Shown here piece by piece: positions 1 through 41,371 of a DNA stretch of 41,371 nt. The DNA is from a virus, in IMG/VR virus record IMGVR_UViG_3300015360_000085, positions 1 through 41,371 of that record; one strand, 5' to 3'. The translations under genes were made by a program, and so were the position numbers. The first letter of the stretch is position 1, and each line of letters starts with the position of its first letter. The notes below the pieces were generated by a model, which saw nothing but the letters and a program-made list of their open reading frames with translations, searched no databases and had not been told where the DNA came from.

Positions 1-54
1 CCCCTCAACCGGGTCCATGGGAGACTTGCCCCGTAGTCTGTTAGGGTGGTCACT

Positions 55-591
55 ATGGTCTTTGTTGGGGTCGCCGCTGTCATCGGCGTTGTAGTCCTAT
101 TCGTCTTGATGCTGCTACAGATTCGTGATCTTCAGTCCCGAGTTGATGCACTTTGGCTACGGGTCGTTGAGCAAGTAGCCATTTCATCGGACCGGGAACG
201 TTCAGCGATACAGGCAGCTAACTCGCTGGCGCAGGAGATGGCCCAATCCGTCACGGCAGGCATCAAACAGCAGGCAGAGATGATGCAACAGTCCATCAAA
301 GTGGCGTGGAACCCGCAACCGGCAGAAACCACGCCCAGAGTCGGCAACCCTGCCGTAGACAAGATCATGGCCAAGTATGGATTCAACCCTGGAGGGCCAG
401 GTGGGAGCCAAGGCTTCAATCTGCCCGTCCCAGAGGGCGTACAAGAGCACGACTTCGGCAAGGACCCCACCGATGACTTCCTCATGGAAACAGACGGGGC
501 CGCACACATGGGTGCAGCCATGCTCCCCGGTGGTGACCTGGACCTAGCCGCCAACCCGACCGGCATACCCGGCTTCCAAGCAGGATGGTGA
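55..591 (+). CDS. Small membrane-anchored protein, first gene of virion block
   Basis: A protein of 178 aa, not recognised. Residues 1-21 form one strongly hydrophobic segment, giving a single N-terminal membrane anchor or uncleaved signal. A predicted helical stretch rich in Gln, Ala and Met follows (about residues 25-85, possibly coiled coil), then a Gly/Pro-rich tail. ATG at 55 is preferred because an AGGGTGG ribosome site lies 5-6 nt upstream; an in-frame GTG at 46 would add three residues. Lying just before the terminase genes, it could be a packaging or head accessory protein, but that is inference from position. Coding status is well supported by the tight spacing to the next gene. Confidence 0.7.
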   Translation: MVFVGVAAVIGVVVLFVLMLLQIRDLQSRVDALWLRVVEQVAISSDRERSAIQAANSLAQEMAQSVTAGIKQQAEMMQQSIKVAWNPQPAETTPRVGNPAVDKIMAKYGFNPGGPGGSQGFNLPVPEGVQEHDFGKDPTDDFLMETDGAAHMGAAMLPGGDLDLAANPTGIPGFQAGW

Positions 592-597
592 CCAACA

Positions 598-1014
598 ATG
601 GGACTCGCACCACGCAACGCTCCCGCCGACAGAGGGGGCAACAGGTCATCCGTCAAAGGGGCAGCAGGCCAGGCAGCCCGCCGAGCACGCAGCGGGACGA
701 ACCTCGGATCGTCAGGAACAGCGAAACCACTCGCCAAGTACCCGTCGCTCGACTGGACCGAAGTCGAAGATGAAGTGGAACACGTCGTTGACCTTGCCAT
801 GAAGATCACGCAGGCACAATTGGGGGCCAACGGGTACTTCCTGCTGTCATGCGCCCTCCCTGCCGCCTACGCACATGCAGGGATCGACGCACACCTGGCA
901 TCGAACGACGGGATGCTCTACGTCCGCATGTACAAGGTCAGCATCGAACGCTTCATGCGGGCACTGGCCGAACAAGAGGAAGAGGCAGCAGATGGCGACT
1001 CCGACACGCAATGA
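598..1014 (+). CDS. Hypothetical protein upstream of terminase
   Basis: A protein of 138 aa. The basic, Gly/Ala/Arg-rich N terminus (residues 1-45) looks disordered. A compact helical domain follows (about residues 50-125), with an acidic Glu-rich C-terminal tail. No family recognised. It starts 6 nt after the previous gene and its end overlaps the next gene by 23 bp, as expected for co-transcribed phage genes. The basic N terminus could bind DNA, so a small-terminase-like role cannot be excluded. Confidence 0.65.
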   Translation: MGLAPRNAPADRGGNRSSVKGAAGQAARRARSGTNLGSSGTAKPLAKYPSLDWTEVEDEVEHVVDLAMKITQAQLGANGYFLLSCALPAAYAHAGIDAHLASNDGMLYVRMYKVSIERFMRALAEQEEEAADGDSDTQ

Positions 1015-1273
1015 CAGTCTCGCCACCATGGCGAAAGAACTGGTTTCCCAAGACCCTGCCATGCAGAGGGCGCTCAAGGGACTGGTCGAGGAGTCGATCA
1101 AAGTGGCGCTATACACCATGAAGCATGGCAGTATGCCCGAGAAGATGGCCCTGATGAAGAACCTGACGCCCCACATGCTTGAGGCGTTGAGGACGACGCA
1201 GAAGAGTGAAGCGGACCAGGCGCAGAAAGACGCATACGAGCAGATCAGGAAGATGTGCAGGGGTGATGAATGA
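992..1273 (+). CDS. Putative terminase small subunit-like protein
   Basis: A protein of 93 aa, predicted almost entirely helical, with a charged C-terminal helix rich in Lys, Gln and Glu. The ATG at 992 is chosen over an upstream in-frame start at 875 because the upstream extension is Cys/Ser/Thr-rich shadow sequence inside the previous gene, and a GAGG-type site lies before 992. The stop overlaps the terminase large subunit start (ATGA), implying translational coupling. Size, helicity and position directly before the large terminase suggest the DNA-recognition subunit; no diagnostic motif is visible. Confidence 0.55.
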   Translation: MATPTRNDSLATMAKELVSQDPAMQRALKGLVEESIKVALYTMKHGSMPEKMALMKNLTPHMLEALRTTQKSEADQAQKDAYEQIRKMCRGDE

Positions 1274-3072
1274 CCAACGCCACCTACGACGCCAACGATC
1301 CCCTCTTCGCCGGTCTTGAGGACCACCCAGGGCTAGCACTCGTACGCAGTCACAACATCCAGCTAAAGCCACTTGTCTACCAACTGAAGATTCAGACGAA
1401 AGATCGCCGGATCGCACGCATTGGCGATGTCATCAACTGGGCACAAGAGGACCTGCTGAATGAGATTGAGACGCAGATCAATGAGAACAACGGGTCGATC
1501 CGTGTCATCATCCTCAAGGCTCGACAGATGGGCCTATCCACGATCGTTGAAGCGGTCATCTTCGTCCTGTCGGTGCTCTACGATAACTTCCAGTCCATGA
1601 TTATCTCCCATGAGTCCGACTCTGCCGAGCACATCCTCAACATGACGAAGCGGTACTGGGATACCTACCTGTTCAAGGACATGCATGATGAGAAGTACAG
1701 CGCCAGGAAGCAACTGTCATGGTCCGATCTGGAGTCGAACATCGCAGTGGCCACGGCGAAGAACACCAACGCTGGCCGCAGCAAGACCCTCCACGCACTC
1801 CACGCATCAGAGGTTGCATTCTGGGACAACCCGAAGGCTTTGGTGAGTGGACTCAGGCAGTCGTTCCCCTCATTCGGCATCACCATGATCGCATTGGAGT
1901 CCACGGCGAACGGTATCGGCAACTACTACCATGAGCAATGGGTGGAAGCTGAGGCGGGACGTTCCGAGTACAAGGCCAAGTTCTACCCGTGGCATCTCCA
2001 CCCGGAGTACACCCTGTCCTATGTGCCTGCCTCAGAGCAGCGCAAGTACAAGGCCGTGTCCAACCCTGACGAGGACGAACTGACGTTGCGCTCGATGGGG
2101 GTGAACGATGCCCGCCTGTTATGGCGCAGATATGCCATTGCCAACCTATGTGGTGGGTCGGTGGACACGTTCAAGCAGGAATACCCGGCAACTCCGCATG
2201 AGGCATTCTTGCAGACGGGCCGCAACGTGTTCCGCTTGCAGGACATCATGAAGCATTACAAGCCGATGCCAGGCGTTCGTGGCAAGCTGATCGACAAGCC
2301 CGACAACACTGTCGAGTTCATCCGTGATGCGAAGGGGCCACTCAAGATATTCCGTATGCCGGCAAAGGATATCAACTGGGGTGTGTATCAGATCGGTGCC
2401 GACCCGACGCATACCACTGTCGGAGACTATGCGTGCGGTCAGGTGATTAGCCGTCGTACTTTGGAGCAGGTTGCGGTGTTCCGACGGCCGATGGACCCCA
2501 CGAAGTTCGGTGAGGAGATGGCACGGTTGGGCCGGTTCTACAACTGGGCGCAGATCGCACCGGAGAAAGAGGGGCCGGGGTATGCAACGGTCGGTTATCT
2601 GGTTGGCAGCGGCTACCCGAACATCTACGAGTCTCAGAAGGTGGACAAGACGCCTGGCAAGGTGAACCATGATGTGTTTGGGTGGGGCACGAACAACTCC
2701 ACGAAGCATCTGGCTATCTCGACGGTTGTTGCATTCCTGTCTGAGGAGGTTCAGTCGTTCGGTGGCAGCGAGTTCGGTGTCGTTCTGCATGACGAGGACA
2801 CGTTTGAGGAGTTGAAGAGTTACGTGATTGATGACAAGGGTAACTTTGCGAATGGGAGCGGGGCAAAGTTCGATGATACGGTGATGGCCTTTGCCATTGC
2901 TTTGACGACGCATAAGTTTGAGCCTGCGTTGGTGACGTATTCGCCGGATTCGGCCCCTGGTGAGTTGGCTCGGAAGGTGTTGGAGTTGGTGGATCGTCCT
3001 GCCGTTCCGGGGGGTAGTGCTTTGCCTGACCGGGTGCAGGGAAGTTCGATGGATTGGGAGGAATGGAAGTGA
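1270..3072 (+). CDS. terL: Terminase large subunit (packaging ATPase-nuclease)
   Basis: A 600-aa motor that translocates phage DNA into the procapsid and cuts the concatemer. ATPase domain: a degenerate Walker A, KARQMGLST (residues 83-91), a Walker B-type segment HASEVAFW (about 178-185) with Glu181 as acidic residue, and a coupling motif ALESTAN (208-214). Nuclease domain (RNase H-like): first acid Asp378 in GADPT, a central acid near Glu432 in APEKEGPG, and a C-terminal acidic pair at Asp535-Asp536 in KFDDTVMAFA. Length is normal for the family. The start overlaps the preceding gene and the stop overlaps the next gene. Identification is secure; the packaging strategy (cos, pac or terminal repeats) cannot be read from this. 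Confidence 0.95.
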   Translation: MTNATYDANDPLFAGLEDHPGLALVRSHNIQLKPLVYQLKIQTKDRRIARIGDVINWAQEDLLNEIETQINENNGSIRVIILKARQMGLSTIVEAVIFVLSVLYDNFQSMIISHESDSAEHILNMTKRYWDTYLFKDMHDEKYSARKQLSWSDLESNIAVATAKNTNAGRSKTLHALHASEVAFWDNPKALVSGLRQSFPSFGITMIALESTANGIGNYYHEQWVEAEAGRSEYKAKFYPWHLHPEYTLSYVPASEQRKYKAVSNPDEDELTLRSMGVNDARLLWRRYAIANLCGGSVDTFKQEYPATPHEAFLQTGRNVFRLQDIMKHYKPMPGVRGKLIDKPDNTVEFIRDAKGPLKIFRMPAKDINWGVYQIGADPTHTTVGDYACGQVISRRTLEQVAVFRRPMDPTKFGEEMARLGRFYNWAQIAPEKEGPGYATVGYLVGSGYPNIYESQKVDKTPGKVNHDVFGWGTNNSTKHLAISTVVAFLSEEVQSFGGSEFGVVLHDEDTFEELKSYVIDDKGNFANGSGAKFDDTVMAFAIALTTHKFEPALVTYSPDSAPGELARKVLELVDRPAVPGGSALPDRVQGSSMDWEEWK

Positions 3073-3440
3073 CTGTTTACGGGTATAGGTGCCCTCAATG
3101 TCGGCAGACGTATACGTCTGAGGTTAGAGGGGACCGTCTTGATGTGGTATGTCATGTGTGTGTGCATCCTCGGTTGCATCGTGACTATAGTGGTATTGCG
3201 GTGAACCGACCGATGGCTGAGCACTGGAACTCGACGGTGAACATGCCGATCCGTTCGGAGGCTCATTTCAAGGAAGAACTCAAGGTGCTGTCAGAGGCCA
3301 ACTCACTCTATACAGGGGTGGAGCAGCGCCTTGAGATTCTGGACCCTGAACAGGCGAAGCAGGGTGTTACTGACGAGGGGTTGGATGCCACGAACCGTGT
3401 GCGTGTTGCCAGTGGTCGTCTACCCATCAAGCTCTACTGA
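3069..3440 (+). CDS. Zinc-ribbon (FmdB-like) protein between terminase and portal
   Basis: A protein of 123 aa. The N terminus carries a zinc ribbon: YRCPQC (Cys7, Cys10) and later CHVC (about residues 27-30), the pattern of FmdB-type ribbons often seen near phage packaging genes. The rest is helical and charged. GTG at 3069 is preferred: it overlaps the terminase stop (GTGA) and has GGGAGGA with 7-nt spacing. An ATG at 3063 sits directly against that ribosome site, which is unfavourable. The role is unknown; a DNA- or head-binding structural role is plausible. Confidence 0.75.
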   Translation: MTVYGYRCPQCRQTYTSEVRGDRLDVVCHVCVHPRLHRDYSGIAVNRPMAEHWNSTVNMPIRSEAHFKEELKVLSEANSLYTGVEQRLEILDPEQAKQGVTDEGLDATNRVRVASGRLPIKLY

Positions 3441-3508
3441 TCGTCTGCGGCCACGGCGACGTTAGTCGTCGTCATGATCGGGGGTGTCGGGGGGCGTAGC
3501 CTCCTGAT

Positions 3509-5398
3509 ATGGCCAACCCTGCGTTCACGTCTCGCCCTTCGCCTGTCAACGGGCCGATGCCTGGTACGGGGAACGAGTTGCGTGGTGACAACATCAATGA
3601 GGATGCGGCGCTGGGCACCCCTTTGGCGACTTCCATCTCTGATGAGGGCAAGGAGTACCAGGTTGCTCAGACGGTTCGTCAGTTGTTCTACCGTGCCCGT
3701 GATGCGAAGCGTCCGATCGTGCAGCAGTGGCGGAAGAACTACCGTGTCCTGAACAACCGTCAGTGGACTGCCCGAGCCGAGACGTGGATGCCTGCCCCTG
3801 AAGTGTCGGAGATGTGGCCTCTGGTCGCTGCGATGGTGGCGTGGATGACGGATCAGCGCCCTGGTGTGGATGTCACTGTCGCCGCACCCTCGTTCGGTTC
3901 ATACGCCGATCACTACGACCGGGTAGCCGAACAGATGAACTCCCTACTCAACTCGTCTTTCAGTGTCAACATGGAGGATGCCGAGATTGAGAAGATGTTG
4001 TGGGACTGCCTGACATACTCGGTGGGCTACATGAAAACGGAGTGGGTTGCCACCCTGGCTGATGGCAAGGGTGACTCCAAGTTCCGGCGTGTCGATCCGT
4101 TCACCGTGTACCCGGACCCATACGCCAACAGCATGGAGGAAGCCGCCTACATCATCGAGGCGAAGCTGATGTCCATGGATGACCTGGATCGTGCCTTCCC
4201 TGGTGCTGGTGCCAAGGTGCAGGCGGGCATCACCGATGAGGTTGAGCAGCAGTCCACAAAGCTGGATGCGACGACCAGTTCGATGTCGCCCCGAGTGAAC
4301 CTGTCTCCGATCAGTGGGGCACCGTTCGCTCCGTGGGGGCCTTCGGGCCGCAACAGTGCCATGAGTGGGCTGTACCGTGAGGACCCGGTGACGATCGTTC
4401 TTGAGGCGTGGATTCGCACCTACCGTGTGATCACCCGTGATGAGGATGACTCGATCCCTGAGGGTGCCTGTCGTGTGGTGGACCGCTGGAAGTGTGTCGT
4501 GGTTGCTGGCAACACGGTGATCCTCGACAAGTTCGCTGACGAAATCTACGGCCATCCTCAGCACCCGTACTCCAAGATGACGATGTTCGACACTGGTGAG
4601 TGGTACGGCCCCTGCCTTGTTGAACTACTCACGTCCCCGCAGGAATCCATCAACCGTCTGCTTCAGTCGATCGAGATGAACCTGATGCTGATCGGTAACC
4701 CGATTCTGCTGAACGGCAACCGGACGAACGTTGGCGGCAGGCAGACGATCACGAACCGTCCTGGCCAGGTGCTCAACGGCAACAGTCAGGACATGGGTTG
4801 GATGCAGCCTCCGATGATCCACCCGGACATGATTCGGATGGTGGAGTTCTACGAGTCTCGCATGGAGACAATCTCCGGCCTCACGGCCATCATGCGTGGG
4901 TTCTCCACGACGGGCCGTAACTCCACCGATGTCATCTCGTCCCTTCAGGACAGTGCGTTCGTCCGTGTGCGGGCCACCCTACGCAACCTGGAGCGGTGCT
5001 TGCGGGATGCGTGCATGAAGAAGTGCGCCAACATCGCAGAGTTCTACACGGAGCCTCGGATGATCGCCATCGTCGGTCGTGAGGAGGGGGCGAACCTGAA
5101 GATGACCTTGCGGTCACGCCATTTCTACTCCCTTCCCACTGAGGACGGCGAGGAGCCAACTCCGCTCAGGTTCCAACTGCTTGCCGACGCTGGTTCGGAT
5201 CACCCGACATCTCGTCAGGCACGTCAGGCTCAGGCCGAGCGTCTGTTCGCCATGGGGGCCATTGATGTGATGGAAGTGCTCAAGGCCAACAACTGGCCGA
5301 ACTGGCCAACAGTGTCCAAGCGAGTGCTTGACATGCAGGCCGTGGCGGGGACTCTCGGCACGAACGGAACGCAGAGGCAGAAAGCCAGAGCACAGTAA
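3509..5398 (+). CDS. Portal protein
   Basis: A 629-aa dodecameric vertex ring through which DNA enters and leaves the head. It resembles portals of P22-like podoviruses: segment VDPFTVYPDP followed by an acidic helix with EEAAYIIEAK (residues about 190-215), a clip/stem region with YGPCLVELLTSPQESINRLLQS (here split by charge into two helices), and a long C-terminal helical part that ends Arg/Gln-rich. Length is right for the short-tailed-phage class. It lies between terminase and scaffold, as usual. No strong Shine-Dalgarno sequence precedes the ATG; a G-run at about 3489-3495 is the nearest candidate. Confidence 0.85.
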   Translation: MANPAFTSRPSPVNGPMPGTGNELRGDNINEDAALGTPLATSISDEGKEYQVAQTVRQLFYRARDAKRPIVQQWRKNYRVLNNRQWTARAETWMPAPEVSEMWPLVAAMVAWMTDQRPGVDVTVAAPSFGSYADHYDRVAEQMNSLLNSSFSVNMEDAEIEKMLWDCLTYSVGYMKTEWVATLADGKGDSKFRRVDPFTVYPDPYANSMEEAAYIIEAKLMSMDDLDRAFPGAGAKVQAGITDEVEQQSTKLDATTSSMSPRVNLSPISGAPFAPWGPSGRNSAMSGLYREDPVTIVLEAWIRTYRVITRDEDDSIPEGACRVVDRWKCVVVAGNTVILDKFADEIYGHPQHPYSKMTMFDTGEWYGPCLVELLTSPQESINRLLQSIEMNLMLIGNPILLNGNRTNVGGRQTITNRPGQVLNGNSQDMGWMQPPMIHPDMIRMVEFYESRMETISGLTAIMRGFSTTGRNSTDVISSLQDSAFVRVRATLRNLERCLRDACMKKCANIAEFYTEPRMIAIVGREEGANLKMTLRSRHFYSLPTEDGEEPTPLRFQLLADAGSDHPTSRQARQAQAERLFAMGAIDVMEVLKANNWPNWPTVSKRVLDMQAVAGTLGTNGTQRQKARAQ

Positions 5399-5432
5399 TG
5401 CCCGTCATCAACCAACCAAAGGAATAACTCTC

Positions 5433-5624
5433 ATGGACATGGAACATCCCACTGCCACTCCCGGCCCCCTGCGTGACATCCGTGAGGGATTCACGCCTCA
5501 GACATCGGACCTGCGAGGCACCCTCCCCTCCCCGGACTTCATGATCGTGTCGTCCATCGACAATGGTCAGGTCCTGAACGGGGCCACGAACGAACTGTCG
5601 GCAGCGCCGTTCGGCAACTGCTGA
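5433..5624 (+). CDS. Small hypothetical head-region protein
   Basis: A protein of 63 aa, Pro/Thr-rich N terminus, with a short beta-like segment DFMIVSSIDNGQ. The start is set by AAAGGAA about 8 nt before the ATG; in-frame sequence upstream of it is a shadow of the portal gene. No family recognised. It lies between portal and scaffold, where minor capsid-associated proteins are often found. Confidence 0.6.
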   Translation: MDMEHPTATPGPLRDIREGFTPQTSDLRGTLPSPDFMIVSSIDNGQVLNGATNELSAAPFGNC

Positions 5625-5676
5625 CTGGTGGCCCTACCATCTTCCTGTCTGTACAGACACGAACGAAAGGAACCCC

Positions 5677-5817
5677 ATGAAGCAGGACATCAGCAAGACC
5701 GGCAATGCCCCCATCGTCAAGGTCGGGCATACCTACGACGGCAACTTCGGTTCGGAGCCGATGGCTCAGGCCAAGGGTACCGTTGGGGCCAAGCCCACCG
5801 AGCAGACCTTCAAGTAA
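5677..5817 (+). CDS. Very small head-region protein
   Basis: A protein of 46 aa, basic and Gly/Thr-rich, starting MKQDISKTG and ending TEQTFK. GAAAGGAA lies 5 nt upstream of the ATG, a strong ribosome site that supports a real gene despite its size. No domain recognised. It could be a small capsid-associated peptide; this is inferred only from position between portal and scaffold. Confidence 0.6.
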   Translation: MKQDISKTGNAPIVKVGHTYDGNFGSEPMAQAKGTVGAKPTEQTFK

Positions 5818-5856
5818 GTCGCACCACCAACCCGATCAGCTAGGGGATTCAACATC

Positions 5857-6168
5857 ATGGCAAGTCGTTCCACCAACACAATGCAAGAGGCGCTTCAGAA
5901 GTTCATGCGAGAAATCGCTGACATGAAGCTCCTCGCTGATGCTGACATTCCCTGGCTGATCACGGTCGAGAACATGGTCATCCAGAAGATGAAGGCCCCC
6001 GTCGAGCAGATGGTGCAGTCAGGTCAGCTTCCCGGTGTCCCTTCCTCGCAGTCCATGTCGGGCATGCAGGCAGGTTCGATGCAGGGCGGCGGATTCATGA
6101 CCGGTGCATCAGCGCCACCCATGGGCGAAATCGACCGGTTCCTCGGAGCCGGTGCCCCCGGCCTCTGA
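5857..6168 (+). CDS. Small hypothetical protein upstream of scaffold
   Basis: A protein of 103 aa. The first 55 residues are amphipathic helix; the tail is rich in Gly, Met, Ser and Gln (residues 55-85), probably flexible. AGGGGATT precedes the ATG. It may act in head assembly together with the scaffold that follows 48 bp later, but no family is recognised. Confidence 0.6.
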   Translation: MASRSTNTMQEALQKFMREIADMKLLADADIPWLITVENMVIQKMKAPVEQMVQSGQLPGVPSSQSMSGMQAGSMQGGGFMTGASAPPMGEIDRFLGAGAPGL

Positions 6169-6216
6169 CATCCTCTACCCCCTACTCACTGCACCAACCC
6201 CGTAAAGGACACGCAC

Positions 6217-7371
6217 ATGTCTGACGCACCCGCAACCGACACACGACCAGCCTGGATGCTCGACCCGAGCATGACCAACATTGACGAAGCGGCCATTGCA
6301 GCCGTTGGTCAACAGTTGGATGACCAGAACACCAATGCCATGCAGGACGCATTCGTGTCCCGTGGCATGGAACCTGAACCCGTCATTTCCCCCTCGGTGA
6401 CGCAGGACGCCCCAGTGGCGCAGGGTGCTCCCCCCGTCAGTGAACCGTCTGTTTCGGCACCAGAGGGCGCTGGCGGGGGTGATGCACTACCTCAGTCAAT
6501 CTCTGTGGAACTGCCTGATGGCACGACCGCTGAACTCTCCCGTGACCAGGTGTTCGGCCTACTCCAGAACTACGAGTGGATGCGGACCCGGCCCGAGACG
6601 GTTCTTCAAGCATGGGGAGGTATCGAGAGTGGCACGCATCACGCTGTCCTGTCCACCGAGTACGCATCTTTCCAGCGCTGGAAGGCGACTGAGGGCATGC
6701 AGCAGGCGGTTGGGCAACGCCCTGTTGACATGGATGACGTTGACCCTGATGTGGCTCGTTATATCGCCAAGCTGGAACAGGCGGCAGCGACGACGTTTCA
6801 GGACACGCCCCCTCATCTCCAGCCCCCTTCATCCGCTTCGGGCCAAGCCCCGCCGTCTGCCATGGACCTCGCCGCCCAGCAAGCAGCCGCCGTACAGAGG
6901 CAGGTCCGCATGATGTCGGCCAAGAACGATGTGCATACCGATCTGGGGCAGAAGTACGGCCTCAGTGCGGAACAACTCAATGATCTTGAGCGTGCCGTCG
7001 TTGAGTCGAACATCGTACCCGGCATCTCCATGCGTCATGCAGTGAAGAACGCCATGGGTCAGGTCATCCAAGAGGGCGATCCTCGGGCAGTGTTCTCGGA
7101 AGCATTCGAGGCAACGATGGCGACGCATCCTCTGTTCCGATCCATCAGGGACGAAGCCGTTTACAATCAGCGGCTACAGCAAGACCGCCAGCGCAACACG
7201 ACCACGGACGCCAAGAAAGCGGTCGCCGGTTCTCTGGCACACACACCGAGTGCAGCCGTATCTGCTTCGGGAACAGGCAAGTCCATCAACGAAATGTCGC
7301 CTCAAGAGCGGCAAGCGGCGATGGTTGCCGAAATCACTCAACTCATTGCGTCAGGCGAGTCAATCAACTGA
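6217..7371 (+). CDS. Putative scaffolding protein
   Basis: A 384-aa acidic, Ala/Gln-rich protein directly before the major capsid gene, the standard place for scaffold. The N-terminal third is low-complexity and Pro/Val-rich (residues 1-95). A short beta segment, SVELPDGTTAELSRDQVFGL, opens a domain (about 95-160) that is common in phage scaffold and capsid-assembly proteins. The rest is predicted helical with Gln/Ala-rich coiled-coil potential and a charged C terminus. Scaffolds guide capsid assembly and leave before or during packaging. The call rests on composition and order; no protease domain is visible. Confidence 0.7.
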   Translation: MSDAPATDTRPAWMLDPSMTNIDEAAIAAVGQQLDDQNTNAMQDAFVSRGMEPEPVISPSVTQDAPVAQGAPPVSEPSVSAPEGAGGGDALPQSISVELPDGTTAELSRDQVFGLLQNYEWMRTRPETVLQAWGGIESGTHHAVLSTEYASFQRWKATEGMQQAVGQRPVDMDDVDPDVARYIAKLEQAAATTFQDTPPHLQPPSSASGQAPPSAMDLAAQQAAAVQRQVRMMSAKNDVHTDLGQKYGLSAEQLNDLERAVVESNIVPGISMRHAVKNAMGQVIQEGDPRAVFSEAFEATMATHPLFRSIRDEAVYNQRLQQDRQRNTTTDAKKAVAGSLAHTPSAAVSASGTGKSINEMSPQERQAAMVAEITQLIASGESIN

Positions 7372-7426
7372 GGCACTGGGTGGGTGATTCCCAACCCCAA
7401 GCAATCCAACGGAAAGGCACACTGAA

Positions 7427-8452
7427 ATGGCGACTCCGATCGGTACCAATACGGTCACCGCAATCGCCCGTCGGTACATCCTTCCTCAGATCACGGACCA
7501 GATTTACGCCTCCAACGTACTTCTGTACCGACTGATGAAGGGGAACAAGCGAATCGTACAGGGTGGTACTCAGATCGAGGTCCCTCTCATGTATGCCCGC
7601 TTCAACACCGGCGGTCCCTACAGCGGCTACCAGCCCTTCAACACCACCCCGTCCGACACCATCAAGAACGCAGCGTTCGACTGGAAGCAGCAGTACGTTA
7701 CCTGGGCGGTTGACGGACTCACGATGATCCGGGTGGACTCGCCCGAGGCAATCGCCAACTTCCTCACCCTCCAGTCGCAGCAGGCGATCATGGAGATGGC
7801 TGAGAACCTGGCGGTCGGCCTGTTCGGATCGGGTACCGGTGCGGGTGCTGGCGTGAACAACACCAGCAGCATCAACCTCGATGGCCTCGCCGGTCTGGTC
7901 GGCACCGGTTCGACCATCGGCAACAACAACTACGGTGGCATCACCCGGACATCGAACACCTGGTGGAACTCTTCGGTGCAGGGCGTCACGTCCACCGCAA
8001 CGATGAGCCTGTCCAACCTCCAGACATCGTTCAGTGCGGCCCAACGTGGTGGTCACCACCCGACCATCATCGTGTCGAACCAGGACCAGTACAACCGCTA
8101 CTGGGCCTTGAACGCAGCGGGCACGAACCCATCAGTGCAGTACGTGCGTCAACCGCAGGGTCATGACGCACTGCTCGCATCGGCCGGGTTCACGAACCTG
8201 CTCTTCAACAACATCCCGTGGGTCGTGGACTCGCACGTTGGTCAAGGTGTCGTTGACGCCAACAACTCCCGTGTCTACTTCCTCAACGAGAACTTCCTGA
8301 ACTGGGTCGTCAGCCCCCGTGCTGACTTCTACATCAAGCCATTCCAGGAGCCGTACAACCAAGACGCCATGGTGTCGTCTGTTCTGTGGGCGGGCAACCT
8401 CGTCTGCACGAACGGCGATCAGCAGGGCGGGGTCTTCAACTACAACGCCTGA
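7427..8452 (+). CDS. Major capsid protein
   Basis: A protein of 341 aa, Asn/Thr/Gly-rich and low in Cys, typical of an HK97-fold shell protein. Visible parts: an N-terminal arm with ARRYILPQITDQIYASNVL, an E-loop-like region with GYQPFNTTPSD, a spine-helix-like segment QSQQAIMEMAENLAVGLFG (about 124-142), and late beta segments such as IIVSNQDQYNRY and NIPWVVDSH. GGAAAGG precedes the ATG. It sits right after the scaffold and before a small decoration-like protein. Order, size and composition make this assignment strong, although the family within the HK97 superfamily is not resolved. Confidence 0.85.
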   Translation: MATPIGTNTVTAIARRYILPQITDQIYASNVLLYRLMKGNKRIVQGGTQIEVPLMYARFNTGGPYSGYQPFNTTPSDTIKNAAFDWKQQYVTWAVDGLTMIRVDSPEAIANFLTLQSQQAIMEMAENLAVGLFGSGTGAGAGVNNTSSINLDGLAGLVGTGSTIGNNNYGGITRTSNTWWNSSVQGVTSTATMSLSNLQTSFSAAQRGGHHPTIIVSNQDQYNRYWALNAAGTNPSVQYVRQPQGHDALLASAGFTNLLFNNIPWVVDSHVGQGVVDANNSRVYFLNENFLNWVVSPRADFYIKPFQEPYNQDAMVSSVLWAGNLVCTNGDQQGGVFNYNA

Positions 8453-8467
8453 AAGGGGTGAACGAAC

Positions 8468-8953
8468 ATGGCTGAACAAGGACTTGTCAACCCAAGAGCG
8501 GCATTCACGACCGTCACAACGTTCGTGTCGGGTACCGATGCTGATGGCACCGAGATTCCCTACGGACGCATGGAGCGCTCGTATCGTGCCGACGCCGCCA
8601 TCGCAGTCGGAGAGGCATTGATGTGGGTTTCCCCCACGTCAACGGTTCCCATCTCGGTCACCCCGATGACCGCTGCGGCGGACCCCCGTGCCTTCGCAGG
8701 CATCGCTCTGGAAGTAGCGGCGGCAGGCAGAACGGTCCGCATCTGCACCGAGGGTCATTGCTTGGTATTCGCCAACGCACAGACCGTTACAGCGAACGAC
8801 GTGGTGCTGGTGCCTGGCACCAACACGGGTGAAGCGTCGTTCACGGCAACCGACCCGGCCGCTGCCACCATCGTCGGCTCGGTTCTCGGAGTGGCGTTCG
8901 GAGTCAAGCTCACCGCCACGAACCTGGCACCGATCTACCTCCGGGTCGTCTGA
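8468..8953 (+). CDS. Putative capsid decoration/stabilisation protein
   Basis: A protein of 161 aa made mainly of short beta strands and Ala/Thr/Val-rich turns, with no long helices. It resembles small capsid-coat proteins (DUF2190-like or head-decoration types) that follow the major capsid gene in many phages: segments such as FAGIALEVAAAGRTVRIC and GSVLGVAFGVKL repeat a beta-barrel pattern. It is 15 bp downstream of the capsid gene and is followed by a strong terminator-like hairpin, so the two may share one abundant transcript. Role inferred. Confidence 0.6.
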   Translation: MAEQGLVNPRAAFTTVTTFVSGTDADGTEIPYGRMERSYRADAAIAVGEALMWVSPTSTVPISVTPMTAAADPRAFAGIALEVAAAGRTVRICTEGHCLVFANAQTVTANDVVLVPGTNTGEASFTATDPAAATIVGSVLGVAFGVKLTATNLAPIYLRVV

Positions 8954-8984
8954 CCCCAACTTTCCCACCGACAGGGAACATCAG

Positions 8985-9018
8985 AGGGGCCAGGACTCAA
9001 CAGGGTCCTGGCCCCTTT
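8985..9018 (+). terminator. Rho-independent terminator after capsid genes
   Basis: A perfect 11-bp stem, GGGGCCAGGAC paired with GTCCTGGCCCC, has an 8-nt loop and is followed by TTT. It lies between the decoration protein and the next structural gene. It probably acts as a partial terminator that raises capsid transcript relative to downstream genes. The same sequence recurs on the other strand at 39215-39247. Confidence 0.8.
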
Positions 9019-9051
9019 GCTCATCTCACTGCACCAACCAAAGGAAACATC

Positions 9052-9783
9052 ATGCCTGACTTCGTAAGAGTCACCAACAGTGACACGGACAAGTTCATCT
9101 ACCACGCCAGCAACGTCCGCAAGATTCTCCCACCCGGCAAGGATGTGATGATGCCGTGGGACCTGGCCTGCACCCTGTTCGGTGATCCGTTCCTCACAGA
9201 CGCACCGAAGAAGCCGGACCGGACCGATGCCATTCGTCGGTGCCGTGGCAACTTCAACTACGAACTCGGCATGGAAACCATGGATCACTTCATGGACCGC
9301 ATCCCGAAGCTTCAGGTCCATGACATGGAGACTGGGCAGGAACTCTTCATGCTCCTCTGGGACGCTGAAGGCGAGCGGTTGGAAGAGTACGTCTCCCCGT
9401 CTGCTGAATCCACGGATGCCGTCACTCTGCTTCAGCAGCAAGTGCAGGCGCTCACCACGCAGATCGGTCTGCTCATCTCCAACAGGCAGCAGACACCGCC
9501 TGATCTGGTTGGCCAGCTTCCGGTTGTGTCCACGGACGCCCCCGGTGTGCCTGCCCCCGCCAAGGCCACTGAGTGGGTGGATGGTGACCCGTTCGCCCAG
9601 CGCCCTGATGATGTGCTGACCGAGCCACTGTTCGACTTCGCCGCAATCTCAACGGCCTCGCCCGTGGCAGAGGATGGAACCGCCATCGACTCGTCCAACG
9701 ACATCCCCGAGGACGTGCCGCAGGATGCAGGCGTACCATCGGGACGTGGAAAGCCAACCCTTGCACCCAAGCGTAGGTCCTGA
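9052..9783 (+). CDS. Structural protein of unknown role
   Basis: A protein of 243 aa. Residues 1-110 look folded: beta strands at the start (DFVRVTNSDTDKFIYHA) and later helices with WDLACTLFG. Residues 115-145 are a Gln-rich coiled-coil-like helix, and the C-terminal 100 residues are acidic, Pro/Ala/Asp-rich and probably disordered, ending in a basic tip. AAAGGAAAC precedes the ATG. The layout suggests a head-associated or head-completion protein. No family recognised. Confidence 0.65.
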   Translation: MPDFVRVTNSDTDKFIYHASNVRKILPPGKDVMMPWDLACTLFGDPFLTDAPKKPDRTDAIRRCRGNFNYELGMETMDHFMDRIPKLQVHDMETGQELFMLLWDAEGERLEEYVSPSAESTDAVTLLQQQVQALTTQIGLLISNRQQTPPDLVGQLPVVSTDAPGVPAPAKATEWVDGDPFAQRPDDVLTEPLFDFAAISTASPVAEDGTAIDSSNDIPEDVPQDAGVPSGRGKPTLAPKRRS

Positions 9784-10108
9784 CACTCCCTCGCTTACGG
9801 AGTCACAACTGCACGGCAATCGGATCGTCGTCCGAGCGGGCCAGATCGTGCAGGAACTCAACAGTAAGATCACGGAGCTTGGCTTCCTCAAAGGGGCCGA
9901 GCTTCGTGTTCGTTACGACACGATGCACAACCTGCTGGCCGATCAGTCGGTCAACATCACGACTGCCCGAGAGCGTGCATCGGAAGCAGTGGCCTCGTAC
10001 ACCATCGACATCATCAAGCTGCAAGGCGAGATTGACTGCCTCCAGATGGCACTGACCCACTGCGATCGTCTGCTCACGCACTACTCCCCCGTTACACACA
10101 AGGACTGA
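9725..10108 (+). CDS. Small helical protein overlapping the preceding gene
   Basis: A protein of about 127 aa. The core (from about residue 25) is one long helical region with IVQELNSKITELGFLKGAEL and a C-terminal helix with two Cys and two His. The start is uncertain: ATG at 9725 (used here, GAGGA 11 nt upstream), GTG at 9746, or TTG at 9770. All overlap the preceding gene. The part before residue 25 reads like a shadow of the upstream gene, so the real start may be later. Function unknown; possibly a chaperone-like or minor virion protein. Confidence 0.55.
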   Translation: MQAYHRDVESQPLHPSVGPDTPSLTESQLHGNRIVVRAGQIVQELNSKITELGFLKGAELRVRYDTMHNLLADQSVNITTARERASEAVASYTIDIIKLQGEIDCLQMALTHCDRLLTHYSPVTHKD

Positions 10109-10111
10109 ATC

Positions 10112-12097
10112 ATGGGTGAGCCTCAAGACTACATCGCTATCGAGAACTTCAGTCCCGGCATCTTTGCCGACCTTCATGGGTTCACTGGGGCTACGGCTAC
10201 CGCCAATGCTGCCAACGTCACATCGCTTGGCCCCGGACAGAACGGTGGAGCGATCGTTGACGACACCTTTGGGTGCCATGCTGACCCAACCGGTGCGCTC
10301 ACGCCACTCCCTGCCCGCACGCTCGTCAATCAGGCAGCCTGGCAGACCTTCGGCGTAGCTGGTGGAACGAGATGGCCTGCCGACAAGGTGGGTTACTACG
10401 TACTGGACGTGCGGATCATCTCGTACCTGGTCACAGACGATCACGACGCACAGACTGAACGTGATGCAGCTTTCATCTTGTTCGGAGCGTTCTATGCCCC
10501 CGACAACGACGGACAGTTCCGGCAGATCGTTTGGGGGGTGATCGTAGGACTTGATATCAACCTTTGGAGAGTGGTGCATTACAACAGGTATGCACCAGGG
10601 GTCGTTCCGTCGCCTGCCCTGTCGATCCCCAGCGGCACTGTCGCATTGCTCCGTCACGTTGACGGCGAGAGGACTGGCGGTTTCCTCCGGTACGACATCT
10701 ACGCCACGCAGAACAGTGTGTTCTTCATGTGTTCCCCCAGTCGTGACGGCGGGGTTGGGGACGACAACACCGCCTGGGCGACTGGAGCCATCCCTGCCGT
10801 GGAGGTTGCCCTAACATCCTATGGAACTGACACTGGACGAACGAACTATCCAGTAGGGGTGGACACGACAACGTACAGCGCAACGTTCTCTGGATGCATC
10901 GGTGTATTCCCCGATCCATTGACCATGCAGGACCCGCCCATCAACACGACCTACTGGTACCCACGATACATCGGTGGTCGTCAGGCACTTCCGGGGTTCA
11001 TGGCCATCGCCCATCAGGGACGTGCAGTCATGGCCTCATTGCTCAGTCGTTCGTTCGGTGATGGGTTCAATGTCGTGCTTGACCGTGTTGCCTATTCGCC
11101 GGTCTACAACGCTGCCCTCACCACTTCCACAGTCACTCCCGCCACCCTTCAGTTTCCCACTGACTACAACTCTTCGATTGCGGGCGACGACAATCCCGCT
11201 CCGATCGGCACTCTCGGGTCGATCGTGGCCTCGGAGCTACTGGTTGTGAAGCACGGTCGAGGCGGCGTGTTGATGCGTGGCGACATGGACAACTTTGAGG
11301 CCGTTGCTCTGCCCTACATCGAATCCACCTATGGAGTGGTCAGCCAGTCTGTTGCTGCTCCCATGGGGTTCGTCTATGGGTCACGGAATGGTGTGTTCGT
11401 GTGGTCTGGTGGTCAGACCACCGACAAGGTGTCCAAGCAGATCGACGGGTATTTCTGGCAGCACGCACCCGACATCGAGTACACCGGGAACCAGGCCAGG
11501 TTCGGATACTGGCATCCATGGTTGTGCGTACCCAACGACTACCTGTTCAACACGCAGACGAATGCGTGGTGGAAGTTGGAGGACTCCGGGGATGTGAACC
11601 GCATCAGGTACTCGCATTACGATGTGTCAGCGCTCAATGGCAAGATGTATGCCTTCCCGTACCTGAACGCACCCGCTGCCGATCCGGTGATCTATGTGTA
11701 TGACCCCGACGTGCTTCGGTCGTCGTATTCATGGAGGTCTTTGCCACTGATCGAAACCAAGCAACGACTCACAACGTTCCAGAACGTGGAACTGACAGTC
11801 ACCACGGCATTCCCGTGGACGGCCGTCACCACCGTCACTGTCACTCTGACCGGGTTCGATGAGAAAGGTGACCAGGTGTCGAGCGTGCCCACCGTGTTCA
11901 GCCTGAACGCCAGTGGGGAATACGGTTCGCAAGTTCGATTGAGGAACATCGTGACCAACAACGTTGCTCAGGCCGCATTCACGGCACGCTACGTTCAGGT
12001 GCTTGTCACGGCATCTGCTGACTCTGGTCCCGCACCCAAGATTCATAGCATCAAGCTTGGCGTCCGTGAGGACAAGCGTCAGCCGGTGGAGAACTAA
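10112..12097 (+). CDS. Putative tail nozzle / tail stabilisation protein
   Basis: A 661-aa protein, beta-rich, with many aromatic and Gly-Asp turns spread over the whole length (for example FVWSGGQTTDKVS, WHPWLCVPNDYLFN, NTQTNAWWKLEDSGD), a repetitive blade-like pattern as in beta-propeller tail hub or nozzle proteins of short-tailed phages. The C-terminal about 100 residues form an Ig-like beta domain (VELTVTTAFPWTAVTTVTVT and following). The stop overlaps the receptor-binding protein start by 1 nt (TAATG). In short-tailed phages this position usually holds the tail tube/nozzle or DNA stabilisation protein; that is the basis of the name. Confidence 0.6.
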   Translation: MGEPQDYIAIENFSPGIFADLHGFTGATATANAANVTSLGPGQNGGAIVDDTFGCHADPTGALTPLPARTLVNQAAWQTFGVAGGTRWPADKVGYYVLDVRIISYLVTDDHDAQTERDAAFILFGAFYAPDNDGQFRQIVWGVIVGLDINLWRVVHYNRYAPGVVPSPALSIPSGTVALLRHVDGERTGGFLRYDIYATQNSVFFMCSPSRDGGVGDDNTAWATGAIPAVEVALTSYGTDTGRTNYPVGVDTTTYSATFSGCIGVFPDPLTMQDPPINTTYWYPRYIGGRQALPGFMAIAHQGRAVMASLLSRSFGDGFNVVLDRVAYSPVYNAALTTSTVTPATLQFPTDYNSSIAGDDNPAPIGTLGSIVASELLVVKHGRGGVLMRGDMDNFEAVALPYIESTYGVVSQSVAAPMGFVYGSRNGVFVWSGGQTTDKVSKQIDGYFWQHAPDIEYTGNQARFGYWHPWLCVPNDYLFNTQTNAWWKLEDSGDVNRIRYSHYDVSALNGKMYAFPYLNAPAADPVIYVYDPDVLRSSYSWRSLPLIETKQRLTTFQNVELTVTTAFPWTAVTTVTVTLTGFDEKGDQVSSVPTVFSLNASGEYGSQVRLRNIVTNNVAQAAFTARYVQVLVTASADSGPAPKIHSIKLGVREDKRQPVEN

Positions 12098-13479
12098 TGG
12101 GATCGTCGGGTTACTCTCGCAAGAAACAACTCAAGCTCCCCCCGGTCGTCGTCCCTGGGGGCAGTGAGAACCTTACGTTCTCAGACTTGCAACGCTACAT
12201 GTCGGCCATTCAGGAATGGGCAGACTCACTTCAGTTCGGGTTCATCGGGTTCAACGTGAATGCAGGCGTTAGTGGGTTTACGAACATCGCCATCGGGTCA
12301 ACAGTCGTTCCCTTCACGAAGGTCGTGAGTGATTCCAATGACTTCACCAAGACCGACAACCAGGAATCTCGGTACTTCACTGTGCCCTCAGGGTGCGGGG
12401 GCATGTACACCATTAGCTGGAGCGTTGCCGTGTCAGGCAACCGTGGCGTGACTCAGAACTTCGTGTACGTCTCAGCCGCCCCGCAGGTGTACGTTGTCCC
12501 CACTGGCGCAAGCTACATGAACATCACCTGCCGTGGAGGAACGAACCGCTCCATAACCGGTGGTGCTGCCCCCGGAACGATACAGAACCGCACGGGAGCG
12601 ACAATCCTTGCATCGTTCGATGTCATTGCCGGAACAAGGCATGACGTGTTTGTCCCGAACACTATAGCCTCATTGAACTCTGCACCAACAGTAGGTCAGT
12701 ACCCTGGGGGGGGTGGTGCCGCCTCGTCGGGGTTGAACGTTCCGTTTGCTGGCTCAGGGTATGCCGGTGTCCGTGCAGAAGGCGGGGTGTTTGCTGACTC
12801 ACTGATCGTTGCCGGGGCACCCGGTGGGATAGGTGGGGGGGTGAACAACTCAAGGCGAGCGAACAGCGGCAACGCCAACGGGGCGGTTGGCGGGAACGCC
12901 CCATCCTTGACGGCAGACGGACTGACTGCCGCCCTCTTCCCGGGCTTTGGAGGAACGCAAGTGGCGGGCGGTGCGGCGGGTGTTGGCGGAACTGCCGGGT
13001 CGGCCGGTCAGGGTGGAGCAGGGTCGGGCTTGCGCTTCAATGCCGCTTGCGAGTTCCCTGGTGGGGGTGGTGCCGGATGGTTTGGTGGGGGCGGTGCTGG
13101 AACCACTGTTGCCACCAACACCATCTCGGGTGGAGGCGGTGCCGGGTCGAGTTACGTCAACGGAACAGGGACCGACATCACTCATACGGCAGGGACCGAT
13201 ACGGGGGCCGTCGTGAATGGATCAGTGTCATTCACGACCTTTGTCCTGAACGGTCAGATTCAGGTCGAGCTTCATGTCATCCACGCCGTCCCCCGTGACA
13301 GTAACCTGATTGCCGCTGATGAAATCATTGCCAATGACAGGGCATACCCCTTCCGTGGATCGGTTGTCACGCCGCTGGACGACGGTGACCGCATCTACTT
13401 GAGGATCATCAACAACAGTTCCACCAACAGGTACCAGAACAACCAATCGTGGCTTTCCGCCGTGCGATCAGGCATTTAG
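12097..13479 (+). CDS. Receptor-binding/tail-fibre protein: C1q-like fold with glycine-rich insertion
   Basis: A 460-aa protein. Residues 1-50 are a probable virion-attachment segment. Residues about 65-112 look like the first half of a C1q/TNF-like jelly roll: VPFTKVVSDS, then FTVPSGCGGMYTISWSVAV. Residues about 118-382 match the glycine-rich domain class known from ALK/LTK receptors and bacterial adhesins: an opening NFVYVSAAPQVYVVPTGASY, repeated GGGGAG blocks, DSLIVAGAPGGIGGG, and a closing GGGGAGSSYV. Residues 385-460 return to a C1q-like second half, with GDRIYLRIINNSS and a terminal SWLSAVRSGI. Trimeric C1q heads often serve as phage receptor-binding tips. Domain calls come from pattern recognition, not from alignment. 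Confidence 0.7.
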   Translation: MGSSGYSRKKQLKLPPVVVPGGSENLTFSDLQRYMSAIQEWADSLQFGFIGFNVNAGVSGFTNIAIGSTVVPFTKVVSDSNDFTKTDNQESRYFTVPSGCGGMYTISWSVAVSGNRGVTQNFVYVSAAPQVYVVPTGASYMNITCRGGTNRSITGGAAPGTIQNRTGATILASFDVIAGTRHDVFVPNTIASLNSAPTVGQYPGGGGAASSGLNVPFAGSGYAGVRAEGGVFADSLIVAGAPGGIGGGVNNSRRANSGNANGAVGGNAPSLTADGLTAALFPGFGGTQVAGGAAGVGGTAGSAGQGGAGSGLRFNAACEFPGGGGAGWFGGGGAGTTVATNTISGGGGAGSSYVNGTGTDITHTAGTDTGAVVNGSVSFTTFVLNGQIQVELHVIHAVPRDSNLIAADEIIANDRAYPFRGSVVTPLDDGDRIYLRIINNSSTNRYQNNQSWLSAVRSGI

Positions 13480-13493
13480 AAAGGACATCGACC

Positions 13494-14180
13494 ATGCCCA
13501 CTGTAGCAGACGCCGTAACTTCCATCCGTGAACGACTGAACGAAGCAGCAGCTTCGCAATGGTCTGACCAGCAGATTCGCCGGTGGCTCGATGAGGGCAT
13601 CAGGGACATCGCTCGGCGTACCTTCCACTACCAGGACTCTGACACGATCGCCATCACCGCCTCAGCGAACAACGGCATCCACACATGTGCCACCGACGTT
13701 CTTCGCATCAACCAGGTGTACTGGCAGGCCACGGCAGACACCACTCAGAAGTACCCGCTCCAGGCACGCCAGTGGGCAGTCATGGATCAATACTGGGGCA
13801 ACAGGCAGGACATGGAATCGGGATGGCCTGCGATGTGGGCCACCAGAGGGTACGCCCCGACGCTCACCATCAAGATATTCCCCGTTCCCTCGGTCGCCGG
13901 AACATTGTTCCTGAACGTGGCACGCCTTCCCGCAGCCATCAACGTCGCAGCCGGTGGTGGGAGCATAGACTCGCCCGAAGCATGGACCGAAGTCGCCTAC
14001 TTCTACTGCGAGTACATGGCTCGTCGCAAGGACCGTGATCTGGAGTACGCCATGGAATCCAAGGGGCAGTACGAGTCCCTGATTGCTTCCATGATCGAGA
14101 ACGGCGACTACGCCAACGCTCCAGACGAGTTCACATGGAACGGCAGGAACTACCTGCCCGACTGGTTGACCAGCGGGTGA
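13494..14180 (+). CDS. Head-tail adaptor (connector) protein
   Basis: A 228-aa protein of the adaptor type that binds under the portal in short-tailed phages. It begins with two helices, RERLNEAAASQWSDQQIRRW, then a WLDEGIRDIARRTF segment, a beta-sandwich middle with ITASANNGIHTC, and a helical end with YFYCEYMARRKDRDLEYAM. This N-terminal 'W-x-D-x-x-I' layout is typical of tail-adaptor proteins. ATG at 13494 is used because AAAGGA lies 8 nt upstream; the upstream extension is a shadow of the previous gene. It is followed by the structured intergenic region at 14181-14320. Confidence 0.7.
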   Translation: MPTVADAVTSIRERLNEAAASQWSDQQIRRWLDEGIRDIARRTFHYQDSDTIAITASANNGIHTCATDVLRINQVYWQATADTTQKYPLQARQWAVMDQYWGNRQDMESGWPAMWATRGYAPTLTIKIFPVPSVAGTLFLNVARLPAAINVAAGGGSIDSPEAWTEVAYFYCEYMARRKDRDLEYAMESKGQYESLIASMIENGDYANAPDEFTWNGRNYLPDWLTSG

Positions 14181-14193
14181 TCCAGTTCAAGGT

Positions 14194-14246
14194 TTGATTG
14201 CACGCCACCATGGTTTGGTGCAGGCCGGAAGTGGCCGTGCGATCAA
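14194..14246 (+). ncRNA. Predicted three-way-junction RNA element
   Basis: The 53 nt can fold as a closed three-way junction: a 10-bp outer stem (14194-14203 with 14237-14246, one G-U pair), hairpin 1 CACCA/TGGTG (14206-14220), and hairpin 2 GGCC/GGCC (14223-14236) stacked directly on the outer stem. It starts 13 nt after the adaptor gene stop and ends 1 nt before a long terminator-like stem. It may be a processed 3' end, a regulatory leader or a small RNA. The fold was read by eye; no covariation is available. Confidence 0.4.
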
Positions 14247-14247
14247 G

Positions 14248-14285
14248 ACGGGGGGACCGCCCATGTTGGTCGCTGGTCCCCCCGT
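14248..14285 (+). terminator. Terminator-like GC-rich hairpin
   Basis: An 11-bp perfect stem, ACGGGGGGACC with GGTCCCCCCGT, and a 16-nt loop, lies in the gap between the adaptor and ejection-protein genes. There is no U-run after it; the sequence continues CATTGTCCCC. Its 3' arm overlaps a second hairpin at 14281-14306, so only one of the two can form at a time. Confidence 0.55.
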
Positions 14286-14306
14286 CATTGTCCCCTCAAT
14301 GACGGG
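14281..14306 (+). promoter_or_regulatory. Second hairpin, mutually exclusive with the terminator stem
   Basis: CCCGTCATTG (14281-14290) pairs perfectly with CAATGACGGG (14297-14306) around a 6-nt loop. Five bases are shared with the terminator stem at 14248-14285. It ends 14 nt before the ATG at 14321, a gene with no Shine-Dalgarno sequence but with CCTCC upstream. An attenuator or translation switch is possible. Confidence 0.45.
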
Positions 14307-14320
14307 CGTATCCTCCTGGC

Positions 14321-15322
14321 ATGTCCCTCGGCACGTCCTACCCGGCCAGTGCTGGTTCGCCCCGGCGCTACGCCCCCCCGCAGGCCCAGCCCCCCGTCGC
14401 TCCACCTGACTCGTCGTCTACCCCTGGTGGCGGCTACAAGGGTGCTTCGGGTCCGGGCAAGGGCCAGACCCTTGGCCCTGGTGGACCGGCCCCTTCACGC
14501 ATCGACCCGACAGTTCCCTACTCCAATGGGACTGCGTATCCTCGCTCCGAGCCGGATAACTACTTCAACCAGTTGATTGCGGACTTCAATGCGATCAACC
14601 GTGGACAGAGCGACAGTCTCGCCAACCAGTACACCAGTGCGATGGGCCTCGGTCAGGGCGTGTACGACAACAACGTCTGGTACCGGCAGGCTCAAGCAGG
14701 CAACGACCTGGCACGCCTCGGCCTACAAGAGGGCCGGGAGGTTGGCCTCGGGCGTGAGCGCAACAACGCCGATCGTGGATTCGCCGGTCGTGGCTTTGAG
14801 ATTGATTCCCGTGGCAACAACCTTCAGCGTGACATGCGGTACCGGGCCAATGACTCCGAAGCTGCTGGTCGTGGCTCGATCACATCATTCGGCTACGGCC
14901 AGAATGAGCGTGACATTCTCGGTCAATTCGACATCGCACAAGACACGACGCAGCTAACGTTCGATAAGAAGATGTCGGACCTTGACATTGACGACAAGGC
15001 AATTGACTCGATCGCCAGTGAGTTCGGCATCCGCAAGTCCGACATCAACAATGCCCTCAAGTTCGGCATGACTCAACTCGGTCTGGACTGGACTCAGGCC
15101 GTAGACCGACTGAATGGTGACCTGGCATCGGGTGATGCGATCCTCGCTCAGAACGCCATCAACTTCCTGACTCAAGTCATGTCCATGCCCATGCAGCCCC
15201 CCTCCATGACAGACATGTTCGGCTCCACTTCCACTCCCTCCACTCCCCCCACTCCCACGCCGTCAACTGGTGTCGGTGGCAGCGGTGGCTCCAGTGGTGG
15301 TCGTCCCATCACCTTCAGATAA
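14321..15322 (+). CDS. Putative internal virion (ejection) protein, 333 aa
   Basis: A 333-aa protein. N terminus (1-60) Pro/Ser/Gly-rich and flexible. Middle (75-230) Arg/Asn/Gln-rich helical repeats with many 'RGxxR' and 'NDLARLGLQEGRE' type segments, predicted long helices. C terminus ends in a Ser/Thr/Pro/Gly-rich tail (295-333). It opens a block of three proteins of rising size that end the virion operon, as in short-tailed phages with ejection proteins. No Shine-Dalgarno sequence is seen before the ATG (upstream is TCCTCCTGGC), so translation may depend on leader structure. The assignment rests on order and composition. Confidence 0.55.
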   Translation: MSLGTSYPASAGSPRRYAPPQAQPPVAPPDSSSTPGGGYKGASGPGKGQTLGPGGPAPSRIDPTVPYSNGTAYPRSEPDNYFNQLIADFNAINRGQSDSLANQYTSAMGLGQGVYDNNVWYRQAQAGNDLARLGLQEGREVGLGRERNNADRGFAGRGFEIDSRGNNLQRDMRYRANDSEAAGRGSITSFGYGQNERDILGQFDIAQDTTQLTFDKKMSDLDIDDKAIDSIASEFGIRKSDINNALKFGMTQLGLDWTQAVDRLNGDLASGDAILAQNAINFLTQVMSMPMQPPSMTDMFGSTSTPSTPPTPTPSTGVGGSGGSSGGRPITFR

Positions 15323-15331
15323 GGACTCATC

Positions 15332-16624
15332 ATGGCAATCGGTGACATCGCTCCCCCATTCCCTCGCCGCCCTTCGGTGCAGGACATGCTCTTGCAGCAG
15401 GCAGGCCCCCGTGGCACCCCTGACCGTGCGCTTCAGGCCGCATTCAACTCCGGTGCCATCGACGCTCAAGAGTTGAACGAGCGGATGATTACCCGTCCCA
15501 ACTCGCAGGTTCGTGCCTTCGCTGGTGGGCAGATGACCCCTGACGAGTTCATGCAGTCGCAGCGCATGGCCACCAATGCGAACCTGCCCCGTGCTGCCAT
15601 GGGTGCGACCGACGATCTGCTCACGCAGGCACTCGCCCGCAACGCCCCGATGCAAGGCCCCGCTCTCCCCTCTGCTGCCGCCAACGCCGCCCGTGTCGCC
15701 CCCTCGTTGATGTCTCAGGCGTCGGCTCTCGGTGGTCTGCCCGGTGGTGGTCCCGCATTCGCCCCCACGCCTGCCCCTGCCCCTGGTGCTGGTGGCTTCA
15801 TGGCTCGTCTCCGTGGCATGACCAAGCCCAAGTTCAGTGCCGGTGCCCTGATGCGTGCCGGTATGTTCGCTGGTGGCGGTCTGATGGGCCGTGGCCTTGT
15901 GGACTCGATGGACATCGGTGGTGAAGGTTCCGGCCTCGACAACGCTCTCGCTGGTGGCACCGCTGGTGCAGGTATCGGTGCCGCTGTCGGCTCTGTCCTC
16001 CCTGGCCTCGGTACGGCAGTGGGTGCAGGTGTCGGCTTCGTCGGTGGTGCCCTGCTGGAATCCATGATTGGCGACAAGACGAACAAGGCCGATCGTATCG
16101 AGTCCATGTACGACGGTTCACGCAGTGTCATCACCGACCTTGGGCAGACATACGGCCTCAGTCAGTCCACCTTGGACAACCTCTTGATGGAGTTCGACAT
16201 CTCTGCCTCACTGATGCGTGAGAACGGTGATGAGGATGGACTCAAGGCGCTCGTCACCCAGTTGCAGACATCGCTCCCCTCCACTCTCATGGAGTACCGG
16301 ATGCAGGACGAGATGGAGCGGAAGCAGAATGAGCGGATGCTCTCCATCCAGACTCAGTTCGCCCCCATCTTTGAGGGGATCATCGGTCGTTCAGCCGCCA
16401 ACTCTGGCATCGCCTACGAGCAGGCCCTTGTCGCTGCTGACACCCTCGGCCAGTCCAACCCGCAACTGGCTGCCTTGGTCCGCTCCAACGCTGCCAACAC
16501 TCAGTCATCGTCCGATGCGATGATGGCTGCATACGCTTCGCAAGCCGCCCTTGGCATGTCTGGTGGGTTGGAAGAGCAGATGATGCTCGCTCAGAACACT
16601 CAGCCTGTCCGTCTCGGAATGTGA
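15332..16624 (+). CDS. Putative internal virion protein with glycine-zipper segment
   Basis: A 430-aa protein, Ala/Met/Gln-rich. Residues about 206-246 form a long glycine-zipper hydrophobic stretch (for example GTAGAGIGAAVGSVLPGLG then VGAGVGFVGGALLESMIGD), the kind that inserts into membranes; before it lie basic segments with ARLRGMTKPKFSAG. The remainder is helical. In short-tailed phages, ejected core proteins form a channel across the host envelope, and a zipper in such a protein would fit. AAGGAC lies 6 nt before the ATG; it follows the previous gene by 9 nt. Confidence 0.6.
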   Translation: MAIGDIAPPFPRRPSVQDMLLQQAGPRGTPDRALQAAFNSGAIDAQELNERMITRPNSQVRAFAGGQMTPDEFMQSQRMATNANLPRAAMGATDDLLTQALARNAPMQGPALPSAAANAARVAPSLMSQASALGGLPGGGPAFAPTPAPAPGAGGFMARLRGMTKPKFSAGALMRAGMFAGGGLMGRGLVDSMDIGGEGSGLDNALAGGTAGAGIGAAVGSVLPGLGTAVGAGVGFVGGALLESMIGDKTNKADRIESMYDGSRSVITDLGQTYGLSQSTLDNLLMEFDISASLMRENGDEDGLKALVTQLQTSLPSTLMEYRMQDEMERKQNERMLSIQTQFAPIFEGIIGRSAANSGIAYEQALVAADTLGQSNPQLAALVRSNAANTQSSSDAMMAAYASQAALGMSGGLEEQMMLAQNTQPVRLGM

Positions 16625-16635
16625 CCTGGTGACCC

Positions 16636-19600
16636 ATGGTGCTTGGCCCTCTCAACCTGGAAATGCCTGGTCTGCCAACCCTGAACGTCACGGACTATCT
16701 GCCCGACGAAATCAGACAGCCGAAGCGTGCGCCTCTGATCGTCAACCAGCCCCGTGCTGCCACCAGTCTCCAGAACAAGTACGCTCCTGGTGGCCTCTAC
16801 GACCTGCTCACTCAGTCGGGTCAGTACACCCCTGAGTCGCTGAACGCACTCCGGTCCTACGACGAGGACCGTGTGTCCCGTGGACAGGCTCCGCTCACCG
16901 AGATTCAGACGCAGAAATCCTTGCAGGCTGCCTCGACCAAGACGCAGGCCACTCCAACCCCTGAGCGTTCGATGTGGAACCTTCCCATCAATGCGATCAA
17001 GGACCTTGGCAACATCCTGAAGTCGCTGCCCCAACTCCCTGGTGCGCTCATCTCCGAAGGTCAGCAACTCTCCAACATCGGTGAGTCCATCTCGTCGGCA
17101 TCCAACCCGATTGCTGGCCTACTTAAAGCGCCTGGCGTTCGGATGCTCCCTGGTGCGTTCATTGCCGGGAACATCGCTGGGGGAACGCCTGGCGAATTGG
17201 CTCGTAGTCCTCTGTTCACGGCGCTCGATGTCCTCCCGATTGCCAACGTCGCTGCCAAGTCCACACGGGTCGCTACCCGTGCCGCCGAGCTAGCAGAGGT
17301 AGCCAAGACGCTCCCCGAGGGGGTGCTGCCACGGGACGTTAGTGTGGCAGTCCAGCAAGCACGACGCCCCATCTCCACGGCACTGCTCAACAAGGTGGAT
17401 GCCGAGAACAACATCATCCGCAACACGGCAGGCGAACTCACTGATCTTGTCCGTGACTCCAGAGCAGGCATGAAGGCCCGAGAGTATTTCGGCAAGGAAT
17501 CACGCAACGCCGTGTTCTTCGTCAACGCTGCAATGCAGCGGGTGCGAGGCATCATGGGTGGTGAAATCAAGGTGCCTGACGACACACTCGTCCCCCTAGC
17601 CCGTGAAGCCGTCGAGTTCAACGACCGTCTGCTGGAACTAGGCATTGACGATGCGATGATGCCGGAACTGGTGGACCGCATGCGTGAGTCCCGTTACGCC
17701 GACGCCCCGCCGAACATGCTTGAGGCCATGGAGTTGACCCGGAACTGGAACGAACGAACCGCCACCCTATTGCAAGAGCGCAATCTGGCGGTCATGTTCG
17801 ATAACGAACTGTATGACCTACAGACAGGCATCCGTCTCCGTGAAGGCGAACGATCCGTCAACCGCACCAAGTCATTCGTTGACATGCGTGGACGTGTGGA
17901 GACATCTGCCCTCTATGACGGCACCACCCCAGCCTCCCCTGTCACTGCCGTCCAGTCGATGATTGAGGCGTTCAATCGGCCACGCAACCAGCCACTCCCT
18001 CCCGGCGTGAAGCTGTCACCGGAGGAACGTCTGGCCGGGGTGGACAACATTGCCAAGAACGAACTGTCGCTACGCCACAACGTGATGATCCGTGAGTTGG
18101 AGAACCTGGGCTACGACACGACGCCCCTCTCCCAGGCATGGCAGTACGTCGAGGGACGCAAGCCCACCTACAACAAGCAGACACGCAAGCAGAAGGGCAA
18201 GGGCTACCCCAAGGACCCGAAGGTCTACACGAACCTGCTCGATGAAATCAGGGCCAACCCGGACCTGCTCGGCAAGCGTGACATCGTGCCTCTCACCGAC
18301 ACGATCCAAGCCCTGAAAGACAAGCTGCGTGACCCGAAGATCGGACCTGCCGCCAAGACAACGCTCGATGCCATCAGGGATAACAACCCCATCGGCATCA
18401 CCAGAGGCATTGAGATGCTGCGTCGCACCGACATGTGGAAGCAGGTAGGCGTCATCAACCGTCTGAAGGCGATCCGTGAGACGCAACGCTTCATCGGCAA
18501 GTCCAAGCTGTCCGCACAGTCACCGGAGCTACTGGCCAAGCAGGCGGAACGGTTCGGCAAGGTGTCATCGGAGGCGGTCCCTGCACGGTTCATCCCCGAA
18601 CTCGACCGGCAGACCAGGCTCCGATCCAAGGAACGGGCCATCGCCATCAACACTGTCGATGAAGCTGCTGCCATCACGAAGATGGCCGACAACGGGGACT
18701 GGACTTCCATCCCTGGCTTCACCGACCAGATGTACCGGCAGATTCAGCGTGAGTCCGCTGTTGAATGGAAGCGTTGGCGAGATGACGGGTTCGACCCGAT
18801 CTACGTCCACACGGTCACACCGAACAAGATGTTCTCCGCTCTCCAGCCGAAGGCAGGCATCGTCCCCAACTCCATCTCATCGGTGAAGAAGCGGTCATGG
18901 GACATGGCACCAGGCGTGAAGAACGTCGGCCTCGCCATGACTGACCAGATGCGTGAAATCCTCAGCCGTCAGCACGTCGAGATTGCCATCAAGCAGATCG
19001 TGGACACGATGGGTGAATCAGAGGTTGCTCTACGGCGACGGTATGCGGATGCTGCCCGCCGTCGTTCTGAGACGAACCCTGCCCTCGACTTTGATGGACA
19101 CCTGATGCAACTCATCAACGAGAAGCACAAGAGGTTTGACCCTGAACTAGAAGGCTATTTCTGGGGTAGCCCCTACCTGAACCGGCTCAAGCAGGATCGC
19201 ATGTTCATTCCCAAGCATGTGGCGACGAACCTGAAGGGGCTTGCTGAACCGAAGCGTCTGCTCGGTGGCATCCTCGACCCGATCACCAACACGTTCCGGG
19301 CTGCCACGACATCGCTCTCCATCCGCACTCAGTTGTACAACGTGGTCGGGAACTTCGTGGCCACAGAGCTAGCGAAGCCTGGGGCCACCCTCCGTAACCT
19401 GTCACAAGTCCGTGAATGGATGAATGACCCGAACCTTGTCCCCGACTCGCTCAAGGAAGTGATCGGATCGCAGAAGAACACGTTTCTTGACCTCGACCGT
19501 GAAGCCATGGGTGTGGTCAATGAAGGTGTGTGGGGCTACATGCGAGGCAAGACGCTCGGCCGACTGTGGCAGGGCGAGCAAGCTGCCAAGGTGCCGGGTA

Positions 19601-20763
19601 AGCCCATCACCCGCTACGGGGGCAAGTTCAGTGGCCTTGTCGAGAAATCGTACACTCTCAACGGCAAGGTCGATGACTTCTTCCGCATGGTGAACTATGT
19701 GGACGAGTACAACAAGTCCGTCAAGACTGGCTCCAATGTTGCCAACGCTGAACGGCGAGCGATCGTAGCCGTGCGTGAGAACATGCAGGACTGGATGTCC
19801 ATGACACCGATGGAGCGTTCGGTGATCCGTTCGCTCGTCCCATTCTACGGGTACATGGGCCACGCCATGAGGTTCGTCCTCCGCTATCCCTTCGACCACC
19901 CGTTGCGTACCGAGATGATGGCGAAGCTGGCCGAAGCGGAACTGGAAGATCAGGACTTCCTCCCTGCCCGCTTCATGTCGATGCTCTTCGTCGGAGGCGT
20001 CGGCCCTCAAGGGGAACGTGGCGCAGTGAACGTCGGCCCGTTCAACCCGTTCGGTGAGATTGCCAACTTCATGTCCGTTAAGGGTGTGCTCGGTGCGACG
20101 AACCCTGTCATCCAGACCGCCTTGCAGATGACGGGCGTGGATGGTGGCGAGGCCGAATTGTACCCCTCGCTCCGCTACGACCCTCAGACCGGTCGCCTGT
20201 CAGCCAAGGGGACCAACCCGATCACCAACCTGCTGCACAACACCATCCCTCAGTCCTCTGTCATCACGGCAATGCTTGGCGTGAATGGTGAGTTCAACGA
20301 CATGGCTCGTCGTGACCCTGCCGCAGCGAACAGGTATCTGGCCAGCGGACTGACCATTCCAATGATGTGGAGAGAGATTCAAGTCGATCAGGAAATCATG
20401 AAGGCAGAGTTGGCCCGAATCGCAGCCCAGGACAAGGTGAAGAATGAAGCCCTCAAGACAGGCAACTGGCAGGAAGCACTACAGTACCCATCACTGCGTG
20501 AATACCTGGCTGCCATTGAGGGACTATCAGACGAACAACTGGCACCGTTCCAGCGGCTCACCGAGGATCAGATCACTTCGATCACCCAGCAGACCAGCGA
20601 GATGACGGACCTTCCACAGTTCGCCGGGGTCACCCCACTGAACGATCAACTCGACGCTCTCATGTCTGCTGCACGCAACAACCCCAGCGGCTTGCTGATG
20701 GGCAACCTGACGGGTCAGCCGGTCCCTGGCTCATCTCTGACCAACACCACGGGCGGCACCTGA
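16636..20763 (+). CDS. Large internal virion/ejection protein (1375 aa)
   Basis: The largest gene in the window. A mainly helical 1375-aa protein with no transglycosylase or peptidase motif that I can identify. The N-terminal 100 residues resemble a short anchoring region (PLNLEMPGLPTLNVTDYLPD). There is a hydrophobic Gly/Ala segment near residues 155-190. The C-terminal third contains MERSVIRSLVPFYGYMGHAM, a short aromatic helix motif that recurs in large polyvalent phage structural proteins. Size and place at the end of the virion block point to an ejection protein injected with the DNA. There is only a weak GGTGA ribosome site. Confidence 0.6.
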   Translation: MVLGPLNLEMPGLPTLNVTDYLPDEIRQPKRAPLIVNQPRAATSLQNKYAPGGLYDLLTQSGQYTPESLNALRSYDEDRVSRGQAPLTEIQTQKSLQAASTKTQATPTPERSMWNLPINAIKDLGNILKSLPQLPGALISEGQQLSNIGESISSASNPIAGLLKAPGVRMLPGAFIAGNIAGGTPGELARSPLFTALDVLPIANVAAKSTRVATRAAELAEVAKTLPEGVLPRDVSVAVQQARRPISTALLNKVDAENNIIRNTAGELTDLVRDSRAGMKAREYFGKESRNAVFFVNAAMQRVRGIMGGEIKVPDDTLVPLAREAVEFNDRLLELGIDDAMMPELVDRMRESRYADAPPNMLEAMELTRNWNERTATLLQERNLAVMFDNELYDLQTGIRLREGERSVNRTKSFVDMRGRVETSALYDGTTPASPVTAVQSMIEAFNRPRNQPLPPGVKLSPEERLAGVDNIAKNELSLRHNVMIRELENLGYDTTPLSQAWQYVEGRKPTYNKQTRKQKGKGYPKDPKVYTNLLDEIRANPDLLGKRDIVPLTDTIQALKDKLRDPKIGPAAKTTLDAIRDNNPIGITRGIEMLRRTDMWKQVGVINRLKAIRETQRFIGKSKLSAQSPELLAKQAERFGKVSSEAVPARFIPELDRQTRLRSKERAIAINTVDEAAAITKMADNGDWTSIPGFTDQMYRQIQRESAVEWKRWRDDGFDPIYVHTVTPNKMFSALQPKAGIVPNSISSVKKRSWDMAPGVKNVGLAMTDQMREILSRQHVEIAIKQIVDTMGESEVALRRRYADAARRRSETNPALDFDGHLMQLINEKHKRFDPELEGYFWGSPYLNRLKQDRMFIPKHVATNLKGLAEPKRLLGGILDPITNTFRAATTSLSIRTQLYNVVGNFVATELAKPGATLRNLSQVREWMNDPNLVPDSLKEVIGSQKNTFLDLDREAMGVVNEGVWGYMRGKTLGRLWQGEQAAKVPGKPITRYGGKFSGLVEKSYTLNGKVDDFFRMVNYVDEYNKSVKTGSNVANAERRAIVAVRENMQDWMSMTPMERSVIRSLVPFYGYMGHAMRFVLRYPFDHPLRTEMMAKLAEAELEDQDFLPARFMSMLFVGGVGPQGERGAVNVGPFNPFGEIANFMSVKGVLGATNPVIQTALQMTGVDGGEAELYPSLRYDPQTGRLSAKGTNPITNLLHNTIPQSSVITAMLGVNGEFNDMARRDPAAANRYLASGLTIPMMWREIQVDQEIMKAELARIAAQDKVKNEALKTGNWQEALQYPSLREYLAAIEGLSDEQLAPFQRLTEDQITSITQQTSEMTDLPQFAGVTPLNDQLDALMSAARNNPSGLLMGNLTGQPVPGSSLTNTTGGT

Positions 20764-20782
20764 CCCCCCTAGTGTGGTTGGT

Positions 20783-20836
20783 CGAGGGACCGGCATCGTT
20801 CGTACGGGGGCGGGGTCGGTCCCTCGCTTCGCCCCC
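20783..20836 (+). promoter_or_regulatory. Overlapping inverted repeats after the large ejection gene
   Basis: A perfect 10-bp stem, CGAGGGACCG (20783-20792) with CGGTCCCTCG (20817-20826), has a 24-nt loop. The loop carries GGGGGCG (20806-20812), which is complementary to CGCCCCC (20830-20836). The two pairings interlock, so a pseudoknot or alternative folds are possible. It lies in the 98-bp gap before the membrane-protein pair. A terminator without a U-run or a translational control element would fit. Confidence 0.45.
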
Positions 20837-20861
20837 TTACCCAGTCAGGACGTCCCTAGCC

Positions 20862-21227
20862 ATGATGGCATCTTCAGTGCCCGAACTACTGCAATCAGTG
20901 GCGGTGCTGGTCATGTCGGTGACCGGTGGCCTGTTCCTCCTAGTCATGCTATGGAAGGGGCGCAGCATCCACGGGCAATGGAAGGACCTGAAGATCGTTC
21001 TCAATCCCCAAGCCATGCAGGACGTGCAGGACAAACTCGATGAAGTGGTGAGGTCCGTGAACAACAAGTCACCTGCCGACCTCACTCTGTTCCAACGATC
21101 CAAAGTCATGGAGCAGGACATCAAGTCTCTCAATAGGAAGTTCGATATCCTCCTCTATGAGTTGAGGAACCAGGTCGGACTCAGAATTGAAGTAGCCGCC
21201 CCCGACCGATCAGAAGGGAACTATTGA
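20862..21227 (+). CDS. Single-pass membrane protein with coiled-coil tail
   Basis: A protein of 121 aa. One transmembrane segment at about residues 9-31 (VAVLVMSVTGGLFLLVMLW) is followed by a basic stretch and a long charged helix with heptad-like spacing to about residue 105. ATG at 20862 (ATG at 20865 also possible) is preferred over a GTG at 20772, because the intervening sequence is the hairpin region. The stop overlaps the next gene (TGATG). It could be a lysis-related protein (holin partner or spanin-like) or a late membrane protein; nothing decides between these. Confidence 0.6.
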   Translation: MMASSVPELLQSVAVLVMSVTGGLFLLVMLWKGRSIHGQWKDLKIVLNPQAMQDVQDKLDEVVRSVNNKSPADLTLFQRSKVMEQDIKSLNRKFDILLYELRNQVGLRIEVAAPDRSEGNY

Positions 21228-21466
21228 TGGACCGCCTCAAGGTCTTGCTCGCCGCCGCCGTCACCTACATCACCATCATCCAGGCCGTGCTCGTCATCTT
21301 CAGCGAAGAACTGGCAAGCCTGTTCGCTGATGGTGACGCTCAGACCGTGGTTGCCACCATCGTCAAGGTGATCGCAGTGCTCGGTGCCGTCGTCACGATC
21401 ATCCGCCGTGTCACCCCGGTGCTGCCCTCTGAACGTAGCCTGCTCCCGGCCCAGCGCCAGTTCTGA
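21227..21466 (+). CDS. Putative holin (two membrane segments)
   Basis: A protein of 79 aa with two predicted membrane segments (about residues 4-27 and 44-62), joined by a short acidic loop, and a basic tail with RRV and SERS. Size and topology fit a class II-like holin, which makes holes in the host membrane to release the endolysin. The endolysin here is not adjacent but on the opposite strand at 24793-25725. AGAAGGGAA lies before the ATG, and it is coupled to the preceding membrane protein by TGATG. Confidence 0.5.
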   Translation: MDRLKVLLAAAVTYITIIQAVLVIFSEELASLFADGDAQTVVATIVKVIAVLGAVVTIIRRVTPVLPSERSLLPAQRQF

Positions 21467-21518
21467 CCCTCTTGCACGCAGGCTCGTAGCCCCGCACCGA
21501 GTTGTTACACCAGTGAGG

Positions 21519-21552
21519 AAAGGCCCCCCTGCTTGCGTGCAGAGGGGCCTTT
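21519..21552 (+). terminator. Bidirectional terminator between convergent blocks
   Basis: A stem of 9 bp, AAAGGCCCC paired with GGGGCCTTT, lies between the stops of the rightward (21466) and leftward (21558) blocks. A-tract on one side and T-tract on the other allow termination on both strands. Confidence 0.85.
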
Positions 21553-21557
21553 CACGT

Positions 21558-21902
21558 TCACGGTTGGTTCCTCGCTATGCCGATGTCCACCGCCTGGCCG
21601 ATCAGGAACTCGGCCACCTGCTGCCTGGCATCTGCCTCATCTGCCCATTGGAACCGCAACCCAATCTGTTCACCGTCTGGTCCGGGCTTGACCTGCATGG
21701 TTGGCCGCAACTCAAACCAACTCGACTCCCCACACGACGGACACACCCGCTCTTGGAACCCCGGTTCAACCGTTCTGATCCTGATGCGTGTCAGGCAGGG
21801 TGTCTTGCCCCGCTTGCACGTCAGCACCCTCTGGTTGTCCTTGATCAGGAACCATCTCACTGGCATCTTGAATGCCCTGGCTGCTTGTCTTGCGCTTGTC
21901 AT
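21558..21902 (-). CDS. Zinc-binding small protein, last gene of leftward block
   Basis: A protein of 114 aa. It has Cys residues spaced as in a zinc site: CKRGKTPC and CPSCGE (about residues 29-57), flanked by beta segments. The C-terminal half is an acidic Gln/Ala-rich helix. Starts: ATG at 21902 with GGTGAG 6 nt upstream (used), or ATG at 21866. With the first start it overlaps the upstream gene by 137 bp in another frame, mostly over that gene's low-complexity tail. No family recognised. Confidence 0.6.
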   Translation of the reverse strand: MTSARQAARAFKMPVRWFLIKDNQRVLTCKRGKTPCLTRIRIRTVEPGFQERVCPSCGESSWFELRPTMQVKPGPDGEQIGLRFQWADEADARQQVAEFLIGQAVDIGIARNQP

Positions 21903-22143
21903 GATTGCTCACCACTTCCCGTGCATGATTCAGGTTTATCTCTGCCGACAACTGACTCAGTTCAGCGGACTTGATGAACATGTCGAATATTGACGGGTTC
22001 GGGTCGTCACTGTCTGTGTGGCTCAACGCCTTGCTCAGCTTCAACTTGCTGGCTCGCTGCTTGTGGTAGGCGATCTGGGCCTGATACACCGGGATCATGT
22101 ACCTAGCCTGAACGGCTGCTACGTCGTTTATCCCGATGGTCAT
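21766..22143 (-). CDS. Small helical protein overlapping its neighbours
   Basis: A protein of 125 aa. The first 80 residues form helices with NDVAAVQARYMIPVYQAQIA, a polar helical bundle pattern. The last 45 are Gln/Asp/Gly-rich and probably disordered; this tail overlaps the downstream gene. The start overlaps the stop of the upstream frame (ATGA), indicating coupling. Function unknown; it is near the end of the leftward operon. Confidence 0.6.
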   Translation of the reverse strand: MTIGINDVAAVQARYMIPVYQAQIAYHKQRASKLKLSKALSHTDSDDPNPSIFDMFIKSAELSQLSAEINLNHAREVVSNHDKRKTSSQGIQDASEMVPDQGQPEGADVQAGQDTLPDTHQDQNG

Positions 22144-22580
22144 TCCACTACCGCCTGACCATCTTCAATGCTACGCCTACGGCTACGAATGTCAGCGACA
22201 GTCCCATGAGTGGGTCCAAGGCCATTCCCGTAGCTGGTAGCAGGGGGATCGTTGGAGGGATGCCTACTCCAACTACTGGTGGCAAGCCGGTGGGCGTCGG
22301 CGTCGGCGTCGGCGTCTGGGTCGTAGCGGGCCAAGTCGGCTCGGTCACTATCAACAACGATGTCGTCGTCGTTGTGGTAGGTGCGGCGCTGGTCAACGAT
22401 GAGCTTGTGGAACTGGACCCCGTTGTCGTCGTTGGCGGTGACGATGAAGATGGCACCGAGGGGACCGATGAAGATGTCCCCGTCGTTGATGGGGGCGGGG
22501 ATGTCGTGGATGGTGATGCCGGGGAGGAAGTAGTTGTGGATACGCACGTCAGGTTCTCCAATGCTTTCGTAGGTGGGCAT
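22140..22580 (-). CDS. Small globular protein whose frame decays after a repeat tract
   Basis: The frame encodes 146 aa. Residues 1-75 (MPTYESIGEPDVRI, then DGDIFIGPLGAIFIV) show strongly GC-rich third positions and a beta-rich globular pattern, so this half is clearly coding. After a (GACGCC) repeat at 22292-22316 the frame loses codon bias and becomes Ser/Arg-rich. The +1 frame over the same 3' part ends in an LPATG-type sorting signal. Either the gene is frameshifted (programmed or a sequence error) or the tail is unstructured. The upstream ribosome site GGAG is 13 nt away, which is long. Confidence 0.6.
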   Translation of the reverse strand: MPTYESIGEPDVRIHNYFLPGITIHDIPAPINDGDIFIGPLGAIFIVTANDDNGVQFHKLIVDQRRTYHNDDDIVVDSDRADLARYDPDADADADAHRLATSSWSRHPSNDPPATSYGNGLGPTHGTVADIRSRRRSIEDGQAVVE

Positions 22581-22585
22581 GTCAT
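22148..22585 (-). other. Alternative frame: Ser/Thr/Pro-rich stalk ending in LPATG sorting signal
   Basis: In the frame offset by +1 from the gene at 22140-22580, an uninterrupted reading frame begins at ATG 22585, with GGAG 8 nt upstream. It is Ser/Thr/Pro-rich throughout. Its last 70 residues read TPTPTPTP, then IPLLPATG (LPATG at 22226-22240), a hydrophobic run LMGLSLTFVAVGVAL and a terminal KMVRR. This matches the sortase-anchoring signal of Gram-positive surface proteins. No signal peptide is visible at the start. The first half is probably a shadow of the globular frame; the LPATG half may be its frameshifted continuation. Confidence 0.4.
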
Positions 22586-22587
22586 TG

Positions 22588-23376
22588 TCATATCTCCAGT
22601 TGTGGTTCTTGCAGCTTGTTCACTGCCTTGTTCGTTCTGCTCACTGCGTTCTCTCGTTGCAGTGTGCCTTTCTTCCAGTGCCGTTTGCACCACCCGATAC
22701 CGTCAGGGTCGTACATCATGGCACCCTCCGTGCATTTAGATTCGATGCATCCTGCCCGGAGATTGAAGTCCTCTTGATTCGCTACTAGGTCCATGAACCC
22801 ATACAGGGCCAGCCTCCACTCGGCTTGCAGCATTGGCTCCCGCAATACTGTCACGGGATTGGCGATGGGCACAACAACCCATCTGCCCTGCATCACGCCC
22901 GAGTGGCCTTGGATGTCTTTCATCTTCAGCCCTTGCCTCCACAGACTCATCGCCGCCGACCCGACCAGCAACACATACTTTGTGTCCGCTGCTTCCAGCG
23001 CACGGAAGGTCATGGCCCGGTACTCCAATAGCTGACTGGGTAAGGGGGGTGAGTCCTGGTCGTGTGGGTATGCCCACAGATGGGTCACCTGGTCCTCCCA
23101 CACGCCAGCGCCGAGGATGGAGCGCATCATGTACTTCCGGTGTCCGGCTGCGTAGGGGACCGGCCTGTCCCACATCACGACCAACTGCGACGCCTGATGC
23201 TCCCTGCGATACGACCACTCTGGTAGGCACGCATCGGCACCCATGTCGTAGTAGCCGTCCTCGACCGCCACACGTTCCTTGACCAGATACTTGAGTGGCT
23301 TGGGGCGGTAGGTGCGTAGCTTGATGACTACCTCTGCCCCCAGCCTGTCGAACAGTCGCTCGATGGGGCTACTCAC
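22588..23376 (-). CDS. Uracil-DNA-glycosylase-superfamily protein (divergent)
   Basis: A protein of 262 aa. The middle and C-terminal parts resemble family 4/5-type uracil-DNA glycosylases: YVLLVGSAAMSLWRQ (beta strand then helix, as in 'VICLGATAA') and a later strand-loop, GRWVVVPIANPVTVLREP, where known enzymes have 'YHPAxLLR'. The usual N-terminal 'GEAPG' catalytic loop is replaced by VMWDRPVPYAAGHRKYMM, so activity is uncertain. A C-terminal zinc-like cluster follows: CIESKC then WCKRHW. GTG at 23376 overlaps the stop of the 29-codon gene upstream (GTGA); GTG codons up to 23391 are also possible. Confidence 0.6.
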   Translation of the reverse strand: MSSPIERLFDRLGAEVVIKLRTYRPKPLKYLVKERVAVEDGYYDMGADACLPEWSYRREHQASQLVVMWDRPVPYAAGHRKYMMRSILGAGVWEDQVTHLWAYPHDQDSPPLPSQLLEYRAMTFRALEAADTKYVLLVGSAAMSLWRQGLKMKDIQGHSGVMQGRWVVVPIANPVTVLREPMLQAEWRLALYGFMDLVANQEDFNLRAGCIESKCTEGAMMYDPDGIGWCKRHWKKGTLQRENAVSRTNKAVNKLQEPQLEI

Positions 23377-23462
23377 TTGAACCACCACCACTGCACTGCC
23401 ACTAGCGCACCGATCAGTAGAACGATGGCTATAACCAGTTGGCTGTTCTCCTCAGTGATCAT
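23373..23462 (-). CDS. 29-aa single-span membrane peptide
   Basis: A tiny gene. The peptide starts MITEENSQ, has a hydrophobic core LVIAIVLLIGALVAVQ and ends WWWFK, a membrane segment with an aromatic/basic edge. It fits exactly between the ERCC4 nuclease gene (5 nt gap) and the glycosylase-like gene (GTGA overlap). This tight fit and clean hydrophobic pattern support expression. Function unknown; small phage membrane peptides include lysis modulators and superinfection-exclusion factors. Confidence 0.5.
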   Translation of the reverse strand: MITEENSQLVIAIVLLIGALVAVQWWWFK

Positions 23463-23466
23463 GCCG

Positions 23467-24144
23467 TTACTTCAACAGTGCGTCGATCAGCTTGTTGGCG
23501 ATCACCTTGCCAATCCCAGGTACTTCCATCATCTGTTCCTTGGTCACTGTCCATGCGAGTGGCACCCCCTTGAAGTGCTTGATGATTGCCTTTGCCCTGT
23601 CTGTGCCCAGTCCGTCGAACCCTTGCAGTAGGTGTACGGCGTAGTCGTCGTTGGTTGCGTTGCCCCATGGACTGAACGCTGACGGTCGTCGCATGATTGA
23701 TGTGTGCTTGTCCTTGTTCGTCCACCGAGCGTACATCACCACTAGCTCCACCGTCTCGGTGATGTCCTTGGTGTACTCGATGTGCGCCCCTTCATTCATC
23801 ATCGACCAGAGCATTCCCTTCCACTGGCCTCTGGTGAACTGTTGACCCCAGCTATTCCACAACAGGTTCCCTGCTGTATCGAACTGCACCTTGCCCTCGA
23901 TGACGATCATTGGAATGGGGATGCCCGATGCACGCATCTGTGCAATCTCTTTGCTGATCCTGCCGTCACTGACACTGGCGATGAGGTCTTTCAACTCCTT
24001 GCGTTGCACGCCCCATAGCTGATCTTCACCGTTATCTTTGCCATACCAAACGACATCACACCCGAACCGTTCCGGCATCAGCGTGCTCTTGCCCAGTGCT
24101 TTCAACTGTTTCGGCTCTGTTGGTGCCACAAAGAACTCTTGCAC
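23467..24144 (-). CDS. ERCC4 (XPF/MUS81-type) nuclease with helix-hairpin-helix domain
   Basis: A 225-aa structure-specific endonuclease candidate. The nuclease core has Asp30 in FGCDVVWYG and GVQRKELKDLIASVSDGR (about residues 45-62), the position of the family's ERKxxxD motif, but with Gln47 in place of Glu. The C-terminal 60 residues hold tandem helix-hairpin-helix elements: LLQGFDGLGTDRAKAII and VPGIGKVIANKLI. Such enzymes cut branched DNA during recombination or before packaging. GTG at 24144 is preferred, with GAGGG just upstream; it overlaps the previous gene by 89 bp. Upstream in-frame residues are shadows. Confidence 0.8.
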   Translation of the reverse strand: MQEFFVAPTEPKQLKALGKSTLMPERFGCDVVWYGKDNGEDQLWGVQRKELKDLIASVSDGRISKEIAQMRASGIPIPMIVIEGKVQFDTAGNLLWNSWGQQFTRGQWKGMLWSMMNEGAHIEYTKDITETVELVVMYARWTNKDKHTSIMRRPSAFSPWGNATNDDYAVHLLQGFDGLGTDRAKAIIKHFKGVPLAWTVTKEQMMEVPGIGKVIANKLIDALLK

Positions 24145-24550
24145 GTTCCCTCGCTTTCTGATTCTTGTTGCGGACGTACTCCACCTTGTGGGCGACACAT
24201 ATCTCACAGTCGCAATGCATGCGATCCCATGCGTATCTTGTGCCGTGGGTCCACCTGGGTTCATCATTCAACGGCCTCGACTCAGCCAGGATTCGCCTGC
24301 GTTCACGCATCCGTTCAGCCTTCGCTGCAAGGCATGGCGGGCATGAGCACTTCCTGTCCTTGGCCCACCAGTACACCCCATGCTGGTCGGGGCCTTTCTT
24401 CTGTCCGTTCCTGTTGCTCTTGGGCCTCAACGACTTCAGCCCGAGGGTCGTCTCCATGTAGTTCAGACCCTTCAAGCATTCAGCCTGGCACTTGCGTTCG
24501 TTGGGGCTATGCGCTCGTTCGCATTCATCCCCATCAATCGGACACTCCAC
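24056..24550 (-). CDS. Tandem zinc-motif protein of actinophage type
   Basis: A protein of 164 aa with two copies of a pattern common in actinobacterial phage proteins: HGVYWWAKDRKCSCPPCLAA and HGTRYAWDRMHCDCEICVAH, each followed by a basic helix (RMRERRR; YVRNKNQKARERAR). The N terminus has further Cys residues (CPIDGDEC, CQAEC). Each copy has a His and three Cys, consistent with zinc binding. The GTG at 24550 has GGAGG 8 nt upstream and overlaps the 57-aa gene before it; GTG 24595 and ATG 24577 or 24565 are alternatives. Probably nucleic-acid binding; exact role unknown. Confidence 0.65.
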   Translation of the reverse strand: MECPIDGDECERAHSPNERKCQAECLKGLNYMETTLGLKSLRPKSNRNGQKKGPDQHGVYWWAKDRKCSCPPCLAAKAERMRERRRILAESRPLNDEPRWTHGTRYAWDRMHCDCEICVAHKVEYVRNKNQKARERARVLCGTNRAETVESTGQEHADAGTVRV

Positions 24551-24707
24551 CCCGCTCCCCTCCATACGTCTCGTCATGCTTCTGGCGACAGGCACCGCAT
24601 AGGTGAACAGGACCGCACGTCAGACATGCCGTCTCCAGTTCAACCTTGTCGAACCCACCGCACTGGTCACATGCCTTCACACTGTCCACCAGGTCGCACA
24701 CGTCCAT
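24534..24707 (-). CDS. 57-aa Cys-rich zinc-finger protein
   Basis: A small protein with CDQCGG, CLTCGPVHLC and CRQKHD, a treble-clef or B-box-like arrangement of seven Cys/His ligands (residues 18-45). The ATG at 24707 has AGGTGG 8 nt upstream and overlaps the stop of the 28-aa membrane peptide (TGATG). In-frame codons further upstream are shadows. Function unknown. Confidence 0.65.
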   Translation of the reverse strand: MDVCDLVDSVKACDQCGGFDKVELETACLTCGPVHLCGACRQKHDETYGGERGGVSD

Positions 24708-24793
24708 CAGAACAACCACCTGAGCATGCTGGCCAACAGGTACCAGGCGATCAACCCGCTGACCATGACCATCGTCAACCCGATGAAGCGCAT
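24707..24793 (-). CDS. 28-aa membrane peptide directly after the amidase
   Basis: A tiny gene coding MRFIGLTMVMVSGLIAW followed by YLLASMLRWLF, a single hydrophobic span with Arg near each end. The ATG overlaps the amidase stop (TGATG), and its own stop overlaps the next start (TGATG). Such exact double coupling argues for a real gene. Position next to the endolysin suggests a lysis role (holin or holin modulator), which is inference. Confidence 0.55.
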   Translation of the reverse strand: MRFIGLTMVMVSGLIAWYLLASMLRWLF

Positions 24794-25725
24794 CACATGT
24801 ACCAGCGAGCAAAGTCGGCAGGCGACGTGCGTGGTCCGGTGTACGAGGGCGGGTACACCGGTCCTACTCCGAGCAGGGTGAAATACTGGAGGAATCCCCT
24901 GTCTACAGGGATGCCGATGGCCGGTACTGAACCCTTGACGCCAGCATGTTCCAGTTCACCCATGAAGCTGAGCGAGTCGGCCCTCTGCTGAGTGGCGCAC
25001 CATTCAACGATGGTGCCATTAGTGAAGAACAATGCCAGGTCCATCTGCTGCCCGCTGTCAGTGATCCTGATTAGCTTCGTCATGCTGTCCTCTTCCGCCC
25101 CTGGTGTCCAAGGTGTGTTGGTGTCTGAGTAAGAGGGGCTGTATCGCCCCTCCCTGATCTTGGTCATGATCCCGACACCCGGGCAGGCGGTAGCACCAAC
25201 CTCCTGATGCCCCTTGACGGCGAGTTGCCGCTGCGTTCGCAGTTGGCCTTCGCCCACCAACCATCTGATTGACCTGTCCGCTGCTTCGGTCGTCGTGTCA
25301 GCACCATCGACAAGGCACAAAATGCTGAACGATGTGCTGTTGACTTCGGCATTGGCGGCGTTCCTCAATTCCCACCCCCTACCAACCCAGATTCCGCCAA
25401 GGTAGTCAACAATGAAGTTGTAACCGATACTGTAACCACGCTGACGTGCATACATCTGATGGATGGAGTTGATGTAGAGCGGCAAGACGCCGACTACCTC
25501 TCCGGGATCACCGTCGATGAGGTTGTCGTCAGCGGTGTAATGCATCACCACTTGGGTGATGCGGGTCCAGTCGGCTAGTGGTGCCGCCGTTCGTTGGAGC
25601 AGGTACCCGCTGCCAGGTACCCGTTGCCCCGTTTCGGCATTGATGCGGAACCGGTACGTCCCATCAACCGGGAACGACGATGGCATCCTGTTCCACGCCG
25701 ATTCCTGATGCACTGTCAGAGCCAT
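24793..25725 (-). CDS. Endolysin: N-acetylmuramoyl-L-alanine amidase
   Basis: A 310-aa peptidoglycan hydrolase that cuts the bond between muramic acid and L-alanine. Residues about 55-185 are an amidase_2/PGRP domain: MHYTAD gives zinc ligand His62, YNFIVDYLGGIWVGRGW gives the conserved core, and KGHQEVGATACPG gives His173 and Cys181. Residues 212-310 form a separate domain starting SMTKLIRITDSG, likely wall binding. There is no signal peptide, so release should need a holin. GGAGG lies 7 nt before the ATG, which overlaps the upstream stop (TGATG). It is placed among DNA-metabolism genes rather than beside the holin candidate at 21227. Confidence 0.85.
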   Translation of the reverse strand: MALTVHQESAWNRMPSSFPVDGTYRFRINAETGQRVPGSGYLLQRTAAPLADWTRITQVVMHYTADDNLIDGDPGEVVGVLPLYINSIHQMYARQRGYSIGYNFIVDYLGGIWVGRGWELRNAANAEVNSTSFSILCLVDGADTTTEAADRSIRWLVGEGQLRTQRQLAVKGHQEVGATACPGVGIMTKIREGRYSPSYSDTNTPWTPGAEEDSMTKLIRITDSGQQMDLALFFTNGTIVEWCATQQRADSLSFMGELEHAGVKGSVPAIGIPVDRGFLQYFTLLGVGPVYPPSYTGPRTSPADFARWYM

Positions 25726-26534
25726 CACACAACCTCCAGGTCCCAGCCAGCAACGTTGATCAGGTACTCATGAGCGAACGTTGACGTGGTGGAGTGGGCG
25801 TCGAACTCCACTTTCTCTTGCAGGTCCCGACCCCTGTCTTTGGTGGTGGTGAACCGCCACACGTCACGCTTGGGGTGATCCAGGTACAGGTTGGTGGCAC
25901 CGATGTACGGCAGTTGCTTCTGACCGGCAGGCTTCTGCCCGATGAAACCGAACTCTGCTTTCTCTGCTTCGTCGGCCTCTTTCCGCACTCCCGCCGACTC
26001 GCAGACAACGAGGATGTGTCCTGGCCAGCGCCGGTACTTGCCATAGAACCCGTCCTGGTACACCTTGTTGATGACCGGCCACGTCATGTCGGAGGTCAGT
26101 TCCTTGTTGAACTCCTTGATGTCCTTGGACTCTTTCCGCAACCGGGTCATGTGTACGCCGATGTCCTGTCCATGCACCTGGTTGGAGAACCAGGCTTGGA
26201 CCATGCTCCACGTCGTAGTGCCAGGGTCGATGACCAGCCAGTCATCCTCGGTCCCATGCTTGAGGAAGCTGTCCATCGTCTTGATGTACTCATCCCAGTC
26301 GGCCTCGATCGGCTCGATGATCATCCGATCTTCCAACTCCGGGTACTCGGTCTGGAGGATTCGTTCGTAGGCGAACGAGTAGTCCAGGTCCACGACGAAT
26401 GCTCTGGCGTCCTGGTGCATCTTCATGATCTGGAAGATCAGCGAGGACTTGCCGGTGCCAGCATGGCCGAATGCGGTGATCCGTTCCTTGATCCGGTCAT
26501 TGCCCGGGACGATCTTCATTTCCCTCTTAGCCAC
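25725..26534 (-). CDS. Sak4-like RecA-fold ATPase (recombinase/annealing ATPase)
   Basis: A 269-aa P-loop protein. Walker A is GHAGTGKSS (residues 23-31); Walker B is WLVIDPG with Asp103. This matches the phage AAA_24/Sak4 group, RecA-core ATPases that act with a single-strand binding protein in single-strand annealing or recombination-dependent replication. GTG at 26534 has AGAGGATC upstream at good spacing; ATG at 26520 has too short a spacing. Upstream in-frame codons are shadows of the next gene. The neighbouring Cas4-like and ERCC4 nucleases complete a plausible recombination set. Confidence 0.8.
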   Translation of the reverse strand: MAKREMKIVPGNDRIKERITAFGHAGTGKSSLIFQIMKMHQDARAFVVDLDYSFAYERILQTEYPELEDRMIIEPIEADWDEYIKTMDSFLKHGTEDDWLVIDPGTTTWSMVQAWFSNQVHGQDIGVHMTRLRKESKDIKEFNKELTSDMTWPVINKVYQDGFYGKYRRWPGHILVVCESAGVRKEADEAEKAEFGFIGQKPAGQKQLPYIGATNLYLDHPKRDVWRFTTTKDRGRDLQEKVEFDAHSTTSTFAHEYLINVAGWDLEVV

Positions 26535-26766
26535 GTTTGATCCTCTCCAGTGTTTCTCTGAGGATGGACACGGGAATGTGATCCCATCCAATTTGCTCGA
26601 ACTCTTTGCACAACCGTTCCAACACTTGCACTGCAATCTGAGGGGACTCCAACGTCTTGGCCGGTTGACGCCCTCCACCCGCCAGTAGTTCCGACAGGTA
26701 GCGAGCGTGTTCGTCCAGTTGGGCTTCAGGGATGGGGTCCTTGGCCCAGTCACGGATCGTTACCAC
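26527..26766 (-). CDS. Small helical protein before the Sak4-like gene
   Basis: A protein of 79 aa, mostly helical, with LDEHARYLSELLAGG and ending LRETLERIKRG. GTG at 26766 has GGAGG with 6-nt spacing. Both ends overlap neighbouring genes. No family recognised; a recombinase partner is possible from position. Confidence 0.6.
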   Translation of the reverse strand: MVTIRDWAKDPIPEAQLDEHARYLSELLAGGGRQPAKTLESPQIAVQVLERLCKEFEQIGWDHIPVSILRETLERIKRG

Positions 26767-26944
26767 GGTCAACCTCCACTTCATATTTCGCCTGGATGTC
26801 AGTCGGGGACATGAGGACAAACTGCCTCCATGGTCCATAAGCTGTTCCGAACATTATCTCGTTGAAGTCCAGAATTGACCCAAAGATCAGGTCGTCCACC
26901 GCCTCTTGCACCAAGGCGTCCAGTCGTTTCTGCAAGTCACTCAC
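26750..26944 (-). CDS. 64-aa hypothetical protein
   Basis: A small acidic protein: helix LQKRLDALVQEAVDDL followed by an aromatic segment (AYGPWRQFVLM) and DIQAKYEVEV. GTG start at 26944, overlapping the preceding stop by 8 nt. No family recognised. Operon context supports expression. Confidence 0.6.
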   Translation of the reverse strand: MSDLQKRLDALVQEAVDDLIFGSILDFNEIMFGTAYGPWRQFVLMSPTDIQAKYEVEVDRGNDP

Positions 26945-27284
26945 TGAATCGCCTACCGGTCATGGGATGGATGTTTGCCAGCGCCAAGTCCTTAAGAGTC
27001 GCCATCATGCCGTTGGTTGCTACGGCATAGACGAAATCTTCAGGGACGTAGTGCAACGTGGCGTATGCCGCCAGGACTCCTCGGATGAACTCCGGTGATT
27101 CCTCTGCGTTGAACAGTTGCGCCAACTGGCGCAACGGCTCCGAATCGACAGGGGGCATAGAGACTTCCACCATGGTCAGGTAGAACCCCATGATTACTTG
27201 CTCTGGACCAGTGGCGTCCATCAGTTTCCTGAGCATGTCGGTTGCATCATCCTTGCCAAGCGGGCCGTACTCCTGGTCGCTCAT
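26937..27284 (-). CDS. 115-aa hypothetical helical protein
   Basis: A mainly helical acidic protein with no recognised domain; notable segments are LRKLMDATGPEQVIMGFYL and EFIRGVLAAYATLHYVPEDF. Start overlaps the nuclease stop (ATGA). Third-codon bias and coupling support coding. Role unknown. Confidence 0.65.
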   Translation of the reverse strand: MSDQEYGPLGKDDATDMLRKLMDATGPEQVIMGFYLTMVEVSMPPVDSEPLRQLAQLFNAEESPEFIRGVLAAYATLHYVPEDFVYAVATNGMMATLKDLALANIHPMTGRRFSE

Positions 27285-28249
27285 CGCTTCGCCCGTGGCT
27301 TGGGTGCCAGCTTCGCTTTCTTCGGCTTCACGGTGACCAGTGTGTAGTCGAATGGTTCCACCGTGTAGCCCTTGTTGTACACAGTGTGGTACTTCAGGTC
27401 GAACTCAGTGCCCTCCACATCGACCCGCACCACTTCATCGTCCTCCACGTTGGCTGCCGTCAGCCATGCATTGACACCCTGGTTCAGTTCCTTGACCCGG
27501 CTCTCGATCCCCTTGGCCTCACCAGTCAGGGCCTTCGCCTTCGCCTTCAACTCTTCCCGCTCACTGACGAGTGCCACCAGCGTTTCATCTGATGGCCTGG
27601 TTGGCGGCACGGCAGAGTCATCGGCATCGTGCAGGTAGAAGAACGGGCACGGGTACATCTGGACGTTGCATGGCACATCGTCAACCCGCTTCCCCTTGTT
27701 GACCAATGCCTCCAGATGGGCGACACGCTTGATGAGTCCCTTCATGGGGATCGGCGGCATGGAAAGGTGCTTGACTTCCACGTCCACGATCTGGCCGTCC
27801 TTGAACAAGCCGCCAACAAAGTCGCACTCTTCCATGCCCAGCCCATGCATGTAGGCCGACACCTGCCACGGATACCACGGCATGGCCTCCACACCGTTAC
27901 GCATGAACTTGCCCCACGTTGACTCACGAAACTTCTTCGCCTCAAACAGAGTGTTGTCCTGCGTCTTTCCGTCAGTGTGTCCACGGATGAACACACCATC
28001 GAGCACTTCCAACTCCACTTCCTGCTGCCCGCCGGACACGATTCGATCGTACTTGGATTCGTACATGTCGATGATGGACTGCTCAGCGTTGGTCCCCTCA
28101 TCCAGCACTTCCTGAAACCATGCAGGGTGTGCTTGAGGGGTGTAGAACTCTGCGAGTGCGATGAACATCCGGTCGCACATCATCAGACTGCTGGCCCGGT
28201 AGACGACCTTGCCGTCCTCTTCGTATCTGGATGGTCGGTTGTCGCTCAT
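27281..28249 (-). CDS. Cas4/RecB-family PD-(D/E)XK exonuclease
   Basis: A 322-aa nuclease. An N-terminal Cys25 (LMMCDRMF) precedes the core: RGHTDGK with Asp93, TLFEAKKF with Glu103 and Lys105, then a YPWQVSAYM motif with Gln129. The later VPCNVQMYPCPFFY has Cys194 and Cys201. The layout fits Cas4-like enzymes, in which N- and C-terminal Cys hold an Fe-S cluster, though only three clear cluster Cys are seen. A coiled coil (228-265) and a basic C-terminal tail follow. It probably resects DNA ends to give single strands for the Sak4-like ATPase. No cas1 or CRISPR array is present, so a CRISPR role is not indicated. Confidence 0.8.
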   Translation of the reverse strand: MSDNRPSRYEEDGKVVYRASSLMMCDRMFIALAEFYTPQAHPAWFQEVLDEGTNAEQSIIDMYESKYDRIVSGGQQEVELEVLDGVFIRGHTDGKTQDNTLFEAKKFRESTWGKFMRNGVEAMPWYPWQVSAYMHGLGMEECDFVGGLFKDGQIVDVEVKHLSMPPIPMKGLIKRVAHLEALVNKGKRVDDVPCNVQMYPCPFFYLHDADDSAVPPTRPSDETLVALVSEREELKAKAKALTGEAKGIESRVKELNQGVNAWLTAANVEDDEVVRVDVEGTEFDLKYHTVYNKGYTVEPFDYTLVTVKPKKAKLAPKPRAKR

Positions 28250-28410
28250 CTCATCCTCTCCAACAGTTCATGGATCAGCCTTCCAGCCGGTCTGTTGTGC
28301 GTCGCCTGGATGAGGTACTGACGCCCCACTTCCTGCCCGTAATCCCACAACTCCAGGTCGGTCATCTGATTCAACTCCTCAGCCGATGGGTGCTTGATGA
28401 GATGCTTCAT
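28246..28410 (-). CDS. 54-aa hypothetical protein
   Basis: A short helical peptide starting MKHLIKHPSAEELNQM, with LELWDYGQEVGRQYL and a basic end, HELLERMR. Both ends overlap neighbours (ATGA at 28407-28410 and at 28246-28249), so it sits in a chain of coupled genes. Unrecognised; possible small adaptor for the nuclease. Confidence 0.6.
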   Translation of the reverse strand: MKHLIKHPSAEELNQMTDLELWDYGQEVGRQYLIQATHNRPAGRLIHELLERMR

Positions 28411-28628
28411 CCTGCGATCACCCCACCCAGGCAGTCCACTGCGTCGGCCATGGACTGCTTCATCTCCTCGATCTGCCGCCGCAGTTTCTTGTTCCTGTCG
28501 GTCAGCACGGCGTTGAGGACTTCAACGTCGTCCACCCTCTGCTCCAACCGTGCCATGTTCTGCTGCATGGCAATCCATTCCTTGTTCTGGTACATCTGCA
28601 TCAGCCCGATTCTCTCAAGCTGATCCAT
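28407..28628 (-). CDS. 73-aa coiled-coil protein
   Basis: A protein of 73 aa. Residues about 18-62 form a coiled coil with MARLEQRVDDVEVLNAVL and RNKKLRRQIEEMKQS. ATG at 28628 is preferred: AGGAAG lies 6 nt upstream. An ATG at 28652 has no ribosome site. Function unknown; possibly oligomerising. Confidence 0.6.
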   Translation of the reverse strand: MDQLERIGLMQMYQNKEWIAMQQNMARLEQRVDDVEVLNAVLTDRNKKLRRQIEEMKQSMADAVDCLGGVIAG

Positions 28629-28947
28629 AGTTGGCTTCCTGTTCAACATCATCGTCTTGCCCTTCGTTGGTTGATGTAATCTTCATTGGCGGTCGCCTAT
28701 GCCTGTCGTCCAAGTATAGGTCGTGTTGTGACTGGGTAAGGACGTAGGCGTTGACATCCATGTCGCACATCCTGGCGAGCGCCGCCATGGTGCGAAGGGT
28801 GAGGGAACCGCCTCGGAGGAATCCACGCACGGTCGGAGTGGTCAGGTCGGACAGGTCAGCCACCACGTCGTACTGGGCGATGCCTTGACGCTTCAGGTAG
28901 ACGAGAACGTCTCGCCTGAACTGTCCCTCTGTGAACCACTCCTCCAC
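28615..28947 (-). CDS. XRE-type helix-turn-helix regulator
   Basis: A 110-aa protein. Residues about 14-65 form a Cro/CI-like helix-turn-helix: DVLVYLKRQGIAQYDVVADL then TPTVRGFLRGGSLTLRTMAA. An acidic linker ends the protein. GTG at 28947 is preceded by AGGGAAC, the same spacing pattern as the ERCC4 gene start. Upstream in-frame residues are shadows. It could regulate the leftward operon or early-late timing. With no integrase seen, it is more likely a Cro-like regulator than a lysogeny repressor. Confidence 0.65.
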   Translation of the reverse strand: MEEWFTEGQFRRDVLVYLKRQGIAQYDVVADLSDLTTPTVRGFLRGGSLTLRTMAALARMCDMDVNAYVLTQSQHDLYLDDRHRRPPMKITSTNEGQDDDVEQEANYGSA

Positions 28948-28973
28948 GTTCCCTAACGTGCTCCCCCCCTGAC

Positions 28974-29378
28974 TCACTTGGTGTCGGCCTCTCTGAGCAG
29001 ACGCCCCAATGCCACCATGTGTTGCTGAGTTTCCACAACGAACTCCCCCATCTGCCGACGCAGATCGTGGAGCATCTGGTAATGCACTGCGTCGGCACAT
29101 CTCAACATGGTTTGCTTGTCGAGGAGCGCTTCATCGGGGATCGGGTTCTTGACGAAGAACATGATCCCCTTGACGTTGAGCATGCACAAGATGAACGTGG
29201 ATTCCTTGGCTTCACCATACGACACACCGAACTCACCGTCACCCAAGTCAGTGGTGATGGCTTCAGGCATCCGTGTCTCTTTCTGGAAGAGCCAGGTGAT
29301 CTGATCGTGGGTGCTGTCCCCGTCATGCTTTGCCCTCATGTGAGGGATCATGATGTTCTCTGCGTCTCTCAGCGTCAT
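28974..29378 (-). CDS. 134-aa hypothetical protein
   Basis: A protein starting MTLRDAENIMIPHMR. Beta-rich centre (EFGVSYGEAKESTFILCML) and a helical C terminus (LRRQMGEFVVETQQHMVALG). The start overlaps the upstream stop (ATGA), with GGGGAAA upstream; a long in-frame upstream extension is Arg/Ser-rich shadow sequence. No family recognised. Confidence 0.65.
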   Translation of the reverse strand: MTLRDAENIMIPHMRAKHDGDSTHDQITWLFQKETRMPEAITTDLGDGEFGVSYGEAKESTFILCMLNVKGIMFFVKNPIPDEALLDKQTMLRCADAVHYQMLHDLRRQMGEFVVETQQHMVALGRLLREADTK

Positions 29379-29638
29379 GGTGTGTCTTTCCCCTTGTTGA
29401 AAGGGATGATCGGCAAGGGATCGACGATCTCGCGATGGGTGACGACGCGTGTCATCGCTGCGGCGAACGAGTCGAGGATGCGACACATGGGATGGGACGT
29501 TGCGATCCCGGCGTCGAGCATCATCCGCCGAGCGTTGAGCACTTCGCATGTCGCATGATTCGCTGCGTCGATGCATGCCTGCATTGCGACGTTGTCGGTG
29601 AGGTCCGGGTCGCGGTAGTGGCGTCGATCGCCGCTCAT
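29375..29638 (-). CDS. 87-aa hypothetical protein
   Basis: A small helical protein with two Cys, ACIDAANHATCEVLNARRM. Its start and stop both overlap neighbours (ATGA). No domain recognised. It belongs to a run of six coupled small genes between 28974 and 30830. Confidence 0.6.
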   Translation of the reverse strand: MSGDRRHYRDPDLTDNVAMQACIDAANHATCEVLNARRMMLDAGIATSHPMCRILDSFAAAMTRVVTHREIVDPLPIIPFNKGKDTP

Positions 29639-29934
29639 GGTGTCTCCTTCTCGTCATCGACGATGACCCAACGCTCGATGGTCCAGTCGTGGCTGGCGGT
29701 GAGGACTGTGCCGCAGGTGTCGATGGCTCGTTCGCCCTTCTTTGGCTTGCGCCACTCGACGGTGTGCCGCTCAGGGGTGAAGGTGAGGTAGCTGGCGTCG
29801 ATGATGTCGTAGTACCCCCGTCGAGATACGACCGGAATGTCGTTGCCCGCATCAGGTTCCGGAACGAGCGGCCGGAACTCCCTGTTGGCTCGGCCCATCA
29901 CCTGGTACCACTTGGTCGTGTCGTACATGGACAT
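29635..29934 (-). CDS. 99-aa hypothetical protein
   Basis: A beta-rich, aromatic protein starting MSMYDTTKWYQVMGRANREF and carrying a basic core with ERHTVEWRKPKKGER. Coupled to both neighbours (TGATG upstream, ATGA downstream). No family recognised. Confidence 0.6.
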   Translation of the reverse strand: MSMYDTTKWYQVMGRANREFRPLVPEPDAGNDIPVVSRRGYYDIIDASYLTFTPERHTVEWRKPKKGERAIDTCGTVLTASHDWTIERWVIVDDEKETP

Positions 29935-30239
29935 CAGTGGCCCCCATCTTCAGGCATGACATCGCTGGCCTGCACCCCAGTGTAGGCCAGACTGAACTGT
30001 GCAAACTCCGCAATGAGGGGGAGGATCATGGGCAGGGGGATGCAGACTTCCTTGCGCTGCTCCCCGTTAATCATGTGGAACTTGAGACGCAGGACGGGTG
30101 CCATTGCCATCGCTCCATCCTTGCCTTCCATCAGTCCCTTGAGCATGCGGACGAATCCGCTGCCTACCTCAAAGCCTCCCGCTACGTCGGTTTCTCTGAC
30201 AAGCTTGTCGAGAGGGAATGCTCCACTGAGGTCAGTCAT
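29934..30239 (-). CDS. 101-aa hypothetical protein
   Basis: A protein with hydrophobic strand-helix alternation, starting MTDLSGAFPLDKLV. It resembles in layout the protein at 30477-30830: both have PVL-LxF-H segments (PVLRLKFHMINGEQ here, PVLGLTFHTKDGN there) followed by a short beta strand, then L-P/T and a long helix. They may be diverged paralogues. GGTGG lies 5 nt before the ATG at 30239. Confidence 0.6.
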   Translation of the reverse strand: MTDLSGAFPLDKLVRETDVAGGFEVGSGFVRMLKGLMEGKDGAMAMAPVLRLKFHMINGEQRKEVCIPLPMILPLIAEFAQFSLAYTGVQASDVMPEDGGH

Positions 30240-30480
30240 GTGGCACCACCAGGGGATCAACGATCACATCGGTTAGGGCCGACCGCTTGATGATCTGATG
30301 AACGATGGCTTCGGGGTACACGGTTCGCATGAGTTCGAGCGCCCGTTCGGCGGTGGTGGTGATGATGTGCATCCGCTTGTTGACGTAGCTCGGGGCCTCG
30401 TAGCGCTTCATCGTCAAGTCAGGTTGTTTCTGAAAGACTGGCGTGCTGAGTTGCACGTCAAAGATGTTGGACTGGTTCAC
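30232..30480 (-). CDS. 82-aa hypothetical protein
   Basis: A basic protein starting MNQSNIFDVQ (GTG start), with a segment HIITTTAERALELMRTVYPE that looks like a strand followed by a helix. GGAGA is 7 nt upstream. Overlaps both neighbours. Function unknown. Confidence 0.6.
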   Translation of the reverse strand: MNQSNIFDVQLSTPVFQKQPDLTMKRYEAPSYVNKRMHIITTTAERALELMRTVYPEAIVHQIIKRSALTDVIVDPLVVPHD

Positions 30481-30830
30481 GGTGTGTCTCCATCTTGGTT
30501 GTAGATGTCTGCGATGAGTCGGGTGATGGCCTCGTCACTGATGTCAGCCACCGCTTGGTTGATGTCGCCCCATACTCTGGCGATGTGGTCTGCCATGATG
30601 TGCTGGAGGGTGGCATACGCTCCGGGGGTCAGGTTCACCTTGAGGGTGTTGCCGTCCTTGGTGTGGAACGTCAGCCCGAGAACTGGCACGGCGAACTCTT
30701 CGTCCGTCTCCGGGTTCGTGAACTTCCAGATGTAGGTCATCTCTTCAATGGCCCGCACCAGTGACCCGTCAGTCTCGTCGCTGATCGGCATCATGTGTGC
30801 CGAGTGCCATGTTTCGTCGTTGTCTGTCAT
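30477..30830 (-). CDS. 117-aa hypothetical acidic protein
   Basis: An acidic protein (MTDNDETWHSAHM). It has a beta core PVLGLTFHTKDGNTLKVNL and a C-terminal helical part (ADHIARVWGDINQAVADI). Possibly paralogous to the protein at 29934-30239. It heads a coupled run and lies just after the hairpin at 30876-30916, so it may be the first gene of a transcript. Confidence 0.65.
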   Translation of the reverse strand: MTDNDETWHSAHMMPISDETDGSLVRAIEEMTYIWKFTNPETDEEFAVPVLGLTFHTKDGNTLKVNLTPGAYATLQHIMADHIARVWGDINQAVADISDEAITRLIADIYNQDGDTP

Positions 30831-30875
30831 GCTTGCCTGCCTTCGTGAGTTGGTGCAGTGGTCTAGATATGCGAA

Positions 30876-30916
30876 ATGCCTGGCGACTAACCCTCGGGGG
30901 GTTGATCGCCAGGCAT
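30876..30916 (-). terminator. Long hairpin in the 30831-30992 gap
   Basis: ATGCCTGGCGA (30876-30886) and TCGCCAGGCAT (30906-30916) form an 11-bp perfect stem. The loop contains a further AACCC/GGGTT pairing. In the leftward direction the stem is followed by TTTCG. It may stop read-through from the genes upstream, or act as an operator. The shared 10-mer GTGGTCTAGA lies nearby at 30858-30867. Confidence 0.55.
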
Positions 30917-30992
30917 CTCGGTTGTCAGCACTTGCAGGAAGCGCCCTTACCTTACCTGTCCATCCGCCAGGGGTGCAACCTGGTTGTGGGGT

Positions 30993-31376
30993 TCAGTCGG
31001 TTTCCCGCACCCGGACGAACAGTTCTTTCTGTGCGACGGTGAACTCGTAGGTGCCGTCCAGCTTGCGCTGCGTGAACGCCTTGATCTGTGCCTTGGCCGA
31101 CTGGCTCGATGCGTAGGAGCCGATCTTGACGAAGAGCAGCTTGCCGTTGGTGTCCCGGCCGATCTTGCCAGCCTCGGTGGCGTCGTACACCTGGTTGAGC
31201 ACGTCGTCCCACGGGCTACGCCGCAGGGTTTCGGTGCTCAGTGCGTCCTGGTCGATGCCGCTGAAGTCGATGTCGGTGATGATGGCGGACGGTCGGCCCT
31301 TGCCCGTGGTGGCCGGTGCTTCGATTGCTTCGGTCTTGACTTTGGTGGCCTTGGCCTTGGGTGCAGTGTCACTCAT
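30993..31376 (-). CDS. 127-aa basic DNA-metabolism-region protein
   Basis: A protein of 127 aa: a Lys/Ala-rich N-terminal tail (residues 1-35; MSDTAPKAKATKVKTE) and a compact alpha/beta domain, with SPWDDVLNQVYDATEAGK and a C-terminal strand YEFTVAQKELFVRVRE. ATG at 31376 has AAGGAAG upstream; an earlier in-frame start would read through the promoter candidate at 31434-31463. It lies next to the possible single-strand binding protein, so nucleic-acid binding is plausible. No family recognised. Confidence 0.65.
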   Translation of the reverse strand: MSDTAPKAKATKVKTEAIEAPATTGKGRPSAIITDIDFSGIDQDALSTETLRRSPWDDVLNQVYDATEAGKIGRDTNGKLLFVKIGSYASSQSAKAQIKAFTQRKLDGTYEFTVAQKELFVRVRETD

Positions 31377-31433
31377 GGTGATGCTTCCTTGTTGGGTTGT
31401 GATGGTGAGATGGTCCCACCGGGGATGCCTTCC

Positions 31434-31463
31434 AGCTTGCCATCCCACCACCACCGTTGTCAA
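31434..31463 (-). promoter_or_regulatory. Promoter candidate upstream of gene 30993-31376
   Basis: A -35 box TTGACA (31463 to 31458) and a -10 box CAAGCT (31439 to 31434) are spaced by 18 nt. The predicted leader to the ATG at 31376 is about 50 nt. The same arrangement occurs at 36832-36860 and 38673-38701. Confidence 0.5.
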
Positions 31464-31466
31464 CTC

Positions 31467-31481
31467 GGAAGTTCCACTTCC
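31467..31481 (-). promoter_or_regulatory. Operator candidate: inverted repeat abutting the -35 box
   Basis: A perfect 6-bp inverted repeat with 3-nt spacer, GGAAGT-TCC-ACTTCC, ends 4 nt from the -35 box of the promoter candidate at 31434-31463. Position and symmetry suit a dimeric regulator, such as the ribbon-helix-helix or XRE-type proteins in this arm. Confidence 0.4.
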
Positions 31482-31502
31482 TTAACAACACCGTCAAGCG
31501 TG

Positions 31503-32246
31503 TCAGGCACCACCAAACGTAGCCCAGATACTTCCCGGCTTCGATGACACGGCTGCCTTCTGGTACACCTTGTTGCCCATCACACCATCGACATCGAGTG
31601 CCGCCTCGCTGTACTCCTCGAAATCGGCGGCTGCTTCGGCCGCTTCGATGAGTGCCGTGCGGATGTCGTCGTCATCGACGCCGTAATCCTCGTCATCCTC
31701 GTCCGGTTCGGGCTTGGCCTTGGCCTTGGCTGCTGGCTTGGCTGCCAGCTTCGGCTTGGCCTTGCCCTTGACACTCGTCTCAGCCATGCCGTTGTAGTGG
31801 ACGGGGATCACCAGGTCTTTCTCCTTGCCGTCCTGCATGGTCAGCTTGACCGTGCCCATGTGGAACGACATGCCGTCGAGCCACGCTGCGTTGAACACCA
31901 GGTCAACGCCCGTCTCACGAACTTCCTTCATGAACTCGGCTGCGTTGTCCATCTTGGTCAGTGCATCCACGAACCGGCCGTAGTTCGACTGGTTGTTGAG
32001 GTTGGTCGGCTTGCCCGACGTGTGGACCAGCGTCGATCCCCGGTCGGCAGGCTCAAACGTCTTGCCGACGCTGTACAACTGCTTGGCATCCTCGCCCTCT
32101 TCCATGCCGAACGTGACGATGGCGACGCATGCTTCACCCTTGGCGTAGGTGGCGTCGTAGCCGAACTCGATGCTCTTGACCGTGACATCGGCATCCACCA
32201 TGGGCAGACCCGACGACAGGTTGAATGGGTTGAACTCTTCGCTCAC
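31503..32246 (-). CDS. Possible single-strand DNA-binding protein
   Basis: A 247-aa protein. Residues about 18-160 form a beta-rich domain (VDADVTVKSIEFGYDATYAK; ACVAIVTFGMEEGE) like an OB-type fold. A Lys/Ala-rich linker (about 160-180) and a strongly acidic segment with PEPDEDDEDYGVDDDD follow, then a C-terminal helix and SIWATFGGA. The acidic region recalls the partner-binding tails of SSB proteins, though here it is not at the very end. GTG start with AAGGGAG upstream; it overlaps the upstream stop (GTGA). The neighbouring helicase and a Sak4-like ATPase support an SSB role; not proven. Confidence 0.5.
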   Translation of the reverse strand: MSEEFNPFNLSSGLPMVDADVTVKSIEFGYDATYAKGEACVAIVTFGMEEGEDAKQLYSVGKTFEPADRGSTLVHTSGKPTNLNNQSNYGRFVDALTKMDNAAEFMKEVRETGVDLVFNAAWLDGMSFHMGTVKLTMQDGKEKDLVIPVHYNGMAETSVKGKAKPKLAAKPAAKAKAKPEPDEDDEDYGVDDDDIRTALIEAAEAAADFEEYSEAALDVDGVMGNKVYQKAAVSSKPGSIWATFGGA

Positions 32247-32422
32247 TTGATAACTCCCTTATTGTTGTGTTGGTGCTGACGGGCCTTAGCCCGGTGGTAC
32301 CGCTGCCATGCATTCTGCTTAGTAGTCTGCATTTCAGCGGCGATCTTGCTGAACGACATCCCCATGCCGTCCTTTAGTTCAATGATGAGTGCGTTCTCTT
32401 TGTCACGCTGGCCCTGGTTCAT
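32243..32422 (-). CDS. 59-aa helix-turn-helix protein
   Basis: A small protein with a helix-turn-helix of sigma-factor region 4 or resolvase type: MSFSKIAAEMQTTKQNAWQR (about residues 20-39), ending basic (YHRAKARQHQHNNKG). The ATG at 32422 overlaps the upstream stop and has GGAAGAG before it. It probably binds DNA; target unknown. Confidence 0.6.
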   Translation of the reverse strand: MNQGQRDKENALIIELKDGMGMSFSKIAAEMQTTKQNAWQRYHRAKARQHQHNNKGVIK

Positions 32423-32658
32423 GTCTCTTCCCAGCATTGGGCGTGCATGACGGGACGATCCCCGCCGGGGAACCACGCAATGTAATCACACTCACTGAAC
32501 GTGTAACCACACTCCGGGCAGAGTCCCCCGTACTTCGCTGGAAAGATCATGGGCTTGTCCACCCGTGCCTCACGTTGGGCACGACCGTTGCAGATGACGC
32601 ACGCAGACACGGGACCCAGCCCATGGATGCACTCCTCTGAGTCCATGTCGTCGGTCAT
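32419..32658 (-). CDS. 79-aa zinc-finger protein
   Basis: Two Cys pairs in the N-terminal half (CIHGLGPVSACVICNG) and CPECGY plus a later C-x-H-x2-C (MHAQCWEE), consistent with two zinc sites. It overlaps the helicase stop (ATGA). It may be a helicase accessory or a nucleic-acid-binding factor; unrecognised. Confidence 0.65.
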   Translation of the reverse strand: MTDDMDSEECIHGLGPVSACVICNGRAQREARVDKPMIFPAKYGGLCPECGYTFSECDYIAWFPGGDRPVMHAQCWEET

Positions 32659-34286
32659 GTCTTGGGCCTACGCAACCATCTGAGGTCCCTGCGTGTGTCG
32701 ATGGCGGCACGGAACCATCCGGGGAACAACATCTGATGCTTGCGGTACAGGTTGGTGGCGAACTGGGAGTCGAGGATGTACGTCGTGCAGTAGTCATCCT
32801 TGTGCCTCACCCCACGCCCGCACATCTGCACCACATCACGGATGGTCTGGACGGCATACCATGTCGCCCCCTCGTTGCCCATCCGGCTCCGTGCGCTTAC
32901 CTGCCGATCACCGAGGCTTGGATACGGCACCTTAGCCAACACTTGGACCCGACATAGGTCATCCGGCAGGTCAATCCCACGTTCCATACTAGGAGCGAGC
33001 AGAACACTTCCTGGGGTCGCCTTGAACCGATCAAGCGCACCATGCCTATCTCGGCCACTGTCGTAGGTGATGATGTCACGACCAGGGACTCGATAACCGC
33101 CACGTCGTAGCTGATACGCAATCTGTTCAGTGAGGTCGTATGAGACAGTATGGATAAGGATGCGATCCTTTGGGTGGTTCATGAGGATGGCTTGAATGGC
33201 ATAAGACAGATCAACGACTGCTTCACCTTCCTTGATAGTCTTATAGGTGACATCAGCGATCGGAGCCATGATGACCGGACGATTCTCTGGTGGAAAGGTG
33301 GACGGTACGACGACTGTTGCATAGTCATACGGCAGACCGAGTGAGTCGGCCATCTCGTCGCTGCTGATGAGGGTTGCTGACATGACTAGCCATCTCGGGG
33401 CGTGCCTCCACAAGAACTTGGTGCCCATGCTGCTTACCTTGACAGGCTTCATCACGAACTGGTTGTCTTTCTCGTACTGCCGCAACCATAGCCCGGTGTC
33501 CTCGTCCAGATCGGGGTCGTCACGCAGCTTCAACTCACGCTGCAACTCCCCCATCACACGCACTGTCGCTTGCACGCACGCCTTCATGCCACGTTGCGCC
33601 TTCATGTCTCGCTCTGCCTTGGCCATCGGCTCAAACGTCTGGATGAAGTCGTCCATCCATGCGATGATCGTCGCCTTGCGTGCGCCTTTCTTCGGCGGCT
33701 CCATGCGTGCCATCTGCATGTACCTGATCGGCACCCGGTACTCCACGAACGACATCAGTTGAGACTCAAGGGTGTCGGCCTCGTCCACGATCACCAGGTC
33801 ACGACCGGAGAACCCGCCGACGTAGTTCGCTTCAGTCAGCAGGTAGCTGATGTTGGTCACCGCTAGCTCCGACCCCAGCGCCTCACGCTTGGCGATCTGG
33901 TACGGGCAACCCGCATGCCCGTCCTCGCAGTGGAAGCATGGGTCAACCGGACGCTTCGCTATGCAGTCGGCGGCAGTGGCGTTCGGGTTGGACTGAGTGG
34001 GGTAGTTCGCTCGCCCCTTCAGCACCTTGGCATACGGGTAGTCCTTGGCGAACTGATCCTGTAGTGCCTTGTCGGAGCACACATACAACGCATTGCCTGC
34101 GTTCTCTCGGCGGATCAACTCAGCGATGAGTGTCTTGCCTGTACCAGTGGGTCCATCGAGGAACACCACGTCGTTACCATCTTCGTAAGCCTCCATCACA
34201 TGGTTGACGGCGACAACCTGATGGGGCCGCACCTTGGTCACCCATGCGGGTAGTTCGGCTGCTTCGGTGACTGGATCGTTGGTCAT
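32655..34286 (-). CDS. DinG/XPD-like Fe-S helicase
   Basis: A 543-aa superfamily 2 helicase. Walker A is GPTGTGKT (residues 45-52); Cys108, Cys117, Cys120 and Cys127 have the spacing of an Fe-S cluster (ADCIAKRPVDPCFHC, then GC); DEAD box VIVDEADTLE (168-171); SATL motif MSATLISSDEM; motif VI QMCGRGVR. It unwinds DNA with 5'-3' polarity in known relatives. ATG 34286 is preferred over an earlier in-frame start whose N terminus is Pro/Ser-rich shadow sequence. In the absence of a replicative helicase of DnaB type, it may serve in replication start or recombination. Confidence 0.85.
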   Translation of the reverse strand: MTNDPVTEAAELPAWVTKVRPHQVVAVNHVMEAYEDGNDVVFLDGPTGTGKTLIAELIRRENAGNALYVCSDKALQDQFAKDYPYAKVLKGRANYPTQSNPNATAADCIAKRPVDPCFHCEDGHAGCPYQIAKREALGSELAVTNISYLLTEANYVGGFSGRDLVIVDEADTLESQLMSFVEYRVPIRYMQMARMEPPKKGARKATIIAWMDDFIQTFEPMAKAERDMKAQRGMKACVQATVRVMGELQRELKLRDDPDLDEDTGLWLRQYEKDNQFVMKPVKVSSMGTKFLWRHAPRWLVMSATLISSDEMADSLGLPYDYATVVVPSTFPPENRPVIMAPIADVTYKTIKEGEAVVDLSYAIQAILMNHPKDRILIHTVSYDLTEQIAYQLRRGGYRVPGRDIITYDSGRDRHGALDRFKATPGSVLLAPSMERGIDLPDDLCRVQVLAKVPYPSLGDRQVSARSRMGNEGATWYAVQTIRDVVQMCGRGVRHKDDYCTTYILDSQFATNLYRKHQMLFPGWFRAAIDTRRDLRWLRRPKT

Positions 34287-34326
34287 ACGGGACCTGACTG
34301 GATAAGGGGACTGGCAAGGACTCAGA

Positions 34327-34884
34327 TTACCGGCGGCGCTTCCGGGTATCGGTGGCGTCAGACATAGCGGACATGGCATCGGCCACGGCATCGCTAATCA
34401 GGTCATGGTGACCGGGAGCTAGCTCTTGTTCATCGAGCATCTGCTGCAACCGTTCGATGTACACGTTCAACCTCGACCAGTTACGGGAGGCAATGCATAT
34501 CTCAAGGACTTCGTGGAACTTATCGACATCGTGCTTGATCTGCTGATCGAGCGCCAAGTCGGCATCCATCTGGGCACGCCACACATACAACTCCAACGCC
34601 ACCGGGTCGATCGTGGAGGCGGGGTTGGTGTGCAGGAAGTGCAGACGATGAACGATGGCATCACGCACGAATGCTTGGCGTGATCGTTGATAGCCAGGGT
34701 TGTCATCAACCGCTCTGGCGATCAGTGCCTCCAACGATGGAGGCAGCTTCGTATTGATCTGCTCGTAGTGCCCTTTGGAATCCGTGCTGTCCGTATAGAG
34801 CTTGTTCGGGTCGTAGTTCGACCGGACAATGCTGATGACGGTCGGACCAGTCGAGCCTTTGGACGGCTGAGTGGTGGTAGCCAC
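34327..34884 (-). CDS. Ribbon-helix-helix-like DNA-binding protein
   Basis: A 185-aa protein. Residues about 41-85 (INTKLPPSLEALIARAV, then QAFVRDAIVHRLHFL) have the strand-helix-helix form of MetJ/Arc-type regulators. A helical C-terminal half follows and a basic tip (DTRKRRR). GTG start with AGGGAGAAC upstream. It lies directly beside the palindrome-rich non-coding region 34885-35418, so autoregulation or binding at an origin is likely. A helicase gene follows 40 bp later. Confidence 0.6.
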   Translation of the reverse strand: MATTTQPSKGSTGPTVISIVRSNYDPNKLYTDSTDSKGHYEQINTKLPPSLEALIARAVDDNPGYQRSRQAFVRDAIVHRLHFLHTNPASTIDPVALELYVWRAQMDADLALDQQIKHDVDKFHEVLEICIASRNWSRLNVYIERLQQMLDEQELAPGHHDLISDAVADAMSAMSDATDTRKRRR

Positions 34885-34999
34885 TTATGTTCTCCCTGCT
34901 GCTGACCCCGGGTGCTGACGCCGGGGAACGGAGCATATCGGGGGTCCCGGGGCCTTGGCAAGGAACACCGAAACAACCACTGAGCGTGACAAAGTTGGG

Positions 35000-35062
35000 C
35001 GAAACGCTTGACTGTGACGAATGTCACCACCTAATCACGTTTCCCCTGGTCACAGCGTTTCG
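35000..35062. repeat. Inverted repeat with GTGAC motifs
   Basis: CGAAACGCT (35000-35008) and its complement AGCGTTTCG (35054-35062) flank two further GTGAC/GTCAC elements. Four GTGAC-type motifs lie within 70 bp (34986-35053), an iteron-like arrangement for a DNA-binding protein. Confidence 0.6.
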
Positions 35063-35127
35063 GCTATCCCTGCTTTGAGAACGACTCCCAGAAGCACCAG
35101 GAAACGGGTGTTTTTGGGGGGTCAGAT

Positions 35128-35232
35128 CGTCAAGCATGAAAGTTGCTAACGGGGGGTGCCTCCCACTAGGCTCTAGGTCAGAGCCTTGTGGGAGGTACCC
35201 CCCTACTTTCCTGGTATATGGTATGCTTGACG
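35128..35232. repeat. Nested giant palindrome
   Basis: Core 35151-35203: 23 of 24 positions paired, arms GGGGGGTG and CCTCCCAC and AGGCTCT with their complements, loop AGGTC. Outer arms: GAAAGT (35138-35143) with ACTTTC (35205-35210) and CGTCAAGCAT (35128-35137) with ATGCTTGACG (35223-35232). The nesting is asymmetric (12-nt bulge on the right). It may form a cruciform in DNA or a very stable hairpin in RNA. Confidence 0.7.
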
Positions 35233-35358
35233 TTGACACACCTATCCGATACCAACCCCCCCCCTTGACAGGCGGCGACCACAAATGGTTCCATGCCTCC
35301 TGTCTGTCTCGCCCCATCCGGCTGGAGACATCCGCTCGCCCTTGCCCGGTGAACCGAC

Positions 35359-35390
35359 AAAGGCCCGGTCCCTCCCAGGACCGGGCCTTT
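35359..35390 (-). terminator. Bidirectional terminator
   Basis: AAAGGCCCGGTCC pairs with GGACCGGGCCTTT around a 6-nt loop. It ends the transcript of the gene at 35419-35637, with T-tract for the leftward direction, and could also act rightward. Confidence 0.85.
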
Positions 35391-35418
35391 GCTCACCAGT
35401 GGTATCGGTGTACCGGCA

Positions 35419-35637
35419 TCAACCCATCCGGCGAAGCACCTCGTCAATCAGGGCGTCAACATCCCGCTCTGTGTACCTGCCCTTGTGCAGCGCTGCACTC
35501 TTGAGATGGTGAGTCAGGCCAGAATCGCTCATCGCTGCAAGCTTGACCCTTACCTCCCGCCTCATCTTCAGCCGGTCCTCTTGGTCCAGATGAGTGAACC
35601 CGGAGAAGAACCGGCTACCTCCCGCCTTGTCAGCCAT
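35419..35637 (-). CDS. 72-aa basic hypothetical protein
   Basis: A small protein starting MADKAGGSRFFSGF with helices KMRREVRVKLAAMSDSGL and TERDVDALIDEVLRRM. It overlaps the DUF932 gene stop by 8 nt. Basic and helical, possibly nucleic-acid binding; no family recognised. Confidence 0.65.
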   Translation of the reverse strand: MADKAGGSRFFSGFTHLDQEDRLKMRREVRVKLAAMSDSGLTHHLKSAALHKGRYTERDVDALIDEVLRRMG

Positions 35638-36775
35638 GAGTCGCTACCGGCATCTTGATCCCCTCGATGCCGTTGACGATGGTCCAGAAGTCATCCGCCT
35701 CTTTGGCGAAGCTGCCGTTCAGCGTTCCGGTCATGATCCGATCGACGGCGTTGTCGTTCTGAGGCTTCATGTGCTCGGTCCATGTGTTGACTGCCTGGAA
35801 TGCTCCGAGCATCGTGCCGTGCCAGGTTGCCGCTCTCGGGTCGATGTGCCACATGTTCATGAGGGCTTCCTGCTTGTTCGATGCGATGGTGATGCCACGC
35901 TGGTTCTTCACACGCTGCCCGTTGGGACCGGCCTCGACTTCGGGGACGGGGATCGGGATGAGTCCGTCCACGATGGCCTTGAACTGGCGGTCCGTGACCT
36001 CGACATCGACCAGGCCGTCCACCCATGTCGAGAACTCCTCAGCGTCCTCGTACACCAGACCGAGAGCGTCCCGAAGCAGGCCGATCTTCGACAACGACCT
36101 GGACGAGTGCTTGATCTTCACCCGGTCCGTGGCGTTGTGGATGGCAGCGGCGACCGAGTTGTCACAGACGCCGATCATGTTCGTCATGAAGTACGCCGAC
36201 GATGCCGTGGTGTCGAGGCTGGTTCGTGCCAGCAGGGTTGGCTTGAAGTCCAACTTGGCTCTTGCCGTTGTGACTCCGTTGGGAAGGGTCATGCAGACAT
36301 AGGCCACACCGCCCTGTCGCAAGAGTCCAGCGCTGTCGATGCCCAACTCGCCGTCTGCGATGGTGGCCGGTCCGTCGATCAGCCACTTGTGGTAGCCGTG
36401 AATCTGGTAGCTGTCCACTCCAACGTAGGAGAACACCGTGTCGTTCGTGGGGTTCATGATGGCCTTGCGCTTGGTGTCACCCACCCAGCGGAACGGGTTG
36501 CCGTATCCATCGGTGCCATCCGCCTCATCTGCCGAGCACGGCACCTTGAGCATCACCGGGGCCTCGATCGGTTCCCAGTTGAACAGCACCCTGTCCACTT
36601 CATCGACCGGGATGAACCCGTCGTAGGCGTTCTGGAAGCCTTCGCTCTGCCACCACGCCCTGTAGCTGCCGTCTGCCTGGAGGATCATCCAGTTGTTGTT
36701 GACCCACTTGGCCTTGTCGTTGACATTGCCCAACATGGTGTACATGTTGAGGTCTGCGATCGTTTCCCTGCTCAT
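35630..36775 (-). CDS. DUF932 family protein
   Basis: A 381-aa protein that fits the DUF932/TIGR03299 phage-plasmid family: an N-terminal MSRETIADLNMYTMLG, a middle SYVGVDSYQIHGYHKW, and a C-terminal ATWHGTMLGAFQAVNTWTEH block with NDNAVDRIMTGTLNGSF, the usual family ending. Members occur widely in phages and mobile elements; the biochemical role is not known. The ATG at 36775 has AGGAG 8 nt upstream. A promoter candidate lies at 36832-36860 and a terminator at 36890-36923 isolates it from the genes upstream, so it is probably highly and separately transcribed. Confidence 0.75.
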   Translation of the reverse strand: MSRETIADLNMYTMLGNVNDKAKWVNNNWMILQADGSYRAWWQSEGFQNAYDGFIPVDEVDRVLFNWEPIEAPVMLKVPCSADEADGTDGYGNPFRWVGDTKRKAIMNPTNDTVFSYVGVDSYQIHGYHKWLIDGPATIADGELGIDSAGLLRQGGVAYVCMTLPNGVTTARAKLDFKPTLLARTSLDTTASSAYFMTNMIGVCDNSVAAAIHNATDRVKIKHSSRSLSKIGLLRDALGLVYEDAEEFSTWVDGLVDVEVTDRQFKAIVDGLIPIPVPEVEAGPNGQRVKNQRGITIASNKQEALMNMWHIDPRAATWHGTMLGAFQAVNTWTEHMKPQNDNAVDRIMTGTLNGSFAKEADDFWTIVNGIEGIKMPVATHG

Positions 36776-36831
36776 TGCCCAGTCTCCTGTTTGTTTGCCG
36801 AGGTTGTCTCGGTGGTTGCTGACTGCCATCC

Positions 36832-36860
36832 AGCGTAATCCAGCAGTCTCACTGTGTCAA
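36832..36860 (-). promoter_or_regulatory. Promoter candidate for the DUF932 gene
   Basis: TTGACA (36860 to 36855), 17-nt spacer, TACGCT (36837 to 36832), and about 50 nt to the ATG at 36775. It lies downstream of the terminator at 36890-36923, as expected for a new transcript start. Confidence 0.55.
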
Positions 36861-36889
36861 GCTGGACGGCACTTGCCCTTATACACGAC

Positions 36890-36923
36890 AAAGGCCCCGA
36901 TTCCATAAGGAACCGGGGCCTTC
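36890..36923 (-). terminator. Terminator before the DUF932 gene
   Basis: AAGGCCCCG pairs with CGGGGCCTT; an inner TTCC/GGAA adds four pairs, with loop ATAA. T-tracts suit both strands. It separates the small-gene cluster (36938-38620) from the DUF932 transcript. Confidence 0.8.
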
Positions 36924-36937
36924 ATCAACTCACCCAC

Positions 36938-37099
36938 TCACATAGGGAGATTGTGTGCGTCTGAACTGTCCAACTCTAGGTCGGCCAGTGCATCGTCTAG
37001 GGTCCGCTCAAGCCAATGCTTGTTCAGCTTGAGCGGACGCTGCACGATCCATGGTGCTGCCTCGATGGGGTGGGAGGGTCGTGCTCTGGACTTGCCCAT
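36938..37099 (-). CDS. 53-aa hypothetical protein
   Basis: A small protein starting MGKSRARPSHPIEAAPWIVQ, basic at the start, acidic at the end (LADLELDSSDAHN). It contains a perfect 12-bp inverted repeat in its coding DNA (37002-37013 and 37027-37038), with arms GTCCGCTCAAGC. The next gene upstream ends 18 nt away. No family recognised; coding status is supported by position and open frame. Confidence 0.5.
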   Translation of the reverse strand: MGKSRARPSHPIEAAPWIVQRPLKLNKHWLERTLDDALADLELDSSDAHNLPM

Positions 37100-37116
37100 A
37101 AGCACGACCCTAACCC

Positions 37117-37512
37117 TTACAGCCCTGCCTCCATCTCGTATTGCTCCGAGTGCATGTCCATGAACATCTCCTGAGCGTACTCCAGCGTCGGAACCATCCG
37201 AGCGTCGAACAGTTCGACGTTCTCCGAATCATGGCCGACACGCTCGGAGTGCTCCATGGCCTCCTCCCATGCCGTGAGGAAGCTGCTGAATGCTCGCAGT
37301 CCCTCCATGCAGTCCGGCTCCTGATCGGCGCTGATGCCGCTCATGATGGCGCTGTCGTTGCCACTGGTGCAGATGCAGGTTCCGCCGATGAAGGCAGCCC
37401 ACTCGTACCTGTACCGGTTGTCGAACAACCACTCGGTGGTCGTCATCTCAAGGATGAAGTTGTCATCGGTGGAGTGCCACTCGATGCTTTGCGTTGCCTT
37501 GATCTTGCCCAT
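37117..37512 (-). CDS. 131-aa acidic hypothetical protein
   Basis: A beta-helix mixed acidic protein starting MGKIKATQSIEWHSTDDN, with strand-rich region YEWAAFIGGTCICTSG and a Met-rich helical C terminus (EMFMDMHSEQYEME). The next gene starts nearby, so it belongs to a co-transcribed cluster. Role unknown. Confidence 0.65.
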   Translation of the reverse strand: MGKIKATQSIEWHSTDDNFILEMTTTEWLFDNRYRYEWAAFIGGTCICTSGNDSAIMSGISADQEPDCMEGLRAFSSFLTAWEEAMEHSERVGHDSENVELFDARMVPTLEYAQEMFMDMHSEQYEMEAGL

Positions 37513-37513
37513 G

Positions 37514-37789
37514 TCATTCTCCCTCTAGTAGTGCCGGAACGATCCGGCGGAGTGCCGTGTCGATGTGACTGTCGAGTGTTTCGCTGAACAGTTGAGCACC
37601 CATGGCGTTGCCGACGATGGTGTGCCCCCTGACTTCCCAGAACAAGTCCCACCTGTACCGCTTGTTCAGGTCCTTGACTGCATCGGCTCGGGGGATGTCT
37701 CCCCTGATGTACCTGTCCCGCCGGTCATCGGTGTCCAGAGGGGTGATGGCGGTCCACAACGCCTTGATTGCCTTCGCTGGTATCTTCAT
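37514..37789 (-). CDS. 91-aa basic hypothetical protein
   Basis: A small alpha/beta protein starting MKIPAKAIKALWTAITPLDT, with basic segment LNKRYRWDLFWEVRG and ending acidic. Adjacent genes are 1 nt away on either side, so it is part of the same operon. No family recognised. Confidence 0.65.
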   Translation of the reverse strand: MKIPAKAIKALWTAITPLDTDDRRDRYIRGDIPRADAVKDLNKRYRWDLFWEVRGHTIVGNAMGAQLFSETLDSHIDTALRRIVPALLEGE

Positions 37790-37790
37790 G

Positions 37791-38159
37791 TCATTCTCCG
37801 TCGTCGTCGTCGTCGTCTTTCATCCAGAGTCCCCAGTCCCCGGAGTCGCCACACCCACCGAAGTAGGCGTCAACCCCTTCAGGGATCAGGGTGTTCAGCT
37901 TGTCCTCCATCTCGTCATGAAGCCACACCATGTTCTCCCAAGCCCTACCGACCGTCTCGGGGTATTCGCTGGTGTCGATGACATCTCGCAACACCTTGAT
38001 GGCTCGCTGGTAGTGGTCGCCGGGAAGCTGCGTTGCTTCATTGCACATGTCCACAATCTCGGCAATCCGGTCGGTCATGTACTGGCCATGGTGGCTGTCC
38101 ACCAGGCAACCGAAGCTGAGCCACACTGTGGGTGTGATCTGCACTTCAGTGATCGTCAT
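37791..38159 (-). CDS. 122-aa acidic hypothetical protein
   Basis: A protein starting MTITEVQITPTVWLSFGCLV; residues 30-90 are helical (EIVDMCNEATQLPGDHYQRA), and it ends in a run of six Asp (KDDDDDDGE). The upstream stop overlaps the start (ATGA). No family recognised. Confidence 0.65.
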   Translation of the reverse strand: MTITEVQITPTVWLSFGCLVDSHHGQYMTDRIAEIVDMCNEATQLPGDHYQRAIKVLRDVIDTSEYPETVGRAWENMVWLHDEMEDKLNTLIPEGVDAYFGGCGDSGDWGLWMKDDDDDDGE

Positions 38160-38620
38160 CTCATCCCCCCATCGTCCAGGGTGACTTCGCCGTTGATGAG
38201 TGCATCCAGACCCCGGAACAGGTCCTCGTCGGAGATGACCCATGAGGAGTTCAGGTCCTCCTCGTTCTCACGTTCCGCTCCGAAGTTCCGCCAGAACTGG
38301 CTGTCGGGGTAGCACAATGAGGTCGCCTCATTGGCCGTCAGACCGAGGAACGCTTGAAGCAGTTCTTTCTCCCGGTTGCAGCCGTTCTGGATCGCTCTCA
38401 TGTACTCATCACGGTTGGTGTTGAATACGTATGCGTTGGTCCATCCGGCAATGCAACCCGTTGTCCCGCACTCAAACACGTCCTCCGCCGAAGCGCCGTT
38501 GACCAGATCGGCAACCAGATCATTGATGTTGCCTACGCTCCATGTCTCCATGTTGACGGCGTGGACCTTTGAGCCCTCCACCATCAACTCCTTCACTGCT
38601 GCCAGTCGCTCCAAATACAT
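38156..38620 (-). CDS. 154-aa protein with CGTTGCIAGW motif
   Basis: A 154-aa protein with helix MYLERLAAVKELMVEG, then NMETWSVGNINDLV and FECGTTGCIAGWTNAYVF (about residues 49-66), a Cys-Gly motif that I have seen in unassigned phage proteins. ATG 38620 has AAGGGAG upstream at 6 nt; the in-frame extension from 38701 lies in the promoter region. First gene of the small-gene transcript. Function unknown; the two Cys may bind a metal. Confidence 0.7.
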   Translation of the reverse strand: MYLERLAAVKELMVEGSKVHAVNMETWSVGNINDLVADLVNGASAEDVFECGTTGCIAGWTNAYVFNTNRDEYMRAIQNGCNREKELLQAFLGLTANEATSLCYPDSQFWRNFGAERENEEDLNSSWVISDEDLFRGLDALINGEVTLDDGGMR

Positions 38621-38672
38621 TATAACTCCCTTGTTTATGTGAGTGAGATTGCCGGGTCTTTCCGGCACCACC

Positions 38673-38701
38673 AGCTTGACATCCAGCCATTCCGTTGTCA
38701 A
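38673..38701 (-). promoter_or_regulatory. Promoter candidate for the 38156-38620 operon
   Basis: TTGACA (38701 to 38696), 17-nt spacer, CAAGCT (38678 to 38673), about 50 nt before the ATG. The sequence around it (AGTTGACAACGG and CAAGCTGG) is nearly identical to the candidate at 31434-31463. Confidence 0.6.
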
Positions 38702-39138
38702 CTGGCTGCCAGCTTCATATCCACGTCTAATAGCTTGTTCGCCTACCTATCCGCATGCTTGTTCGCCAGGGTTGTAGCATTGTTCCGGCCCCCCTAGCGA
38801 CCCCAACGACATACCCCTCCCCGGATGCCACGCCGAGTGGTCGCCTTGACCATTCCTTAACGCATGGGTGCAGGCATGCGTCTAAGGCACGTGCATGCCT
38901 GATCGGTGCCACTGCCTCTGCCTCTGCCAGCACCCTGCCTGCCTGCCAGCACCCTGCCTGCCACCCTACCGCATCCGGTACCCACTGTGAGCAGGGGAAA
39001 CGTCCCTAAGGTCCCTAGCGTCCGTTCTAATGGCCGTTTAGCGTTCCCCGGTCCCCTAGTGACACCCTGCCGCCGTTCACTCGTTAGGTGCCTCGCTAGG
39101 TGCCTCGTTTCGTTAGTGCCGGCACTCCCCGGGCATGC

Positions 39139-39171
39139 AAAGGGGCCAGGACCCTGTTGGGTCCTGGCCCC
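39139..39171 (-). terminator. Second tandem terminator copy
   Basis: GGGGCCAGGAC paired with GTCCTGGCCCC, followed by TTTGC in the leftward direction. Nearly identical to the copy at 39215-39247 and to 8985-9018. Confidence 0.8.
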
Positions 39172-39214
39172 TAGTGCCTGCCTGCCTGCCTTGCCTGCCT
39201 GCCTCAGAAACGAC

Positions 39215-39247
39215 AAAGGGGCCAGGACCCTGTTGAGTCCTGGCCCC
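39215..39247 (-). terminator. First tandem terminator copy after the zinc-ribbon protein gene
   Basis: On the leftward strand it is identical through the whole stem-loop to the left-arm terminator at 8985-9018, and it is followed by TTTGTCG. It closes the transcript of the gene at 39272-40069. Confidence 0.85.
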
Positions 39248-39271
39248 TAGTGCCTGCCTTGCCTGCCTGCG

Positions 39272-40069
39272 TTACTTGACTGCGTTCCGACGACGGGTGC
39301 GAGCAGCACGCAGTCCGAGGGTGTCAGCATCGGCAGGGAAGCACTTGCCGCACACGTCCAGCCCACTGGCATGATGCGCCAGAGGGGCAACGGTGCCGCA
39401 AGCCTCGCAAGCGTCCACGTCCACGACCGGAGCCGATGCCACTGCCGCTGCCGCTGCCGGAGCCTTGACCTTGCGTTGTGCCTTGCCTGCCACGACGGGT
39501 GCAGCGGCAGGGGCAGTGGGTGCCCCCAGTGCTGCCACTGTCGCTGCCACTGCCTGATCAGGCGTCAGACCAGCAGCAACCATCCGGCCCACCATGGTGG
39601 AGAATGCGTCGGGTGCCTCGACGGGTGCCGCTGCCACTGCCTCGACGGGTGCCGCTGCCACTGCCTCTGCCTTGCGTGCCTTACTGGCGTTGATCCGCTC
39701 CACTGTCTGGACACCCTCCGGTGAGTGCCAGTACATGGCGTTCGCCGTTGCACGGGCGGACCGATCTTCCGCTACCTGCTCCGCCGTCTTGACATCCTTT
39801 GTCATCTCCCACAAGTGCAGTGCATCGGTGGAGCCTGCCAGTGCGTCGAGTACCCCAGTGGTCACAACGCCTGCCTTGCTGGTTGCCTTGAAACGATCAC
39901 CGGGGAGTGCCTTGCTCCCGATAGCGGTGCCGATACGGTAGGTGCGTGCCTTCCCCTTGCCACTGACGGACCAGTGTCCTGCATGGATCTTGCCTGCCTT
40001 GCTGACTGCCTGCGTTGCTGCCGCTGCCGCTGCCGCTGCCGCTGCCGCTGTCTGTGCCTTTGTGGCCAT
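39272..40069 (-). CDS. Ala/Lys-rich protein with C-terminal zinc ribbon
   Basis: A 265-aa protein. Residues 8-18 are a run of Ala (MATKAQT then 11 Ala). A basic patch AGHWSVSGKGKARTYR follows, then a helical middle, a tandem EAVAAAPV repeat, a Lys/Pro/Ala linker (GKAQRKVKAPAAA) and a zinc ribbon: CEACGT and CGKCF (about residues 228-248). It ends Arg-rich (RRRNAVK). The ATG at 40069 has AGAGGGAA before it; upstream in-frame MTALEHS is encoded by the 62-bp repeat, not by the gene. It could be a nucleoid-type DNA-binding protein or an early host-takeover protein; unrecognised. Confidence 0.7.
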   Translation of the reverse strand: MATKAQTAAAAAAAAAAATQAVSKAGKIHAGHWSVSGKGKARTYRIGTAIGSKALPGDRFKATSKAGVVTTGVLDALAGSTDALHLWEMTKDVKTAEQVAEDRSARATANAMYWHSPEGVQTVERINASKARKAEAVAAAPVEAVAAAPVEAPDAFSTMVGRMVAAGLTPDQAVAATVAALGAPTAPAAAPVVAGKAQRKVKAPAAAAAVASAPVVDVDACEACGTVAPLAHHASGLDVCGKCFPADADTLGLRAARTRRRNAVK

Positions 40070-40112
40070 GATGTTGATTCCCTCTGTGAGTGCCCCTAGC
40101 GAGATGCTGGGG

Positions 40113-40174
40113 GAGTGCTCTAGTGCGGTCATGAACCGTCGCCACCTGCGTGGTCTAGAGCAACGTGCCTTACT
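40113..40174 (-). repeat. 62-bp exact repeat, copy 1: three-way-junction leader
   Basis: On the leftward strand it folds as GCTCTAG (outer stem), CCAC-GCAG-GTGG (hairpin 1), CGGT-TCATG-ACCG (hairpin 2), CTAGAGC (closing). It starts with the TAA stop of the 40170-40400 gene and lies 44 nt before the gene at 39272-40069. Identical to 40633-40694. Confidence 0.7.
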
Positions 40175-40400
40175 CTGAAGCTTCCCCCAGGTACTCCACT
40201 GCCTGCGTGATGGTGTCGAGTGCCTCGTTCATAGCCTCGTATGAGGCTTCCGCCATTTCGCCACGATCGGAGCCTTGCAACCCCTCTGGCATGCTGTCGT
40301 AGTAGTCCTGCTCATCATCCCGCAGTGACTCAAGGTCCGTAGCGACTGCCTCAAGGGTGGCCACGATCGTGGCGAGTGCCTTGCGTCGTTGTGCGTTCAC
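40170..40400 (-). CDS. 76-aa conserved coiled-coil protein
   Basis: A small acidic coiled-coil protein, MNAQRRKALATIVATLEAVA, then DDEQDYYDSMPEGLQGSDRGE. The motif 'YYD-MPE-LQGSxRGE' occurs in small unassigned phage and bacterial proteins, so it is probably conserved. GTG start overlapping the upstream stop (GTGA). The stop lies inside the 62-bp repeat. Function unknown. Confidence 0.7.
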   Translation of the reverse strand: MNAQRRKALATIVATLEAVATDLESLRDDEQDYYDSMPEGLQGSDRGEMAEASYEAMNEALDTITQAVEYLGEASE

Positions 40401-40591
40401 CGGTCCCCTTCCGTTCCCATGGCCACGATCATTCCGAGACCTTCGAACATCATGGTCTCGTCCGAGGGTGCTGCCGCTGCCGCCTGCATCATGCGGCTCA
40501 TTTCGTCCCCCATGATTCCGAGCTTGATCAGGTTGCGCTCGTAATGCCCCTGCATCGTGTCGATACGGTTCGCTCGCCGCTCGTTCGTCAT
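40397..40591 (-). CDS. 64-aa Met-rich hypothetical protein
   Basis: A small helical protein starting MTNERRANRIDTMQ, Met-rich later (MGDEMSRMMQAAAAAPSDE). Its leader and first four codons are duplicated ahead of the gene at 40690-40923. GGGGCAGAC upstream of the ATG gives a ribosome site. No family recognised. Confidence 0.6.
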   Translation of the reverse strand: MTNERRANRIDTMQGHYERNLIKLGIMGDEMSRMMQAAAAAPSDETMMFEGLGMIVAMGTEGDR

Positions 40592-40605
40592 TGTCTGCCC
40601 CTTGC
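40580..40605 (-). repeat. 26-bp start-leader repeat, copy 1
   Basis: A 26-bp sequence containing the ribosome site and the first four codons (MTNE) of gene 40397-40591; identical to 40912-40937. Confidence 0.75.
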
Positions 40606-40632
40606 CTCTAGTGACCCACCCACCATGGGTGA

Positions 40633-40694
40633 GAGTGCTCTAGTGCGGTCATGAACCGTCGCCACCTGCGTGGTCTAGAGCAACGTGCCTTACT
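40633..40694 (-). repeat. 62-bp exact repeat, copy 2: three-way-junction leader
   Basis: Identical over 62 bp to 40113-40174, 520 bp away. It starts with the TAA stop of the gene at 40690-40923 and precedes the gene at 40397-40591. Confidence 0.7.
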
Positions 40695-40923
40695 GTGCTC
40701 GACGAATGGCGTACCTTGCTGCAAACATCGGTGCCCTACCCTGATACCACATGTCCCAATAGGGGGAGTCAGGGAAGTCATCCGAGATGAGACCACATTC
40801 CGACATGATGAGTGCATCCACTTCCCCCATCCACCTACCGAATGCCCTAGAGGCTGCATCCGGGTCACGGTGCAAGATCAACTCCCCGTTCTTCCATTGT
40901 GCCGATGCCATCTCGTTCGTCAT
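40690..40923 (-). CDS. 77-aa hypothetical protein, first gene of leftward block
   Basis: A small protein starting MTNEMASAQWKNGELILHRD, with WMGEVDALIMSECGLISDDF and an aromatic/basic end (YAIRRAQ). ATG 40923 lies in a leader that is repeated at 40580-40605. An upstream in-frame extension is low-complexity shadow sequence. It is the first leftward gene in the window, so it may be expressed early. Unrecognised. Confidence 0.6.
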   Translation of the reverse strand: MTNEMASAQWKNGELILHRDPDAASRAFGRWMGEVDALIMSECGLISDDFPDSPYWDMWYQGRAPMFAARYAIRRAQ

Positions 40924-40937
40924 TGTCTGCCCCTTGC
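40912..40937 (-). repeat. 26-bp start-leader repeat, copy 2
   Basis: Identical to 40580-40605. Ribosome site plus first codons, MTNE. Confidence 0.75.
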
Positions 40938-41371
40938 GGTAGGTGGTTCGTGGTGTTCGGTCATGGTATCGGGCGATTCCCCGGTGACTTGAGCCGATGC
41001 CCCATACCTTGACGAACACTTGACACTCCAGCCCCTCTAGTGGGCCATGCGGACTACCCCTACCTAGTGCATGTCCGTCATCCCCCTGCCAGCACCCTGC
41101 CTGCCTGCCCCTCCGTGCAGCACCCCCTAAGGCATGCCCCAGCACCCCCCCTGCCAGCACCCTGCCAGCACCCTGCCTGCCTGCCACCCTGCCTGCCTCG
41201 CCACCTAAGGGGGATGGAGCCTGCCCCATGCATGGGGATGTTCAGGGGGAGGGGGATGGTGGGTGCCCCCCTAAGGCAGGCAGGGGTAGGGTGCTGCCGC
41301 CCCCTCTAGGGGGACCACCGACCGCACGGCCGATCCCCGCTTGGCCGAACGTTTGTCCGGGTCGCAGGGAG
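40938..41371. other. Non-coding right end with CTGCC-type repeats
   Basis: No supported gene. It contains repeated CAGCACCCTGCC and CTGCCTGCC units (41088-41195), G/C homopolymer tracts, a small palindrome CCCCCTCTAGGGGG near 41300-41314, and TTGAC boxes near 41011 and 41022. It is the likely divergent or terminal region between the left and right arms if the genome is circular in form. Confidence 0.5.

Follow-up and report, generated by a model that had tools for sequence, protein, structure and literature searches.

Ribbon-helix-helix (RHH) autoregulators such as MetJ, ParD, CopG and Arc/Mnt have an RHH-type domain and clustered direct or inverted repeats upstream of their own operon, and RHH proteins also act as partition or relaxosome factors. 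Orf56 of the Sulfolobus plasmid pRN1 is an RHH protein. In pRN1, orf56 and orf904 form one operon in which a repressor gene is followed by a replication-enzyme gene, and a stem-loop of ~100 nt, whose sequence is not conserved, is essential for replication (PMC4234260). Iteron-type origins (lambda ori, P4, RSF1010) have short repeats by an AT-rich segment, together with genes for a DNA-binding protein and a helicase.

A locus that resembles each of these in part lies in IMG/VR record IMGVR_UViG_3300015360_000085, an uncultured phage of 41,371 bp, which was analysed over its whole length and is called the window here. Structural genes, among them terminase (1270-3072) and portal (3509-5398), lie on its plus strand and are followed by early genes on the minus strand, where an RHH-like gene and an Fe-S helicase gene adjoin a gene-free gap with a long palindrome and clustered short repeats. 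The locus is like pRN1 in having an operon of a putative repressor and a replication enzyme and a ~100-nt stem-loop kept in structure and not in sequence (PMC4234260). It is not a pRN1-type replicon, since in pRN1 the stem-loop follows the replication gene, whereas the window's palindrome lies upstream, and the pRN1 enzyme is a primase-polymerase with an SF3 helicase, whereas the window has an SF2 helicase of the DinG/XPD type. Compared with iteron-type origins, the window has few repeats, no known initiator family and no primase among the main proteins searched. No DNA similarity to known phages was found for the gap region. The gap is probably the switch, and possibly also the replication start site, of the phage DNA-replication genes.

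Anatomy of the gene-free gap

The gap spans 534 bp (34885-35418) between ORFs that run on the same strand, as described in an earlier note on this DNA, and it contains G/C runs. The 105-bp nested palindrome proposed in the same note is present at 35128-35232, with a core of two 24-nt arms (35151-35174 and 35180-35203) around a 5-nt loop and perfect outer arms of 10 bp (CGTCAAGCAT at 35128-35137 and ATGCTTGACG at 35223-35232). In the core, 22 of 24 positions are Watson-Crick pairs and one is a G-T wobble, which accounts for the 23 paired positions counted earlier. With a score of 18, this core ranks above every other inverted repeat in the genome; the runner-up in the window scored 14, and the top scores in 25 dinucleotide shuffles of the whole genome were 10-15. 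The single-stranded DNA fold of all 105 nt has -37.9 kcal/mol (z = -10.6), and none of 200 shuffles folded as well. A 16-nt seed from the palindrome matched two unrelated contigs, which was taken as chance. Two more imperfect inverted repeats of 22 bp are present in the early region (30872-30920 and 36992-37048).

The short repeats that the earlier note had placed at 34986-35062 were likewise found there: GTGAC/GTCAC occurs at 34986, 35014, 35023 and 35049, accompanied by a 9-bp inverted repeat (CGAAACGCT at 35000-35008 and AGCGTTTCG at 35054-35062), and four such motifs fall within 70 bp at just one further place in the genome. These are candidate binding sites for the RHH protein. GAAACG is present four times in the gap and ten times elsewhere in the window, and repeats cover more of the 350 bp that precede the RHH gene than they do in shuffles (z = 4.2). 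No single short motif is as prominent here as in the gaps of the relatives G028 or G009: 28 of 402 other stretches of the window equalled or bettered the gap, which counts against an operator. Upstream of the RHH gene, AT content peaks in the 60 bp at 35195-35255, which have 47% GC, compared to 59% for the genome, and overlap the upstream side of the palindrome.

Signals for transcription can also be proposed. A sigma-70-like candidate promoter of the RHH gene, TTGCCA-18-TATGCT, lies on the minus strand at 34932-34961, and its score was reached by none of 200 shuffles and none of 206 contig windows. A perfect 14-bp stem-loop at 35358-35391, with the ends AAAGGCCCGG and CCGGGCCTTT, was taken as the putative terminator of the upstream operon. 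Read along the minus strand, the gap thus presents the stem (35391-35358), the AT-rich segment with the palindrome, the GTGAC and GAAACG repeats, the promoter-like sequence (34961-34932) and the start codon at 34884. Since the palindrome falls between the putative terminator and the candidate promoter, it is probably outside the mRNA and would act as DNA. As an intrinsic terminator the palindrome itself was rejected, having no T-run after the stem-loop.

Elsewhere in the window, a 32-bp hairpin (AGGGGCCAGGAC, 8 nt, GTCCTGGCCCCT) is present between ORFs in three copies (8985-9016, 39141-39172 and 39217-39248), near late genes and near early genes, with a chance expectation of 0. One copy is kept in L003, a contig of 98% identity, and the hairpin could be a shared terminator or a repeat element.

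The RHH-helicase gene pair and its operon

The gene that begins at the gap encodes a protein of 185 aa with a GTG start (34327-34884, minus strand) that has no match to a curated family. A model of its N-terminal domain, built from an alignment of nine relatives, had just two PDB matches, the RHH proteins MetJ and ParD, with weak E-values of 1.1 and 6.4; when a model of all 185 aa was compared with PDB folds, the helical remainder of the protein swamped the result, which was uninformative. The N-terminal domain is therefore of the RHH type to the extent of these weak matches, in keeping with the ribbon-helix-helix-like gene that the earlier note had seen beside the gap. The long helical C-terminal part, the lack of a curated family match and the helicase partner set this protein apart from the known RHH autoregulators. 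Close relatives of the gene were found neither in cultured phages nor in genomes, and among 2.9 million viral contigs only in G009.

The next gene encodes a helicase of 543 aa (32655-34286, minus strand; the open frame extends to 34391). With four invariant cysteines (108, 117, 120 and 127) and a Helicase_C_2 domain, it is an SF2 Fe-S helicase of the XPD/DinG type; the earlier note had named it an Fe-S helicase. It shares these features and PHROG 2488 with the DinG/YoaA/XPD helicases and differs from them in falling far under the NCBIfam equivalog cut-offs and in its place in a phage replication/recombination operon. Further minus-strand genes of this operon encode a conserved protein with no function assigned (31503-32246, in nine relatives), a RecE-like/Cas4-type nuclease (27281-28249), an AAA_24/Sak4-like recombinase (25725-26753) and an ERCC4-domain nuclease with a helix-hairpin-helix (23467-24267). 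On the same count of relatives, the helicase is conserved in 21, the RecE-like nuclease in 17, the Sak4-like recombinase in 20 and the ERCC4 nuclease in 19. In this conserved gene set, the operon is headed by the RHH protein and the Fe-S helicase and includes recombination genes. The search of the main proteins, which covered the small ORFs in part, revealed neither a polymerase nor a primase.

On the other side of the gap, a 72-aa ORF with no family match (35419-35637, minus strand) ends just upstream and is preceded by a gene for a DUF932 protein (35630-36829, minus strand). The latter is most similar to DUF932 proteins of Rhodococcus and other actinobacteriophages (~30-36% identity), hinting at an actinobacterial host; a scan of genomes with the helicase as a host search gave short partial matches only.

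The same locus in relatives

Conservation of the region in relatives had been suggested as a check, and the search yielded no close relative of the window whose sequence includes the gap. G009, a contig of 41,748 bp with similar size and layout, was reached via the portal protein, and a wider set of ~20 uncultured contigs was gathered via a helicase alignment (helicase 35-52% identical), with genes called by a crude codon model. These contigs have a common plan, in which an upstream gap is followed by an RHH-like gene, the XPD/DinG-type helicase and then the nuclease, Sak4-like and ERCC4 genes. The RHH-like gene is immediately upstream of the helicase gene in nearly all of them, and the genes of the operon follow in the same order; for the most distant relatives (L037, L057 and L066), RHH homology rests on position and weak patterns. 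The gaps have no common sequence. What is kept is the position of the gap and its character as a site of repeats or a palindrome, while the sequence differs. A gene set and a cis region are thus defined for a ~40-kb phage family without close cultured members, of which G014 and G028, having direct end repeats of 127 bp and 123 bp, are probably complete genomes.

In G009, where the RHH homologue is 32% identical over 168 aa, the gap has a 26-bp palindrome with 96% complementarity and a 2-nt loop, which is the best of its genome and unrelated in sequence to that of the window. CCTAATCACG is found in both gaps, and sequence sharing between the two was not above that of random windows (P about 0.15). 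Three tandem 12-bp units of the GTACCTATCGGA type are present in G009 just upstream of the RHH start (L026:14538-14575). The top inverted repeat of the contig falls in the gap in six of 21 contigs, or five of 20 without the window, and no palindrome was present in the gaps of G014, G019, G022, G024 and G030. For five of 20, P is 0.005, 0.03 or 0.08 if the gap makes up 5.7%, 9% or 12% of the non-coding DNA, and because P depends on the share counted, the placement of palindromes in the gaps is suggestive and no more.

The motif pattern is stronger evidence. Many gaps have 3-9 copies of a motif of their own that hardly occurs in the remainder of the contig, such as (gap/rest) GTATAC in G028 (8/1), GGTATAC in G029 (9/4), TAGGTAC in G009 (4/0), GCCTAGC in G012 (5/1), GGTTAAC in G018 (4/0), ACCCCGTCA in G020 (4/0) and GTAACAC in G026 (4/0). 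In a comparison with every other 400-bp stretch, the gap came first in G020, G028 and G029 and no lower than third in G012, G018 and G026, and repeat coverage was higher than in shuffles in ~10 of 19 gaps. A lineage-specific motif nearly confined to the gap fits co-evolution with a DNA-binding protein encoded next door. AT-rich DNA is also placed regularly: in ~13 of 21 contigs, a 60-bp segment of the gap region comes close to the highest AT content of the whole contig, and in 10 of 12 genomes no more than 25 bp separate the palindrome from the 60-bp segment of the gap that is richest in AT (4.3 genomes expected, P = 0.001; with the window left out, P = 0.003). Taken together, these results support the view that the region is a cis element of non-random make-up linked to the RHH-helicase gene pair. 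In the G029 gap (L066:5180-5275), upstream of the RHH-like gene, DnaA-box-like TTATCCACA and TTTTCCACA and near matches form a cluster in which GGTATACC repeats are interspersed.

Operator, origin and other readings of the gap

On balance, the gap appears to be an autoregulated promoter-operator of the replication/recombination operon that is read by the RHH protein. Transcription of the upstream operon would end at the 14-bp stem-loop, and the strong sigma-70-like promoter would start the RHH-helicase operon. As the first product, the RHH protein would bind the clustered repeats of the gap, meaning the GTGAC and GAAACG inverted repeats and probably some of the palindrome as well, and build a nucleoprotein complex that tunes its own operon; that the protein binds, that the promoter is active and which way the operon is regulated are inferred, with autorepression the most likely. 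The palindrome and the adjoining AT-rich segment would work as DNA and probably not as RNA, and the binding sites would evolve together with the RHH protein. Consistent with this reading, the first gene of the operon encodes the RHH-type protein, and repeated short sites are present upstream near the candidate promoter, if more weakly in the window than in G028, G029 and G009. The candidate sites of the window extend up to ~300 bp upstream, in contrast to those of the known RHH autoregulators, and the palindrome, ~190 bp upstream of the promoter, is far for a simple repressor site, which counts against an operator. The earlier note had also suggested a master control region, and control of many promoters is unsupported, as in the relatives the gap motif is almost confined to the gap, a pattern that fits local autoregulation or an origin better than a genome-wide regulon. 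An operator of this kind would provide a natural series of sites that change along with the RHH protein, usable to decode RHH specificity.

An origin and an operator are not mutually exclusive, and the origin with initiator and helicase that the earlier note had proposed is a possible but doubtful reading. The RHH protein would mark the repeats and palindrome, the AT-rich segment would open, and the Fe-S helicase and the host replisome would be loaded. The non-random cis element with its RHH-helicase pair upholds part of that proposal, and the proximity of AT-rich DNA to the palindrome, its frequency in the gap regions, the DnaA-box cluster in G029 and the analogy to the pRN1 stem-loop (PMC4234260) may be added in its favor. 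Against it, the window showed neither a GC-skew switch at the site nor strand asymmetry at four-fold sites, although the absence of a switch does not exclude an origin, and the detrended skew minimum is at or near the gap in G024 and G026 and elsewhere in most relatives. DnaA boxes were absent from the window's gap and from those of most relatives, G029 being the only genome with a cluster; promoters are normally AT-rich too, the AT segment of the window is mild, and XPD/DinG helicases are best known for repair. It is more doubtful still, though conceivable, that this is an undescribed type of phage origin, set in an uncultured family without a polymerase or primase among the main genes searched, in which an RHH initiator on fast-evolving repeats and a palindrome passes to an XPD/DinG-type Fe-S helicase. 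If the gap is an origin, such a helicase would have a role in starting phage DNA replication. A role of the palindrome as RNA, that is, as a terminator, attenuator or stabilizing hairpin in the RHH-helicase leader, would agree with the very stable minus-strand fold (z = -7.4 for a 376-nt stretch) and is unlikely, given that the terminator-like stem upstream and the best promoter downstream should leave the palindrome untranscribed, that no U-run follows it on either strand and that no Rfam match was found. The long palindrome with nested arms, and the partition and relaxosome functions of other RHH proteins, would also suit a DNA-processing or segregation site, such as a telomere-resolution palindrome or a recombination, packaging or centromere-like site. 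This is very unlikely, since no integrase, protelomerase, relaxase or ParA was present among the proteins searched, the terminase gene lies elsewhere, several relatives lack the palindrome, and its neighbors are the RHH/helicase and 72-aa ORF/DUF932 genes, unlike a protelomerase telomere site. That the palindrome is an effect of chance or base composition, with the G/C runs of the gap easing pairing, is hardly credible in view of the shuffle tests and the syntenic palindrome in G009.

With regard to the preferred promoter-operator, a small ORF that by eye is helix-turn-helix-like is present upstream of the gap in several relatives (L061, L064), and control by two regulators may occur there.
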